Positions 1-64,000 of a DNA stretch of 64,000 nucleotides are shown one piece after another. The translations under genes were made by a program, and so were the position numbers. The notes under the pieces are model-generated. The model was not told the DNA's origin. It did not search any database and worked only from the letters and a program-made list of their open reading frames with translations. Within the stretch, counting starts at the first letter, position 1; each line of letters starts with the position of its first letter. The stretch is from assembly GCA_026983955.1 (NCBI GenBank), contig JALSTB010000029.1:1-64000 (forward strand), given 5' to 3'. This DNA is from Melioribacteraceae bacterium. Lineage in GTDB: Bacteria; Bacteroidota; Ignavibacteria; Ignavibacteriales; Melioribacteraceae.

Positions 1-2579
1 AAAATAGCTTTCAGTAATTTTTCCTCGGGCGTGGGATCGCTTTCACCTTTGGGTGTAATTTTACCAATCAGTATATCGCCTTCTTTTACTTCGGCACCTT
101 CTCTGATAATTCCGTGTTCGTCAAGGTTTTTGGTAGCTTCTTCACTTACATTCGGAATGTCGCGTGTCAATTCTTCGGCGCCGCGTTTTGTTTCCCTTAC
201 TTGCAATTCAAATTCTTCAATATGAATTGAAGTATAAACATCTTCGGCAACAATTCTTTCACTTATAATTATCGCATCCTCAAAATTATAACCGTTCCAC
301 GGCATGAAAGCAACGGAAATATTTTTACCGAGCGCCAGTTCACCATGATCGATTGCAGGACCGTCGGCAAGTACATCGCCTTTTTTAACTTTTTGTCCTA
401 CTTTAACAATCGGTTTTTGATTAAAACAAGTTTCCTGGTTGGTTCCCGAGAATTTAATCAGATTATAAGTAACACGCCTTTCATCATCGAACGAAGTTAA
501 AGCTTCTTCACTGTTCGGATCAAAATCGTATTTAACAATAATTTTCTGTGCATCAACATATTCAATTACACCGTTGTCTTCAGCCAGCAGTACCGAGCGG
601 GAATCGTGCGCGACTTTTCCTTCCATTCCCGTTCCGACTATCGGGGCTTCGGTAACCAACAAAGGTACCGCTTGCCGTTGCATGTTCGAACCCATCAAAG
701 CCCTGTTTGCGTCGTCATGTTCGAGGAACGGAATTAACGATGCGGCGGCACTAACCAACTGCGCGGGGGCAACATCCATATAGTGAATATCTTTGGGTTG
801 AACTATCGGGAATTCACCTTTATGACGGCATTTGACCCGTTCATTCAAGAATTCTCCCTTTTCGTTTACCGGAGCATTAGCTTGTGCAATTGTATATTCG
901 TCTTCTTGATCTGCACTCAAATATTCCACTTCTTTCGTTACGCGTCCGTTTTTAACTTTTCTGTAAGGGGTTTCCAAAAAGCCGTAATTGTTTACTTTTG
1001 CATAGATTGTAAGTGAGGAAATCAAACCGATGTTGGGACCTTCGGGTGTTTCGATGGGGCACAGGCGACCGTAATGGGAATGGTGCACGTCGCGAACTTC
1101 AAATCCTGCACGTTCGCGGGTTAGTCCGCCCGGACCTAGTGCAGAAACCCTGCGCTTATGCGTAAGTTCGGCCAAAGGATTGGTTTGATCCATAAATTGG
1201 GAAAGTTGGTTTGTTCCGAAGAAAGCATTTATCACACTGCTCAAAGTTCTTGCATTCACCAAATCTTGCGGTTGCATATTGTCGGTATCGCGCATATTCA
1301 TCCGTTCTTTTATGGTTCTTGCCATGCGTGCCAACCCGACGTTAAATTGCTGCATTAATTGTTCGCCAACCGTTCTAACCCTTCTGTTTCCCAAATGGTC
1401 TATGTCGTCAACATTCACATTTCCGTTTTTAAGATAGATGATATTTTTCATTATGGTTACGATGTCTTCAACCGTAAGCACACGTACATCGAGTGGAATA
1501 TCCAAACCGAGTTTATCATTCATTCTGAATCTACCGACTTCACCCAAATCGTAACGTTTTTCGTTGAAGAACAATTTATCGATAAGGGCTTGTGCCGTTT
1601 CAACATCGGGCGCTTCACCCGACCTCAATTGCCTGTAAATTGCAAATAATGCTTCTTCTTTCGATCTTGCGGGGTCTTTTTTCAATGTATTAAGAATAAG
1701 ATCTTGATCCGGAGAAATTTCCGTGGTGATAAGTTTAATTTCTTTAATACCGGATGCTTGAATGTTTTCAATAATTTCTTCGGTAAGCTCTTCGTCTTTT
1801 GCAACGAAAATTTCACCTGTCGTGGTGTCTATTACATCTTCAACAACAAGTCTTCCGCTGTGTTTTTCCGGATCCAGGTTTTTAACCTTAATAACCTCAA
1901 TCATATTGAAAAGATTCAATATCTCTTCATCGGTGGTATAACCGACTGCCCGCAGGAGGGTGGTTGCCTGAAATTTCTTTCTTCTATCTATATAAATATA
2001 CATTACATGGTTGATATCGGTAGCAAACTCAACCCAAGATCCTCTGAACGGAATAATTCTGGCTGAATAAATCGGTGTTCCGTTCGGGTGAATCGATTGC
2101 GCAAAAGCCACACCGGGCGATCTGTGAAGCTGACTAACAATTACTCTTTCGGCACCGTTAATAATAAACGAAGCACTATCGGTAATAAACGGAAGGTTTC
2201 CCAGATAAACTTCCTGTTCAACGGTATTTACGTATTCTTCCGTTTCATCATCTTTTGTTGAGAGCCGTAACTTTGCTTTTAATGCGGAAGAATAAGTAAG
2301 CCCTCTTTCCGCACATTCGGCAATCGAATATCTCGGTTTTTCTATATGATAACTAATAAAATCGAGCCGGTAAAATTCTTTGTTATCCAAAATCGGGAAA
2401 TTCGCATTAAATACTGCTTGCAATCCTTTGTTCTCTCTTTTTTCCGGAGGAACTTTTAATTGCAAAAAATCTTCAAAAGATTCCAATTGAATGTTTAATA
2501 GATCGGGTATATCGATAACGGGAGTAATTGAAGCGAATGTTACTCTATTGTTTTTTTTGTTTACTTTTACTTTCTCCAA
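1..2579 (-). CDS. rpoB: RNA polymerase beta subunit (N-terminal ~859 codons, cut by window edge)
   Basis: This is the beta subunit of DNA-dependent RNA polymerase. Reading the minus strand from 2579 gives an opening with [16 protein letters not shown] and then [14 protein letters not shown], a normal RpoB N-terminus. Near the left edge it reads [21 protein letters not shown], a conserved RpoB block. About 859 codons are visible; the rest lies outside the window. There is no usable ATG, so the start is TTG at 2579-2577, with an AGGGG ribosome site at about 2590-2586. It follows rplL after roughly 120 bases that hold a hairpin, the classical rplJL-rpoB arrangement. The identity is certain; the exact start is likely. 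Confidence 0.96.
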
Positions 2580-2636
2580 CTTTTACCCCTTAAATTTTAA
2601 CGAAAATGTGAAATATTTTTATTTCATAAATGCAAT

Positions 2637-2674
2637 AAAAGTGGTAACGCGTAAATTGACCGCATTACCACTTT
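2637..2674 (-). terminator. hairpin between rplL and rpoB (partial terminator/attenuator candidate)
   Basis: A 10-bp inverted repeat, AAAGTGGTAA...TTACCACTTT, sits between the rplL stop and the rpoB start. Inner CG-rich bases can extend the stem. On the transcribed strand it is followed by CTTTTATTG, a short and impure U run. In Escherichia coli a leaky terminator in this same gap lowers rpoBC expression relative to the ribosomal protein genes. Equivalence here is inferred from position and shape only. Confidence 0.55.
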
Positions 2675-2702
2675 AAAAACCGCATAAAAACGACATATTT
2701 AA

Positions 2703-3083
2703 TTATTTAATTTCAACTGTAGCGCCGGCTTCTTCAAGTTCTTTCTTGATTTTTTCAGCTTCTTCTTTTGAGACGCCTTCTTTGACCGGCTTGGGAGCGG
2801 AGTCAACCAAATCTTTAGCTTCTTTAAGACCAAGACCGGTATGAGCTCTAACAACTTTAATAACATTAATTTTCTTTTCGCCGAAACTTTTAAGAATAAC
2901 ATCAAATTCGGTTTTTTCTTCTTCAGCGGCAGCTTCACCGCCACCGGCAACGGCGCCGCCCATAACAACGGGTGCGGCTGCAGTTACACCGAATTCTTCT
3001 TCGAGTGCACTTTTGAGTTCCGCAGCTTCAACTAAAGTTAATTCTTTAATTTTTTCAACAATTTCAGCTATTTTCTCTGACAT
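2703..3083 (-). CDS. rplL: 50S ribosomal protein L7/L12
   Basis: L7/L12 forms the ribosomal stalk and recruits translation GTPases. The 126-residue protein has the family's layout: an N-terminal dimerisation helix ([20 protein letters not shown]), an Ala/Gly-rich hinge at about residues 33-52, and a C-terminal domain with [20 protein letters not shown] and a [14 protein letters not shown] segment. An AGGAG ribosome site lies just before the ATG. It is 36 bases downstream of rplJ, as usual, and several copies bind L10. Confidence 0.98.
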
Positions 3084-3119
3084 TTTGGTATCTCCTGTTT
3101 TATTACTTTCAAATTTTAA

Positions 3120-3641
3120 TTAAGCAGCTTTCTTTTTGCTTATTTCATCAACTAAACTAACAATATCGCGCATTACCGCATTGATTGCACCAACAATTCC
3201 GGATGCAGGGGATGCGATACTGCCGATTATAGAGCTTATTAACTCTTCTTTTGACGGCATGGATGCCAATACATCCAATTTCCCAGAATCATAATATTGG
3301 GATTCGAGATAACAACCTTTGAAGACGAGTTTCTTTTTTTCCTTAAAATACTTTTTAATGATTTTTGCCGGAGCCACGAAATTCTCGCCCGTAAAAGCGA
3401 GAGCATTCATTCCAACCAGGCTGTCGTTGAAATTTTCGTAACCGCCCAAATCGTCTATGGCTCTTTTAATCAAAGTATTTTTGAAGACTTTGTAAGTAAC
3501 TCCTTCTTTGCGAAATTCCCTTCGCAGGTTGTTAATATCCTCAACATTTACTCCTTGATAATCTACCAGATAAACCCCGGTTGAATTTTCAAAGAGCTCT
3601 TTGATCTGAGAAACAATTTCCGCCTTATTTTTTTTATTCAT
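3120..3641 (-). CDS. rplJ: 50S ribosomal protein L10
   Basis: L10 anchors the L7/L12 stalk to 23S rRNA. The 173-residue length is normal. The N-terminus (KAEIVSQIKELFENSTGVYLVDYQGV) and the LRREFRKEGVTYKVFKNTL block that follows are the L10 core. The C-terminal helix that binds L12 dimers is present (SGIVGAINAVMRDIVSLVDE). It lies between rplA and rplL in the conserved order. In other bacteria an L10-L12 complex represses its own leader; the 68-base gap upstream is too short for me to identify such a site. Confidence 0.98.
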   Translation of the reverse strand: MNKKNKAEIVSQIKELFENSTGVYLVDYQGVNVEDINNLRREFRKEGVTYKVFKNTLIKRAIDDLGGYENFNDSLVGMNALAFTGENFVAPAKIIKKYFKEKKKLVFKGCYLESQYYDSGKLDVLASMPSKEELISSIIGSIASPASGIVGAINAVMRDIVSLVDEISKKKAA

Positions 3642-3709
3642 ATTTCACCCAGATCGTTTAATCAGTAATAGTAATTAATTTGAAGCATTTATTTATGAGT
3701 GCGTAATTT

Positions 3710-4414
3710 CTATTTTTTCACCGAAGCTATGGCTTCGTCCTTGTCAATTTTCAATCCCGGTCCCATTGTACTGGACAAATACAAACTTTTAACATATTGA
3801 CCTTTTGCGGAAGCGGGTTTTAATTTCAAAACAGTTCTGAGAAATTCTTTAAAATTATCAGCCAAAGCCTGATCGTCGAAATTCAATTTGCCCAACGGGA
3901 CGTGTACAATTCCGTTTTTATCGACACGGAATTCAATTTTACCGGCTTTAACTTCTTTGACCGCTTTTGCAACATCTTTTGTAACCGTTCCGCTTTTGGG
4001 ATTGGGCATAAGACCTTTGGGACCTAAAAATTTACCGAGTTTTCCGAGCTCTGGCATTACATCGGGTGTGGCAATAATAACATCAACATCCGCCCAACCC
4101 GATTTAATTTTTTCCAAGTATTCTTCGAAGCCCGCATAGTCGGCTCCGGCTTCCAAAGCTTCTTTGGCTTCGGGACCTTTGGCAATAACAAGTACTTTAA
4201 CTTCTTTACCGGTACCGTGTGGAAGCGAAACCGTTCCGCGCACCATTTGATCTGCATGTTTCGGGTTAACGCCCAGCTTAATTGCACAATCCAGCGTTTC
4301 GGTGAATTTCACATTGGATACTTCTTTCAAGGTTTTTATAGCATCCTCAAGTGAATATTCTTTTTTAAGGTCCACTTTCTCTTTTATTTCTTTAATTCTT
4401 TTTGATACCTTCAT
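3710..4414 (-). CDS. rplA: 50S ribosomal protein L1
   Basis: L1 binds 23S rRNA at the L1 stalk near the E site and often represses its own operon. The 234-residue protein has the two-domain L1 pattern: [13 protein letters not shown] and [21 protein letters not shown] at the start, then [21 protein letters not shown], the L1 signature, at about residues 123-143. It begins 26 bases after rplK and is part of the rplKAJL-rpoB run. Confidence 0.98.
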
Positions 4415-4440
4415 AGGAAAACCAAAATTAAGTTATTAAA

Positions 4441-4866
4441 TTAGCCTTTAACTGTGATACCCATACTTCTCGCCGTTCCGGCAATCATACTTTTGGCATG
4501 CTCAATATCGTTTGCATTCAAATCTTTCATCTTGATATTTGCAATTTCTTCCAATTGAGCATCGGATACGCTTGCAACTTTCACTTTATTCGGTTCGGAT
4601 GAACCTTTTTCAATTTTAGCCGCTTTTTTCAATAAGATTGAAGCCGGAGGAGTTTTGGTAATAAATGTGAACGATTTATCGTGATAAACCGTAATTACAA
4701 CAGGAATAATCATCCCGGCTTGATCGGCGGTTTTGGCATTAAATTGTTTGCAGAATTCCATTATGTTTACACCGCGCTGACCTAATGCCGGGCCCACCGG
4801 AGGTGAAGGATTAGCTTGACCTGCCGGAATTTGTAGTTTAATGTAACCTTCAACTTTCTTAGCCAT
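4441..4866 (-). CDS. rplK: 50S ribosomal protein L11
   Basis: L11 binds the GTPase-associated centre of 23S rRNA and is needed for RelA and release-factor function. The 141-residue protein shows the L11 N-domain ([38 protein letters not shown]) and an RNA-binding C-domain ending in [12 protein letters not shown]. The prolines of the PPVGPALGQ switch region are intact. It follows nusG by 24 bases in the standard order. Confidence 0.98.
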
Positions 4867-4890
4867 AATTCAACCTAAAATTATTTAATG

Positions 4891-5436
4891 TTATTTTTCC
4901 AATTCAGCTTGAACGAAATCGATTTCCACGGGAGTTTTTCTACCGAATATCGAAACCATTACTTTCATTTTCATTTTATCTTCGTTAACCTCTTCAACGT
5001 AACCGGTAAAGTTGTTAAACGGTCCGTCGATAATTTTCACATAATCACCTGCTCTGAACATCGTATCGCTGCGTTCGGTTTCGTCTTCGAGGGCAATTCT
5101 ACCGACAATTCTTTTAACTTCTTCGGGTTGAAGAGGATTCGGTTTATTTTGATCGCCCAAAAATCCCATTACCGAAGGAGTGTTAACAATAAAGTCTTTT
5201 ACTTTGTTATCCAAATCGGCGTGAAGCAAAATATACCCCGGGAAAAAATTTCTGAGTTTTGTTTTTTTCTTTCCGTCTTTTACTTGAAAAACTTTCTCAA
5301 TTGGTATAAGTACTTCTTTTATTTTTTCACGGAGTTCTTCATTGTCTTTTAACTCCATTTCGATAAGAGTTTTGACTTTATTTTCGTGCCCCGAAAACGT
5401 TCTTACCACATACCATTTAAAATTAGAATTTTCCAC
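4891..5436 (-). CDS. nusG: transcription termination/antitermination factor NusG
   Basis: NusG binds RNA polymerase, suppresses pausing and links it to Rho or the ribosome. The 181-residue protein has the NGN domain (WYVVRTFSGHENKVKTLIE at residues 8-26, then FFPGYILLHADLDNKVKDFI) and a C-terminal KOW domain (FRAGDYVKIIDGPFNNFTGYV). Only 3 bases separate it from secE, so the two are almost certainly co-transcribed and translationally coupled. Confidence 0.98.
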   Translation of the reverse strand: MENSNFKWYVVRTFSGHENKVKTLIEMELKDNEELREKIKEVLIPIEKVFQVKDGKKKTKLRNFFPGYILLHADLDNKVKDFIVNTPSVMGFLGDQNKPNPLQPEEVKRIVGRIALEDETERSDTMFRAGDYVKIIDGPFNNFTGYVEEVNEDKMKMKVMVSIFGRKTPVEIDFVQAELEK

Positions 5437-5439
5437 TTC

Positions 5440-5622
5440 TTAAAATATTCCTTGAAATATTTGAGTAATAGCCATATCTATCACATAAGTAAATCCGGCA
5501 ATAAGAAGACAAACAACAATAACAATAGTGGTAGATTCTTTCAGTTCTTCTTTAGTCGGCCACGTTACCTTTTTCATTTCCTTGATAACGCCGTTTACGA
5601 AATCGATAATTTTTTGTTTCAT
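5440..5622 (-). CDS. secE: preprotein translocase subunit SecE
   Basis: SecE stabilises the SecY channel in the inner membrane. At 60 residues it is the short single-span form. An amphipathic helix carries the hallmark EMKKVTWPTKEEL (about residues 15-27) and is followed by one transmembrane segment, TIVIVVCLLIAGFTYVIDMA. It lies directly downstream of tRNA-Trp and 3 bases ahead of nusG. Confidence 0.97.
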   Translation of the reverse strand: MKQKIIDFVNGVIKEMKKVTWPTKEELKESTTIVIVVCLLIAGFTYVIDMAITQIFQGIF

Positions 5623-5645
5623 AATACACTCAAAATTAAAAGATG

Positions 5646-5718
5646 CACGTCAGGAGGGACTCGAACCCCCAACCTGCGGTTTTGGAGACCGCTGCTCTAC
5701 CAATTGAGCCACTGACGT
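5646..5718 (-). tRNA. tRNA-Trp (CCA)
   Basis: A 73-nt cloverleaf on the minus strand. The acceptor stem is ACGTCAG/CTGACGT with discriminator G, the D-arm is GGCTCAATTGGTAGAGC, and the anticodon loop CTCCAAA gives anticodon CCA. The T-arm is GTTCGAGTC. CCA is not encoded. It sits between rpmG and secE, as in many bacteria. Confidence 0.97.
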
Positions 5719-5719
5719 A

Positions 5720-5887
5720 TTATTTAGTTTCCTTAAATATTACGTGTTTGCGTACAACGGGATCGTATTTTTTATATTCTACTCTACCCGGATGGTTACG
5801 TTTATTTTTTTTAGTAGTATATCTGTAACCGGTGCCCGCAGTACTTTCCAAAATTATTGTTAGTCGTGCATTTTTAGATTTTGCCAT
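5720..5887 (-). CDS. rpmG: 50S ribosomal protein L33
   Basis: A 55-residue gene encoding L33. The product begins [16 protein letters not shown] and continues [36 protein letters not shown], the L33 consensus. It has no Cys pairs, so this is the zinc-independent form of L33. Its stop lies 2 bases before the tRNA-Trp 5' end. The gene occupies the place where tuf is often found in this cluster. Confidence 0.95.
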
Positions 5888-5931
5888 GATAAACTTTCAC
5901 CAATAATTAATTTTTTTCTATTACAAAGCAG

Positions 5932-6004
5932 AGCTGACGACCGGGATTGAACCGGTGACCTCATCCTTACCAAGGATGTGCTCTACCGACTGAGCTACGT
6001 CAGC
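5932..6004 (-). tRNA. tRNA-Thr (GGT)
   Basis: A 73-nt cloverleaf. The acceptor stem is GCTGACG/CGTCAGC, the D-arm is AGCTCAGTCGGTAGAGC, and the anticodon loop TTGGTAA gives anticodon GGT. The T-arm is GGTTCAATC. It is third in the Tyr-Gly-Thr array upstream of rpmG, and CCA is not encoded. Confidence 0.97.
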
Positions 6005-6114
6005 AAAAAACAAGGATGAAATTTGAATTAAATTTATTCGCACTTCATCCGAAAATAAAAGGGCTTGATAAAGCCCGGAAACAAATTCAAAAGGTAACTC
6101 CGAAAAAAGAGTTG

Positions 6115-6187
6115 AGCGGGAGACGGGACTCGAACCCGCAACCAACAGCTTGGAAGGCTGTGACTCTACCAATTGAGTTACCCCCGC
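6115..6187 (-). tRNA. tRNA-Gly (TCC)
   Basis: A 73-nt cloverleaf. The acceptor stem is GCGGGGG/CTCCCGC with one G-T pair. The anticodon stem-loop ACAGC-CTTCCAA-GCTGT gives anticodon TCC, and the T-arm is GGTTCGAGTCC. It lies 8 bases after tRNA-Tyr and about 110 bases before tRNA-Thr. Confidence 0.97.
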
Positions 6188-6195
6188 AAAATTAG

Positions 6196-6279
6196 TGGGT
6201 GGCGAGGGATTCGAACCCCCAAAGGCGTTCGCCAACGGATTTACAGTCCGCCCCGGCTCTCCAACTCCGGCGTCCACCC
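6196..6279 (-). tRNA. tRNA-Tyr (GTA)
   Basis: An 84-nt class II tRNA with a long variable arm. The acceptor is GGGTGGA/GCCACCC with discriminator A. The anticodon loop CTGTAAA gives anticodon GTA, and the T-arm contains GGTTCGAATCC. In my alignment position 8 is C rather than the near-universal U, and pair 7-66 is A-G. Both are odd, but the rest of the fold is good. It is the first gene of the cluster. Confidence 0.95.
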
Positions 6280-6312
6280 AAAAATTGTACCAATCAAATA
6301 AAAGACGAACAA

Positions 6313-6343
6313 CAAAAATAGAATGCTTTTTTTAAAAAAGCAA
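6313..6343 (-). promoter_or_regulatory. candidate promoter of the tRNA/ribosomal/rpoB cluster
   Basis: On the minus strand TTGCTT (6343-6338), a 17-base spacer and TATTTTTG (6320-6313) lie 34 bases upstream of tRNA-Tyr. The pair resembles the other promoters proposed in this window. The AT-rich spacer is close to a palindrome. Support is sequence pattern and position only. Confidence 0.45.
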
Positions 6344-6433
6344 GGAATTGAACAAGAGAAAAAAATATTTTTTTCAGGGTTTTTTTATGTTTTATGTGTG
6401 ATTTTACAAGTGTTTAACTCGTCGGTTTCAAAA

Positions 6434-7201
6434 TTATATTTTTTTTAACCATCCGTTAACGAATGAAGCTACTTCTTCCCATCCCGGTTCGGAAATCAAC
6501 CAATGTGCATGGTCGTTAAATTCTTTATACGACGCTGCTTTCTTATACTTTTTCGCAACTTTCCGTACAACTTGTGGCGGGGTTATTCTGTCTTCGGAAC
6601 CGGAAACTACAAGTACCGGACAATTTATTTTTGTCTCATCCACCCTTGTAGCACCGGTGGAATCGAAAAACCAATATCCAATTTCAAAGGCAGCCCTTCC
6701 CGATTCGTATACAAACTTACTGTAAACTTTCTTCTGTTCCTCGCCGGGTAACAAATGAAGCATTGAGTAAACCGCTTCATCAAAAGTTTGACGCATCGGC
6801 TTTTTCCAAAATCCCCATTTGGTTTGAATGCTCCAGAAACTTTTTATAACCGAGGGTCTTATTGCATTTATTCCAGCCGGTGAAGCGGGTGCCAAAAGAA
6901 TCAAAGCTTCAGCCAATCCAAGGCTTCCTAAAATTTGTGCTAACAATCCACCCATTGAGTGACCCATTATGAGGGGTTTGTCGTCCAACTTTATTATTTC
7001 TTTCCGTAAGTCGGCAACATAATCTCTAATACTCAGGTAGCCTAATGCCGGATTTGGAGGTGATCCGGGATTAACATCATGATAACGGAGTGTGGTTGTT
7101 ACACACCGGAAACCCTCGCTTTCAAAAAATTTCTTATAGTTTTCCCAATACCAACCGCCGCCCCACATTCCGTGGATCATAAAAATTGTTTTATTTAGCA
7201 T
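6434..7201 (-). CDS. alpha/beta hydrolase
   Basis: A soluble alpha/beta-hydrolase-fold enzyme of about 255 residues with unknown substrate. The oxyanion region is MIHGMWGGGWYWE (residues 8-20). The nucleophile elbow is GHSMGG with Ser82. An acidic residue follows in SGSEDRITPP, and the catalytic His is probably in FNDHAHWL near the end. The first ATG is at 7222, but a GGGAG ribosome site fits the second ATG at 7201, where homology also seems to begin. It lies just downstream of the glycosidase-like gene on the same strand. Similar proteins include lysophospholipases and esterases; I cannot choose between them. Confidence 0.85.
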   Translation of the reverse strand: MLNKTIFMIHGMWGGGWYWENYKKFFESEGFRCVTTTLRYHDVNPGSPPNPALGYLSIRDYVADLRKEIIKLDDKPLIMGHSMGGLLAQILGSLGLAEALILLAPASPAGINAIRPSVIKSFWSIQTKWGFWKKPMRQTFDEAVYSMLHLLPGEEQKKVYSKFVYESGRAAFEIGYWFFDSTGATRVDETKINCPVLVVSGSEDRITPPQVVRKVAKKYKKAASYKEFNDHAHWLISEPGWEEVASFVNGWLKKI

Positions 7202-7228
7202 TTTAACCACTCCCGTGGTCATTTGACA

Positions 7229-10200
7229 CTATTTAATAAGAAGCATTTTCCGGACTTTCCGCAAATTTCCCGCTTTCAATTTATAAAAATAAATTCCGCT
7301 TGGCAATCCGCCAGTGGCGGAGAGGGCATCGAAGTGAATTGAATATTGACCCGGCGGTTGTTTCCCGTTTACCAACGTGGCAACTTTTCTGCCAAGCACG
7401 TCATACACCGTTAAAGTTACATTAAGCGGGGAAGGAATGGAATATTTAATTGTGGTGGAAGGATTAAAAGGATTAGGAAAATTTTGCATCAAATCGAATT
7501 TAAATGAAAGATTTTCCGTTTCACGGTTCGAAAGCAATACATCACTATAATAAAATGTTAAAAGTAATTCGCCTATTTCATTTCCGGTTAAAATAAGCTC
7601 TCCTTCTCCCTCGGTAAAATCTGAATTTATTTTCGACCCTTCTGCAGTGTCCTTGATATTTAATGTTACGCCATGCGGCAATTCCCATTTTAATTTGATG
7701 GAATCGCAATCCGATGCGGATTGATAATTTAATTTACATTTATGATATTTTCCGGAGATATTTTCAATATTTGAATAAGAAGAAACCGGAGCCGCATCCG
7801 AAATAATCCTGACATCAAAAATTCCATCCGGCGGTGGAGGTGGAATTTCAAACTCTCCGAAATTTACATCGGGATTAATTGAGGCGAGCGAATCCAAGCC
7901 GAAAACGAGCGGGATAGTGTCGTTACAATTCGATGCAATCATACCAATATATATTTGAGGTTGTTTTACGGTTTCAGGGTCCGGGTTTGTCCGGTTCGAA
8001 TTTTGTATACTTACGTCAATTTCCCCTTCCCCGTTCGATTTTACCCAATATCCTTTTCCCGGTAAAAGAATATCTACCGGTTTATAAAATTTGTCGAATT
8101 CAAAAAAAGAACTGCTAATTAAACCCGGCGGATTGGTTTTAATGTTCGAAGCTACCACGGGTTGCTTGAATACCCCGATTAAATTCCATCCTTTGTTGAT
8201 TTTAACCTTTTGCCCGCTCTCATTGCCGTAAATAATTCTACTGCCGTTATTGCTCTGTTTCAACCAGTACCCTACGCCAATTTGCAAGGTTTCTTCGGCT
8301 TTGTACACCGTATCGTATTTCAACACTGTGGCGGAATCGTTCCCGAATATTCCGCGAATGCTCATATCATTTGCTAACAGCGGCACGGAAATCAAATTCC
8401 ATCCGGCAGAAAAATCGAGAAGGGAGTTATCCTCATTTTTATAAGCAATTAAAAGTTCACATGTATTTGCATCATTTAAAATTAAACTGTCTGTATTTTT
8501 CATATTCAAGTTTATGTAAGAGCCGTCTATCGTATCGCGGAGGAAAAAACTTCCGTATGGCAGATTGTTCTTATTCCAATAAAATTTTACCGTATCATTG
8601 TTAGAATTTCTCCGGAATTTAATTTTCCAAGTTATTTCATCATTTAAATCATTCCGGAAATCGACCCGGGTTGTCGAATTGTCATCCAATAGAAATCTAA
8701 CATCGAAACTGCCTGGCTGAGCGGGTGGCAATTGTTCTTCCCCGAGAAATTTATCTACCGCATTTGTACCGTAACCCGATTTACCGAAAACCAATGTAAC
8801 AGAGTTGGTATCCGTTTGTTTAACCGTAATTTCGCTTTCCCAGGAAATAACGGCTGTATCGGCATCATTCAGAAATAGAGCCCACTCGCCCGGAGAAGGC
8901 GGGAAGAATGAGTGAATACCGTTATTTGCCACATTTTTCTCACCGGTTGTGAATTTACCGTTTACCGGATTAAACCAAAAAGCATCGACGTTATTCGAAA
9001 AAACCTGCATGTCGATTGAGATGGAATCGTTTCCGGGGAGGAATGCCGCACCGAATTTACCCGATTCCGCTACGGCTAAAACCATTTTTCGTATTTCGGG
9101 TAAATTATCATTATTCAAAACGGCTTCATGTCGTGGAACAAGTTCCCACCAATTGAACGATTCGAAAAATTCCACAATGTATTTCATCTGTGTTGAAGAA
9201 ATGTACGACATTGCAGTATCGAACGGAATGTAGAGTTCATCGTCCGAATCTTCTGGGTAATTCCAAATACCCAGCGCACCGTAGGTATAACCGCAAGAAC
9301 CGGAAAGTACGGAAATCCAACCGAGTTCCCTTGCATTTTCGTCGGTACCCTGCCGTTCGGGATTTATAATTTGCGGAGCGTATTTTCCTGCCGAATAATA
9401 TGCTTCGGTATTGATTACCGGCAAAACCGGTGGCAAATTGTACAGGTTGATATTCCATTTCCTTGCTTTTCTGTAGCATTTCTCCAAGTCGCCACCATTG
9501 TGACCGGTTTGGTTTAATGCAATTTCCATATATTCTTTATCTTTGAAAGGTCTAACGAATTCATTCAATTCGGTATCGCTGTAAGAATGACCGGCATGCT
9601 GTGAAATCAATTGCTTGGAATATGTGAGTGTAAATCCGGTCGAATCGTAATCGGCGTTCCATTGTGGTTGATAAGTGTCGAAAGCGGGAGATAAAATTAC
9701 ATGATAACCTTCCATTCTTGCATTTATATTTCTGGCGAACAGTTCCGCATCATCGTTTGTCAGCTTATCGTAAACAGGTTCGGCAAGACCGACAAGCAAA
9801 ACCACCATACCTTTCGAATTTGCGTACTCAACAAATTTATCAAATTCTTGCCAATAAGCCGGATTCCATTTGTCATCGGAGAAGAAACACACGTCGCCTT
9901 TCCGGTTAACGGGGTACGAAGTAAATTCGGTATATCCGTGAGCTTTCGCGGGAGCAATCTGAACCACCGTGAATTTTTTCGAGTGCCGGTCATCAATATA
10001 TTTTTTCCATTGGTCGAATGTGGCGCTCATCGGAAGTGGCCACGCGGTTCCGCCCATCCAGAAAAATGGTGTTCCGTCCGCATAGGTGAGATATCTTTTG
10101 TTATCCGATACTTTTAATCCCCCGTGCAAATAAATTTTATTGTTCCCGTTGTATTCCGAAACCGAGACGGTGCCGCTTATTCCGTGCAAACCACTGTTCG

Positions 10201-10558
10201 TTGTATCCGAGCAAAACGTTCGCCAATGCCAAATGCCTGAAGCGGGAAAATAATATCTGATTTTGAATGTGGAATCACCGTCCCAGAAACCGTATGTTTC
10301 ATAAACCGTTGTGCTGTCATCGTTCCAGTAACGTACTTGCAGAATTACATCTTTATAAGGATTCGGGTAGGAATTTTGACTGGTGAGTATATGTTCCCAC
10401 ATTTTATTTTCAACTGCCACACCGGTATCGTTTTCCGTTTGAATTTTAAGGTAAGAACCGTTTTGCTTCCCATTCAAATTTAAATTGAATGCGAAAACGG
10501 TAAAAATCATCAAAACGATAATTTTTTGAATATTATTATTTGTATGATTTTCAAACAT
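7229..10558 (-). CDS. secreted DUF5060/DUF4038 (apiosidase-like) glycosidase-type protein with T9SS tail
   Basis: A 1109-residue exported protein. A hydrophobic signal segment covers about residues 12-28. Residues about 45-135 look like a DUF5060 beta-sandwich (YGFWDGDSTFKIRYYFPASG, WHWRTF). Residues about 140-470 look like the DUF4038 TIM barrel of apiosidase/GH140-like enzymes (DGTPFFWMGGTAWPLP). Asp294 in LSPAFD and Glu385 in PVINTEAYY fall where the catalytic acids are expected, although the usual GGD context is changed. Two similar ~130-residue segments flank a pair of AGWNLISVPL/GYWLKQSN-type segments. The C-terminus (NFPNPFNPSTTIKYSIP...GLPSGIYFYKLKAG) is a T9SS sorting domain, so the protein is expected at the cell surface. 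The sugar substrate is unknown. Confidence 0.8.
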   Translation of the reverse strand: MFENHTNNNIQKIIVLMIFTVFAFNLNLNGKQNGSYLKIQTENDTGVAVENKMWEHILTSQNSYPNPYKDVILQVRYWNDDSTTVYETYGFWDGDSTFKIRYYFPASGIWHWRTFCSDTTNSGLHGISGTVSVSEYNGNNKIYLHGGLKVSDNKRYLTYADGTPFFWMGGTAWPLPMSATFDQWKKYIDDRHSKKFTVVQIAPAKAHGYTEFTSYPVNRKGDVCFFSDDKWNPAYWQEFDKFVEYANSKGMVVLLVGLAEPVYDKLTNDDAELFARNINARMEGYHVILSPAFDTYQPQWNADYDSTGFTLTYSKQLISQHAGHSYSDTELNEFVRPFKDKEYMEIALNQTGHNGGDLEKCYRKARKWNINLYNLPPVLPVINTEAYYSAGKYAPQIINPERQGTDENARELGWISVLSGSCGYTYGALGIWNYPEDSDDELYIPFDTAMSYISSTQMKYIVEFFESFNWWELVPRHEAVLNNDNLPEIRKMVLAVAESGKFGAAFLPGNDSISIDMQVFSNNVDAFWFNPVNGKFTTGEKNVANNGIHSFFPPSPGEWALFLNDADTAVISWESEITVKQTDTNSVTLVFGKSGYGTNAVDKFLGEEQLPPAQPGSFDVRFLLDDNSTTRVDFRNDLNDEITWKIKFRRNSNNDTVKFYWNKNNLPYGSFFLRDTIDGSYINLNMKNTDSLILNDANTCELLIAYKNEDNSLLDFSAGWNLISVPLLANDMSIRGIFGNDSATVLKYDTVYKAEETLQIGVGYWLKQSNNGSRIIYGNESGQKVKINKGWNLIGVFKQPVVASNIKTNPPGLISSSFFEFDKFYKPVDILLPGKGYWVKSNGEGEIDVSIQNSNRTNPDPETVKQPQIYIGMIASNCNDTIPLVFGLDSLASINPDVNFGEFEIPPPPPDGIFDVRIISDAAPVSSYSNIENISGKYHKCKLNYQSASDCDSIKLKWELPHGVTLNIKDTAEGSKINSDFTEGEGELILTGNEIGELLLTFYYSDVLLSNRETENLSFKFDLMQNFPNPFNPSTTIKYSIPSPLNVTLTVYDVLGRKVATLVNGKQPPGQYSIHFDALSATGGLPSGIYFYKLKAGNLRKVRKMLLIK

Positions 10559-10752
10559 TTATTAATTCACAAATATTTTCTTCATTAAGTTATAGAAAAT
10601 TATCGGTCGCGCAAGTAAAATTATTAATGGGGAAGGTGAACAAAGCTATTTTCAAACATGCAGCATTAATTTTTAACCACAAATTTTCACTGATTTCTCC
10701 ATACATCCGGTATGAAATATAATCCGCTCAAGCCGGAGTATGATAGTCTTTA

Positions 10753-11129
10753 TCATTGTCATTTCGGCGAAAGCGGGAATCTGAAAGCTCAATCAGATGC
10801 TGAAATAAATTCAGCATGACAACTGTGAGATGCTGAATCAAGTTCAGCATGACAAGTCTTTTTGTGGCGTCTTTGTTTTTCAGCCTACATTCCGTTTCGT
10901 ACCGTCATCCCGCACTTGTTCCGGAATCTAATAAGAACCGGCTTACGACCATTATCATTCGGCGAAAGCGGGAATCTGAAAGCCCAATCAGATGCTGAAA
11001 TAAATTCAGCATGACAACTGTGAGAGACTGAATCAAGTTCAGCATGACGATTTTTTTTCGTATTGCCGTTATTTTTTAGAACGGTCATCCCGAACTTGTT
11101 TCGGGATCTAATAAGAACCGGCTTACATA
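10753..11129. repeat. tandem pair of ~180-195 bp intergenic repeats with hairpins
   Basis: The 628-base gap 10559-11186 holds no convincing gene. Most of it is two head-to-tail copies of one unit: copy 1 about 10753-10949, copy 2 about 10950-11129. Shared parts are GGCGAAAGCGGGAATCTGAA, CAATCAGATGCTGAAATAAA, the TGCTGAA...TTCAGCATGAC hairpins and CATCCCG-ACTTGTT-CGGGATC (a further inverted repeat), then AATAAGAACCGGCTTAC. The middle of the unit has diverged between copies. It resembles the REP/MITE-like family whose spurious translation gives 'HAELDSVS/HAEFISAS' peptides in many genomes. The remaining bases at 10559-10752 show nothing clear. Confidence 0.8.
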
Positions 11130-11186
11130 TCTCCTCATTCTGGCTTATATGTGAATCACTATTTTAATATTTTAATTTTATCAATA

Positions 11187-13313
11187 TTATTTAATCAAAA
11201 CCATCGCCCGCGATTGTATAAATTCCCCTTCTTGTAGTTTATAATAGTAAATACCGCTCGGTAAGCCGGATGCATTAAATTCAGCGATATATTCTCCCGG
11301 TGCCTTTTCCTCGTTTACCAACGTTGCAATTACTCTTCCCAGCACATCATATACAACCAGCTTGATGTTAACCCTATCCTTTTTGCCGGACATAACGGAA
11401 TATTTAATTTTTGTAGTTGGATTAAACGGATTCGGATAATTTTGAGCCAAATAAAAATCAACCTTACGGGAATAATTATTATTTTGTATGTCTGTTGCCA
11501 TATCGTTTTTAATTATGTAAAATCCGCCATCGACGTTGGCTATATATGCAATATTATCCTGGGCGTCAATTCCCCATGCGTCGAATAACTTATCATAATT
11601 AGCCACTTGATAAATGCTGTCGGTATTCGAAATGTTGAGTACGGTTAACCCGTGGTATCCGTTTGCTATGTAAGCGAAATCGCCTATTACTTTTATATCC
11701 CTCATTTCACTTAATCCGGGGTTGTACTCCGTGATTATCGCCGGATGTCCGGGGTTAGAAACATCGACTATGATACAGCCGTGGTAATAAGAAGCAATAA
11801 ACACAGTATCCCCGACGATATCCATTTTAAGGGACGTGCTTTGCAAATCGAGATAACCGTTTTCAACCGGATGTTCCGGATCGGAAATATCCAGAACATA
11901 AAACATTTTATTTTCGTCTATACAATACAGTAAATTGTTATGGGAGCGTGCCGACCATATATTTGAGCCGGTTGAATATGAGCTTAATTTCCTTGAACAA
12001 TCGTAGCGGTCAAGTATCACCACACCGGAATCTCGGGTAGAAATGAAAATCAAACTGTCGTTTACAGCAATGTCATTCATATAACTATTGATATTACAAG
12101 ATTCAATTACCGCAGGCGATGCTGGATCACTTACGTCAATTACTTTCATTTTACCACTTGAATTATCGCAAGAATAAATTTTATTTCCGTATTTATCGAA
12201 ATATTCCAAGCGTCCGTCGATTCCCGTTACTCCGATTTCCGATGGATTTGTTGGATCGGATACATCAAAAACTCTCAATCCGTCATTACCATTTGCCACA
12301 TAAAGAAAGTTTCCTTCAGCAATTACATCCCGTGTTCTTCCCCACGTATCGAATCGCCCGAGAAATTGCGTATTGCTTAAATCCGTAACGCTTACACCTT
12401 GATGATCTTCGGCTACATAAATTTTGCCGTTTTCAACAAATGAATGTCTTGCGGGACCTTCAGTGTAAAACATATTTTCATATACCAAATGCGCCGGATC
12501 CGTTGCGTCGAACATATATACCACATGAGTCGCTGAACACAAAAATCCTTTCCCGTTATTTATTATAAAATCGTTTCCACTTTGCGAATTACCGGAAACC
12601 AACACGGGATTCATACGGTCGGAAATATCCAATACCTTCAAACCGAACGGTGAGGTTACGTAAGCGTAATTTCCGATAGTAGTTACATTACCGGTATTAA
12701 TTTCAACCGGCACTACATTTACCAGTCCGGCACTGTCCAAACCGTTCATGTTCCAAACGTATAAGCTGTCATTAAAATTAACAAGATACGCGTAACCACC
12801 GGATATACTGAAAAATCTATAATCCCGCTCAAAGTTTTTAACTCCCAGCAAAACGGGATTAGCCGGATCGCTTATGTTGTAAAATTCAAACTCATTCCAG
12901 GTAAGAATGTAAAGAATGCTATCTACTACTTCCACATCACGGATTGGAATATTGGTTACAATTTTGGCAATGGTAATAGGTGAATTAAAAGGCCGGCGAA
13001 TATCCATAATCAATAACTCTCTGGTATTCAGTGCATAATAGAGAAGCGAATCGACAAGTTCCAAATCGATTGCAATTCCGCCAAGTTGTTCCTTGAGAAG
13101 TTCAACGGGGTTTGCCGGATCAGAAAAATCGACTATTTCCAAATTAATTCCATTGTCGAAATATGCGATATTGTTTTTAACTTTCACGAATTCCGCCGGA
13201 CCGTTTGTAATAGAGCTTAACAATTGGCAACCCGTACATTCTTGGGCAAAAATCACTCCGGCAAGTAAAATCAGATAAAATAATATTGCGGGATAAATTA
13301 CGTGCGGTTTCAT
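11187..13313 (-). CDS. secreted LVIVD-repeat protein with T9SS tail
   Basis: A 708-residue exported protein. An N-terminal signal peptide (hydrophobic stretch about residues 6-22) ends before ECTGC. The body is a chain of about a dozen ~42-residue repeats of the LVIVD type, recognisable by 'xxDISDPxNPVxxG' units such as FYNISDPANPVLLG and VIDVSDPASPAVIES. These probably form a beta-propeller. The C-terminal ~90 residues (NYPNPFNPTTKIKYSV...GLPSGIYYYKLQEG) are a T9SS sorting domain. Its function is unknown; such proteins are usually surface adhesins or binding scaffolds. A GGGGG-rich stretch just upstream of the ATG may serve as the ribosome site. Confidence 0.85.
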   Translation of the reverse strand: MKPHVIYPAILFYLILLAGVIFAQECTGCQLLSSITNGPAEFVKVKNNIAYFDNGINLEIVDFSDPANPVELLKEQLGGIAIDLELVDSLLYYALNTRELLIMDIRRPFNSPITIAKIVTNIPIRDVEVVDSILYILTWNEFEFYNISDPANPVLLGVKNFERDYRFFSISGGYAYLVNFNDSLYVWNMNGLDSAGLVNVVPVEINTGNVTTIGNYAYVTSPFGLKVLDISDRMNPVLVSGNSQSGNDFIINNGKGFLCSATHVVYMFDATDPAHLVYENMFYTEGPARHSFVENGKIYVAEDHQGVSVTDLSNTQFLGRFDTWGRTRDVIAEGNFLYVANGNDGLRVFDVSDPTNPSEIGVTGIDGRLEYFDKYGNKIYSCDNSSGKMKVIDVSDPASPAVIESCNINSYMNDIAVNDSLIFISTRDSGVVILDRYDCSRKLSSYSTGSNIWSARSHNNLLYCIDENKMFYVLDISDPEHPVENGYLDLQSTSLKMDIVGDTVFIASYYHGCIIVDVSNPGHPAIITEYNPGLSEMRDIKVIGDFAYIANGYHGLTVLNISNTDSIYQVANYDKLFDAWGIDAQDNIAYIANVDGGFYIIKNDMATDIQNNNYSRKVDFYLAQNYPNPFNPTTKIKYSVMSGKKDRVNIKLVVYDVLGRVIATLVNEEKAPGEYIAEFNASGLPSGIYYYKLQEGEFIQSRAMVLIK

Positions 13314-13453
13314 AAATCCCCCCGATTAATTTATTATTTTCCGGTAAAATCCGGCAATTTATATTAATATTAAATATTAATCGGGCTAATGGGAAAATGG
13401 GAAAAATTCATACTGAAATATAAATTTTCAACAGAAACAAACAAAAGGTTTCT

Positions 13454-13469
13454 TTGAAAAATTTTTCAA
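13454..13469. repeat. 16-bp perfect palindrome
   Basis: TTGAAAAATTTTTCAA is a perfect palindrome in the 234-base gap between the lipoprotein gene (stop at 13548) and the LVIVD gene. It could be an operator or a weak AT-rich hairpin. Such sequences also arise by chance in AT-rich DNA, and no function is shown. Confidence 0.4.
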
Positions 13470-13547
13470 TCTGTAAATTTTGTATTGATGATTCAATTTT
13501 TAAATTTAAATAAAATAAAACTTTGCAGAAGTTTGATGAACCAAATT

Positions 13548-14084
13548 TTATATCGATTTCACCAAATAATTCAAATCTACAAACCGGAATAATTCACTTT
13601 GTGACAGATTTTTAATCCACTTTTTTTCTTTACCTTTTATCACTTTTATCAATCCGCTTTGAAATCCGTTCGGACTGTGTTTTAATTGCAATCGGCACAA
13701 TAATGTGTTCCAATCTTTAATATTTTCTTTCACAAAGCCGGAAATCCAAAATTCAACTTCCCATCTTTTCAATTCTTTATTATAATTATATGTTGTGGTT
13801 CTATCTATAAACGGGAAAGCGGACAGCTGTTCTTCAAAAACTTTTCCTGCTGTTTCGGGCAAACCGGAAACATAATTTACGTTGCCTGCTTCTATGACAT
13901 TTATTTCATTTTCATTAAAAACCGTTTCAATAAATTCCTCTAAAGATAAATTTTTCTTCCAACCCACTACTATCTCACCTTCAACATAAGATTTGAGATT
14001 ACTTTTCGGTCTCAATATTTCTTCTTCACATCCTCCGAAAAGCAAATTAAAAAAAGATACTATGTAAAATATAAATTTATTCAT
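13548..14084 (-). CDS. putative lipoprotein of unknown function
   Basis: A 178-residue protein with a signal sequence ending in the lipobox LFGGC (Cys19), so it is probably a lipoprotein. I do not recognise a named family. Residues about 35-95 (VEGEIVVGWKKNLSLEEFIE, then VIEAGNVNYVSGLP) have the strand-helix-strand rhythm of subtilisin-type protease propeptides and inhibitors. That is a resemblance by eye only. It stands alone, with about 100-230 bases free on either side. Confidence 0.75.
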   Translation of the reverse strand: MNKFIFYIVSFFNLLFGGCEEEILRPKSNLKSYVEGEIVVGWKKNLSLEEFIETVFNENEINVIEAGNVNYVSGLPETAGKVFEEQLSAFPFIDRTTTYNYNKELKRWEVEFWISGFVKENIKDWNTLLCRLQLKHSPNGFQSGLIKVIKGKEKKWIKNLSQSELFRFVDLNYLVKSI

Positions 14085-14183
14085 AATTAACTTTTTAAGA
14101 ATGATATTGTCCGGAAATCCGGTAAAAGTTGCAAATAAAATCCAAGCTGACTGTCATTATGATAAAAACACTTGTTAATTCCC

Positions 14184-14573
14184 TTACCTCTTGTAAATGA
14201 TTTCTTTGCCCGAGTGAATTACTCCCGATTCAAAAACGGTTTTGCCGTCAGCAGAATTTTTTCCTTCCGTAATGAAAAGCCGGTAAGAAGCATTTCCGGA
14301 AATTTTTTTTATTTTGACTTCTTTTATATAATCCCCCCGGAAATTCCATCCCCATGCGTTGTTCTTTTTTAACTCTACTTTAATTTCTTTTCCGTCTTTC
14401 ACATAAACACAGTAACCTTCCAACTCAATATCGGAACCGCTTACTATTGCAATTATTCCTAAAAGTTTATTCCCGCTCAAATCTTTAGCTCCGGTTTCAA
14501 AAGAACCATGCAGCATTATAAATGCAAACAATATTAATGCTAAATTTTTAGATTTATATTTATTCTTATTCAC
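14184..14573 (-). CDS. small secreted protein of unknown function
   Basis: A 129-residue protein with a basic N-terminus and a hydrophobic signal segment (LALILFAFIMLHGSF, about residues 11-25). The mature part is mostly short predicted strands (IIAIVSGSDIELEGYCVYV, YIKEVKIKKISGNASYRLFI), like a small beta-sandwich. No known motif was found. Base composition is like its neighbours, and an AGGAG-like site lies before the ATG. Confidence 0.65.
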   Translation of the reverse strand: MNKNKYKSKNLALILFAFIMLHGSFETGAKDLSGNKLLGIIAIVSGSDIELEGYCVYVKDGKEIKVELKKNNAWGWNFRGDYIKEVKIKKISGNASYRLFITEGKNSADGKTVFESGVIHSGKEIIYKR

Positions 14574-14743
14574 AATTTCTCCTTTGAAAAATATGTTAAT
14601 TCATTATCGCATAACCGTAATTGTATCTTAAATATAAAGAAAATATAAGTCTTGTTAATTGATTTGCAACACAAATGCCAATTTAATGCATAACAGCATC
14701 GATTGACAGGAATTTATCATAAACGAGGCAATGGGACAGAAAT

Positions 14744-16282
14744 TTAGTGATTCCATAATTCTCTGTCGAGGCTTCTATATTGAATTGCTTCGCTGACATG
14801 TTGCGGTAATATATTTTCTTCACCTTCCAAATCGGCAATTGTTCTGCTTACTTTTAGAATTCTATCGTAAGCGCGTGCGGAAAGCCCGAGTTTTGTCATC
14901 GCCATTTTAAGTAATTCCGCTCCGGACTGATCGAGTTTACAATATTCCCTTACTTCTTTTGTGCCCATATCCGCATTGTTGAAAATATGTTTTTCATTAG
15001 CGAATCTCAATTGCTGAATCTTTCTTGCGGCAACCACTCTTTTGCGGATTTCGGCTGAAGTTTCACCTTTGGCTTGGGATGATAATTCCTTATACTTTAC
15101 TGCCGGAACTTCAACATGAATATCAATGCGGTCGAGCAACGGACCCGAAATTTTAGACATATATTTTTGAATCATTCCAACCGTGCAAGTACACTCGTGA
15201 GCCGGGTCAGTATAATAACCGCACGGGCAAGGATTCATTGCTGCGGCAAGCATAAAGTTTGCCGGAAATTCGAGTGACATTTTTGAACGGCTGATTGTAA
15301 CTTTGTAATCTTCCAACGGTTGCCTAAGAACTTCGAGAACATTTTTTTTAAATTCCGGAAGTTCATCCAGAAAGAGAACGCCGTGGTGTGCAAATGAAAC
15401 TTCGCCCGGGCGCGGAAAAGTTCCACCGCCAATTAATGCTGCATCGGATACGGTGTGGTGCGGACTCCGGAAAGGGCGTTCTGTTATTAACGCTTTGTCT
15501 TTGGGCAATATTCCGGCAACCGAATGAATTTTTGTTGTTTCCAATGCTTCTTCAAAAGTGAGGGGCGGTAAAATTGAGGGCATTCGTTTCGCTAACATTG
15601 TTTTCCCCGAACCGGGCGGACCTATCATCAAAATATTATGACCTCCGGCGGCGGCTATTTCCAATGCTCGTTTTACATTTTCTTGCCCTTTAACATCCGA
15701 AAAATCGAGATGATAAGTATTCACACCTGCAAAAATTTCTTCTTTATCGGTGAACACCGGATCAAAATTTTGCTTGCCCGTAAGGAAACTTACTACTTCA
15801 TTCAAGCTTTTCATTCCATAAACTTCAATTCCGTCAACAATCGAAGCTTCACGCACGGAATCGACCGGTAAAATTATTTTTGAAAAACCTTTACGCTTTG
15901 CTTCCGCCGCAATGGAAAGGGCGCCTTTTATCCTTCGTAATGTGCCGTCAAGTGATAATTCACCGAGGATAATGGTACTATCTAAATATTCAAAATTTAA
16001 GTTTTCACCGGTTGCCAAAATTCCAATTGCAATCGGCAAATCGAACGAACTGCCTTCTTTTTTTATGTCGGCGGGCGCCAGATTAACCGTGATTTTTCTC
16101 AATGGAAATTGGTAACCGCTGTTTTTTATTGCGGCACTCACGCGCTCGCGGCTTTCTTTTACGGCACTATCGGGCAAACCTACAATTGTAAAACCGGGTA
16201 TTTGCTTTTCGGAATTTGTTTCTACACCGATTATTACCGCATCGATTCCATAAGTTGCGCTTGCATAAACTTTTGAAAACAT
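14744..16282 (-). CDS. comM: ComM/YifB family Mg-chelatase-like AAA+ ATPase
   Basis: ComM is an AAA+ helicase that promotes branch migration when transformed DNA is integrated. The 512-residue length is normal. The N-terminal Lon-like domain ([20 protein letters not shown]) is followed by the AAA+ core with Walker [11 protein letters not shown] (221-230), Walker [10 protein letters not shown] and the sensor [15 protein letters not shown] Cys-rich insertion ([15 protein letters not shown]) and the C-terminal helical domain ([20 protein letters not shown]) are present. It is a single gene among exported-protein genes. Confidence 0.93.
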
Positions 16283-16343
16283 ACATTTAATGATAATTGT
16301 ATTGAACTGTTTGAATTTTAATAAGGTAAGTTACCAAAAAATA

Positions 16344-17990
16344 TTATTTAGCCAAAATCATCTTGTAGACGGAATTGGTTTTGGGACTTGCAACTTCATA
16401 AAAATAAATTCCGGATGGCAAATTTGAGCCGTCAAATTCGAATGAGTGTAATCCTTCGTTGAGATAACCTTCATGCAAAATTGCTACGGTGTTTCCAACC
16501 AAATCGTATACCAATATTTTATATTCACCGGGCACAAGCACGTCCACTTTAATTGTGGTTAATGGATTAAACGGATTGGGATAATTTTGTTCTACCAAGA
16601 AATCTTTATGCTCCGCTTGACCCACTTTAACAGTTGGCGAGTAACTAACCGTACCGTCGGTGTTTATTTGTTTAATCCGGTAAAATACTATTTTCGTATC
16701 TTCTTCTTTATAATCGGCAAAGTAATATTTCTTCCCGGGTTGGTTATCTGCTTCAGATTCATAGATACCTGAAAAAGTAATACCGTCGGTGGATTTTTCC
16801 AAAATAAAAGTTTGGGCAAAACTGTAATCAGTTTCTTTCCATTCAATCGAATTGTAAGATTCCGAAATCGAAACGTTCAAATCCGGCACGGTAGAAAATA
16901 TCGGGGCATCGGAGCGAATTGTTTTTATTCCCTCGAATGATATCTCCGTGTTTTTGTTATTCAATTCAATTCCGGTCAAATTGGCGTCGAAATCCATATT
17001 GAACAAAACATTTGAACTATCTGCCGAATAATGCAGAAAATGTTTGCCTTTGAGTGAATTTTCAATTGCGTTCCCGAAATTCCAGATTTTTAACAAATCG
17101 ATATTAAATTTACCGTTTCCTTTTCCCAAAAATTCCACTACCAGGGATTTCATTCCTGTTTCATTGCTTAAATTGAATTCACAAAACTTACTATCGTTTA
17201 CGTATATTTCACCTTTTTCGGAATCCATATCACACAACACCGAAAAGTGATACCAGGTATTATGGGATATAAAACAACTGTTGAAAAATACAGGGGTTTC
17301 CCCGTTTATTATTTCCAAGGACTGGAATTTATTTACCGAAACGGCGAAAAAGGGTTTTTCATTTTCCGGATTTTGCAACGTTAAAAATTCAGGTTGCTGC
17401 GAATCGAATTTAGCCCAAAATTCCACCAGCAACTTTTTGATTTCTTCAGCTTTTTTCAAATGAATTTTAATGTTGGACGTATTAACCAATTGTGCCGACT
17501 TCCCCGCCGGACGCTGAACACGGTACGGGTTTACGATGACATCTTTTACCAATTTAATTTCTTCACCTTTTTCAACCGGTTTATTGCCGGACCCAAAAGC
17601 GGTAAATGTAAATTTTGTAGTTTTCCTTATACCCCCGAAATTAAATACCAGTTGGAATTTTTCCATTTCACCGGTGTCTATTTCCTTTCGCGAAACCACT
17701 ACCCGGTATTCCGGTAAAGCGGTTCCGGGATTTGTTTTCTCCAGAAATTTTATTTTTCTTTCATCCGCAAAGGTCCTCACCAAAACTTTGCGCAGGTTAA
17801 TATTACCATCCGGCTGAACAATAAATAGTAAAGTATCGGTATTTAGCGGAAACTCGGAAACAATTGAAATTTCGAAAGGGGCATCGATCCTTACTGAAGC
17901 GGGGTTAAAAACTTTAAGTTCTTTTTCGTGACGGTTGGCAAAAAGCAGAATAGAACTCAACAATATGTAAATAACTGTTTTTTTCATCAT
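16344..17990 (-). CDS. secreted T9SS-sorted protein with LamG-like region
   Basis: A 548-residue exported protein. A signal peptide (KKTVIYILLSSILLFANR) opens it. Residues about 160-320 look like a concanavalin/LamG-type sandwich (LLVEFWAKFDSQQPEFLTLQ, NTWYHFSVLCDMDSEKGEIY). After that comes a fibronectin-like segment (FILEKSTDGITFSGIYESEA...FYRIKQINTDG), commonly found just before T9SS tails. The end (NYPNPFNPLTTIKVDV...NLPSGIYFYEV) is a T9SS sorting domain. The ligand is unknown. Confidence 0.8.
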   Translation of the reverse strand: MMKKTVIYILLSSILLFANRHEKELKVFNPASVRIDAPFEISIVSEFPLNTDTLLFIVQPDGNINLRKVLVRTFADERKIKFLEKTNPGTALPEYRVVVSRKEIDTGEMEKFQLVFNFGGIRKTTKFTFTAFGSGNKPVEKGEEIKLVKDVIVNPYRVQRPAGKSAQLVNTSNIKIHLKKAEEIKKLLVEFWAKFDSQQPEFLTLQNPENEKPFFAVSVNKFQSLEIINGETPVFFNSCFISHNTWYHFSVLCDMDSEKGEIYVNDSKFCEFNLSNETGMKSLVVEFLGKGNGKFNIDLLKIWNFGNAIENSLKGKHFLHYSADSSNVLFNMDFDANLTGIELNNKNTEISFEGIKTIRSDAPIFSTVPDLNVSISESYNSIEWKETDYSFAQTFILEKSTDGITFSGIYESEADNQPGKKYYFADYKEEDTKIVFYRIKQINTDGTVSYSPTVKVGQAEHKDFLVEQNYPNPFNPLTTIKVDVLVPGEYKILVYDLVGNTVAILHEGYLNEGLHSFEFDGSNLPSGIYFYEVASPKTNSVYKMILAK

Positions 17991-18110
17991 GCAGATGACA
18001 TATTTTGTCCCTTAATCTAATCAATCGAAAGCATAAATTCAACAGTTTTAAATGGGCTGTTGTACGTTGGGGAAAATTTAAGGCATCCGGAAGACCGGAC
18101 ACCCTTTAGC

Positions 18111-19169
18111 TTAATTTGCGAGTATCGAATCCATTTTGACAGTATAAGTTATCTTATTCGATTTTCCTGAAATCCAAACAACGTTTTTCTTTGGTGAAGA
18201 AATTCCCTGCCAGTATTTAACATTCTTAATTTGCGGGTCAACTTCCTTCCAGTTTTCACCTAAATCTGCAGAGGCAACTATTCCGTTCACTATTCCGAAA
18301 ACATAATTTTGTTCGCCTCTTACCTTTGCAAAACGCGTTGGGTAAACGACAGGCAATTGTTCCCATGAATTTCCGGCGTCTGTGGTTCTCATTGGTGTTA
18401 AGTTATATGCCAAAACCGTTACTTGTTCCGATAAATTTACCAAAGTCCAAATATTTTCCCTGCCGCCGGGGTAAACTGTATCCCAACTTGCCCCACCATC
18501 ATTGGTTTTGAAAACATAATTATTTCCCGGAAAAGTTCTAATCCAACCGACATCCGGACTGGAAAAACTTACAGCATAATGAGTCGTCCCATAATCGATT
18601 TGAGTATTTTTATTTACCCATGTTTTACCGCCGTCCGACGTATGTAATATTTCAATGGGATTTGTTGAAATTTCGAGGGGATCACCCATAGCAACGCCAA
18701 TATTTTTCGTAAAAAATTCGATGTAGTTAATAAAGTTCCCATTATGTTGGATAGACCAGTTATAACCGCCGTCGTCCGAAAAAAATATTTCTCCCGCTTG
18801 AGTGCCAATCCAAACATTAAGCGAATCAAAAGATTCAATGGTATAAATTTCTCCGCTTACCGGTGGTTCAAGTAACTTCCAAGAAGAGCCGCCGTCTTCG
18901 GTTTTAAGAATTACCTTAAGCGTCCAATCGCTTACCCATGCAACTCTTTCATCTGCAGCGGCAATTATTCTCAAATTACCGTCGTTTGTGCCGCCAAGTA
19001 AAGAATCCGGAAAATTATCGATAATGGCAAAACCCGCTTCGTTAAATTCAGGTGGTGTCCAAACGATTTTATCATCATCTGTTTGCCCCGGAGGCTCGGT
19101 TATATCCGAAACACCGCAATAAGTGACAAACATAAAAATTAACGGTAGAAGTATTGAATATTTTTTCAT
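18111..19169 (-). CDS. BNR/Ycf48-like beta-propeller lipoprotein
   Basis: A 352-residue protein with a lipobox-like FVTYC near residue 18, so probably a lipoprotein. The rest is a propeller of 'TxDGGxSW' repeats: LKTEDGGSSWKLLE, FFSDDGGYNWSIQ, LHTSDGGKTWVNK, FKTNDGGASWDTV, MRTTDAGNSWEQL, with a last variant SADLGENWKEV. These are BNR/Asp-box repeats, also described as photosystem II assembly (Ycf48)-like. No catalytic residues are evident. A GGGGGTTGAG ribosome site precedes the ATG. Confidence 0.82.
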   Translation of the reverse strand: MKKYSILLPLIFMFVTYCGVSDITEPPGQTDDDKIVWTPPEFNEAGFAIIDNFPDSLLGGTNDGNLRIIAAADERVAWVSDWTLKVILKTEDGGSSWKLLEPPVSGEIYTIESFDSLNVWIGTQAGEIFFSDDGGYNWSIQHNGNFINYIEFFTKNIGVAMGDPLEISTNPIEILHTSDGGKTWVNKNTQIDYGTTHYAVSFSSPDVGWIRTFPGNNYVFKTNDGGASWDTVYPGGRENIWTLVNLSEQVTVLAYNLTPMRTTDAGNSWEQLPVVYPTRFAKVRGEQNYVFGIVNGIVASADLGENWKEVDPQIKNVKYWQGISSPKKNVVWISGKSNKITYTVKMDSILAN

Positions 19170-19178
19170 CTCAACCCC

Positions 19179-19415
19179 CTAATTATTTAAACTTTCAATT
19201 GTTGTGCAAGGAAAAGTTTCAGCCAAATGGAACACTGAACCGGCACTATTACCCGGAAATTGGGCAGCATACGAATCAATCCAATTTCCATCTGCGGTAT
19301 AATAATCAATCCAATATAAATATGGAGCATTTTGATTAAAAATACAAGGTAAATCAAAATTTATAATATATTCTACTTCAACATCTCCAAAAGGACCGTG
19401 ATATTCAAGTTTCAA
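19179..19415 (-). CDS. hypothetical 78-residue ORF coupled to the M16 peptidase gene
   Basis: An open frame starts at a TTG that overlaps the M16 peptidase stop codon (TTGA) and ends 10 bases before the propeller lipoprotein start. The peptide is rich in Tyr, Asp and Trp (YLYWIDYYTADGNWIDSYAA) and reads like a folded fragment. I recognise no family. It could be a translationally coupled small protein or the remnant of a longer gene. Third positions look more AT-rich than in neighbours, which weakens the case. Confidence 0.4.
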   Translation of the reverse strand: MKLEYHGPFGDVEVEYIINFDLPCIFNQNAPYLYWIDYYTADGNWIDSYAAQFPGNSAGSVFHLAETFPCTTIESLNN

Positions 19416-20662
19416 GCAACATTTTGAAGGGTTTTTATATCTTTATTAACAATTACCGTTGAAAAATTATTTGCGAGGGATAAATTATCCATGTAACCGT
19501 ACAGCATATCGGCAGTAACCGACTCAATATCTTTGATTATCTCTTCCGGCATTTTAATTTCACCGTAGTAATGAAGGGAATGTGCAAGTTTTTGCATTCT
19601 GTTCGGAAAGCTTTCAAGCGATAAAATATATGAGCCTTTCAAATATTCTTTGGCCCTTTGCAATTCGGCGGTAGTAATTTTTTTGTCAGTTAAATTGTCG
19701 ATTTCTTTATAAATTAAATCCACTGCAAAAGGCAGTTTCTTTCCGTTTGTAGAAAGATAAATTCCGAATGCGGAAATTTCCATGTATGAGTTTAAGAATG
19801 AATTTACTTGGTAAGCAATACCGTTTTCTTCGCGCAAAGACTGAAATAACCTGGAACCGCTGCCTTCCCCCAAAATAACTGAAAATAATCTTGCGAGAAT
19901 TCTGTTTTTGCTGCGGTAGCCGTCCAAATATGAGCCCAAAATCAAATGAGATTGATTGATTTCCTTCCGGATGTGAATTTTTTGAGGCTGGTAGTGCGCA
20001 AACTGCCCGGGTTTCCGCAAATCCACTTTCCGGAAGCCGTTGAAAAATTTGTCAACCATCTCAACAATTTTCTCGTGCCGCAGGTTACCGCAAAACGAAA
20101 CAATCAAATTGTTTGCGCCGTAATTTTTTTCTATGAATTTGAATAAATCGTCCCGCTTGAAATTCATTACCGTTTCAACTTTCCCCAATATCGGCAATTC
20201 AAGTGAACTGTCTTTGAATATCAGAGATTCGAACTCATCGAAAATCAAATCTTCCGGGGAATCATGAGAATCGTATATTTCATCGCAAACAACTTGTTTT
20301 TCTCTTTTGATGTCTTCTTCCCGGAATACGGGGTTTTGTATAATATCGGAAAGCACCTCAAAAGTTTTTTCAAAATTTCCAGCGGTTCCGTGTGCGTAAA
20401 AACAAGTATATTCCTTTGCTGTAAAAGCATTAAGATAACCGCCCAACGATTCTATTTCAAAAGTAATTTTTTTAGCACTTCTATTTTCAGTTCCCTTGAA
20501 AATCATGTGTTCCACAAAATGGGCAATTCCGTTCAAACCGGCAGGTTCGTTCCTTGTGCCGGCTTGGAACCAAAATCCGAGCGCAAACGATTTAGCACCC
20601 GGTACGTTTTCGGTTACCACTTTAATTCCGTTGTCAAGGGCGGTCAGTTTATATTCTTCCAT
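19412..20662 (-). CDS. M16 family zinc peptidase (processing-peptidase-like)
   Basis: A pitrilysin/insulinase-family metallopeptidase of 416 residues, the single-chain ~45 kDa form related to mitochondrial processing peptidase. The inverted zinc motif HFVEH is at residues 48-52, with the downstream Glu in KQVVCDEIYDSH. The C-terminal M16_C domain contains the region GEGSGSRLFQSLREENGIAY. It has no signal peptide. It follows the aminotransferase gene by about 40 bases on the same strand. Confidence 0.92.
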   Translation of the reverse strand: MEEYKLTALDNGIKVVTENVPGAKSFALGFWFQAGTRNEPAGLNGIAHFVEHMIFKGTENRSAKKITFEIESLGGYLNAFTAKEYTCFYAHGTAGNFEKTFEVLSDIIQNPVFREEDIKREKQVVCDEIYDSHDSPEDLIFDEFESLIFKDSSLELPILGKVETVMNFKRDDLFKFIEKNYGANNLIVSFCGNLRHEKIVEMVDKFFNGFRKVDLRKPGQFAHYQPQKIHIRKEINQSHLILGSYLDGYRSKNRILARLFSVILGEGSGSRLFQSLREENGIAYQVNSFLNSYMEISAFGIYLSTNGKKLPFAVDLIYKEIDNLTDKKITTAELQRAKEYLKGSYILSLESFPNRMQKLAHSLHYYGEIKMPEEIIKDIESVTADMLYGYMDNLSLANNFSTVIVNKDIKTLQNVA

Positions 20663-20700
20663 TCGATTCCCGGTTCCGCAATTAAGTAATATTCAGCAAA

Positions 20701-21912
20701 TTATTTTTCATATTTTTCAACATAGTCGGCAAAGAAATTACCGATTCTTTCGTACGCTTTGGTCAAAATTTCTTCGTTTGGTAAAAACACAATTCTGAAA
20801 TGTTGGGTTCCGGGTACTTGTCCGAACCCGCTGCCGGGCACAACTACAACTCCTGTTTCTTTAATTAATCCGGCAACAAAATGGTTATCGGAATTTTTAA
20901 TATGAAGACGCGGGAAAGCATAGAATGCACCGCGTGGAATTTCGCAAGTAATTCCGGGAATTTCGTTCAACATTTTAACTGTTAAATCGCGGCGGCGGAC
21001 AAGCTTTTCCATCACGGTTTTAAGATGACTTTGATCACCATCGAGGGCGACCGGAATGGAATATTGAATCGGGTGATTTGCAGAAAGCCGTGAACGTAAA
21101 ATTTTATTTATCGCTTCAATGTAATCGGAAAGAACTCTACGGTTACCCGAAACTATTCCCCAACCGATTCTGAAACCCGGAGCGAGATAATTTTTCGACA
21201 GTCCGCCGAAAGTTATTACCGGCACTTCCGGATTGAGCGATGCAATGGAAACGTGAGTTTCACCGTCCATCAAAAGTTTATCGTAAATTTCATCGGCAAA
21301 AATCACCAGATTGTGTTCCAGCGCCAAATCAACTATTTGCTGCAATGTTTCTTTCGTGCTGTTGGAGCCGGTCGGGTTGTTCGGATTAATTAAAATTATG
21401 GCTTTTGTTTTTTCATTTATTTTACTTTTAATATCTTCAATATCCGGTTGCCATCCGTTGCTTTCATCCAGGTAATACGGATTTTCCACCATTTGCAATT
21501 TGCTTTGAATTGCAGTGTACAACGGGTAACCGGGTGTTGGTGTTAAAATATTTTCACCTTGATTTACCAATGCGGTCAAGCAAATATCAATTGCTTCGCT
21601 TGCGCCGGTGGTAACAAAGATATCTTGAATGTTGTTAATCCCTTTTCTTCCGGCTTCGCGCCGGATCGATTCCCTTGCTTCTTCAATTCCCGAAGAGGGT
21701 CCGTAACCGTTTTTATTTTCGAGCATTGCTTTATAACTTGCTTCAATCATCGGTCGCGGGGTTTCAAAATCGTAAATATTCGGATCGCCGATGTTCAAGT
21801 ACAACATCTCTTTCCCCGATTTGGCAACTTCATCGGCAATAAGTAAAACATCCCTTACCGCATAGGTAATGTTTCTTGTTCGCTCTGCAGCTTTGATTTC
21901 TTTAGTACTCAT
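20701..21912 (-). CDS. class I/II pyridoxal-phosphate aminotransferase (AlaA-like)
   Basis: A fold-type I aminotransferase of 403 residues. Key pieces are YLNIGDPNIYDFETP at the start, TTGASEAIDICLTAL (PLP phosphate site), INPNNPTGS, FADEIYDKL and the Schiff-base lysine Lys240 in FGGLSKNYLAPGFRIGWG. The sequence resembles glutamate-pyruvate (AlaA) and aspartate aminotransferases. A GAGGGAA ribosome site precedes the ATG. It lies just downstream of the receiver/ATP-grasp gene, so glutamate produced by the nearby GDHs could feed this transaminase; that link is an inference. Confidence 0.88.
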   Translation of the reverse strand: MSTKEIKAAERTRNITYAVRDVLLIADEVAKSGKEMLYLNIGDPNIYDFETPRPMIEASYKAMLENKNGYGPSSGIEEARESIRREAGRKGINNIQDIFVTTGASEAIDICLTALVNQGENILTPTPGYPLYTAIQSKLQMVENPYYLDESNGWQPDIEDIKSKINEKTKAIILINPNNPTGSNSTKETLQQIVDLALEHNLVIFADEIYDKLLMDGETHVSIASLNPEVPVITFGGLSKNYLAPGFRIGWGIVSGNRRVLSDYIEAINKILRSRLSANHPIQYSIPVALDGDQSHLKTVMEKLVRRRDLTVKMLNEIPGITCEIPRGAFYAFPRLHIKNSDNHFVAGLIKETGVVVVPGSGFGQVPGTQHFRIVFLPNEEILTKAYERIGNFFADYVEKYEK

Positions 21913-21933
21913 ATTTCCCTCATTATATTAATT

Positions 21934-24900
21934 TCAATTTTCACTGTCATTTGCTTTGGGTTTAATAATTATCCCGTGGTTTTTCCTTCCATTTATTTTA
22001 ACAGTTAAAGGATTTTTGAAATGAAGATGCTTCGTGTAATTTTTTCTGTCAACCGGCTCAATACTTTCCAGCCACTCCCAATCGAGGAATGAATTATTGT
22101 TTAAAGTATGAACTGTAAAATATCCGACCATTAAAGATGTAATGTTATGGAAAAAATGTGTGCCTTGCGAAGGTTGCACACTCATGTCTTCAAAATCGGT
22201 TTCGACAATCACTTTTGCACCCGAAATTTGTTCCCAAACGACGGGAATACCCAGCCAAGGATCGAGCGAACCCCAGCGGCCCATACCGACGAGCAAATAC
22301 GGTGCATTTTCCGAATTCAATCTTGTGTTGTACTGGCTAATTTCCAATGCGGTTTCACTGCTTTTTGCACGCAAAAAAGTCTTTCTGTCAACCATTACAA
22401 TATCGTGAATATCATTCATTACCCCGTGCCCCAACACCTGATCGCTTTCACACAGTAATTCTGATTTTTCCACATCCTCGATTTTTAAATTTTCCAATTC
22501 TTCTTGAATTACAATCGGACGAAGTTGAACAACACCAAATTCGTTTACGGGATAATTATTGTTTTTCAAATTAACTGCAAATTCAATTTCCACGGGTGTG
22601 CCCATGCCCCAATTGCCCAAATTCAATAATAAGTTCAGAATATCGGGAAGCGGAAAAATTTTATGACGTAAAATTGGCGCCATGGTAACCAACCGCATAC
22701 CGTTTCTAGCTATCCCGTCGTAAATCATATCATTTTCGGGTGAGTACGTTGAACCGACATAGTTCAATGTGCCATCTTTTTCCGCCACATCCAAAGTGTA
22801 CGATTCGATTAGCAAATCGCCGGTTTCTTTTTCGAAGTTTACTTCTTTATTTAAATTTAAAGCAAAAAACTCAGTCTGTGCGTTTTCCAAACTTTCACGG
22901 ATTGAATGAAATTGAAAAATATCCATTGGGTAGCGCGGACAAAAACGCACGCATTTACCGCCATCTACAACCGTTTTGCCCAGACCCAGAGCAACGCCCG
23001 CAATACCGTCTTGCGGTTTTTGTGGTTTGATCGGATAAAAATTGTAAGACTTGGCAACGCCGGAAATATCGGGATAGAACCTTTCGTCATGTTTTTTCCC
23101 GACCAACTTTTGCACTATTACCGCCATTTTCTCTTCTTCCAACCGGTAAGAGGTCATTCTAACGTATTCTTTTGCACGTTTGTAAAATGTTGAAGCATAA
23201 ACTTTTTTAATTGTAATCAATAATTCATTCAATCTTATCAGCGGGTTGGAGTTATTATTCGGCAGCATATACGTTTCGTAAATTCCCGCGAAAGGATGAT
23301 ATTGCGAATCTTCCAAAAGACTGGAAGATCTTACTGCAAGCGGAGTTGTAACGATATCCAAAAAATTTGCAAGTTCCGATATTATTTCGGAGGGGAAGTG
23401 TTCGGCTTTTAAGAAACGTTCCGTAATTTCCTTATCGTCCGTGCATTCTATTGAGAATCTTCTCAGATGGTTTTGCTCGAGGAATTGATCGAATACATCC
23501 GTTGCCACAATTACCGCAGGCGGTACAAATATTTCAACGTCGTTAAATTTATTTTCCAATTCATAATCGCTTAGCAAAGTATTGAGAAAACCTAAACCTC
23601 TTGCTTTCCCGCCGAGGGAACCGCCACCAATTCTTGCAATGCTGCGTTCGGGATTGAAATTCTCTTTATCGAAATAAGTGATAACTCCACGTTGCCGGAG
23701 TTGTTTGTATTTTTCTATTGAATTTATAAGATCCTTTCTCAAATCGTCGATGGTTTTATAGTCTTCAACTTTTCTGGGTCTTAAATATTCTGCCAGGCGG
23801 AATTCCGTCCGGGCTTTCAACCAATTGGAAAAATGATTTCTCTGTGCGTGGAAAACAATGCTTTCATCGGGTACAACTTTCAATAATTTCTGAAGTGAAG
23901 TCAAATCGTGTGCCCTGCCCACTTCTTTGCCGTCGGGCGTCCGGAATATAAAATCGCCAAAGCTAAAATATTCAAACATAAACTGTCTGAGTTCGTCCAA
24001 CAAAGTAAGAGAATTTTTCAGAATAAAGGCGCACTTTGCTTTATATGCTTCTTCCCTGTTCGATTCGTCGTTGGAGAGCAGCAATACCGGGATATCCGGC
24101 AGTTCCCGTTTTACGGCACGGGCAAATTTCACTCCCGCTTTCGGATCTTTAACGCCCTTGCGTGGAAAATCAACATCGGAAATGACACCTAAACAATTTT
24201 CTTTATAGAGTTTGAAATAATTCCATGCTTCTTCGTAAGTGCTGCAAAGCAGAATTTTGGGCCGGGCACGCATTCTCAAATATCTGTGTGTTAAGTTCAC
24301 ACCTTCCGATATAAGCCTGTGCGATTGATTAAAAAGTTCCGTATAAAGCAAAGGTAAAAATGAAGAATAATATTGAACATCGTCTTCGATAAGAATAATA
24401 TTTTGCACACCAACAATTCTGGTATCGTGATCTATGTTTAATTTATCTTCCAAGTATTTCACAATTCCGATGATCAATCTGAAGTCGCCTTGCCACATGA
24501 ACACCTTTTCAAAAACCCTGAGTTTTTTAATTGATTTAAGGTGTTCAAGTTCGCGTTTGTTATGTGTAAGAAGAACAATCGGAATATCGAAATGCGATTC
24601 ACGAATCAATTCCGCAAAACGGACGGCTTCCATATCTTCGATGTGAAGCGTTGTTATTATTAAGTCGAATCTTTTTTCGTCTTTTAAAAGTTGCAAAGCT
24701 TTTCTTGCAGTAGAAACCCTTGTCAATTCCGGAGTATGGCTTAGTTGCAAATCCCGGTACTCGTGCCGTAACAGTTCATAAAGCCTTCCGTCTTCTTCAA
24801 ACAAGTACAGGTCGTATAAACTTGAAACCAGAAGAATATCACGGATTCTGAAGCGCATCAAATTATGGAATGGCAGCGTCTTTTTCCCGAATCCGTATTC

Positions 24901-24963
24901 CACCCAAAACTTTTGCTTTCCTTTAAGTGATTTTTCGGTTTCGGTTTTAATCTTGTAGCTCAT
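21934..24963 (-). CDS. receiver-like / PEP-pyruvate-binding (PPDK_N) protein, copy A
   Basis: A 1009-residue cytoplasmic protein. Residues about 40-175 form a receiver-like fold lacking a normal phosphoacceptor (DLIITTLHIEDM). Residues about 187-325 form a second receiver with acidic EDD (193-195), candidate phosphoacceptor Asp263 in ISDVDF and Lys316 in FILKNS, with a ~50-residue insertion after the first strand. From about 445 a PEP synthase/PPDK N-terminal ATP-grasp follows (GGGSLGGKARGLGFL; PLAVRSSSLLEDSQ near 548). The last ~150 residues are a separate conserved region (LLVGMGRWGSLDPWLGIP). There is no phosphohistidine swivel or PEP-binding barrel, so it is not an ordinary PEP synthase. 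It closely resembles copy B at 26520-29513 throughout. A regulatory or phosphotransfer role linked to GDH is inference. Confidence 0.85.
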   Translation of the reverse strand: MSYKIKTETEKSLKGKQKFWVEYGFGKKTLPFHNLMRFRIRDILLVSSLYDLYLFEEDGRLYELLRHEYRDLQLSHTPELTRVSTARKALQLLKDEKRFDLIITTLHIEDMEAVRFAELIRESHFDIPIVLLTHNKRELEHLKSIKKLRVFEKVFMWQGDFRLIIGIVKYLEDKLNIDHDTRIVGVQNIILIEDDVQYYSSFLPLLYTELFNQSHRLISEGVNLTHRYLRMRARPKILLCSTYEEAWNYFKLYKENCLGVISDVDFPRKGVKDPKAGVKFARAVKRELPDIPVLLLSNDESNREEAYKAKCAFILKNSLTLLDELRQFMFEYFSFGDFIFRTPDGKEVGRAHDLTSLQKLLKVVPDESIVFHAQRNHFSNWLKARTEFRLAEYLRPRKVEDYKTIDDLRKDLINSIEKYKQLRQRGVITYFDKENFNPERSIARIGGGSLGGKARGLGFLNTLLSDYELENKFNDVEIFVPPAVIVATDVFDQFLEQNHLRRFSIECTDDKEITERFLKAEHFPSEIISELANFLDIVTTPLAVRSSSLLEDSQYHPFAGIYETYMLPNNNSNPLIRLNELLITIKKVYASTFYKRAKEYVRMTSYRLEEEKMAVIVQKLVGKKHDERFYPDISGVAKSYNFYPIKPQKPQDGIAGVALGLGKTVVDGGKCVRFCPRYPMDIFQFHSIRESLENAQTEFFALNLNKEVNFEKETGDLLIESYTLDVAEKDGTLNYVGSTYSPENDMIYDGIARNGMRLVTMAPILRHKIFPLPDILNLLLNLGNWGMGTPVEIEFAVNLKNNNYPVNEFGVVQLRPIVIQEELENLKIEDVEKSELLCESDQVLGHGVMNDIHDIVMVDRKTFLRAKSSETALEISQYNTRLNSENAPYLLVGMGRWGSLDPWLGIPVVWEQISGAKVIVETDFEDMSVQPSQGTHFFHNITSLMVGYFTVHTLNNNSFLDWEWLESIEPVDRKNYTKHLHFKNPLTVKINGRKNHGIIIKPKANDSEN

Positions 24964-25042
24964 AGAAGCAGAGACCTTTTTTCGATTGACTACTGAAAAT
25001 TAAGAATAAATATGAACTATTAGAAATTCCGGTGAGGTAAAT

Positions 25043-25077
25043 TTTAATAAAAAAGCCGCCCGTTAAAAGGGCGGCTT
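25043..25077 (-). terminator. rho-independent terminator after gdhA
   Basis: The perfect stem AAGCCGCCC/GGGCGGCTT (25053-25061 and 25069-25077) has a 7-base loop. On the minus strand it is followed by a T-rich tail. It lies 18 bases past the GDH stop and separates gdhA from the downstream receiver/ATP-grasp copy A. Confidence 0.9.
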
Positions 25078-25095
25078 GGATAAACAGATTTACAT

Positions 25096-26472
<1,377 letters not shown>

Positions 26473-26519
26473 TTAATTAGTGAATTAGTTTAATTTTATA
26501 TTTTTAATACTGAAACATA

Positions 26520-29513
26520 TCAGTACATGTCCATCCCCGGTTTAATTATTACTCCCTCGTTTTGCTTACCGCTTATTTTTGTTATTAACGGTTTATCGAA
26601 AACCAGATGCCGTGTAAATTCGAATTTATCTGTTTCTTTCTGTTCTTTTAACCATTTCCAATCCACGAAACAATTTTTGCAATTCGATTTAATGGTAAAA
26701 TAACCTATCCGGAACGCCGTAATGTTATGAAAGAAATGCGAACCTTGTGAAGGTTCCACTTTAAAATCCTTGAAACTCGATTCCACTATTACCGACGCAC
26801 CCGAAATTTGATCCCATGTTACGGGAATTCCGAGCCACGGATCCATACTGCCCCATCTGCCTACGCCAATTAATATATACGGCTTTTTCTCACCGGTAAG
26901 TTTTTCGTTAAATTTACTTATTTCGAGCGCCACATCTTTGCTTTTTGCCCTGTCGAATGTATCGGCATCTACCACCACAATGTCGTACACATCTTCAATT
27001 ATTCCGTCACCCAATACTTGAGAGCTCCGGCAAATCAGATTTTCATTTTTAACGTTTTTCAAATCTAAATCGATTGATTCTCGACTTAAAACCATGGGTC
27101 TCATTTGCAGAAGTGCGAACTCCATCGGTTCGCCTTTCGGAACCTTGGTATTCATTGCAAATTCAATTTCCACTTGCGTTCCCATTCCCCACGAACCATA
27201 ATGCAAAATGGTATCGAGTATTGCCGGAAGCGGAATAATATTGTGTTTCAGAATAGGGGCAAATGTAACCAAGCGCATTCCGTTTCTTGAAAGACCGTCG
27301 TAAATGGCTTCGTTTTCTTGTGAATATGTCGATGCAATATTTGCAAGTGTTCCGTCTTTTTCCGCAACATCAAGTTCATATTCTTTTACAAGGTTATCCA
27401 ACAAGTTCCGGTTATCCAACGAAAAATCGGCTGACAAATCCAAGGCATAAAATTTTTGTTGCGTGTTTCTCAATGTTTCCTTGGTTGAGTAAAATTGAAG
27501 CAAATGTTTCGGGTATTTGGGACAGAAACGGATTGAATTTCCTCCTTCAACGATAATTTTTCCAAGTCCGAGTGCCACGTGTGCAATTCCGTCCGTTGCT
27601 TTTTGAGGCGGAATGGGATAAAAATTATATGATTTGGCAACACCGGAAATATTCGGATAAAAACGGTTTTCGTAATGTGCGCCCACAATTTTCTGAATTA
27701 TTACCGCCATCTTTTCTTCTTCCAAGCGGTAAGATGTGGCTTTCAAGTAATCTTTTGCCCTTTTGAAAAAGGTGGATGCGTAAACCAATTTGATTGCCAA
27801 TAACAGTTCTTCCAATCTTTCTTCCAGATCTTCGTCTTGATTCGGAATCATAAAAGTTTCGTAAACGCCGGCAAACGGTTGAAATTGCGAATCTTCCAAC
27901 AAACTGGAGCTTCTGACCGCAAGCGGCACTTTCACGATGTGTAAAAATTCCATCAACTTTACGGTTACGTCGCTCGGAAATTTTTCGGCAAGGATAAATC
28001 TTTCAACTATTTTGGAGTCGTCTTGTTCATTAATTGCAAAATCGAACAAATCGTTTTCTTCAATAAATCTGTCGTAAATATCCGTTGCCAGAACAACAGC
28101 AGCGGGCACATAAATGTCAATTCCCTTAAATTTACCGGACAATTCCAAATTACTGATCAGGTTATTTATGAATCCGAGTCCGCGCGCTTTTCCGCCCAAA
28201 GAACCGTAACCGATTTTGGCAAAGCTGTTTTTCGGGTCGAATGTTTCTTTTGTAAATTCGGTTATCGTTCCTTGCTGCCTGAGTTCCAAGTAATGTTTTA
28301 TACTGGCAAGAAGCATGCTGCGCAGTGCTTCGGGGGATTCGAAATCGGATATTTTTCTGGGTCGAAGTTGATTGGCCAACCAGAATTCCGTGCGTGCTTT
28401 TAACCAAGTGGAGAAATGGTTTCTCTCGGAGTGATAAAGTATTGATTCAATCGGTACAACTTCGAGCTGTTGTGCAAGTTCACGTAAATTTGCCGCATGT
28501 CCCACCCTTTTGCCGTCGGGTGTTTTGAAAACAAAATCCCCGAAACTGAAATTCTCGATCATAAATTTTCTGAGGTCGTTAAGCAACCTCGGCGAACCTT
28601 TCAGTAAAAACGATGCGCCAATTTTATAAGCCGTTTCCTTCAATTCTTCTTGGGTCGATTGAAGCAGAACGGGAACATCTTCGGTAACGGATTTAATCCG
28701 TTTTGCCAATTTAATTCCGGCTTCGGGATCTTTTACTCCGTTATGTAAAAAATTAATATCCGAAATTACGCCGAGTATGTTTTGTTTATATTTTTCGAAA
28801 TAATCCCAAGCTTCCTCGAAAGTTGTACAGAGTAAAATTTTGGGTCGGGCACGCATCCTCAAAAACCGGTGCGAAGCGTTTACACCTTCGGAAATAAGTC
28901 TTTGAGATTGTTTGAAAATTTCCGTGTAAATAAGCGGAAGGTATGCGGAATAAAATTTAACATCATCTTCCACTAAAATAACCACTTGAACCCCGACGGC
29001 TTTGGTATCCCTTTCAACGTTTATTCTGTCTTCCACGGATTTGATTATACCGATAAGCAATTTATAATCGCCTTGCCAGATAAAAATTCTTTCGAAGATT
29101 GAAATACGCGGGTCGTTTTCTATTTCTTTTCTTTCCTGATTATCGTAGGCAAGCAGGATAATGGGAATTTTTATTCCGAAAGATTTTATTTCCTGCGCAA
29201 ATTGCACAACATGCATATCTTCAACGTGCATTGTTGTTAAGATTAAATCGAATTGATTTTCTTGCAGCAGAAGTTCAATTGCTTCTTTCGATGTTGTAAC
29301 GTGAGTAATTTCGGGGGCGTGGCTAAGGTTTAACGATTGGTATTCTTCTCTGATAAGTTCATATAATCTTCCGTCTTCTTCAAAAAGATAATTATCGTAA
29401 AGGCTGGATACCAGAAGAATTTCCCGGATTTTGAAACGCATCAGCTTTTGGAATTTTTTCACACGGGTGCTGAATGCATCCAACACTATTTTTTTTTGAA
29501 TATCGTCATCCAT
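26520..29513 (-). CDS. receiver-like / PEP-pyruvate-binding (PPDK_N) protein, copy B
   Basis: A 997-residue paralogue of the 21934-24963 protein with the same domain order. The first receiver-like domain is at about residues 30-165 (no Asp at the acceptor site: LILTTMHVEDM). The second receiver has EDD (182-184), Asp252 in ISDINF and Lys305 in FLLKGS. The ATP-grasp part begins at GYGSLGGKARGLGF, with PLAVRSSSLLEDSQ later. The conserved C-terminal part contains LIGVGRWGSMDPWLGIP. It is 39 bases downstream of the NAD-type GDH and 62 bases upstream of gdhA with no terminator in between, so gdhB-copy B-gdhA is probably one transcript. The phosphoacceptor, ATP-binding and C-terminal motifs are conserved in both copies, which suggests both are active. 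Confidence 0.85.
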   Translation of the reverse strand: MDDDIQKKIVLDAFSTRVKKFQKLMRFKIREILLVSSLYDNYLFEEDGRLYELIREEYQSLNLSHAPEITHVTTSKEAIELLLQENQFDLILTTMHVEDMHVVQFAQEIKSFGIKIPIILLAYDNQERKEIENDPRISIFERIFIWQGDYKLLIGIIKSVEDRINVERDTKAVGVQVVILVEDDVKFYSAYLPLIYTEIFKQSQRLISEGVNASHRFLRMRARPKILLCTTFEEAWDYFEKYKQNILGVISDINFLHNGVKDPEAGIKLAKRIKSVTEDVPVLLQSTQEELKETAYKIGASFLLKGSPRLLNDLRKFMIENFSFGDFVFKTPDGKRVGHAANLRELAQQLEVVPIESILYHSERNHFSTWLKARTEFWLANQLRPRKISDFESPEALRSMLLASIKHYLELRQQGTITEFTKETFDPKNSFAKIGYGSLGGKARGLGFINNLISNLELSGKFKGIDIYVPAAVVLATDIYDRFIEENDLFDFAINEQDDSKIVERFILAEKFPSDVTVKLMEFLHIVKVPLAVRSSSLLEDSQFQPFAGVYETFMIPNQDEDLEERLEELLLAIKLVYASTFFKRAKDYLKATSYRLEEEKMAVIIQKIVGAHYENRFYPNISGVAKSYNFYPIPPQKATDGIAHVALGLGKIIVEGGNSIRFCPKYPKHLLQFYSTKETLRNTQQKFYALDLSADFSLDNRNLLDNLVKEYELDVAEKDGTLANIASTYSQENEAIYDGLSRNGMRLVTFAPILKHNIIPLPAILDTILHYGSWGMGTQVEIEFAMNTKVPKGEPMEFALLQMRPMVLSRESIDLDLKNVKNENLICRSSQVLGDGIIEDVYDIVVVDADTFDRAKSKDVALEISKFNEKLTGEKKPYILIGVGRWGSMDPWLGIPVTWDQISGASVIVESSFKDFKVEPSQGSHFFHNITAFRIGYFTIKSNCKNCFVDWKWLKEQKETDKFEFTRHLVFDKPLITKISGKQNEGVIIKPGMDMY

Positions 29514-29552
29514 AAGGTTTCACAATTCAACCGCAGTTTGATTAACAAAAAA

Positions 29553-30902
<1,350 letters not shown>

Positions 30903-31050
30903 TCATATTTATAAAAAAATTGTGAATTAACCGTTGGATTTATCTTGCGGATAAAAGCGGAATTACGGACCGGAAACAATTTATTCAAAAAATATTTCAT
31001 ATTGTCTTTCCAGATAATTTTCGGCAACAAAAAAATACCTTTATATCTTA

Positions 31051-31079
31051 AACATATATTGTAAAAGATAGTTTAGCAA
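31051..31079 (-). promoter_or_regulatory. candidate promoter upstream of the NAD-type GDH
   Basis: On the minus strand TTGCTA (31079-31074), 17 bases and TATGTTTA (31056-31049) lie about 155 bases upstream of the GDH ATG. The match to the window's other promoters is partial. The long leader between them holds no obvious riboswitch. Confidence 0.35.
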
Positions 31080-31150
31080 GAAAAAATTTATAAACGGAAA
31101 AAATTTATCGGAGGGAAGAAAAATCAAAACGCAGGGCAAAAGGAAAAGTT

Positions 31151-32014
31151 TCAAGCGGATTTTTTATTTGCGATCGATTTATCGTTAAGTTTGAAAATTT
31201 TAGGTTTCTTATCGTTTTCGTAGTTACCCATGGAATCGCTTACATACCACCAACTTTCCGGCACTTCCACTATGTAATTTCCGCTCTTTTCGTGTGCCGT
31301 TTCCAAAATCAAATCGAAAACATCAACCGGCAAATCTAAACTTATTTTTAATTTACTTGAAAAATCATAATTTTGATTTTGAGCTTTAACGTAGTATTGG
31401 GAAAAGTGAAAAACCGCGTCGGAGTTTTTCGCAGCGGTAACAACAGGAAATGTATGTAAAAGCAATATAAAATCGAGTTTCAAAGAAGAATATTTTTCGT
31501 ACAAATAATCGAGGTAAGTTAAATTTGCCACACCTTCGTTTCTGTTACCGAATAATTGCCATAACCCCGTAATTCCGGGTTTCGATTCAAGTTTGCTTCT
31601 TTCCTCATAAAACTCGGGGAAATCCTTTTTCAAAATTTCCAAATCGTGTATCATCAATGGTCGCGGACCAACAATGCTCATTTGCCCCATCAAAACATTA
31701 ATAAATTGGGGAATTTCATCCAGACCGGTTCTACGCAACCATTTTGCAAACGGTGAAATTTTTTCGCTCAAAAACGGTTTTAGAAAAATATTATTGTTAT
31801 CTATTAATTTCGATTGATGACTGGCTTCGGTTTTTATGGTTTTTAATTTGAAAATTTTAAATCTGTGCTTTTCCAGTGTAAGTCCGCGTTCTTGTACAAA
31901 AACCGGGAATTCACCGAGTTCAATAAAAAGAATTATTGAAAAAATTATTACGAGCGGAAACAGTGCAATTAGAAGAATAATTGCAACAAAAACATCAAAA
32001 AATCTTTTTATCAT
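31151..32014 (-). CDS. bacterial sugar transferase (undecaprenyl-phosphate glycosyl-1-phosphate transferase type)
   Basis: A WcaJ/PssY-like enzyme that loads a sugar-phosphate onto undecaprenyl phosphate to start exopolysaccharide or O-antigen units. The start used is the ATG at 32014, because the family begins at IKRFFDVFVAIILLIALFPL (membrane helix/reentrant segment). An in-frame ATG at 32074 would add 20 residues. Core motifs follow: LRRTGLDEIPQFINVLMGQM, SIVGPRPL and KPGITGLWQLFGNR. The last ~80 residues form an extension beyond the usual end. It lies 73 bases downstream of the MlaE-type permease gene, with no terminator seen. Confidence 0.88.
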   Translation of the reverse strand: MIKRFFDVFVAIILLIALFPLVIIFSIILFIELGEFPVFVQERGLTLEKHRFKIFKLKTIKTEASHQSKLIDNNNIFLKPFLSEKISPFAKWLRRTGLDEIPQFINVLMGQMSIVGPRPLMIHDLEILKKDFPEFYEERSKLESKPGITGLWQLFGNRNEGVANLTYLDYLYEKYSSLKLDFILLLHTFPVVTAAKNSDAVFHFSQYYVKAQNQNYDFSSKLKISLDLPVDVFDLILETAHEKSGNYIVEVPESWWYVSDSMGNYENDKKPKIFKLNDKSIANKKSA

Positions 32015-32086
32015 AAAAATGTTATTTTCATTTCCGGGAATATGTGAACTAAAAACATTCATAAATATACACAAAAGTATTTGAAA

Positions 32087-32860
32087 TCAAAAAATAATTG
32101 ACCATAAAATATAGTCAGATATTAAGATAACCGCCGACGCATAAACAAAAGCTTTAATTGTAGAAAGACCCACTCCCTCAGCGCCGCCGCCGGTATGAAA
32201 CCCGATATGACATCCCAAAAGTGCAGTCATTCCACCGAAAACCATCCCTTTGAACATACCGAAAGTAAAATCACCCATAGCAAAAAATCTTTTCACGGAA
32301 AAGAAAAATACGTCAAAAGATATGCCAAGAAAATAGTTGGATACAAGGTAAGCGCCAAAAACAGCAATAACATCGGCGAAAATAATTAATAACGGTAACA
32401 TAACAACAGCGGCAAAAAATCTCGGCATAGCCAAAAATCGAACCGGATTAATTCCCATGGTTTCAAGGGCATCAATTTGTTCGGTTACTTTCATCGAGCC
32501 GATTTCCGCTGCAATTGAGGCTCCAACTCTGCCGGCAATAATTATTCCTGTTAAAACCGGACCGAGTTCGGTAATAATTGCCCTGCTTGTTGCAGTTCCC
32601 AAGAACGACAAAGGTGCAAGCCCTTTTAATTGATAAGCCGCCTGCCAAGCTGCAACAGCACCGGTGAATATTGCAATGATTATTACAAGCGGCAAGGAAT
32701 TAACCCCAATGTGCTCCATTTGACTTAAAACCAATTTCCGCTTTTTCAAAACCGAAGGGGTTTGTTTAATTATTCCAAAGAACAAATTTGCAACTTGACC
32801 CAACTCCTGAAAAAAAGATAACGAAGCCGCACCCAATTTTTCAAAAATGACGGTTATCAT
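32087..32860 (-). CDS. mlaE: MlaE/YrbE-family ABC transporter permease
   Basis: The inner-membrane permease of an Mla-type lipid transporter that moves phospholipids between the membranes. The 257 residues hold about five hydrophobic segments. Family blocks are present: IIIAGRVGASIAAEIGSMKV, TEQIDALETMGINPVRFLAM and the tail ALLGCHIGFHTGGGAEGVG. Its ATPase and MCE partners (mlaF, mlaD) are not in the window. Downstream lies the sugar transferase. Confidence 0.93.
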   Translation of the reverse strand: MITVIFEKLGAASLSFFQELGQVANLFFGIIKQTPSVLKKRKLVLSQMEHIGVNSLPLVIIIAIFTGAVAAWQAAYQLKGLAPLSFLGTATSRAIITELGPVLTGIIIAGRVGASIAAEIGSMKVTEQIDALETMGINPVRFLAMPRFFAAVVMLPLLIIFADVIAVFGAYLVSNYFLGISFDVFFFSVKRFFAMGDFTFGMFKGMVFGGMTALLGCHIGFHTGGGAEGVGLSTIKAFVYASAVILISDYILWSIIF

Positions 32861-33018
32861 AGCAAAGTTTCATCCCATCTTTTATATTTTCGAAAAAAAA
32901 TTGTTTTTATAAACTAAAGAAAAGAAAAATCTTATCGAATAAAACAGTAAGTTACCATTTTTCTGCAGATATACAAAAACACATGGTTAAAATTAGACAT
33001 AAATAACTTATTTTTGTA

Positions 33019-33048
33019 TTGACTATGTGTACATTTTTTTATTATTTT
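33019..33048 (+). promoter_or_regulatory. candidate promoter of the ilvE leader
   Basis: TTGACT (33019-33024), an 18-base spacer and TATTTT (33043-33048) lie about 47 bases before the leader-peptide ATG. The -35 element is one base off TTGACA. Position and spacing fit the leader/terminator arrangement that follows. The 381-base gap 32861-33241 between mlaE and ilvE is filled by this promoter, the leader peptide and the terminator; the mlaE-side 150 bases show nothing clear. Confidence 0.55.
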
Positions 33049-33094
33049 ATATGACCGAAGCAGTAACTTCGTAAACGGAAAAACGGAAAGATAG

Positions 33095-33202
33095 ATGAAC
33101 TTTTTAGTACAAAATCTCATTTTAATACTATCTCTAATTCTTATTGACGACAGGTTTTCCATATTCAATCCCGGTCGGTTATTCCGCCGGGATTTTTTTT
33201 GA
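33095..33202 (+). CDS. ilvE leader peptide rich in branched-chain codons
   Basis: A 35-codon ORF with a GGAAAG ribosome site 4 bases before its ATG. Codons 4-17 read L V Q N L I L I L S L I L I: six Leu, four Ile and one Val among fourteen. That bias is typical of leader peptides controlling branched-chain amino acid genes by ribosome stalling. The frame continues through the downstream terminator hairpin and stops with TGA directly after its T run. The next gene is branched-chain aminotransferase, which fits. No homology search was possible. A short membrane peptide is the alternative reading. Confidence 0.7.
   Translation: MNFLVQNLILILSLILIDDRFSIFNPGRLFRRDFF
33167..33200 (+). terminator. 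attenuator terminator upstream of ilvE
   Basis: The stem AATCCCGGTCGG/CCGCCGGGATT, with a TTATT loop and a run of eight T, ends 42 bases before the ilvE start. It lies between the ilvE promoter and the gene, so it must be bypassed for expression. One possible antiterminator is TGACCGA at 33052-33058 pairing with TCGGTTA at 33175-33181, but this is weak evidence. Confidence 0.8.
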
Positions 33203-33241
33203 TAAAAAGTTTTTTTCAACCCAAAAAGCAAAGGGGAAGCT

Positions 33242-34312
33242 ATGATTGACATTATTTTTAAGGATGTTGAACAACCAAAAGATGTAAAATTGCCGGACAA
33301 TTTGATTTTCGGACGCACATTTACCGATCATGTGTTCGAAATGGATTATGATGATGCCCTGGGAGGTTGGCACAATCCTACAATCAAAAAGTTTGGCGAT
33401 TTGAAAATGAGCCCCGCAACGATGGTTCTCCACTACGGTCAAGCAATTTTTGAAGGGATGAAAGCTTACAAACAAGATAACGGCAGGATCGCATTATTCC
33501 GCCCCGACGAACATTTTAAAAGATTAAACCGCTCTGCCGACAGAATGTGTGTTCCCTTGATCGATGAAAAATTTTTGTTGGATGCACTGATCGAATTAAT
33601 AAAAATCGATAAAGATTGGATACCGACAAAACCCGGGCACGCTTTGTATATCCGCCCATTGATTTTTGCAACCGACCCGTTTTTAGGTGTTAGAGCATCG
33701 AATAATTATAAATTGATTATTATGCTTAGTCCGGTTGGACCATATTACCCCGAAGGATTCAAACCGGTACCAATTTTGGCCACCGACAAATACGTACGTG
33801 CCGTTCGCAAGGGTGTAGGCGAATGCAAAACCGCCGGGAACTATGCTGCAAGTTTAGCCGCACAACGTGAAGCCATTAAAGAAGGGTACACTCAAGTTCT
33901 CTGGTTGGATGCAATAGAACAAAAATACTTGGAAGAAGTTGGGACAATGAATATCTTCGTACAATTTGAAGATGAAGTTGCAACTCCGCCGCTTACCGGC
34001 AGTATTTTACCCGGTATTACACGCAAATCGGTGTTGCAAATATTAAAAGATTGGAATTACAACGTAAACGAAAGACCGATTGCGCTGCAAGAAGTAATCG
34101 ACCGTTACCACGACGGATCGCTCGTGGAAATTTTCGGTAGCGGAACCGCTGCAGTAATTTCTTCTTTAAGCAAATTGAAATATCACGATACCGTCCTCAC
34201 TTTCAGTGAAGACAAAGCAGGTGAACTGGGAACAAAATTATATAACGAAATTACAGACATCCAATACGGTAGAAAAGAAGACAGATATAATTGGTTGAAA
34301 TACATCGATTAA
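33242..34312 (+). CDS. ilvE: branched-chain amino acid aminotransferase
   Basis: A fold-type IV PLP enzyme making or degrading Leu, Ile and Val with glutamate as partner. The 356 residues correspond to the longer BCAT subgroup. Landmarks are VLHYGQAIFEGMKAYK, ALYIRPLIFATD, the PLP lysine Lys196 in GVGECKTAGNYAASL and EVGTMNIFV. A GGGGAAG-type ribosome site precedes the ATG. A leader peptide and attenuator upstream suggest control by branched-chain amino acid supply. A terminator follows the gene, so it is probably monocistronic. Confidence 0.95.
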   Translation: MIDIIFKDVEQPKDVKLPDNLIFGRTFTDHVFEMDYDDALGGWHNPTIKKFGDLKMSPATMVLHYGQAIFEGMKAYKQDNGRIALFRPDEHFKRLNRSADRMCVPLIDEKFLLDALIELIKIDKDWIPTKPGHALYIRPLIFATDPFLGVRASNNYKLIIMLSPVGPYYPEGFKPVPILATDKYVRAVRKGVGECKTAGNYAASLAAQREAIKEGYTQVLWLDAIEQKYLEEVGTMNIFVQFEDEVATPPLTGSILPGITRKSVLQILKDWNYNVNERPIALQEVIDRYHDGSLVEIFGSGTAAVISSLSKLKYHDTVLTFSEDKAGELGTKLYNEITDIQYGRKEDRYNWLKYID

Positions 34313-34331
34313 AGTAATTCTTGCCTCCTGG

Positions 34332-34364
34332 AAAAGGTCGCTTTTAAGCGGCCTTTTTTATTTT
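34332..34364 (+). terminator. terminator after ilvE
   Basis: The stem GGTCGC/GCGGCC (one G-T pair) has loop TTTTAA and a T-rich tail, 20-50 bases past the ilvE stop. It separates ilvE from the lexA promoter. Confidence 0.85.
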
Positions 34365-34374
34365 AAAATTTCCC

Positions 34375-34414
34375 TTGACAAAGTGTACAAAAGTTCACTA
34401 TATTTGTAGTGAAC
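34375..34414 (+). promoter_or_regulatory. lexA promoter with overlapping palindromic operator (SOS box)
   Basis: TTGACA (34375-34380), an 18-base spacer and TATATT (34399-34404, continuing as TATATTTG) form a near-consensus promoter. Over it lies GTTCACTA-N6-TAGTGAAC (34393-34414), a perfect 8+8 inverted repeat that covers the whole -10 element. Binding there would block RNA polymerase, so this is the natural LexA autorepression site. The binding protein is inferred from position. Confidence 0.8.
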
Positions 34415-34429
34415 AAAATACCACTAACC

Positions 34430-35062
34430 ATGAGAAAAAAATTAACACAACGGCAACTTGAAATTCTGAATTTTATTGAAGAATTTGTTGAAGAATACAA
34501 CTATCCGCCCACATACCGTCAAATAGGTGAGAAATTCAATATAGCCAGTACTTTCGGTGTTAAAAGGCATATCGATGCACTGGTAAAAAAAGGATACCTT
34601 ACGACCGAAAGCAACTCTTCCAGATCCATTGCGGTTAAGGGACAAAAGAGAAACGGGGATTGCAAAGAAAATTCAACCGTATCAATTCCACTTATAGGGC
34701 GCGTTGCCGCCGGTTACCCCGTTTTGGCCGAAGAAAATATTGAAGGACAATTTAATATCGATTCCGCTTTACTTAATAACAATACAAATTTATTCGGACT
34801 GAAAGTACGTGGCGACAGTATGATTAATTCCGGAATTTTCGACGGCGATTTGGTGATTGTAAAATCACAGAATTATTGCAATAACGGAGATATTATCGTT
34901 GCCCTTGTTGAGGATGAATCCACTTTAAAAAGATATGTAAAAAAAGGACGCAAAACTTTTCTTATGCCGGAAAATCCGGATTTCGAACCTATTGATGTTA
35001 CAAAAAACAAAAATTTTCATATTGTCGGGAAAGTGATAGCCGTTTACAGGAGTTTTAACTAA
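34430..35062 (+). CDS. lexA: LexA repressor
   Basis: The SOS repressor, 210 residues from the ATG at 34430. An upstream GTG at 34409 would start inside the operator and is not chosen. The N-terminal winged helix is LTQRQLEILNFIEEFVEEYN, then YPPTYRQIGEKFNI. The cleavage site is Ala94-Gly95 in RVAAGYPV. The catalytic pair is Ser130 in VRGDSMINSG and Lys167 in STLKRYVKK, with the same spacing as in Escherichia coli LexA. All self-cleavage residues are present. Two small genes follow closely and may share its promoter. Confidence 0.96.
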   Translation: MRKKLTQRQLEILNFIEEFVEEYNYPPTYRQIGEKFNIASTFGVKRHIDALVKKGYLTTESNSSRSIAVKGQKRNGDCKENSTVSIPLIGRVAAGYPVLAEENIEGQFNIDSALLNNNTNLFGLKVRGDSMINSGIFDGDLVIVKSQNYCNNGDIIVALVEDESTLKRYVKKGRKTFLMPENPDFEPIDVTKNKNFHIVGKVIAVYRSFN

Positions 35063-35063
35063 T

Positions 35064-35312
35064 ATGAAATCGGAAATTTTTAACAAAGCCATTATGCAAA
35101 GACACAGAATTACGTTTTTGTACGATTTCCGGATAATTACGCTTGAACCGTATTACATTGGAATAAACAAAAACGGAAACAAAGTGGTTTACGGAAGAGT
35201 AAACGGTACAAACAAAATTTGTGCATTTGAATACAACAAAATAACAAATATTAAAATTCATAATTCTCATAAATTTTCACCAATTATTCCTATTCTGCCT
35301 TCGCTAAACTAA
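35064..35312 (+). CDS. small WYL-like protein behind lexA
   Basis: An 82-residue protein starting 2 bases after lexA. Its core, FNKAIMQRHRITFLYDF then LEPYYIGINKNGNKVVYGR and CAFEYNKITNIKI, follows the strand pattern and 'xxPYYI...G...Y.R...F..xxI..I' rhythm of a WYL-type ligand-binding domain, without the classical W-Y-L triplet. I place it by eye only. There is no DNA-binding domain. Co-transcription with lexA suggests SOS induction. Confidence 0.65.
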   Translation: MKSEIFNKAIMQRHRITFLYDFRIITLEPYYIGINKNGNKVVYGRVNGTNKICAFEYNKITNIKIHNSHKFSPIIPILPSLN

Positions 35313-35324
35313 AATGGAGGAGAA

Positions 35325-35720
35325 ATGGATAAATCGACATACCAAATGAACGTCGATAGTTTGATTGAGCACTTCTGGAAACACGGCTTCCTTACTCTCA
35401 GAAGAAAATTCGGTACTTATTTGCCGGAACCGGATACAATCGGCAAATACGAAGTTGATGCCATAGGCAAACAAAAATCGAAATATGCAATCGGTATAAT
35501 ATTAACGGAAAAAGATTTGGACAACCCGAAAATATATTCGAAACTTGAATTCCTCTCAACAAGGGAAACAAAATTTTCCCGTAAAAAAGTAACTCTGTTT
35601 GTCGGGGTGCCAAAAGCACTATTAAACAAAGCAAAACTCATTGTCTCCAGTCTTTCGGAACCTGCACGCAAAAACATTAAACTTGTTCCGATTTCCTCCG
35701 GAACACAGCGATACAATTAA
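35325..35720 (+). CDS. hypothetical protein in the lexA operon
   Basis: A 131-residue protein 13 bases after the WYL-like gene, with a GGAGG ribosome site. The predicted order is helix (SLIEHFWKHGF), strand, strand KYEVDAIGKQKSKYAIGIIL, helix (PKIYSKLEFLS), strand KVTLFVGVP, helix, strand. This order and the 'EVDAIG' strand recall the restriction-endonuclease-like fold. The ExK half of that active site is missing, so catalysis is doubtful. No family is assigned. Its place behind lexA suggests a DNA-damage role, which is inference. Confidence 0.65.
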   Translation: MDKSTYQMNVDSLIEHFWKHGFLTLRRKFGTYLPEPDTIGKYEVDAIGKQKSKYAIGIILTEKDLDNPKIYSKLEFLSTRETKFSRKKVTLFVGVPKALLNKAKLIVSSLSEPARKNIKLVPISSGTQRYN

Positions 35721-35904
35721 AATCCGGGCGTCCAGAAAAAAAATTCCTCTTTTTGAAAACAAATTCCGAATTGGATTGTATAAAAACCGGGCTTCTGAAT
35801 TACCGGATACAAACCGGCATATCTTTAGCTCCGATTTAAAATGATTAATTCGATTTTCAACTGAAACCAAAATAAACAATAAAAACAAAGAACAAGGCTC
35901 TACC

Positions 35905-35933
35905 TTGACATTTATTCAACCGTCGTTTATTTT
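35905..35933 (+). promoter_or_regulatory. candidate promoter of uppS-bamA-ompH
   Basis: TTGACA (35905-35910), a 17-base spacer and TATTTT (35928-35933) lie 34 bases before the uppS start. The rest of the 246-base gap after the lexA operon shows nothing clear. Confidence 0.6.
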
Positions 35934-35966
35934 GGAAGGTCTAATTAAAATTAATGAGAGCATGAA

Positions 35967-36788
35967 TTGGCAAAAAAATTAAGTAAGAATGATTTACTCC
36001 GACTCGATGATTTGAAAGAGACCGGAAATATTCCAGAACACATTGCAATTATTATGGACGGAAACGGGCGGTGGGCTCGAAAACGTGGACTTCCCCGCGC
36101 TACAGGTCACAAAAAAGGTGTTGATACGGTTAGAATAGTCGTTGAAGCTTGCATTAAATTGGGGGTGAAATACCTCACATTGTATACTTTCAGCACTGAA
36201 AATTGGAAAAGACCAAAAAACGAAATTACCACATTAATGAAATTGATGGTGAGAAGCCTTCAAACAGAAACCAACGAATTGCACGCAAACGGAGTACGAA
36301 TAAACACAATAGGTGAAATAGATGCTCTCCCCGATGCAGTGCAAAACGAATTGAAGCAAGCCATTGAGAGAACCAAAAACAACAATAAACTCGTACTCAA
36401 CTTGGCGGTTAGCTACAGCGGTCGTTGGGAAATTACCGAAGCGGTAAAAAAAATCGCACAAGAATATAAAGACGGTAAAATAGAACTTTCGGATATTAAC
36501 GACGAATTGGTTTCAAATCATCTTACCACCGCGGGAATGCCCGATCCCGATTTAATGATTAGAAGCGGCGGTGAATATAGAATAAGCAACTTTTTAGTCT
36601 GGCAAATTGCATATTCCGAATTGTATGTAACAAAAGTTTTATGGCCTGAATTTAAATGCAAAAACTTAATTGATGCCATAAGGGATTATCAAAAAAGAGA
36701 AAGAAGATTCGGTTTAACCAGTGAACAATTATCAAACAACTTCAAGCGATCAAAGAATGTTAAAAACCTGTCTAAAGAATTGGTGTAG
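35967..36788 (+). CDS. uppS: isoprenyl transferase (undecaprenyl diphosphate synthase)
   Basis: A cis-prenyltransferase making the C55 carrier lipid for peptidoglycan and LPS. Motifs are AIIMDGNGRWARKRGLPRAT, HKKGVDTVR, LTLYTFSTENWKRP and, near the end, MPDPDLMIRSGGEYRISNFL. The start must be TTG at 35967: neither nearby ATG is in frame and the next in-frame Met lies within the catalytic motif. 273 residues is slightly long. Its 3' end overlaps bamA. Confidence 0.95.
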   Translation: MAKKLSKNDLLRLDDLKETGNIPEHIAIIMDGNGRWARKRGLPRATGHKKGVDTVRIVVEACIKLGVKYLTLYTFSTENWKRPKNEITTLMKLMVRSLQTETNELHANGVRINTIGEIDALPDAVQNELKQAIERTKNNNKLVLNLAVSYSGRWEITEAVKKIAQEYKDGKIELSDINDELVSNHLTTAGMPDPDLMIRSGGEYRISNFLVWQIAYSELYVTKVLWPEFKCKNLIDAIRDYQKRERRFGLTSEQLSNNFKRSKNVKNLSKELV

Positions 36789-39261
36789 TCTCTGCCTTCT
36801 AACTTTTTTAATTGTTACCAATTTAAGTTTTGCTCAGTTTCAGAAGGCAAACTATAAAATTTTGGGAATATCGGTTGAAGGCAACAAAACAGCGGATTCG
36901 AGAACCGTAATAGCCAACAGCGGCTTGCGTGAAGGAAACGAAATTGAGGTGCCCGGTGACGCAACAAATAACGCTATTAAAAGATTGTGGGCTTTGGGCA
37001 TTTTCAAAGATGTACAAATCATAATCGATAAAAAAATTGACAACGGCGTTTTCCTTCTGATTAAAGTGCAGGAATTACCCCGTGCCGAAGATATACGGGT
37101 GCGTGGTAACGACGAACTGGATGAAGATGATATAAAAAAAGAAGTTCAAATTATTAGAGGTCAAACTTTAAAACCTCAAGAAATAAAATCCGCTCAATAC
37201 AAAATCAAAAAACTATACGAAAAGGAAGGATTTTTAAACGCCCGCATCACTCCCCTTTTATATTCTTTTTTCGATGCCGATACAAGCGAAGATGAAATAA
37301 CGGTTACTTGGCGCAACGACAAAGATTTATCCGATGAATACCAAACGAAATACGATTATTCCCCGGGCAATAGAACAAATCTGGTAAGAAAAATCAAGGA
37401 CCGAAAGCTCTTACTGTTCGATATAGACGAAGGCGATAAAGTTATAGTTAAAAAAATTAAATTTGTAGGAAATGAAAACTTTGACGATGACGATTTAAAA
37501 TCGGAATTTGACGAAACCAAAGAAGACGCATGGTGGAGATTTTGGAGCAGTGCAACTTTTAATAAAGAAGACTTCGAAAAAGACAAAGAACTGTTAACAA
37601 AGTTTTACAAGAAAAACGGTTTCCGCGATTTTGAAATTTTGGGAGACACGCTTCTTTTTTCACCCGATAAAAAATTCGTCGATATTATAATCAGCGTTGA
37701 CGAAGGTCCGCAATATAAAATTAGAAACATTATTTGGGAAGGAAACGCGGTTTACCCCGCCGAGGCATTGAACAGACGGCTCGATTTCAGAAAAGGCGAT
37801 ATTTACGATTTCGAAAAGTTTAATCAAAACCTGTACGGCAACGAAACCCAAACCGATGTTGCATCACTTTACATGGATAACGGCTACTTGCGTTTTACAC
37901 AAGAAGTAAGTGAAAAACTCGTTCCGCCGGATTCGGTTGATATAATTATTCACGTTACCGAAAACAATAAATTCAGAATCGGGCGGGTGGACATAACAGG
38001 AAACAACAGAACAAAAGACAAGGTAATCCGGCGGGAACTTTACACCATTCCGGGCGACTATTTCAGACGCAGCGCAATTTTCAGAAGCATGCAACAGTTA
38101 GCTAATCTTAAATATTTTAATGTTGAAAAACTTTACAAAGAAGGTGTTAATCCCCGTCCGGTTGACGACAGTACAGTTGCGCTGGTTTACAAAGTAGAAG
38201 AAAAATCAAGCGATTATCTGAATGCTTCTATCGGTTATAACGGGGTTTTCGGATTCAGCGGTTCAATAGGCGTTACACTCTCGAACTTTTCTATCTCCGA
38301 ACCTTTCCAATTGGGCGGCGGGCAACAACTCGATTTTAATTGGCAATTCGGTGTTGGAAACTTCTACCGTACGTTCAACTTCGGGTTTACCGAACCGTGG
38401 TTTTTGGATACCCCCACTTTGTTGGGTTTCAATTTGTTCGACACACGCCAACGATACATATACGATTTAAGGCAATCGGGAATAACATTACGGTTGGGTC
38501 GCCGCTTAACCTGGCCGGACGATAGATTTTACGTTCAAGGAATAATGAAATTTCAATACAACAACGTTATTGACGGACGCGGATTTTATTTGGAAGGTTT
38601 AACCAGGCAATACACCCTCGGTGCTACCATCGCACGAACGGATATTGATAATCCCATCTTCCCGTCAACAGGTTCCAAAATTTCACTTAATGCGGAACTC
38701 TCGGGCGGTCCGTTCCTTCCGGGAAATGTGGATTATGCCAAATTCCAATTCAAAACGGAATGGTACAGAAGATTGTTCAACTCGAACAGGGTAACTTTTT
38801 ATACCGGAATTGACTTGGGATATATTCACGAAATTGTTGACGGAACACCGATTCAGCCGTTTGAATTTTTCTACATGGGTGGTAACGGTTTGGTTATTGC
38901 AACCACTCCGCTTAGAGGTTACGACGACCGGTCGGTTGGTCCGCGCAGAACAGCCGAAGGAGAAACTCAAGTTCTCGGTGGACGTGTAATGGCTAAATAT
39001 ACAATGGAACTTAGAGCGGCTTTGGTTTTGGAACCCATGCCGATTTATGTTTTGGCTTTTGCCGAAGCCGGTAACACATTCTTAAATCTGGAAAGCGCCA
39101 ATCTTCTCGATCTCCGCAGATCGGTTGGACTTGGTGCACGTATTTTAATCAACCCAATCGGTTTAATCGGATTCGATTACGGTTACGGTTTCGACCGCCG
39201 CGCCGTCGATGGTAAAGAACCGCAGTGGGTATTTCATTTCCAATTCGGAAGAGGATTTTAA
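36757..39261 (+). CDS. bamA: outer membrane protein assembly factor BamA
   Basis: BamA is the Omp85 insertase for outer-membrane beta-barrels. The start chosen is ATG 36757, giving a clean signal peptide (LKTCLKNWCSLCLLTFLIVT, cleavage near SFAQ). A GTG at 36721 is the upstream alternative. POTRA repeats follow (ILGISVEGNKTADSRTV; IRVRGNDELDEDDIKKEV; VKKIKFVGNENFDDDDLK; IRNIIWEGNAVYPAEAL; IGRVDITGNNRTKDKVIR). One POTRA carries an acidic insertion of about 50 residues. The barrel holds GGNGLVIATTPLRGYDDRSV and ends HFQFGRGF with terminal Phe. It overlaps uppS by 32 bases. Confidence 0.95.
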   Translation: MLKTCLKNWCSLCLLTFLIVTNLSFAQFQKANYKILGISVEGNKTADSRTVIANSGLREGNEIEVPGDATNNAIKRLWALGIFKDVQIIIDKKIDNGVFLLIKVQELPRAEDIRVRGNDELDEDDIKKEVQIIRGQTLKPQEIKSAQYKIKKLYEKEGFLNARITPLLYSFFDADTSEDEITVTWRNDKDLSDEYQTKYDYSPGNRTNLVRKIKDRKLLLFDIDEGDKVIVKKIKFVGNENFDDDDLKSEFDETKEDAWWRFWSSATFNKEDFEKDKELLTKFYKKNGFRDFEILGDTLLFSPDKKFVDIIISVDEGPQYKIRNIIWEGNAVYPAEALNRRLDFRKGDIYDFEKFNQNLYGNETQTDVASLYMDNGYLRFTQEVSEKLVPPDSVDIIIHVTENNKFRIGRVDITGNNRTKDKVIRRELYTIPGDYFRRSAIFRSMQQLANLKYFNVEKLYKEGVNPRPVDDSTVALVYKVEEKSSDYLNASIGYNGVFGFSGSIGVTLSNFSISEPFQLGGGQQLDFNWQFGVGNFYRTFNFGFTEPWFLDTPTLLGFNLFDTRQRYIYDLRQSGITLRLGRRLTWPDDRFYVQGIMKFQYNNVIDGRGFYLEGLTRQYTLGATIARTDIDNPIFPSTGSKISLNAELSGGPFLPGNVDYAKFQFKTEWYRRLFNSNRVTFYTGIDLGYIHEIVDGTPIQPFEFFYMGGNGLVIATTPLRGYDDRSVGPRRTAEGETQVLGGRVMAKYTMELRAALVLEPMPIYVLAFAEAGNTFLNLESANLLDLRRSVGLGARILINPIGLIGFDYGYGFDRRAVDGKEPQWVFHFQFGRGF

Positions 39262-39284
39262 TCAACAAAATAGAAGAGGTAACA

Positions 39285-39812
39285 TTGAAAAAAATAACTT
39301 TCATCTTGGCTTTATTTTTATCGGTTAATTTATTTGCACAAACCACATCAGTGAAAATTGGATGGGTCGATTCTCAAATTATTTTACAGCAATATCCACC
39401 TGCAATCAAAGCTCAAAGCGATCTCGATGCTTTGGCTCAAAAATGGACTAAGCAAATTGACGATATGACCCGCGAACTTCAAAAGGCATACGAAGACGCT
39501 CAAAAGCAACTTCAGAACATGACGCCCGAAAAACAAAAGGAAGTTCAACAAGAACTGATTTTGAAAGAACAAAAAATTCAAGAATTCCGTCAGCAAAAAT
39601 TCGGGCAACCGAACGGCGAATTCTTCGCAAAGCAAGACGAACTTCTAAAACCGATTAAGGAAGATATCCTGAAAGCAATTGACGAAGTCCGCAAACAAGA
39701 AGGAATGAATTTCGTTTTCGACAAAGCAGGTGGTTTGGTATTGCTTTTTGCAGATGACCAATTCGATATAACAAATGCAGTACTCGATAAACTGAAAAGA
39801 GGGAAAAAATAA
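39285..39812 (+). CDS. OmpH/Skp-like periplasmic chaperone, copy 1
   Basis: A Skp/OmpH-family chaperone that escorts outer-membrane proteins to BamA. The best start is TTG 39285, with a GAGG ribosome site, which gives a signal peptide (KKITFILALFLSVNLFAQ). The core opens KIGWVDSQIILQQYPPAIKA, is followed by a long Gln/Lys/Glu-rich coiled coil, and ends in FVFDKAGGLVLLFADDQFDI. It follows bamA by 23 bases. A terminator after it closes this transcription unit. Confidence 0.9.
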   Translation: MKKITFILALFLSVNLFAQTTSVKIGWVDSQIILQQYPPAIKAQSDLDALAQKWTKQIDDMTRELQKAYEDAQKQLQNMTPEKQKEVQQELILKEQKIQEFRQQKFGQPNGEFFAKQDELLKPIKEDILKAIDEVRKQEGMNFVFDKAGGLVLLFADDQFDITNAVLDKLKRGKK

Positions 39813-39862
39813 ATCTCTTCCCTTTCCGTGCAAAAAAATTCCGATTAATTATTTATTTTTAT

Positions 39863-39891
39863 AAGCAAAGTCGTAATGGCTTTGCTTTTTT
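39863..39891 (+). terminator. terminator between the two OmpH genes
   Basis: The stem AAGCAAAG/CTTTGCTT has a 9-base loop and a short T tail (four T), about 50 bases past the first OmpH stop. It separates uppS-bamA-ompH1 from ompH2-lpxD-lpxC/fabZ-lpxA. Confidence 0.85.
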
Positions 39892-39915
39892 ATAATTTAA
39901 AAACCCAATACGCTC

Positions 39916-40425
39916 ATGAAAAAAATTACATTTGTATTTTTCAGTATGCTGTTTGTCAGCACCGTTGCCAACGCGCAATTAAAAATCGGCTATGTCGATT
40001 CCGAAGCAATAATGAAGCAACTTCCCGATGCGCAAGATGCACAAAAGAAAATCGATGCCTTCATCCAAGAATGGCAAGAAGAAATAGGAAAAATGGAATC
40101 CGAATGGAAAAAGCAATATAAAGAATACGAAAACCGCAAACTTATTATGAGTAATCAGAAACGTGCGGAAGTTGAAAAGGAACTTGTGGCGCTCGAAGAT
40201 AAAATTCAGGAATTCAAACAAAAAAAATTCGGTGTTAACGGCGAACTTTTCCAAAAACAGGAAGAACTGATGAAACCGATTCAAAACAGAATTTTTTCCG
40301 CGATAAAAGAGGTAGCGGAAGAAAACGATCTCGATTTTGTTTTCGACAGAAGCGGTGATTTGATTTTCCTTTACGCAAAAGAAGAATACGATATTACCCC
40401 GCTTGTTCTGGAGAAACTGCAATAA
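39916..40425 (+). CDS. OmpH/Skp-like periplasmic chaperone, copy 2
   Basis: A paralogue of the preceding gene, 169 residues. The signal peptide KKITFVFFSMLFVSTVANA is followed by KIGYVDSEAIMKQLPDAQDA, a charged coiled coil and FVFDRSGDLIFLYAKEEYDI. It begins the LPS transcription unit. Its TAA is directly followed by the lpxD ATG. An OmpH gene beside lpxD is a common arrangement. Confidence 0.9.
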   Translation: MKKITFVFFSMLFVSTVANAQLKIGYVDSEAIMKQLPDAQDAQKKIDAFIQEWQEEIGKMESEWKKQYKEYENRKLIMSNQKRAEVEKELVALEDKIQEFKQKKFGVNGELFQKQEELMKPIQNRIFSAIKEVAEENDLDFVFDRSGDLIFLYAKEEYDITPLVLEKLQ

Positions 40426-41487
40426 ATGAATGTCAGCGTTAAAGATATTGCCCGGCTTGTAAACGGTAAAATCACCGGGGATGAAAATACAAATATTACC
40501 AACGTGGCAAGAATCCAAGATGCCGTGGAGGGTGATTTAACTTTTCTCTATTTACCTCAATATAAAAAATATCTTAAAACCACAAAAGCTTCCGCCGTTT
40601 TTGTTAAACCGGAAGAAAATTTTGAACGGGATGATATCACTTATATTGTTGTCGACAATCCCGATAAAGCTTTTCAAAAAGTTATTCTGGAATACTTCAA
40701 ACCCGAGTTCGACCTTACGGGAATTGACGAAGATGCGTTCGTTCATCCATCGGCAAAATTGGGAAAGAATGTAGCAATCGGTAAATTCGCTGTTATTTCC
40801 GGAAACTGTAAAATTGGAGATAACACAAAAATCTATCACGGAACGGTTTTAATGGAGGATGTGGAAATTGGCAGCGGTTGTTTGATTTTTCCCAACGTCA
40901 CCATCCGTGAAAAATGCATTCTTGGAAATAATGTAATTATTCATTCCGGAACGGTAATAGGCTCGGACGGTTTCGGATATTCCACGGACGAAAAAGGAGT
41001 GTATCATAAAATTCCCCAAATCGGAAATGTTGTTATTGAAGACGATGTGGAAATCGGATCGAATGTTTCCATAGACAGAGCGGCAGTGGGTTCAACCGTT
41101 ATAAAAAAAGGCGTGAAACTGGATAACCTCGTTCAAGTTGCACACAATGTAACAATCGGTGAAAACACCGTGATGAGCGGACAATCGGGAGTTTCGGGCA
41201 GTACGAAAATCGGGAACAATTGCATTATCGCCGGTCAAGTTGGAATCGCCGGTCACCTCGAAATTACAGATAAAGTGATAATCGGGGCGCAATCCGGTAT
41301 TTCAAAATCTCTCACAAAACCCGGAATTTATTTCGGCTATCCCGCAAAGGAAATGTCAGTTGCCCGCAAATTGGAAGCCCATTTTAGAAATCTGCCGAAT
41401 TACAGTCAAAAATTAAAAGAACTCGAAAACAAAATAAAAGAATTGGAAAGTAAATTGGTTTCTTCAAAAGAAAAGGATTTAAGCTGA
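40426..41487 (+). CDS. lpxD: UDP-3-O-acylglucosamine N-acyltransferase
   Basis: LpxD adds the second acyl chain in lipid A synthesis. The 353 residues contain an N-terminal uridine-binding domain (ARIQDAVEGDLTFLYLPQY) and then a left-handed beta-helix of hexapeptide repeats (IGKFAVISGNCKIGDNTKIY, VIIHSGTVIGSDGFGY, NLVQVAHNVTIGENTVMSG). The catalytic His is in NLVQVAHNV. A C-terminal helix closes it. Its stop overlaps the lpxC start by one base (TGATG). Confidence 0.95.
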   Translation: MNVSVKDIARLVNGKITGDENTNITNVARIQDAVEGDLTFLYLPQYKKYLKTTKASAVFVKPEENFERDDITYIVVDNPDKAFQKVILEYFKPEFDLTGIDEDAFVHPSAKLGKNVAIGKFAVISGNCKIGDNTKIYHGTVLMEDVEIGSGCLIFPNVTIREKCILGNNVIIHSGTVIGSDGFGYSTDEKGVYHKIPQIGNVVIEDDVEIGSNVSIDRAAVGSTVIKKGVKLDNLVQVAHNVTIGENTVMSGQSGVSGSTKIGNNCIIAGQVGIAGHLEITDKVIIGAQSGISKSLTKPGIYFGYPAKEMSVARKLEAHFRNLPNYSQKLKELENKIKELESKLVSSKEKDLS

Positions 41488-42902
41488 TGTTCGAATTACA
41501 ACGTACAATAAAAAAGGCGGTTTCAATTAAAGGAACCGGATTACACACCGGAACCGAGTGCACAATGACTTTCAAACCGGCACCGGAAAATTACGGCATA
41601 CGTTTTATCAGAGTCGATTTGGGTGGAGCGCCCGAAATTCCGGCAGTTGCAGAATACGTAGTTGATGTATCCCGTGGAACCACCTTGGGTATTGGCGATG
41701 CCAAAGTTTATACAGTTGAACACGTTTTGGCTGCAGTAAGCGGTTTGCAAATAGATAATCTGATAATCGAACTTGATGGCATTGAGCCCCCGATTGAAGA
41801 CGGAAGCGCCAAACCGTACGTCGAGAAACTTTTGGAAGCGGGCATCACAACACAGAAAGAACCGAAAGATTATCTGATTATCGACGAAACAATAATGTAC
41901 CACAATGAAGAAGAGCAGGTGGATATCGTTGCACTTCCACTCGACGGATACCGTTTAACCGTGATGGTCGATTACCGTAATCCGGCACTTGGAAGCCAGC
42001 ATACCGGTCTATTCGATCTGGAAAAGGAATTCGTCACGGAATTTGCACCGGCAAGAACTTTTTGCTTTTTGAGCGAAGTGGATTCCCTCCTCGAAGCGGG
42101 ATTGATTAAAGGCGGAAACCTCGATAATGCCGTCGTTATTGTTGATCATGACCTTTCCGAAGAAGAACTGAAAAATCTTACCGAAAAATTGGGAATCGGT
42201 GAGGATGTGAAAATCGGTCAAAACGGATTTTTAAATGAGAAATCACTTAGGTTTAAAAATGAGCCGGTTCGTCATAAACTATTGGATTTAATTGGCGATT
42301 TGGCTTTAATAGGCGTGCCGATTAAAGCCCAAATTTTAGCCGCCCGGCCCGGACACAAAGCAAACGTTGAATTTGCAAAGAAAATCAGAAAATTATATCA
42401 ACAGAAAAAACTTGTAAAAAAATATCAACATATTAAAAAAGAAGGAATGGTATTCGACGTTAACGCAATTATGAAAATTTTACCTCACCGCTACCCTTTC
42501 CTTCTTGTCGATAAAATCATCCATTTGGAAATGGATAAAAAAGTTGTTGGTATTAAATCGGTTACCATCAACGAACCGTTTTTCCAAGGTCATTTCCCGG
42601 GTCAGCCCATTATGCCGGGAGTTCTTATCATCGAAGCAATGGCGCAAACAGGGGGGCTTTTGATGCTGAACAGTTACATCGACCCTTCGGAAAAACTTGT
42701 TTATTTCATGGGTATTAACAAAGCCAAATTCCGCAAACCGGTTGTGCCCGGCGATCAACTTGTTCTTGAAGCCGAATTAATAAACCGGAAAAGAAAAGTC
42801 GTGGTAATGAAAGCTCAAGCATTTGTAGACAACAACTTGGTTGCCGAAGCGGAACTTACGGCTGCTATTGTTGACCGGGAAAACAAAAAAGAAGAACAAT
42901 AA
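41487..42902 (+). CDS. lpxC/fabZ: bifunctional LpxC deacetylase / FabZ dehydratase fusion
   Basis: A 471-residue fusion. Residues 1 to about 310 are the zinc deacetylase LpxC: KGTGLHTGTECTMTF, the zinc His79 in YTVEHVLAAVSGL, FCFLSEVDSLLEAGLIKGG and NEPVRHKLLDLIGDLAL. From about residue 318 comes 3-hydroxyacyl-ACP dehydratase FabZ: ILPHRYPFLLVDKI with the catalytic His, then GHFPGQPIMPGVLIIEAMAQ with the catalytic Glu. It couples the committed lipid A step with fatty acid elongation. The fusion is typical of Bacteroidota/Chlorobi. Confidence 0.96.
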   Translation: MFELQRTIKKAVSIKGTGLHTGTECTMTFKPAPENYGIRFIRVDLGGAPEIPAVAEYVVDVSRGTTLGIGDAKVYTVEHVLAAVSGLQIDNLIIELDGIEPPIEDGSAKPYVEKLLEAGITTQKEPKDYLIIDETIMYHNEEEQVDIVALPLDGYRLTVMVDYRNPALGSQHTGLFDLEKEFVTEFAPARTFCFLSEVDSLLEAGLIKGGNLDNAVVIVDHDLSEEELKNLTEKLGIGEDVKIGQNGFLNEKSLRFKNEPVRHKLLDLIGDLALIGVPIKAQILAARPGHKANVEFAKKIRKLYQQKKLVKKYQHIKKEGMVFDVNAIMKILPHRYPFLLVDKIIHLEMDKKVVGIKSVTINEPFFQGHFPGQPIMPGVLIIEAMAQTGGLLMLNSYIDPSEKLVYFMGINKAKFRKPVVPGDQLVLEAELINRKRKVVVMKAQAFVDNNLVAEAELTAAIVDRENKKEEQ

Positions 42903-42903
42903 T

Positions 42904-43680
42904 ATGGTTAACATGCACCCTACCGCATTGGTTAGTCCCAAAGCAAAAATCGGCAAAGATGTTACAATCGGTCCGTTTGCGGTAGTTGAAGATGATGTTG
43001 AAATTGGCAGCGGGACAAAAATCGGTCCCCACGCTGTTATTTACAACGGTTCACGCATCGGGAAAAACGTTAAAATTTTTCAATCGGCTTCCGTGGGCAA
43101 TCTACCGCAAGATTTAAAATTTGCCGGTGAAGATTCTATTCTTTACGTCGGCGATAACACAATCATAAGGGAATTTGTTACTTTGCACAGAGGCACAATT
43201 GAAACCGGTTTTACAAAAATAGGAACCGATTGCTTGTTAATGGCATACGCTCACGTGGCACATGATTGTATAGTAGGAAATAATTGTATCATTGCAAACT
43301 CCGTCCAGCTCGGTGGGCATGTGATTTTGGAAGACTGGGTAATCATAGGAGGCACATCCGCCGTTCACCAGTTTTGTAAAATTGGCAAACACTCTATGAT
43401 AGGCGGCGGCTACAGGGTTGTGAATGATGTTCCTCCCTTTATTCTCGCTGCTCATGAACCTTTAAGATATAACGGATTAAATACCGTCGGTTTAAGACGC
43501 AGAGGATTTTCAAACGACACAATCTACAAATTGAAAAGTGCATATTCCTTGATTTACGATCCGAAACTGAACTACTCACAAGCAATAGAGGAATTAACCA
43601 AACGGTATCCGGACGATCCCGAAATTAAATCGATTATTGATTTTATTTCCAACAGTAAAAGGGGAATTATTAAGGGATGA
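42904..43680 (+). CDS. lpxA: UDP-N-acetylglucosamine acyltransferase
   Basis: LpxA adds the first acyl chain in lipid A synthesis. The start at ATG 42904 directly follows the lpxC/fabZ stop and gives 258 residues, the usual length. The product opens VNMHPTALVSPKAKIGKDVT, with hexapeptide repeats throughout, the catalytic-His region AYAHVAHDCIVGNNC, GGHVILEDWVIIGG and the C-terminal helical part (NGLNTVGLRRRGFSNDTI). Its stop overlaps the next ATG (ATGA). Confidence 0.96.
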   Translation: MVNMHPTALVSPKAKIGKDVTIGPFAVVEDDVEIGSGTKIGPHAVIYNGSRIGKNVKIFQSASVGNLPQDLKFAGEDSILYVGDNTIIREFVTLHRGTIETGFTKIGTDCLLMAYAHVAHDCIVGNNCIIANSVQLGGHVILEDWVIIGGTSAVHQFCKIGKHSMIGGGYRVVNDVPPFILAAHEPLRYNGLNTVGLRRRGFSNDTIYKLKSAYSLIYDPKLNYSQAIEELTKRYPDDPEIKSIIDFISNSKRGIIKG

Positions 43681-44405
43681 AATGGCGCTTGCTGAACACC
43701 GGATTCAACAGCGGCGCTTACAATATGAAATTCGACCTCGACTTGGTAAACTCCGTTAAACCTTCGGAAGCCTTTTTAAGATTTTACCGATGGAAACCGT
43801 ATTGCATATCGTTAGGGCATAACCAAAAAATCGACGACATTAATCCGGAACTTGCTAAAGCAGATAAAATCGATATTGTAAAGCGCCCCACCGGCGGAAG
43901 AGCAATCCTTCATGCGGAAGAATTAACTTATTCCGTAATTCTCCCCAACGAATCAGGTTTGACGAATGAAGAAATTTACAATTTAATCTCCAATGCATTA
44001 GTTAAAGGTCTAATATTTTATAATCCGGTTTTCAAACTTTTGGAGCAGGAAAATCTTCAACCCGATTTCAAAAAAGAATACGGCAAACCGCAAAGCATTC
44101 TCTGCTTTTCCAGCACGGCTCGTCACGAAATCAAGTTCGATGGTAAAAAGTTAATCGGGAGCGCTCAACGCCGCATGTTGAACGGACTTCTTCAACACGG
44201 CTCAATACTTGTTGGCGATTATCATAAAAACATAGTAAAATATTTAAATGTTCCTCCGGAAAATAAAAAACTGATTGAAAAAATCACCTCGGAAAAAACA
44301 ACAGAAATATCATCAATACTGAAAAAGGAAATCGAGTACGAAGAACTTACCGCGGCTATCGCCCGGGGCTTCGAATCGGTTTGGGGCATTAAATTTTACA
44401 CTTAA
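43677..44405 (+). CDS. LipM-like octanoyltransferase / lipoate-protein ligase family
   Basis: A BPL/LPL-fold enzyme of 242 residues that attaches octanoyl or lipoyl groups to carrier-protein lysines. Family blocks are FYRWKPYCISLGHNQK, VKRPTGGRAILHAEELTYSV and KKLIGSAQRRMLNGLLQHGS. A cysteine in SILCFSSTARHEI sits where LipM-type octanoyltransferases have their acyl-cysteine, so LipM-like activity is favoured over ATP-dependent LplA. It overlaps lpxA by four bases at the end of the lipid A operon, an unexpected partner. Confidence 0.85.
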   Translation: MKWRLLNTGFNSGAYNMKFDLDLVNSVKPSEAFLRFYRWKPYCISLGHNQKIDDINPELAKADKIDIVKRPTGGRAILHAEELTYSVILPNESGLTNEEIYNLISNALVKGLIFYNPVFKLLEQENLQPDFKKEYGKPQSILCFSSTARHEIKFDGKKLIGSAQRRMLNGLLQHGSILVGDYHKNIVKYLNVPPENKKLIEKITSEKTTEISSILKKEIEYEELTAAIARGFESVWGIKFYT

Positions 44406-44475
44406 ACAGCTTCACGTTCATAATTTATTTCAATAATTATGTTTATTTTTATAAGATAATTTTTTTTGAAACGGA

Positions 44476-45555
44476 ATGCGGATAAATCCCACTTACATAT
44501 TTTTTTTAATCTTTACCGTTGCGTCTTCTATTTACGGACAAAATTCCGGTGAACAAATACGTGCATATTTACAAAATGTTCCCGTGTACGATATTTGCAG
44601 TGACGGTGAAAACATTTGGTTTGCAACCAACGGTTACGGAATTTTCAAATACTCACCCGGAAAAAATAAATGGGAAAATTACTCAACAAATAATAAAAAA
44701 CTGAAAATCGATTTTTTCTATTGCATAACCGCCAATAAAAATTTTGTTTGGGCGGGTTCAACCGACGGACTTTTTATTTTCAACAAAAAAAGAAAACGGT
44801 GGAAAAGAAGAAAATTCGGCAAAGGCGGACAGCTTGGAAATTGGATTCGAACGGTAAAGTTCGACAAATTCAACAATGTGGTTTGGATAGGAAGATTTCA
44901 ATATTTAACGATGTACGATATAAAGAAAAGAAAATACCGCGATTTCGACTTGAAAATAAACGGGAACGAAAAAACCAATAACATAAGAAGTATTCTGGTT
45001 GAAGGCGACAGTATTTTATGGATAGGAACCGAAGGCGGTTTGCACAAAATCCGTAAAAAGAAATTTATGAAACTTGATTCGACGAAAACGTTTTACGATA
45101 ACTCGATGAATTATTTTAACGGTGAAGGCGACGAAGTTTCTGTCTCGGCAATTTTAGCCGAGCGCAATTATTTGTGGCTCGGCACCGATGAATTTATCAC
45201 GCCGCAAAATCCTAATTTTAACCTTGGCGGACTTTTCCGGTTCGATAAACAACATGACTGGATTAAACTTGATGCATCGAACGGTTTGCAAGCAAACGGT
45301 ATTTTTTCACTCGAATTGACAGGCAACACCCTTTGGGCTTCCACTTACGAATTCGACCAATCGAAAAAAGAAGCTTCGGGACGCGGAATAACATTAATCA
45401 ACAGAATTGATTTATCCACCAAAAATGTTGTGAACGAAAATTTACCCGATAACATTTTCAAAATTTTCTACGACGGAAAATATGTTTGGCTCGGCACCGC
45501 CTCAGGCGTGTTTCAAATTCCAATGACAAATAAAATTGTTCCCCGGTTTGATTAA
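44476..45555 (+). CDS. exported beta-propeller protein (Reg_prop-like)
   Basis: A 359-residue protein with a signal peptide (YIFFLIFTVASSIYGQ). The body has repeated 'xxIWFATNGYGIFKYSP', 'FVWAGSTDGLFIF', 'LWIGTEGGLHKI', 'YVWLGTASGVFQI' units. These are the two-component-regulator propeller repeats normally found in hybrid sensor kinases. Here they stand alone with no kinase. It is probably periplasmic, with unknown ligand. The hldE1 gene follows with a short gap. Confidence 0.8.
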   Translation: MRINPTYIFFLIFTVASSIYGQNSGEQIRAYLQNVPVYDICSDGENIWFATNGYGIFKYSPGKNKWENYSTNNKKLKIDFFYCITANKNFVWAGSTDGLFIFNKKRKRWKRRKFGKGGQLGNWIRTVKFDKFNNVVWIGRFQYLTMYDIKKRKYRDFDLKINGNEKTNNIRSILVEGDSILWIGTEGGLHKIRKKKFMKLDSTKTFYDNSMNYFNGEGDEVSVSAILAERNYLWLGTDEFITPQNPNFNLGGLFRFDKQHDWIKLDASNGLQANGIFSLELTGNTLWASTYEFDQSKKEASGRGITLINRIDLSTKNVVNENLPDNIFKIFYDGKYVWLGTASGVFQIPMTNKIVPRFD

Positions 45556-45565
45556 AGGTTTAACT

Positions 45566-46561
45566 ATGCTTAATATTTCAAAAGACGAACTCAACGGAAT
45601 AAGACAATCGTTCGAAGGCAAAAAAATTGCAGTTGTTGGCGACATGATGCTCGACGGCTACTTTTGGGGCGACGTTAAAAGGATTTCACCCGAAGCTCCC
45701 GTGCCGGTGGTTGAAATTGAAGAAGAATTTTTCCGGTTCGGCGGAGCGGCAAATGTGGCGCTGAACATTCTGAAACTCGGCGGCATCCCTTTCCCCGTTG
45801 GCATTATCGGAAACGACGAAGACGGAAAAAAGTTTAATGAGCTGTTGCAAAAAGAAAACATTAATTCAGATGGAATTATTGTCGATTCATCCCGCCCTAC
45901 AACAATTAAAACAAGAGTAATTGCGGAAAACCAGCATATCGTTAGAATCGACCGCGAAAGCAAAACTGATATTTCCGGTGACATTGAAAACAATATCCTT
46001 TCCGTTATTAGAAATAAAATAAGTGAGTTGGACGCAATTATTCTTCAAGATTATAATAAAGGTGTTTTAACCAAACGTTTAATTAAAGAAATAATCAAGC
46101 TTGCAAACGACCACAACAAAATAATTACCGTCGATCCGAAATTTGATAACTTTCTTGAATACAAAAATGTAACGGTGTTCAAACCAAATAAAAAAGAAAC
46201 GGAAAATATTTTCGGAATAAGAATACAAAGCGACGAAGATATTATAAAAGCCGGCGAACGGTTACTTGACAAACTGCAAAGCAAATATGTTTTACTCACA
46301 CTTGGTGAACTAGGCGTTGCACTGTTCGAAAATAACAACTCTGTAAAAAGAATTCCGACAAAAGCCAGAAAAGTAGCCGATGTATCCGGTGCCGGCGATA
46401 CGGTGATTTCGACCCTCACAATGGCGCTTGCAGCCAACGCCGATATTTACACCTCCGCATACCTTGCCAATTATGCGGGCGGACTCGTTTGCGAGGAAGT
46501 TGGAATCGTACCGGTAGAAATTGATAAATTGTTCAACACAATCGAAGAAAAAGTTTTATGA
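45566..46561 (+). CDS. hldE1: D-beta-D-heptose 7-phosphate kinase (RfaE domain I)
   Basis: A PfkB-family kinase that phosphorylates heptose 7-phosphate for the LPS core. The ATG at 45566 is used; a TTG at 45536 would overlap the previous gene. Motifs are KIAVVGDMMLDGYFWGDVKR, FRFGGAANVALNILKLGG and the PfkB anion hole VADVSGAGDTVISTLTMALA. In many proteobacteria this is the N-terminal half of one HldE protein; here it is separate. It overlaps the next gene by four bases. Confidence 0.93.
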   Translation: MLNISKDELNGIRQSFEGKKIAVVGDMMLDGYFWGDVKRISPEAPVPVVEIEEEFFRFGGAANVALNILKLGGIPFPVGIIGNDEDGKKFNELLQKENINSDGIIVDSSRPTTIKTRVIAENQHIVRIDRESKTDISGDIENNILSVIRNKISELDAIILQDYNKGVLTKRLIKEIIKLANDHNKIITVDPKFDNFLEYKNVTVFKPNKKETENIFGIRIQSDEDIIKAGERLLDKLQSKYVLLTLGELGVALFENNNSVKRIPTKARKVADVSGAGDTVISTLTMALAANADIYTSAYLANYAGGLVCEEVGIVPVEIDKLFNTIEEKVL

Positions 46562-47037
46562 AAAATTATTTAACCGGTTTGGAAGATTTGATTGAGATTA
46601 GACGGCAGCTTAAAACTTCGGGTAAAAAAGTTGTTTTCACCAACGGATGTTTCGATATAATTCATGCCGGACATGTTGATTATTTGGTGAAAGCAAAATC
46701 TTTCGGTGATGTTTTGATTGTGGGATTGAACAGTGACATCTCGGTCAGAAAAATCAAAGGTAACAAAAGACCGATTATTCCCGAAGACGAGCGCGCTTTT
46801 GTTTTGTATAATTTGAAACCAGTCGATTATGTCGTTTTGTTCGATGAAGAAACCCCGATAAATCTTATACAAAATATTTTACCCGATTATTTGGTAAAAG
46901 GCTCCGATTGGGAAATTGAAAACATCGTTGGTAAAGACGTTGTTTTGGCAAACGGCGGAGAGGTTAAAACAATTGATTTTATTCACAAGCAATCGACTTC
47001 GAACATTATTAAAACAATTTTGGAAAAGTACAAATAA
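46558..47037 (+). CDS. hldE2: D-beta-D-heptose 1-phosphate adenylyltransferase (RfaE domain II)
   Basis: A 159-residue nucleotidyltransferase making ADP-heptose. It has VVFTNGCFDIIHAGHVDYL (the HxGH motif), GLNSDISVRKIKGNKRPI and the tail VDFIHKQSTSNII-like block (read as TIDFIHKQSTSNIIKTI). ATGA overlap with the kinase gene indicates translational coupling, so the split halves are still made together. The middle phosphatase (gmhB) is not in the window. Confidence 0.94.
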   Translation: MKNYLTGLEDLIEIRRQLKTSGKKVVFTNGCFDIIHAGHVDYLVKAKSFGDVLIVGLNSDISVRKIKGNKRPIIPEDERAFVLYNLKPVDYVVLFDEETPINLIQNILPDYLVKGSDWEIENIVGKDVVLANGGEVKTIDFIHKQSTSNIIKTILEKYK

Positions 47038-47040
47038 ACC

Positions 47041-50000
47041 TTGGAAGAAAAACAGAAAGATAAAAAAAAGAAATTCGAACGCTCTTTATTCCGGAAAATA
47101 TTGAACGGAATAATTGCATTCTTTGCGATCCTCATTGTAATTGTACTTGTGTTTTTCGGATTTACGCAAACGAAATCTTTCCGTACATATTTACGTTCCC
47201 AAATAATTCAAAATGTGAATGAATCGGTTAACGGTAAACTCGAAATAGGAAAAATCGACGGCTCCATTTTAACTTCTTTGATTTTACGTAACGTTAATCT
47301 TACAACTCCAACCGATACTCTTTTCCATGCCCGAAAAATAGAACTAAAAACCAGTCCGTTACATTTACTTTTACGGAAAATTTACATCCGCAAATTTGAA
47401 ATCAAAAATGCAAAAATTTCATTGCTGCAAAATAAAGACGGTTTTTGGAATTACGAACTTTTGACCGATACCGCCGCAGCAGATTCGACCACACCGGATA
47501 ATGAAAAAAAAGAAAAACAGGAATTCCCTTTCGGAATACAAATTAATAAACTCGACTTGAAAAATGTTGCTTTCGTAAGGCGCGCAAAAGAATATCCGGT
47601 TTCAAATACACTTTACAATCATGTAAATTTTGACGATTTAAAAATTGACAATTTATATTTGAGTGCTAAATTTAAAGCCGACTTAAAAAAACAATTCGTC
47701 TATTTGAATTTGATTAATCTTTCGGGTTACCCAAATTTCCGGTTCTTCCATCTGCGGGAACTTTCGGGAAACTTCGCATTTACCAGTAAATTTGCGAAGG
47801 TAACGGACTTCAATTTAATAACCGATAGTACAAACGTAAAACTTTCCGCAAAATTAAACGGATTGAATCTTTTCGGCGGTCCCCCATTGGAAAAGTTCAG
47901 CAATTACCCTATGGAAATAAATTTAAATGCTTCTAAATTTTATTTTGACGATTTATCCACATTTATTGATGCCACCAAAATCCTGAAAGGAGCCGTAGCT
48001 GTCGATTTCAATGCAAAGGGCAAATTCGGAAATTTCAACGTCAATAAATTGATTGTGGACTATCTGAATACGCATCTCGAGCTCTCGGGCAACGTAAAAA
48101 ATCTGCACAAGCCGGAAAAACTTTTTTTCGATGTAAATTTCAAAAATTCTAATCTGTTGGCAGACGACGTAATTAAATTGCTTCCCTCGATTTCCATCCC
48201 GGAATTTTACGGACTTGCCTTCAACAATATGAATATTAAATTCAAAGGTGAACCAACGCGTTTCCATTCGATTTTATCAGGCAATGTTGGCGAAGGTTCG
48301 ATTGATCTTGATGCATATATGGATTTGCAAACCAAAGAACCCGAATACGATGTCGTATTCAATACAAGAAACTTGGATTTACAAAGCATTGTTAAAACCA
48401 AAACACTGCTCAACGGCACCGGAAAAATCAAAGGCAAGAGTTTTACCCCTCAAAATATGGAAAATGAGATATTGCTTCAATTCGGTAATTCGAAATACAA
48501 CGGCTACGATATTGATTCCCTCTTCTTTTTTACAACGGCAAACTCCAAGGTATTCGACTTGAATATAGAATCGGTTGTTAACAATTCCGGAATTAACGTA
48601 AACGGAAGACTGGATTTACGGGAGAGAAAAAAGCCGGTTTACAATTTGAAAGGCAACGCATTGAATTTAAACTTAGCTAAATTTACAAATGACTCTTTGG
48701 ACTTTTCAAATTTAAACTTTACTTTCTCCGCAAAAGGCAAATCCCTCGATATCGATTCCATGAACGCAGTTTTTAACGTGCGTCTCGATTCTTCTGTGTA
48801 CCGCAACAAGGAAATTGATAATACAAACATCAAACTGGAACTCTTAACGGATAAATCGCAACGGAAAATCAAATTGAATTCGGATTTAATCGACTTCAAC
48901 ATCGAAGGCGATTTCTCCCTCGAAAAGAGCATTGAACTTTTAACATACGAAAACGAAACCATAACGGAAATAATTAAAAATAAAATCAGCGAATTAAATC
49001 CGGCCAAATTCATACTTAAAAAAGAACGGCTCGATACACTCTCTCACATTCCGCCAATTGCTTACGAAAATATAAATTTTAATTTTAACTTTGAATTTAA
49101 AGATTTGGAACTTCTTGCACTTTTCACAAACTTGGAAAAACTGGACATCGAAGGCAAGGGAGAAGGAACGGTAAAAAATTCCCCCGATAATTTTTCTGTA
49201 TCAACAAATTTTTACCTCGATTATTTCTTGAATAAAAACCACGACAACCTGGTTTACTTTTCCGGTGCCAAAATAAAACTTCATTTCAGCAGAGACAATA
49301 AAGTTTTGGCATTCGATAAACTCTTCGGCTCCCTTTCTATTGATGGTAAACACATTTACGCCGGTACGGATTTGAAAGATGCGACAATCGATTTTATATT
49401 CAACCAAAGCAAATTATTTTACAGTGTTGCAGGTAAAGCCCAAGAAGATTTATATGCCGAAGCCGAAGGTGAGTTATTAATGGAACCGGAACAACAAAAA
49501 ATTTCGGTTGAAAACTTGTGGGTAAACTATAAAAACACCGACTGGGAAAACGAAGAAACATTTTACATTACAATTGCCGATTCTTTTGTTTCACTGGATA
49601 ATATTGTTTTAGTAAACGATGACGCAAGCATTACACTAAACGGTATAATGAACCGGAATGGAGAACAAGACATTACGATTAAGTTAAATAAATTACCCGG
49701 CAGAATACTCAGCAAATATATTTTCGACAGGAATCAGCAATATTTTGATGCAGACATAAATTCAATTGCGGAAATAAAGGGAACCCCGGATTCACCTCTC
49801 ATTTCTTTCAAGTACAATATGAAAAATATTAATTATCAAGGTATAAACTTTGGTAGTTTAATATCTAATTTCAATTATAAAGACAAATTGTTAAAATTAA
49901 ACACTTCCTTTATCGATTCTACAGGCAATTTCAACAAACCGTTGTTTTTAATGCAAGGTTACGTTCCGGTGGATTTGCGGTTCGGAAAAATCGAAAACAG

Positions 50001-51516
50001 ATTTCCGGATAGCACGGAAATGAATATTCAAATCAATTCCGATAATTTCAAGCTTGCCCCGTTGGAAAATTTGATTACCCCAATTAAAAAATTAAGCGGA
50101 GTTTTCATTGCCGATATTTCGATTAACGGAACAGTTCACAAACCGGAATTTTCAGGTTTTGCCAAACTGAATAAATGCCGGTTCACCGTTAAACCTACAA
50201 ATTTGGAATACAAACTTGACGGGGAATTCGATTTCATCAATGAGGAAATTGCAATTAATAATATTGTGCTTAAAAATGCAGGCTTTTCAAAAAAAACCGG
50301 TGAACTGAAAGGCAACGGCAGGATTTACCTCAGCGGATTTGGAATTAATAAGATTGACATATCTACTAATGGTTCGCTTGCTTTGCTTAGCCAACACTCG
50401 AAAGGAGCCAACCCGGTTCTTTATGGCGATTTGTTTGTAAAAACGGAAGAACCTTTGAAATATTTATTCAAGAATAAAAAATCTTATCTGAAAGGAAAAA
50501 TTAACATTGTTGATGCGGATATTGTTTATCTTTCGGGACAACTGGCACAAGATTTCTCGGATAGAAAAATAGTATATAATTTTATTGCAGATACATCCAA
50601 ACTTAAAAGAAACGAAATTGAATTCAGAAAAGCATTGCAAGCTACTTTATTAAACAAAGGTGAAAACGGTAATCCCAATTTGAATTTCGATTATGATTTA
50701 AGTTTTGATATAAGATCAATTGCAAAGTTTAAATTTATTTTTTCAAAGGTGTTAAACCAAAAACTAACGGTGGAAACAAGGGGAAGTTTGAAATTTGCCA
50801 GTGTGGACGGTATTCCCAAAACACAAGGTGAACTTAAATTACTGCCCGGTTCCAAACTGGAGTTTTTCAAACCTTTCGATGCTACCGGCTCAATTAAATT
50901 CGAAAGCGATATTGCCGACCCATTTTTGGATATTGTAGCAACCTACATCGGAGAAGTTGAAAGGGAAAATTCGACCGAAGAAGTTGCCGTTAAACTAAAA
51001 ATCAAAAGTTCCCTTTCGAAACTGAAGGAAAATTTATCGAACGATCCTTCGATCTTTTCGATATATGTAGGGCGTGAAAGTATAGCAAATGAAACACCTG
51101 ACCCACAATACGATGCATCGAATGCTTTGCAATTCATTTTGTTCGGTCAGCTTTCACTCGACAAAAATTTAAGCGCAAGCGAAAAAAGCAAACTTGCGGC
51201 TCTCGGTGAATCGGCTGCTTACGCATTGCTCGGTTCAACGTTGAGTTCGTTTGTACATTCTGCCGTGGGCGATGTAATAAGCAATATTCAACTTAAAAAA
51301 TCGGGTGAAGTGATTTTTTCCGGAAGAATACAAAATATAAAATACAGTTTCGGCGGGAACACCCAATATTTTCAAATAGATAAAGCGGATATAAAAATTG
51401 AATATTTGTTCAATCCGAATTTTTTAATACGACTCGAACAAAAAGATCCCGTTGTTGAAACTGCAACGGAAGAAAAAGTCCGGGAATTAGGAATTAAATA
51501 CAGGTTCAGGTTTTAA
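47041..51516 (+). CDS. tamB: TamB-like translocation/assembly module protein
   Basis: A 1491-residue AsmA/TamB-family protein bridging inner and outer membranes, involved in outer-membrane biogenesis and lipid transport. It has a basic N-terminus and one membrane anchor (IIAFFAILIVIVLVFFGF). Long beta-rich repeats follow (ISLLQNKDGFWNYELL; GKGEGTVKNSPDNFSVS; LNGIMNRNGEQDITIKLN). The C-terminal DUF490 domain is recognisable from LNFDYDLSFDIRSI to GIKYRFRF. The start is TTG 47041; no early ATG exists. It is followed without a gap by rnr. Confidence 0.9.
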   Translation: MEEKQKDKKKKFERSLFRKILNGIIAFFAILIVIVLVFFGFTQTKSFRTYLRSQIIQNVNESVNGKLEIGKIDGSILTSLILRNVNLTTPTDTLFHARKIELKTSPLHLLLRKIYIRKFEIKNAKISLLQNKDGFWNYELLTDTAAADSTTPDNEKKEKQEFPFGIQINKLDLKNVAFVRRAKEYPVSNTLYNHVNFDDLKIDNLYLSAKFKADLKKQFVYLNLINLSGYPNFRFFHLRELSGNFAFTSKFAKVTDFNLITDSTNVKLSAKLNGLNLFGGPPLEKFSNYPMEINLNASKFYFDDLSTFIDATKILKGAVAVDFNAKGKFGNFNVNKLIVDYLNTHLELSGNVKNLHKPEKLFFDVNFKNSNLLADDVIKLLPSISIPEFYGLAFNNMNIKFKGEPTRFHSILSGNVGEGSIDLDAYMDLQTKEPEYDVVFNTRNLDLQSIVKTKTLLNGTGKIKGKSFTPQNMENEILLQFGNSKYNGYDIDSLFFFTTANSKVFDLNIESVVNNSGINVNGRLDLRERKKPVYNLKGNALNLNLAKFTNDSLDFSNLNFTFSAKGKSLDIDSMNAVFNVRLDSSVYRNKEIDNTNIKLELLTDKSQRKIKLNSDLIDFNIEGDFSLEKSIELLTYENETITEIIKNKISELNPAKFILKKERLDTLSHIPPIAYENINFNFNFEFKDLELLALFTNLEKLDIEGKGEGTVKNSPDNFSVSTNFYLDYFLNKNHDNLVYFSGAKIKLHFSRDNKVLAFDKLFGSLSIDGKHIYAGTDLKDATIDFIFNQSKLFYSVAGKAQEDLYAEAEGELLMEPEQQKISVENLWVNYKNTDWENEETFYITIADSFVSLDNIVLVNDDASITLNGIMNRNGEQDITIKLNKLPGRILSKYIFDRNQQYFDADINSIAEIKGTPDSPLISFKYNMKNINYQGINFGSLISNFNYKDKLLKLNTSFIDSTGNFNKPLFLMQGYVPVDLRFGKIENRFPDSTEMNIQINSDNFKLAPLENLITPIKKLSGVFIADISINGTVHKPEFSGFAKLNKCRFTVKPTNLEYKLDGEFDFINEEIAINNIVLKNAGFSKKTGELKGNGRIYLSGFGINKIDISTNGSLALLSQHSKGANPVLYGDLFVKTEEPLKYLFKNKKSYLKGKINIVDADIVYLSGQLAQDFSDRKIVYNFIADTSKLKRNEIEFRKALQATLLNKGENGNPNLNFDYDLSFDIRSIAKFKFIFSKVLNQKLTVETRGSLKFASVDGIPKTQGELKLLPGSKLEFFKPFDATGSIKFESDIADPFLDIVATYIGEVERENSTEEVAVKLKIKSSLSKLKENLSNDPSIFSIYVGRESIANETPDPQYDASNALQFILFGQLSLDKNLSASEKSKLAALGESAAYALLGSTLSSFVHSAVGDVISNIQLKKSGEVIFSGRIQNIKYSFGGNTQYFQIDKADIKIEYLFNPNFLIRLEQKDPVVETATEEKVRELGIKYRFRF

Positions 51517-53607
51517 ATGAAAAAGAAATTAAAAAAGTTTTTCGCAACCAATCCCTCGAGGGCATACAAAGCGAAAACAATAGCAAAAAAATTAAACTTC
51601 AATGAGCCGCACGAATATGCAGAACTCAAAGCATTTCTTCACGATCTTGTTGAAGAAGGTTATTTAACCCGTGTCGGCAAACGCTTCAGATTAAAAGACG
51701 TAACTAAAAAACTTACCGGCACACTGCAAATTTCTGCCGATAATAACTTCGGGTTTGTTATACCGGACAATCCCAAAATAAAAGATATTTTTATCGCGGA
51801 AAAAAATCTCGGTACCGCATTCGACGGTGATATAGTTGAGGTTCAACTGTTCGCTAAACGCAAAGGGAAAAATCCCGAAGGCGAAATTATTAAAATTATA
51901 AAACGCGCCACAACGGAAATTACCGGTGTACTCCGGAAAACTGATTCGTTTTATTTTGTTGAACCGGATAATAAAAAAATATACCGCGATATCTATGTGC
52001 CGCGTTCAAGACTGAGAGGGGCAAAAATCGGCGATAAAGTTGTTGTAACGAACATAAAATGGAACTCGCAATTACTCAATCCCGAAGGAGAAATTATGGA
52101 TGTGATAGGCAAAGCCGGTACTTACGATACCGAAATGTTCTCCATCGCAAAAGAATTCGATTTACGATATAAATTTCCACCGAAAGTTTCCGCCGCCGCA
52201 GCTAATATTCCAGTTGAAATACCTCAATCCGAAATAAAAAAACGGCTGGATTTGCGCCGAAAAAATATTTTTACAATCGATCCGGAAACGGCAAAAGATT
52301 TTGATGATGCGGTCTCAGTAGAATTTTTGAAAAACGGAAATTACCTTGTGGGTATTCATATTGCCGACGTCAGCCATTATGTTAGACCCGGAACACCCGT
52401 TTTCAAAGAAGCTCAAAAGCGTTCAACCAGCGTTTACCTTGTTGGCAAAGTAATCCCGATGCTTCCCGAAAAACTTTCCAACCAAGTTTGCTCGTTGGTA
52501 CCCAATGAAGACAGATTAACCTACTCGGTTATTGCCGAACTTACCCCGTCTGCAAAAGTTGTTAATTACAAAATTGTAAAAACAGTAATCAGAAGTAAAC
52601 GCAGGTTTACCTACGAAGAAGTTCAAAAAATAATCGATTCACAAAAAGGTGAATTTAACAAAGAAATATTAACTCTCAATACTTTAGCCCGGATGTTGCG
52701 TAAAAAACGGGAAGCGAAGGGAAGCATTAATTTTGTAAAACCGGAAGTTGAATTTGTACTGAATAAAAAAGGCGTTCCTTTGGATGTCCGGATCAAAAAA
52801 ATTCAAGAGAGTAACAATTTGATTGAAGAATTTATGCTTTTGGCAAACCGGATAGTTGCACGCCATGTAAACTTGAATAAGCGGAAACACAACTATCCTT
52901 TTGTTTACCGTGTACACGATTTACCCGATGAAGAAAAATTAGCCGAGTTTGCCAGCTTTGTAAGATCACTCGGCTACTCTTTCTCGCCTAATGCAGCGAA
53001 CAGCTCCAAAGAAATGCAAAAATTGTTGAAACAAGCTAAGGGAACACCGGAAGAAGCCGTTATTAACGAAGTTGCAATAAGATCAATGGCAAAAGCCGTT
53101 TACTCCCCAGAAAATATCGGGCATTACGGATTGGGCTTCCGTTATTACACTCATTTTACTTCACCAATCCGTAGGTTTCCGGATTTACTCGTACATATTC
53201 AAATTCATGAATACATCGAACACAACAAAGGAAAAGTTTTTAATTACCCGCAGCTCGAAGAATATTGTGAACATGCCTCGGCTCAAGAACGGAGTGCAGT
53301 AAATGCAGAAAGACTTTCGGTAAAATTGAAACAAATGGAATTTTTACGGAACAAACTTGGCGATGAGTTCGATGCAGTAATCTCGGGTGTTACCAATTTC
53401 GGTTTATTTGTTGAATTGGCCGATACTTTGGCCGAAGGATTGGTAAGCATTCGCGATATGGACGACGACTTTTACGTCTTTGATGAGAAAAATTACACTC
53501 TCTACGGTAAGCATAAAGGTAAAAAATACCGCTTGGGCGATAAAGTAAAAGTAAGATTGATTAGAATTGACGAAGAAAAGAGGGAGATAGATTTTATACT
53601 TTCATAA
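51517..53607 (+). CDS. rnr: ribonuclease R
   Basis: A processive 3'-5' exoribonuclease of the RNase II/R family, 696 residues. A winged-helix N-terminus (KTIAKKLNFNEPHEYAELKA) is followed by cold-shock domains (GTLQISADNNFGFVIPDN). The RNB catalytic core has TIDPETAKDFDDAVSVE, with the metal-binding Asp cluster, and HYGLGFRYYTHFTSPIRRFP. The C-terminal S1 domain is GDEFDAVISGVTNFGLFVEL. Its ATG directly abuts the tamB stop. Confidence 0.96.
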   Translation: MKKKLKKFFATNPSRAYKAKTIAKKLNFNEPHEYAELKAFLHDLVEEGYLTRVGKRFRLKDVTKKLTGTLQISADNNFGFVIPDNPKIKDIFIAEKNLGTAFDGDIVEVQLFAKRKGKNPEGEIIKIIKRATTEITGVLRKTDSFYFVEPDNKKIYRDIYVPRSRLRGAKIGDKVVVTNIKWNSQLLNPEGEIMDVIGKAGTYDTEMFSIAKEFDLRYKFPPKVSAAAANIPVEIPQSEIKKRLDLRRKNIFTIDPETAKDFDDAVSVEFLKNGNYLVGIHIADVSHYVRPGTPVFKEAQKRSTSVYLVGKVIPMLPEKLSNQVCSLVPNEDRLTYSVIAELTPSAKVVNYKIVKTVIRSKRRFTYEEVQKIIDSQKGEFNKEILTLNTLARMLRKKREAKGSINFVKPEVEFVLNKKGVPLDVRIKKIQESNNLIEEFMLLANRIVARHVNLNKRKHNYPFVYRVHDLPDEEKLAEFASFVRSLGYSFSPNAANSSKEMQKLLKQAKGTPEEAVINEVAIRSMAKAVYSPENIGHYGLGFRYYTHFTSPIRRFPDLLVHIQIHEYIEHNKGKVFNYPQLEEYCEHASAQERSAVNAERLSVKLKQMEFLRNKLGDEFDAVISGVTNFGLFVELADTLAEGLVSIRDMDDDFYVFDEKNYTLYGKHKGKKYRLGDKVKVRLIRIDEEKREIDFILS

Positions 53608-53655
53608 TTCTGGAAATATCTTTATAATAATTGAAAAATTTCGGACGGTTAAACT

Positions 53656-56600
53656 ATGAGAACTCTGATTTTATTCTTTACATTCCTTTTGGCATTTTCG
53701 GTGTCCTATTCCCAACAATTCGGGCAGAATAAAGTAAATTACAAGGAATTCGACTGGTATTATATCCAAACCAAACATTTCGATATTTACTTTACAGCAG
53801 ACGGCAAAGACATTGCGGAGTTTGCCGCCCACGTTGCGGAAACCGCCCTCGCAGATATAGAAAGTGTTTTAAATTATCAAATTAATAATAGAATAACTTT
53901 AATAGTTTATAATTCACATAACGACTTTCAAGAAACGAACACTACTTTCGGTTACCTAAGTCAAGGCGTCGGAGGCTTCACGGAACCATTTAAAAACAGA
54001 GTTGTGTTTCCGTTTGAAGGATCATACCGGAAATTCAGACATGTAATCCATCATGAATTGGTTCACGCCGTTATGCGCGACTACCTTTACGGCGGAACAC
54101 TTCAAAATATTATTTCCAAAGGAATAACACTTGAATTGCCCCAATGGTATCATGAAGGAATGGCGGAATATTTATCGTCCGATTGGGAAACCAATTCCGA
54201 TATGTTTATTGCCGATGCAATTATTAATGAATACTTGCCGGACATCAACGGATTGTACGGCTATTACGCTTACCGCGGCGGACAATCCCTTTTCCGTTAC
54301 ATTGCTCAAACATACGGAAAACAAAAAGTCGGCGAAATGCTTTCACGGATTAAAGGTGCAGGAAACCTTGCCGACGGCGTAAAATCCGCAATCGGCTTGG
54401 ATATGGAACAGCTGAACGAAAGATGGAAAAAATCCCTAAAAAAACAATATTGGCCCGAAATCGAATTTAGAACCGATCCGGATGAATTTGCAAAAAGACT
54501 GACCGATCACAAAAAATCATTCGGGTTTTACAATACAAGTCCCGCAATTTCACCTCAAGGGGACAAAATCGCATTTATATCGGACAGGGATATTTATCTC
54601 GATGTTTACATCATGAATTCGTTCGACGGAAAAATAATTAAACGCGTGGTTGAAAGCGGAAAATCTGCAGACTTCGAAGAATTGAATGTACTTTTCCCTT
54701 CCCTTACATGGGCGCCAGACAATAAAAGAATTGCACTCTCAGTAAAAAGCGAAGGTTACGATGTAATTTCGGTTATAGATGTTGATGAAGACGAAAACGA
54801 ATTCCTTCCATTTAAACTGGACGGAATCGAATCGGTGAGCTGGTCTCCCGACGGTAAAAAAATAGCATTTCTCGGTAGCGACGCAAAACAATCGGATATC
54901 TATCTCTACAACTTTGAAACTAAAAAATTAATTAATTTAACAAATGATATTTTTAGTGATTATCAACCCAGCTGGACCGCCGACAGCAAAAAAATAATTT
55001 TTTCCTCGGACAGGAAAGATTTGAATAAAGATAATTTTCCGCAAGACGGTTACTCGATGACTACCCACGACTATCAACATCTCGATCTATATATGCTCGA
55101 TGTTGAAACCGGCGATATAACCAGATTAACCGATTGGGAATACTGCGACGAAATATCGGCCGTGTCTTCACCCGACAGTAAGGAAATTTTATTCGTCTCC
55201 GATAAAAACGGCATCAATAACATTTACAAAAAAAGAATTGTTCTGGAAAAGGACGATACCGTCTCGTCGGTTCTTGAATTAAAAGCAGTTCCGCTTACGA
55301 ATTCCGTTAACGGATTAAATCAATTATCGACTTCATACGACGGCAAAAAACTTGTTTTTTCCTCTCTCTTCAAAGGTGGCTACGATGTGTTTTTGATTAA
55401 CAATCCGTTTGAACTTAAAGCCGTAAGCGACAGTTTGAAGCCCACAAAATTTATGGCCTCCTTATTAAACAAAGATAAATTACCGGTTACCGTTACCAGC
55501 ACCGACACAACCGTTTTTACCGATTCGACAAAAGCTATAGGGCAATTACAAGAATCGGAAAAAATTTTAACCGACTCAACAGCGGAAAAAGTTTCTCCGC
55601 AAATCTTTACCGGTCAATATGTGAAAGAAACGGAGATTGAAGATACAACTTCCCGGAATTATTCCCGTTACGTTTTCGGAGGGGACAATGTGATAATCGA
55701 TTCCTCAAATTTTAAATTGAATAAGGAAAGATTATTTAAAGAAAAACTGGATGAAAACGGGAACTACCTCGTCAATAAATATAAAATTAACTTCTCACCC
55801 GATTTGATTTATGCGAATGCCGGTTACAGCACGTTATACGGTCTTTTGGGTACAACGGTTTTATCTTTCAGCGATGTTATGGGCGACCATATTTTAACGG
55901 GAATCACCAGTTTGCAAATAGATCTTAAAAACAGCGATTACGGAATTGCCTATTATTATTTACCGAAAAAAATCGATTGGGGAATAGAAGCGTATCATAC
56001 AGCAAGATTCATTTATCTTTCCAACGGTTTGTTCTCGAATCTTTACCGTTTCCGTAATTTCGGCGGGATAATTTCCGCCAGGATTCCGATGGACAGATTT
56101 TACCGAATTGATGCCAGTATAAGTTTGCAACGGGTTTCTTCGGAGAACCTCGATAATTTCCTTGTTCCTATTGACAAATCCACTTATTTGATACCTTCAT
56201 TAAGCTTCGTGCACGATAATACTCTTTGGGGTTACACCTCCCCGATTGAAGGCGTAAGGTATAATTTTACAGTTTTTGGAAACGCAGCATTTTTTAATAA
56301 AAAACAGAGTTTCTATTCTTTTATTTGGGATTACAGAAAATACTTCCGGTTTTGGTTCGACAATTCATTTGCTTTCCGTTTTTCCGGCGGATATTCCGGA
56401 GGCGGGAATCCGCAAAGGTTTTTCATTGGTGGTACGGAAAGTTGGTTGAACAGGGAATTTGCAACGGGCGACATTCCTGTTAGAACCGCATCGGATTTTG
56501 CTTTCCTCACTCCCGCACTTCCCCTTCGCGGATACAGATATGCAGAGAGAATCGGAACAAAATACGCTTTGCTGAATCTCGAACTCAGAATGCCGCTTAT

Positions 56601-56877
56601 CCGTTACCTTTTAACCGGACCGGTGCCCCTTTTATTCAGAAATATTTTAGGTACCGCTTTTGTTGATGTTGGTTCTGCTTGGGATAAAACCGAAAAATTG
56701 CAATTTATTAGCAGGGACGAATTCGGTGAATGGAAAACCAAAGATTTGCTAATCGGTACCGGATTCGGTGCGCGTGTGTTTTTCTTGTTCCTTTGGCGTT
56801 TCGATGTGGCTTGGACTTATGACCTGAAGAATTTTTCCGTTCCGAAATATTATATTTCAATAGGATTGGATTTTTAA
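53656..56877 (+). CDS. metallopeptidase / TolB-like propeller / Omp85-type barrel protein
   Basis: A 1073-residue exported protein with three parts. The signal peptide TLILFFTFLLAFSVSYSQ is followed, at residues about 35-260, by a gluzincin-like domain with HHELVH (His133, Glu134, His137) and a downstream WYHEGMAEYL supplying a third ligand, probably Glu167 or Glu171. Residues about 280-600 are PD40/WD40-like TolB blades (PAISPQGDKIAFISDRDIYL, SWSPDGKKIAFLGSD, SWTADSKKIIFSSDRKD). The last ~330 residues look like a surface-antigen/Omp85 barrel (PLRGYRYAERIGTKYALLN, GTAFVDVGSAWDKT, ending YYISIGLDF). It is thus a predicted outer-membrane protein with a peptidase-like head. Substrate and activity are unknown. 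Confidence 0.85.
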   Translation: MRTLILFFTFLLAFSVSYSQQFGQNKVNYKEFDWYYIQTKHFDIYFTADGKDIAEFAAHVAETALADIESVLNYQINNRITLIVYNSHNDFQETNTTFGYLSQGVGGFTEPFKNRVVFPFEGSYRKFRHVIHHELVHAVMRDYLYGGTLQNIISKGITLELPQWYHEGMAEYLSSDWETNSDMFIADAIINEYLPDINGLYGYYAYRGGQSLFRYIAQTYGKQKVGEMLSRIKGAGNLADGVKSAIGLDMEQLNERWKKSLKKQYWPEIEFRTDPDEFAKRLTDHKKSFGFYNTSPAISPQGDKIAFISDRDIYLDVYIMNSFDGKIIKRVVESGKSADFEELNVLFPSLTWAPDNKRIALSVKSEGYDVISVIDVDEDENEFLPFKLDGIESVSWSPDGKKIAFLGSDAKQSDIYLYNFETKKLINLTNDIFSDYQPSWTADSKKIIFSSDRKDLNKDNFPQDGYSMTTHDYQHLDLYMLDVETGDITRLTDWEYCDEISAVSSPDSKEILFVSDKNGINNIYKKRIVLEKDDTVSSVLELKAVPLTNSVNGLNQLSTSYDGKKLVFSSLFKGGYDVFLINNPFELKAVSDSLKPTKFMASLLNKDKLPVTVTSTDTTVFTDSTKAIGQLQESEKILTDSTAEKVSPQIFTGQYVKETEIEDTTSRNYSRYVFGGDNVIIDSSNFKLNKERLFKEKLDENGNYLVNKYKINFSPDLIYANAGYSTLYGLLGTTVLSFSDVMGDHILTGITSLQIDLKNSDYGIAYYYLPKKIDWGIEAYHTARFIYLSNGLFSNLYRFRNFGGIISARIPMDRFYRIDASISLQRVSSENLDNFLVPIDKSTYLIPSLSFVHDNTLWGYTSPIEGVRYNFTVFGNAAFFNKKQSFYSFIWDYRKYFRFWFDNSFAFRFSGGYSGGGNPQRFFIGGTESWLNREFATGDIPVRTASDFAFLTPALPLRGYRYAERIGTKYALLNLELRMPLIRYLLTGPVPLLFRNILGTAFVDVGSAWDKTEKLQFISRDEFGEWKTKDLLIGTGFGARVFFLFLWRFDVAWTYDLKNFSVPKYYISIGLDF

Positions 56878-56902
56878 AGGAACCGGATTACGCCGATTCC
56901 TT
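56877..56902. terminator. bidirectional terminator candidate between convergent genes
   Basis: The stem AAGGAA-CGG/CCG-TTCCTT lies between the convergent barrel-protein and FmdB genes and includes the fmdB stop region. It has a T-rich flank on the plus side and a short A-rich run on the other. The stem is moderate, so this is a candidate only. Confidence 0.45.
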
Positions 56903-57172
56903 CTTTGAATCCGTTGATTTTGCTGGTTCGGTAGATTTACCGCTTCCTGTATCTTTCGATTTATTATTTGATGAAACCCCAGAGGAATTGGAATTCTTAT
57001 AATCGGTTAAATAAAAGCCGCTGCCTTTGAATACCAAGCCGGCTCCATTGCTGATTAATCTTTTAACCTTTCCACCGCATTTGGGACAAATTTCCACCGG
57101 CGCATCGCTCATCTTTTGAAACTCTTCAAAAAGATGACCGCATTCCAAACATTTGTACTCATACGTAGGCAT
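56888..57172 (-). CDS. FmdB-family zinc ribbon protein
   Basis: A 94-residue protein. It begins MPTYEYKCLECGHLFEEFQK and then VEICPKCGGKVKRLISNGAG, giving two CxxC knuckles that form a zinc ribbon. FKGSGFYLTDYK is the family's tail, followed by a Ser/Lys-rich disordered end. FmdB-like proteins are annotated as regulators without firm function. This is the only minus-strand gene in the right half. A GGAGG ribosome site precedes the ATG. Confidence 0.92.
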   Translation of the reverse strand: MPTYEYKCLECGHLFEEFQKMSDAPVEICPKCGGKVKRLISNGAGLVFKGSGFYLTDYKNSNSSGVSSNNKSKDTGSGKSTEPAKSTDSKKESA

Positions 57173-57285
57173 ACACTCCTCCGAAAAATTTATATTTTTA
57201 AATTTACTGATTTGCTTGTGAAAAATAAATAATAATATTATTATCGTTATTTTATTATCTTTAGTTAAAAAATGTTCCGGTATAA

Positions 57286-57951
57286 ATGAAAAAGAAGATT
57301 TTCCCTGGCATTCTGCTGTTATTGCTTTTGCTATCCGGTTGTTTGAATTACGAACAAATCACAACGATTAAAACCGACGACTCCGGTAAAATGTTCATTC
57401 ACTATTGGATGAAGCTTCCATCGAATCAAGATTCAATTTTAATCGACCAACTTGGAATTTTCAATAAAGATTCCCTTAAAACTCAATTTTCCGCTTCATT
57501 TACAACAGTAAAAAATGTTAATGTTTTTAATGATTTCAACGACAGCACAATTCATGCCCAAATAGAGTTTGAGTTCACAAAATTGGATTCACTTAACCTG
57601 CTTAAACCGTTCAGAAACAATGAACTTTCAATTAAAAAAGGACCTGAAAACACAAAAATATTTTCGCAATTCATTCCGCCGTTTGCTACGGGTTTCGGTT
57701 TTGAGCCCAAACAATACAAACTGAAATACATCTATTATTTGCCTGGTGAAATAATTAAACACAATGCCCGCGAAATTTCGAACAACAAATTAACTTGGGA
57801 ATTTACTCTGGAAGATATCGGAACCGGGAAAACCATTACAGCAACATATATTCCCTTCAAGTTAAAAGAAACACCGCCAATTATATATATTTTATCCTTT
57901 TTGGTTTTGTTGATTGTTATTATTTTCTTATTTAAAAAAAGAAAGGAATGA
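57286..57951 (+). CDS. LppM-like lipoprotein with C-terminal membrane anchor
   Basis: A 221-residue protein with a lipoprotein signal (PGILLLLLLLSGC, lipobox LSGC, Cys19). The following YEQITTIKTDDSGKMFIHYW and IHAQIEFEFTKLDSLNLL resemble the LppM/DUF3153 fold. One C-terminal transmembrane segment (PPIIYILSFLVLLIVIIFLF) and a KKRK tail close it. Both lipidation and a membrane helix are unusual together. Its function is not known. Confidence 0.7.
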   Translation: MKKKIFPGILLLLLLLSGCLNYEQITTIKTDDSGKMFIHYWMKLPSNQDSILIDQLGIFNKDSLKTQFSASFTTVKNVNVFNDFNDSTIHAQIEFEFTKLDSLNLLKPFRNNELSIKKGPENTKIFSQFIPPFATGFGFEPKQYKLKYIYYLPGEIIKHNAREISNNKLTWEFTLEDIGTGKTITATYIPFKLKETPPIIYILSFLVLLIVIIFLFKKRKE

Positions 57952-58010
57952 ACCGGAAATATAACTTGCAACCGGGCGGCACGGAAATTTCCATAACTGA
58001 TTTTGTTTAT

Positions 58011-58041
58011 TTGACTTAGCAAATTGATTTATTTATATTTG
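58011..58041 (+). promoter_or_regulatory. candidate promoter of prs
   Basis: TTGACT (58011-58016), a 17-base spacer and TATATT (58034-58039, continuing as TATATTTG) lie 47 bases before the prs ATG. The downstream element is identical to that of the lexA promoter over eight bases. Confidence 0.65.
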
Positions 58042-58088
58042 CAGACTGTGAATTTCTGACATGTATATAAATTTAAGTTAAGATTTTG

Positions 58089-59027
58089 ATGGAAGATACA
58101 CCACGTATTTTTTCCGGAAGTTCGAATCCGGAATTGACGCAGAAAATAGTAGATTATCTCGATTTACCGTTAGGAAATGTTGAATCGAAGTACTTTAGCG
58201 ATGGCGAAATTTGGATAAAATTTAAAGAGAATATCCGGGGCGGTGATGTATTTATAGTTCAATCGACGCATCCGCCGGCGGATAATTTAATGGAATTACT
58301 AATAATGCTCGATGCTGCGAAAAGATCTTCCGCACGCCGGGTAACTGCGGTAATTCCATATTTCGGTTATGCACGGCAAGACAGGAAAGATCAACCGCGG
58401 GTGGCAATATCGGCTAAACTCGTTGCAAACTTAATTACGGTTGCCGGAGCCGACCGGGTTATTGCAATGGATTTGCATGCAGCTCAAATCCAAGGGTTCT
58501 TCGATATCCCTTCCGATCACTTGTATGCTTCACCAATTTTTACAAGTTTGTGGAAGGATAAATCGGATAACCTTGTTGTAGTTTCACCAGATGTGGGCGG
58601 AATTAAACTCGCACGCTCTTATTCAAAAAGAATTGGAGCAAAGCTTGTTGTAATTGATAAACGCCGCCCTAAACCCAATGAAACTGAAGTTATGCACATA
58701 ATCGGTAACGTTGAAGGGAAAGATGTTTTAATTGTGGATGATATAATTGATACCGGCGGAACATTTGTTTCGGCAATAGAAGCCCTGAAAAAAAGAGGAG
58801 CTAAAAAAATTTACGGAGCAGTTACACATGCGGTTCTTTCGGGACATGCAATAGATAAAATTGAAAACTCGGCTATTGAAAAACTTTATGTTACCGACAG
58901 CATCCCGATGAAAAAACAAAGTGAAAAAATTGTGGTTCGAACCGCTTCCAAATTATTAGCCGAGGCAATTATAAGAACTCACAACAACGAATCCATCAGT
59001 TCGTTGTTCGACGTAGATAAAAGTTAA
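58089..59027 (+). CDS. prs: ribose-phosphate pyrophosphokinase
   Basis: Makes PRPP from ribose 5-phosphate and ATP for purine, pyrimidine, His and Trp synthesis. The start is ATG 58089, with an adjacent in-frame TTG one codon upstream. It has the class I motifs: SDGEIWIKFKENIRGGDVFI, the flexible loop region RRVTAVIPYFGYARQDRKD, DLHAAQIQGFFDIPSDHL and the PRPP loop VLIVDDIIDTGGTFVSA. The 312-residue length is normal. rplY and pth follow, a common trio. Confidence 0.96.
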   Translation: MEDTPRIFSGSSNPELTQKIVDYLDLPLGNVESKYFSDGEIWIKFKENIRGGDVFIVQSTHPPADNLMELLIMLDAAKRSSARRVTAVIPYFGYARQDRKDQPRVAISAKLVANLITVAGADRVIAMDLHAAQIQGFFDIPSDHLYASPIFTSLWKDKSDNLVVVSPDVGGIKLARSYSKRIGAKLVVIDKRRPKPNETEVMHIIGNVEGKDVLIVDDIIDTGGTFVSAIEALKKRGAKKIYGAVTHAVLSGHAIDKIENSAIEKLYVTDSIPMKKQSEKIVVRTASKLLAEAIIRTHNNESISSLFDVDKS

Positions 59028-59057
59028 ATAATAATATATTAATGGAGTGATATAAAA

Positions 59058-59705
59058 ATGGCAGAGATTAAGCTTCAAGCAAAAACGAGAGAAATTTCCA
59101 CAAAAGGAAAAATTAACGAACTAAGGCGGCAAGGTTTTGTACCGGGTGTTTTCTATATTAAAAACGAAGATCCAATATACTTCTACGTACCGGAATCCAG
59201 TTTACGACCCTTGGTTTACACTACAGAAATGCATTTGGTCGATTTGATTATCGATGACGATAAAAATTATAAATCCATTGTTAAAGACGTTCAATTCGAT
59301 CCGCTGACCGATAAAATGATTCACGTCGATTTACAAGGCATAACCGTCGGTCAAGCTATCGAAGTGCAAGTACCGATTCTGCTTACCGGACAAGCTATCG
59401 GTATCAAAGAAGGCGGACGTTTACAACAAGTAATTCATAAATTGGATGTTGAATGCTTGCCGAAAGATATACCCGAACAATTGGAAGTTGATATCTCCAA
59501 TTTGAAAATAGGCGATAATCTTTTGGTAAAAGACCTCTCATACGATAATATTAAAATTCTGACGGAAGAGGACGCTGTTATAGTTACGATACTTGCACCT
59601 AAGGGAACCGAAGAAGAAACCGAAGCGGAAGAGCTTGGTGCGGAAGCTCCGGCAGAACCGGAAGTTATTTCCAAAAGTAAATCTGACGAAGAAGACCAAG
59701 GTTAA
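59058..59705 (+). CDS. rplY: 50S ribosomal protein L25 (general stress protein CTC family)
   Basis: Binds 5S rRNA. The 215-residue form has the N-terminal L25 domain (AKTREISTKGKINELRRQGF) plus the longer TL5/CTC C-terminal domain (QLEVDISNLKIGDNLLVKDL). An acidic tail (KGTEEETEAEELGAEAPAEP) ends it. It lies between prs and pth in the standard order. Confidence 0.95.
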   Translation: MAEIKLQAKTREISTKGKINELRRQGFVPGVFYIKNEDPIYFYVPESSLRPLVYTTEMHLVDLIIDDDKNYKSIVKDVQFDPLTDKMIHVDLQGITVGQAIEVQVPILLTGQAIGIKEGGRLQQVIHKLDVECLPKDIPEQLEVDISNLKIGDNLLVKDLSYDNIKILTEEDAVIVTILAPKGTEEETEAEELGAEAPAEPEVISKSKSDEEDQG

Positions 59706-59713
59706 TTCCGGAA

Positions 59714-60286
59714 TTGAAAGTAATTTTTGGAATAGGCAACCCTGGTGAACGATATAAATTCACGAGACACAATATTGGTTTTATCATTATCGATTACTTT
59801 GCAGAAATACATAATCTGGAATTCAAACCTTCTAAATTCAATTTTTATTATGCGGAAGGAAACATGGAATCCTTCCGCTATATATTGGTTAAACCCACTA
59901 CGTACGTCAATAACAGCGGAATTGCCGCCAAAGAAATTTTTGACAATTACAATGTTGATCTGTCGGATTTTTTGGTAGTTACCGACGATGTGAACCTGGA
60001 TGAGGGGAAAATCCGTATCAGAAATTCCGGTGGTGATGGTGGACACAACGGTATTGCTTCAATAATCTATCATCTGGAAACGGATAAATTTCCCCGTTTG
60101 AGATTCGGTATTGGGAAAAATTTCCGCAACGGTGAAATGGCGGAATATGTTTTAAGCAAAATAGACGAAAAAACTTTTGAATCCATCAAACCAAAAATTG
60201 CCTTTGCCGCAGAACTGTTGGAAAATTTTATTTCGGGGGGAACAAAAAAAATGCTCGATTTTTACAGCAAGAATTTAAGTAATTAA
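59714..60286 (+). CDS. pth: peptidyl-tRNA hydrolase
   Basis: Recycles peptidyl-tRNA released from stalled ribosomes. The 190 residues start at TTG 59714, where the family begins: KVIFGIGNPGERYKFTRHNI, including Asn8 and the catalytic His in TRHNIGF. Further motifs are KPTTYVNNSG, DDVNLDEGKIRIR and GGDGGHNGIASI. It is 8 bases after rplY, so translational coupling could offset the weak start codon. Confidence 0.95.
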   Translation: MKVIFGIGNPGERYKFTRHNIGFIIIDYFAEIHNLEFKPSKFNFYYAEGNMESFRYILVKPTTYVNNSGIAAKEIFDNYNVDLSDFLVVTDDVNLDEGKIRIRNSGGDGGHNGIASIIYHLETDKFPRLRFGIGKNFRNGEMAEYVLSKIDEKTFESIKPKIAFAAELLENFISGGTKKMLDFYSKNLSN

Positions 60287-60328
60287 AAATAAATTAATTC
60301 AGATACTAATTAATAAAAAGGACATAAT

Positions 60329-62395
60329 ATGGAATCACTTATTTACGTTATTCCGTTCTTTGGTCTCGCTGCACTACTATATTCTTTTTTCAAGAATATA
60401 TGGATATCCAAGCAAGAAACCGGCACCGAAAAAATGGTTACTATTTCAAACCATATTAGAGAAGGTGCCATCGCATTCCTAAAAACCGAATATAAAGTTT
60501 TAATAGTTTTCGTTATTGCAGTTGCCCTTCTCCTCGGATTCGCAAATTCCGGCAGAGAAGATTCCTCATGGGTAATTGCAATATCGTTTGTAGTCGGCGC
60601 TTTAAGCTCCGGTTTGGCTGGCTATCTCGGAATGATAGCGGCAACAAAAGCCAACGTAAGAACTACAAACGCAGCCCGGAAAGGATTGGGTCCCGCTCTC
60701 GAAATTGCATTTTCCGGCGGTTCAATAATGGGTATGAATGTAGTGGGTCTCGGTATATTCGGGCTCGGTACTTTGTTTTTAATTTATTCAAATCAAGCAT
60801 GGGATTTGGCAAAAGTAATAAATGTATTGTCCGGCTTTTCACTTGGTGCTTCGTCAATAGCTTTGTTCGCTAGAGTTGGCGGTGGAATTTATACGAAAGC
60901 CGCAGACGTGGGAGCCGATTTGGCGGGTAAAGTTTACGAAGGAATTCCGGAAGACGACCCGCGTAACCCGGCCACAATAGCCGATAATGTTGGCGATAAT
61001 GTTGGCGACGTTGCCGGTATGGGAGCCGACTTGTTCGAATCTTATGTAGGAGCAACAATCGGTGCTATGGTTCTGGGAGCCGTTTTCACAAATGTTTTCC
61101 CTAAGGATCAAAGCCTTGCCGGTGTACTTCTTCCTTTAACTTTGGCAGGGGCTGGTATTTTGCTCTCTATCTTCGGAACGTTTTTCGTAAAAGTTAAAGA
61201 AGGCGGAAATCCGCAAAAAGCGCTTAACACAGGGGAATTTGTAACTTCGGCACTAATGTTAATCGCATCCTACTTTATCATTCACGCAATGCTGCCGGAA
61301 GAATGGACAATGGATGGATTTGAATATACCGCTAACGGAGTGTTTTTTGCGACGATTATAGGCTTAATTGCCGGCGTTTTAATCGGTTTGATTACCGAAT
61401 ACTACACGGGTACCGATTACAGGTCGGTAAAAAATATTGCCGCACAATCCGTTACAGGTGCGGCAACCAATATTATTGCGGGTTTAAGCGTTGGAATGTT
61501 ATCCACAGCTTTACCGATTTTAATTATTTCCGCAAGTATTATCGGTGCATACGAATTTGCAAATTTATACGGGATCGCAATCGCAGCTCTCGGTATGCTT
61601 TCAACAACGGGAATTCAACTGGCAGTTGATGCATACGGACCGATTTCCGATAATGCGGGAGGGATTGCCGAAATGTCGGAACTTCCACACGAAGTAAGGG
61701 AAAGAACCGATAAACTTGATGCAGTAGGTAACACCACCGCTGCAATCGGGAAAGGTTTTGCAATTGGTTCGGCTGCTCTGACCGCCTTGGCGCTTTTCTC
61801 AGCATTTATGCATCAAGCGGATATTCAAACAATTGATATTTCCAAACCGGTAATAATGGGCGGTTTGTTTATAGGTGCAATGCTACCCTTTTTATTTTCA
61901 TCCATGGCGATGAGCGCCGTTGGAAGAGCGGCAAAGAAAATGATACTTGAAGTTGGCAGACAATTCAGGGAAATTGCCGGACTTAGGGAAGGTAAAGCCG
62001 AAGCCGAATATGCAAAATGTGTTGAAATTTCCACACAAGCTGCTATCAAAGAAATGATTCTGCCCGGTTTGCTTGCAGTAATTGTACCCGTAGTTGTCGG
62101 ATTTATCAGCAAGGAAATGTTAGCCGGATTATTGGCAGGTTTAACAGCCAGTGGCGTGCTAATGGCAATTTTCCAAGCGAATGCCGGCGGTGCATGGGAT
62201 AATGCTAAAAAATTAATTGAAGGCGGAATCGAATTCGACGGTGTAAGATACGAAAAAGGCTCCGACGCACACAAAGCTGCAGTTGTGGGCGATACCGTTG
62301 GTGATCCGTTTAAAGATACATCCGGACCCTCTTTAAATATCTTGATAAAACTTTTATCCGTTGTATCTTTTGTTATTGCACCATTGATAAGATAA
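60329..62395 (+). CDS. hppA: membrane-bound K+-dependent pyrophosphatase (ion-pumping)
   Basis: An integral-membrane pyrophosphatase, 688 residues with about 16 predicted helices, using PPi to pump H+ or Na+. PPi-binding blocks are [20 protein letters not shown] and [20 protein letters not shown], with matching acidic motifs near the end ([16 protein letters not shown]). The signature [10 protein letters not shown] at residues 467-476 has Ala where K+-independent enzymes have Lys, so it is predicted to need K+. The pumped ion cannot be decided by eye. Confidence 0.95.
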
Positions 62396-62425
62396 ACTTA
62401 TATTTGTGAATTAAAATTTCGTAAA

Positions 62426-62471
62426 CCCTGCTTTTCGAAGTTGCATTTTCGAAAGGCCAAAGACCAAAGGG
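62426..62471 (+). promoter_or_regulatory. rpsF leader hairpin that can occlude the ribosome site
   Basis: GCTTTTCGAA (62430-62439) pairs with TTCGAAAGGC (62448-62457, one G-U). The flanking CCCT (62426-62429) can pair with AGGG (62468-62471), which overlaps the GGGAGG ribosome site of rpsF. A widespread S6:S18-binding RNA motif regulates such leaders in other bacteria. I see the hairpin but did not confirm the consensus. Confidence 0.4.
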
Positions 62472-62481
62472 AGGTTCTTTT

Positions 62482-62898
62482 ATGAAAGAAAATCATTACG
62501 AGAGCGTTATAATTATTAATGCAGCACTCGAAGATACTCAAATTGAAGACACTGTTAAAAAAGTCGAAAACTTCATCACCAATAACGGCGGTAAAATAAC
62601 CGACATTGAAAAATGGGGTAGAAAACGGCTCGCCTACCCAATCAAAAAATCCAAAAGTGGTTTTTATGTTATTTACAGATTTACCGCACCGGCCGAAATG
62701 ATTAAAAAGCTGGAACGGATGTATAAATTGGATGAAACCATTTATCGCTTTCTTACAATTAAATTAACCAAAAAAGATTTGGAACATCTTAAAAAGAAAT
62801 TGGCCGAGAAAAAACCGGAAGAAAGCGAAAAATCGGAATCCTCTCCGGAACCTAAATCGGAAGAAGCGGTTGTTGCCGAAGGACAATCTGAACAATAA
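62482..62898 (+). CDS. rpsF: 30S ribosomal protein S6
   Basis: S6 binds 16S rRNA as a heterodimer with S18. The 138-residue protein has ENHYESVIIINAALEDTQIE, WGRKRLAYPIKKSKSGFYVI and MYKLDETIYRFLTIKL, the S6 fold, followed by a charged Glu/Lys/Ser tail of about 35 residues. A GGGAGG site precedes the ATG. It heads the usual rpsF-ssb-rpsR-rplI run. Confidence 0.97.
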   Translation: MKENHYESVIIINAALEDTQIEDTVKKVENFITNNGGKITDIEKWGRKRLAYPIKKSKSGFYVIYRFTAPAEMIKKLERMYKLDETIYRFLTIKLTKKDLEHLKKKLAEKKPEESEKSESSPEPKSEEAVVAEGQSEQ

Positions 62899-62944
62899 AA
62901 ATTGTAATGTATAAATATCAATTAGATATGTATGGAGGTAAGTG

Positions 62945-63442
62945 ATGGCTGATTTGAAAATGCCTGAATTAAATTCTGTAATTATTGCTGGTAATTTAAC
63001 TAAAGATCCGGTTTTCCGCGAAACCACAAATAAAACACCTGTGGTAAACTTCCACATTGCGGCTAACAGAAGATACAAAGACAGTCAAAATCAATGGCAA
63101 GAAGATGTTTGCTACGTAGGTGTGGTTGCTTGGAATAAATTGGCGGAAAGTTGTAAAGACCGGCTAAAAAAAGGTAGCGCCGTTCTTGTCGACGGTGAAC
63201 TTCAGAGCAGAACATTTAAAACCGACGACGGAAGAAACAGAACAATTGTTGAAATTAAAGCTAAAAGAATTCAATTTTTAAATAAAATCAATAAATCTAC
63301 CGAAGAAACAAGCGAAACGGTTACCGACGTCGCAGTGGACGAAGAAGCGGTTGAAGAAAAAGATACTACCGATTTTACCGATAATTCTTTCGATAAATTC
63401 TTAAGCGACGAAGAATCCGATTTGCTTAGCGGAGATAATTAA
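62945..63442 (+). CDS. ssb: single-stranded DNA-binding protein
   Basis: An OB-fold SSB of 165 residues from ATG 62945, six bases after GGAGG; a GTG one codon upstream is the alternative. The core reads [34 protein letters not shown] and [20 protein letters not shown]. The acidic C-terminal part ([20 protein letters not shown]) lacks the classical DDDIPF tip that recruits partner proteins in other bacteria. It lies between rpsF and rpsR. Confidence 0.95.
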
Positions 63443-63456
63443 TTTTGAGGAAGAAA

Positions 63457-63666
63457 ATGAAAACTAAAAAAGTTAGAAGAGTTATAACAGATTACATCGA
63501 TTACAAGGATGCAAAAAGATTGCAAAAATTTGTATCCGACCAAGGAAAGATTATTCCACGAAGAATTACCGGACTTAGCGCAAAACAACACAGGGAAGTT
63601 GTTAGGGCTATTAAAAGAGCAAGACAAATAGCAATTATGCCGTTTGTGTCTGAGTCGGTTAAGTAA
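63457..63666 (+). CDS. rpsR: 30S ribosomal protein S18
   Basis: S18 pairs with S6 on the small subunit platform. The ATG at 63457 gives 69 residues and has a GAGG site just upstream; an in-frame TTG at 63445 is less likely. The core is [20 protein letters not shown] and then [20 protein letters not shown], the S18 signature. There are no Cys residues, so it is the zinc-free form. Confidence 0.96.
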
Positions 63667-63681
63667 AGGAGATTAAAGGAA

Positions 63682-64000
63682 ATGAAAGTAATTTTAAGAA
63701 AAAACTTCGAACAACTCGGGCGTGTTGGAGATATAGTTGAAGTTAAAGACGGTTATGCGCGTAATTTTCTTCTTCCGCGCCAAATTGCATATATCGCAAC
63801 AAAAGGAAATATTCGCGCACTGGAAGAAGAAAAAAAACAAATTGAAAAAGCCGAAGCCAAATTACTCGAAAGTGCAAAGAAAACAGCAGAAGAATTGGCT
63901 AATGTTTCTATCACCATTCCCGTTAAAGTGGGTGAAGAAGATAAAATTTTCGGCTCCGTTACTTCTCAAATGATTGCCGATGCTCTCAAAGAGAAAAATT
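63682..64000 (+). CDS. rplI: 50S ribosomal protein L9 (5' part, cut by window edge)
   Basis: Starts at ATG 63682, 15 bases after rpsR, with an AAAGGA site. The 106 visible codons read KVILRKNFEQLGRVGDIVEV, KDGYARNFLLPRQIA (the L9 signature), a long connecting helix rich in Glu/Lys, and the start of the C-terminal domain (FGSVTSQMIADALKEKN). The last ~40 residues lie beyond the window. Confidence 0.96.
   Translation, partial: MKVILRKNFEQLGRVGDIVEVKDGYARNFLLPRQIAYIATKGNIRALEEEKKQIEKAEAKLLESAKKTAEELANVSITIPVKVGEEDKIFGSVTSQMIADALKEKN

What the first reader, a model, noticed from the sequence alone, without database searches (positions are those of the whole stretch)
33019..33242. Leader-peptide attenuator in front of ilvE
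Between a promoter-like pair (33019-33048) and ilvE lies a 35-codon ORF with a good ribosome site whose codons 4-17 include 6 Leu, 4 Ile and 1 Val. It overlaps a strong terminator ending 42 bases before ilvE. This is the logic of branched-chain amino acid attenuation, described mainly in Proteobacteria and Actinobacteria. Oddly, the ORF reads through the terminator and stops right after its T run, so ribosome position relative to the hairpin may work differently from the classic model, and a convincing antiterminator is not obvious.
Basis: partly seen in the sequence, partly recalled or inferred. Interest (0 to 1): 0.7.

Follow-up and report, generated by a model that had tools for sequence, protein, structure and literature searches.

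The report
BCAA-codon leader peptide controlling ilvE
In front of a lone branched-chain aminotransferase gene, in a bacterium that has lost the pathway for making leucine, isoleucine and valine, sits a short gene packed with codons for those amino acids and overlapping a transcription stop signal; relatives keep the codons but not the sequence, so it is a real sensor switch, but its layout differs from the textbook switch and may even respond the opposite way.

Summary
A 35-codon ORF (33095-33202) with 11 Leu/Ile/Val in codons 4-17 lies before and across an intrinsic terminator (33167-33200) in the ilvE 5' leader. In the same family (Melioribacteraceae, Ignavibacteriota), 28 analysed ilvE leaders with such a terminator are strongly enriched in Ile, Leu and Val codons (8.0 of 12 against 4.1 in shuffles); 39 loci without the terminator are not. 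Leader sequences are otherwise unrelated. So it is a branched-chain amino acid (BCAA) leader attenuator. (1) The host lacks ilvB, ilvC and ilvD; the terminator sits before ilvE in 26 of 32 ilvC-less relatives but only 6 of 39 ilvC-bearing ones. (2) The relatives' own his and most ilv-operon leaders are classic attenuators by the same test, but the ilvE leaders are not: no antiterminator, last BCAA codon about 18 nt before the stem, stop codon at or inside it. This geometry predicts direct ribosome-terminator interference, probably with inverted sign: well-supplied ribosomes run onto the terminator and allow read-through, starved ones lag and transcription ends. The sign is inferred, not shown.

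The parts
33019..33048 (+). promoter-like pair TTGACT-18-TATTTT (weak match; probable promoter of leader and ilvE)
   Evidence: same stretch kept in the nearest relative G001. Transcription start not tested.
33085..33090 (+). GGAAAG, possible ribosome-binding site of the leader ORF
   Evidence: read from sequence; not tested
33095..33202 (+). leader ORF, 35 codons plus TGA stop
   Evidence: part before the stem conserved in frame in G001
33104..33145 (+). run of control codons 4-17: 6 Leu, 4 Ile, 1 Val; last codon of the run starts 24 nt before the terminator stem
33167..33194 (+). terminator hairpin AATCCCGGTCGG-TTATT-CCGCCGGGATT, -17.4 kcal/mol
33195..33200 (+). T run of the terminator
33242..34312 (+). 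ilvE, branched-chain amino acid aminotransferase (type II), the controlled gene
32087..32860 (-). divergent MlaE-family lipid ABC permease; shows the terminator is in a 5' leader, not at a gene end

Best explanation
The stretch is a ribosome-mediated transcription attenuator of ilvE that reads the supply of charged Ile-, Leu- and Val-tRNA through a leader peptide. Mechanism judged most likely (inferred): there is no antiterminator; the ribosome itself is the switch. When BCAA are plentiful, the leading ribosome crosses the Leu/Ile run quickly, reaches the stem (in the window the ORF runs through it; in others the stop codon lies at or just before it), keeps the hairpin from folding, and RNA polymerase reads through into ilvE. 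When BCAA are short, the ribosome lags in the run, 24-63 nt before the stem, the hairpin folds and transcription ends. So ilvE would be made only when BCAA suffice for protein synthesis. That suits an organism without de novo BCAA synthesis, in which IlvE feeds catabolism or branched fatty-acid primers. Shown: codon enrichment, terminator, position in the 5' leader, lack of an antiterminator signal, geometry, loss of ilvB/C/D. Inferred: transcription start, translation of the ORF, occlusion, sign, and the role of IlvE. My confidence that it is a BCAA leader attenuator of either sign is about 0.9; the value given here is for the whole statement including sign.
For: Codon enrichment only where the terminator is present: 28 loci mean 8.04 of 12 against 4.06 (sd 0.35) in shuffles, Ile z 11.1, Leu 3.5, Val 3.6; 39 loci without terminator 3.82 against 3.94. 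Upstream gene divergent in the leader loci where it could be seen. Geometry in 24 leaders: last BCAA codon of the run at median 18 nt (4-27) before the stem; stop codon median 1 nt before it, never more than 20, and within 12 nt or inside it in 20 of 24. Classic leaders of the order differ: his stops 23-39 nt before the stem with a strong switch (stall minus at-stop capture 0.48 against 0.02, z 9.6); ilv-operon leaders of G005/G017 25-34 nt. ilvE leaders show no gain in antiterminator on stalling (0.091 against 0.094). Precedent: moving a stop codon from 28 to 5 nt before a terminator cut termination from about 90% to under 10% (PMC4824070); a stall motif before the pyrL terminator raised termination (PMC5021804). 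A simple occlusion model gives more read-through when replete for 20-24 of 24 leaders under all settings tried. Host lacks ilvB/C/D; terminator in 26/32 ilvC-less against 6/39 ilvC-bearing genomes (Fisher 2e-8, not corrected for kinship).
Against: All amino-acid codon-run leaders I know of are switched on by starvation. At least four ilvC-bearing genomes (G004, G017, G018, G072) carry the leader, where shutting ilvE off during starvation would be harmful. A few leaders (L004, L013, L018) do show stall-dependent antiterminator pairing, and mean stall capture over all is slightly above shuffles (0.469 against 0.399, z 2.6). Moderate ribosome distances (17-18 nt) gave mixed termination in the published assay, so a ribosome stalled on the last run codons might also block the stem. 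Without a polymerase pause the ribosome may arrive too late (PMC4824070 says so for the first 100 bp of genes); no pause site was looked for. The ilvC association falls short of significance on independent tree pairs (4.4 same way, 0.1 opposite of 11; p 0.06-0.38). No expression data.
Confidence: 0.5

Rival explanations
1. Conventional sign: starvation stalls the ribosome in the Leu/Ile run, and this prevents the terminator (by weak, locus-specific antiterminator pairing or by the stalled ribosome crowding the stem), so ilvE rises when BCAA run short; IlvE then makes BCAA from branched 2-oxo acids that are taken up or made by reductive carboxylation.
For: Sign of the known leaders and expected of the his and ilv-operon leaders of the same order. 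Stall-dependent capture in L004, L013 and L018. Leader also present in ilvC-bearing genomes, where starvation induction makes sense.
Against: No consistent antiterminator although the method finds it in his leaders. Too little room after the run for a region 2: last control codon 18 nt from the stem against 42-64 nt in his leaders. A ribosome at the stop codon would cover the stem when replete.
Confidence: 0.35
2. Chance: AT-rich DNA yields L/I/V-rich ORFs, and the terminator is unrelated to them.
For: ATT, TTA and ATA codons are common in AT-rich DNA; reverse-strand score 5.3 of 12.
Against: 28 loci lie far outside dinucleotide shuffles (8.04 against at most 5.21 in 400), enrichment is specific to I, L, V (and G) and absent in loci without terminator; distance from run to stem is narrow in unrelated leaders.
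Confidence: 0.03
3. A structured RNA (riboswitch, T-box or protein site) in front of the terminator does the sensing and the ORF is incidental.
For: Family f3 and genus g29 have hairpin-plus-terminator elements before ilvE without an L/I/V-rich ORF.
Against: No Rfam match. The window leader folds no better than shuffles. No conserved hairpin among leaders of its own genus, while BCAA codons are kept.
Confidence: 0.06
4. The ORF works in translation: the ribosome reading through the leader reinitiates at ilvE and the terminator is leaky.
For: In L002 and L011 the ORF overlaps the ilvE start (stops at +4 and +20); reinitiation after leader genes has been proposed (PMC4833913).
Against: In most leaders the stop is 20-110 nt before ilvE, and this would not explain the BCAA codons or the terminator.
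Confidence: 0.05

Closest known systems
Classical amino-acid leader attenuators (E. coli trp, his, leu, ilvGMEDA; candidate ilvB leaders of Actinobacteria, PMC1262725)
   Same: short ORF rich in codons of the amino acids concerned, intrinsic terminator before the gene
   Different: here no region 1-2-3-4 switch, control codons and stop codon lie next to or inside the terminator, the controlled gene is ilvE alone, and the host lacks the rest of the pathway
E. coli pyrBI/pyrL attenuator
   Same: leader ORF read into the terminator, no antiterminator; a close ribosome suppresses termination (PMC5021804)
   Different: pyrBI varies polymerase speed with UTP; here the variable would be ribosome speed at Leu/Ile/Val codons
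his and ilv-operon leaders of the same order (this work, L126-L145, L179-L198)
   Same: leader peptides with cognate codons in the same lineage
   Different: they have region 2 pairing with the terminator arm and stops 23-39 nt before the stem; the ilvE leaders do not
tnaC (tryptophanase operon, E. coli; from own knowledge)
   Same: leader peptide of a catabolic gene, induced when the amino acid is plentiful
   Different: tnaC senses free Trp with its nascent peptide and acts on Rho; here a codon run and an intrinsic terminator

Membership tests
classical ribosome-mediated amino-acid attenuator | leader ORF with a run of codons of the pathway's amino acids | tested here: met
classical ribosome-mediated amino-acid attenuator | intrinsic terminator between leader and gene, in the gene's own 5' leader | tested here: met
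classical ribosome-mediated amino-acid attenuator | antiterminator (2:3) formed when the ribosome stalls on control codons | tested here: not met
   24 ilvE leaders: gain 0.091 against 0.094 in shuffles; window leader 0.01; positive control z 9.6
classical ribosome-mediated amino-acid attenuator | stop codon far enough before the stem for the terminator to fold when replete | tested here: not met
   20 of 24 stops within 12 nt of the stem or beyond; window ORF runs through it; his leaders 23-39 nt
classical ribosome-mediated amino-acid attenuator | expression rises on starvation for the amino acid | not testable with these tools
   needs reporter or RNA-seq
pyrBI-type ribosome-occlusion attenuator | leader ORF extends to or through the terminator, without antiterminator | tested here: met
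   window ORF ends after the T run; 11 of 24 stops inside or beyond the stem start, 20 of 24 within 12 nt of it or beyond; no antiterminator signal
pyrBI-type ribosome-occlusion attenuator | polymerase pausing set by UTP level at U tracts of the leader | not tested
   the sensed quantity here would be aminoacyl-tRNA; pause sites not examined
T-box or other Rfam leader family | match to a covariance model | tested here: not met
   no match in the window apart from three tRNAs; none in related leaders

The most novel reading that the evidence does not exclude
A codon-run attenuator of inverted sign: a run of BCAA codons close before a terminator lets read-through happen only when aminoacyl-tRNA is plentiful, so that a single remaining BCAA gene is induced by sufficiency; it recurs at ilvE in lineages that lost BCAA synthesis.
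Probability: 0.45. Interest if true: 0.75.

Novelty: new variant of a known kind. Interest (0 to 1): 0.58.

Why it matters
It carries codon-based attenuation into Ignavibacteriota with statistics instead of one example, shows that the order also uses classic his and ilv-operon leaders as an internal control, and points to a leader design without an antiterminator whose sign may be opposite to all textbook cases. If the sign is inverted, the same sensor (ribosome speed on cognate codons) would serve catabolic as well as biosynthetic genes, and the placing of run, stop codon and stem would set the sign, which can be tested directly by moving a stop codon.

Tried and rejected
Rfam search: only three tRNAs in the window, nothing in related leaders. 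Single-sequence folding of the leader: no excess stability. Window-specific antiterminator by eye (GACGACAGG with CCCGGTCG): not kept in the nearest relative. Fixed long-range pairing of the 5' UTR with the terminator arm (AGTCGG in three related g2 leaders): no covariation, not general. The alignment shows G003 on the wrong strand; only G000 against G001 is used from it. The 2-oxo acid dehydrogenase E1 of the host could not be told apart as pyruvate or branched-chain type, so the catabolic role stays inferred. Papers on BCAA auxotrophy in the group: hydrophobic amino acid pathways reported missing in two Ignavibacteriales of an anammox community (PMC5460018), nothing on attenuation. The Ignavibacterium album genome paper was not held.

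Full report
What is there. The ORF (33095-33202) has 11 L/I/V among codons 4-17 and ends just after the T run. The upstream gene is a divergent MlaE permease, so this is a 5' leader and not the end of another + strand gene. The window lies in genome G000 of a family that the named relatives identify as Melioribacteraceae (Ignavibacteriota).

Conservation. I fetched the ilvE upstream regions of 58 relatives, 65 named loci and all further members of the family. Of 71 family loci with enough upstream sequence, 32 have an intrinsic terminator within 170 nt of ilvE. In 28 of them (four loci of one genus with another element left out) the best ORF before the terminator holds on average 8.04 L/I/V per 12 codons against 4.06 in dinucleotide shuffles (sd 0.35, highest of 400 shuffles 5.21). 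By residue: Ile z 11.1, Leu 3.5, Val 3.6, Gly 4.0, Asn 2.6, all others 1.5 or less. The 39 loci without terminator show nothing (3.82 against 3.94). Examples: MNFLIQNLILILVLPLIIIVNR..., MKKILEINIIILGLIVIII*, MTFNIINILLIIV*, MSGINLYIILNILGIIMTFSDF*. Outside the BCAA codons the leaders do not align, which is the signature of a leader peptide. In the nearest relative the BCAA part is in frame while the terminator loop carries a frameshift.

Attenuation elsewhere in the order. hisG leaders have His-rich ORFs such as MKNFNNTYHHHHHSNALGVRR*, with a GCCGG or GTCGG stretch after the run that can pair with the terminator arm CCGGC or CCGAC. Seventeen ilvD-first operons have leaders such as ...IILLGIIILSLLGILLTVIG* followed by GGTCAATCCC / GGGATTGACC stems; that stem has changes on both sides in 6 of 11 pairs and no shuffle of 500 reached the observed covariation score. 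Two genomes have two tandem BCAA leaders, each with its own terminator, before the ilv operon. None of those searched matches Rfam.

The host. G000 (98% complete) has no acetolactate synthase (best 58.9 bits against a cut-off of 538), no ilvC (27.6 against 226), no ilvD and no hisG. In the family, the ilvE terminator is present in 26 of 32 ilvC-less and 6 of 39 ilvC-bearing genomes (Fisher 2e-8; with L/I/V of at least 7: 21 of 32 and 4 of 39, 1.2e-6). Both traits change about 13 times on the IlvE tree; in 11 independent supported pairs the terminator follows ilvC loss in 4.4 and opposes it in 0.1 (sign test 0.06-0.38). The link is therefore strong in counts but not proven free of kinship.

Mechanism. 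I modelled capture of the terminator's 5' arm by upstream RNA before the 3' arm is made, with a ribosome footprint (17 nt behind to 12 nt ahead of the first A-site base) placed on each control codon. His leaders behave classically: stalled 0.65, at stop 0.17, difference 0.48 against 0.02 in shuffles, z 9.6. Three of the four tandem ilv-operon leaders also lean that way, two of them strongly. The ilvE leaders as a set do not: gain on stalling 0.091 against 0.094; the window leader gains 0.01. A few single loci (L004, L013, L018) do.

Geometry. In 24 ilvE leaders the first BCAA codon of the run is 59 nt (median) and the last 18 nt before the stem (4-27); the stop codon is 1 nt (median) before it, never more than 20, often inside or beyond. 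In his leaders stops are 23-39 nt and the last His codon 42-64 nt before the stem; in the tandem ilv leaders 25-34 and 33-43 nt. Measured in E. coli, terminators close behind a stop codon are suppressed by the ribosome and recover beyond about 27-30 nt (PMC4824070), and a stall motif before the pyrL terminator raises termination (PMC5021804). By these rules his leaders terminate when replete, while ilvE leaders should be read through when replete and terminate when the ribosome lags. A simple kinetic model with the occlusion rule gives that sign in 20-24 of 24 leaders for all settings tried. This is a consequence of the assumed rule, not proof of it.

Physiology. With no de novo pathway, IlvE can only interconvert imported BCAA and their 2-oxo acids. 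Making it only when BCAA suffice is sensible if it serves catabolism or branched fatty-acid primers (inference). In the ilvC-bearing genomes that also have the leader (G004, G017, G018, G072) the inverted sign would be awkward, which is why I give the conventional sign 0.35.

Verdict. Real BCAA leader attenuator (about 0.9), new to this lineage as far as I could find. It works like a pyrBI-type occlusion attenuator more than a trp/his-type one and fails two tested defining features of the latter, so I do not file it as a classical attenuator. The sign is open (inverted about 0.5). From memory and not checked here: attenuation in Bacteroidetes/Chlorobi was predicted for some amino acid operons in 2004 (Vitreschak et al.), so the phylum-level presence of attenuation may not be new.

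Noticed in passing
L126, L128, L129, L131-L133, L136-L138, L140, L145 (about 100-200 nt upstream of hisG): Classic histidine attenuators (His-rich leader peptide, region 2 pairing with the terminator arm) in Ignavibacteriales; those searched have no Rfam match.
   Followed up: yes
L179-L196 (upstream of ilvD): Conserved BCAA leader peptide ending ...LGIIII..LVG* followed by a covarying GGTCAATCCC/GGGATTGACC stem in 17 ilvD-first operons; no Rfam match in those searched and no obvious U-tract terminator, so it may act on translation.
   Followed up: partly
L197 and L198 (upstream of the ilv operon, G017 and G005): Two tandem Ile/Leu/Val leader peptides, each with its own terminator; the first of each has a clear antiterminator (GGAATGG with CCATTCC).
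   Followed up: partly
L038, L041, L043, L049, L091, L098, L103, L104, L106 (upstream of ilvE, mostly family f3): Hairpin GATTCATTAAG-(C-rich loop)-CTTAATGAATC (L106: ATCAGG/CCTGAT, compensatory) just before terminator GCCCGGTAGCCCTCCACCGGGC, with no consistent BCAA enrichment of a leader ORF; loop CTACC could pair with GGTAG of the terminator. Candidate structured RNA regulator of ilvE.
   Followed up: no
L034, L087, L233, L234 (upstream of ilvE, genus g29): Another hairpin before the terminator, with varying stem (AACAATCC/GGATTGTT, AACAGTC/GACTGTT) and conserved loop TTGTCGAAG.GGG.
   Followed up: no
window 34330-34360: GGTCGCTTTTAAGCGGCC followed by T6 soon after ilvE looks like its 3' terminator, so ilvE is probably transcribed alone; a LexA-like repressor gene follows at 34409. 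Read by eye, not scored.
   Followed up: no
G000 (host genome): No hisG, ilvB, ilvC or ilvD in a 98% complete genome: probably auxotrophic for histidine and branched-chain amino acids.
   Followed up: partly
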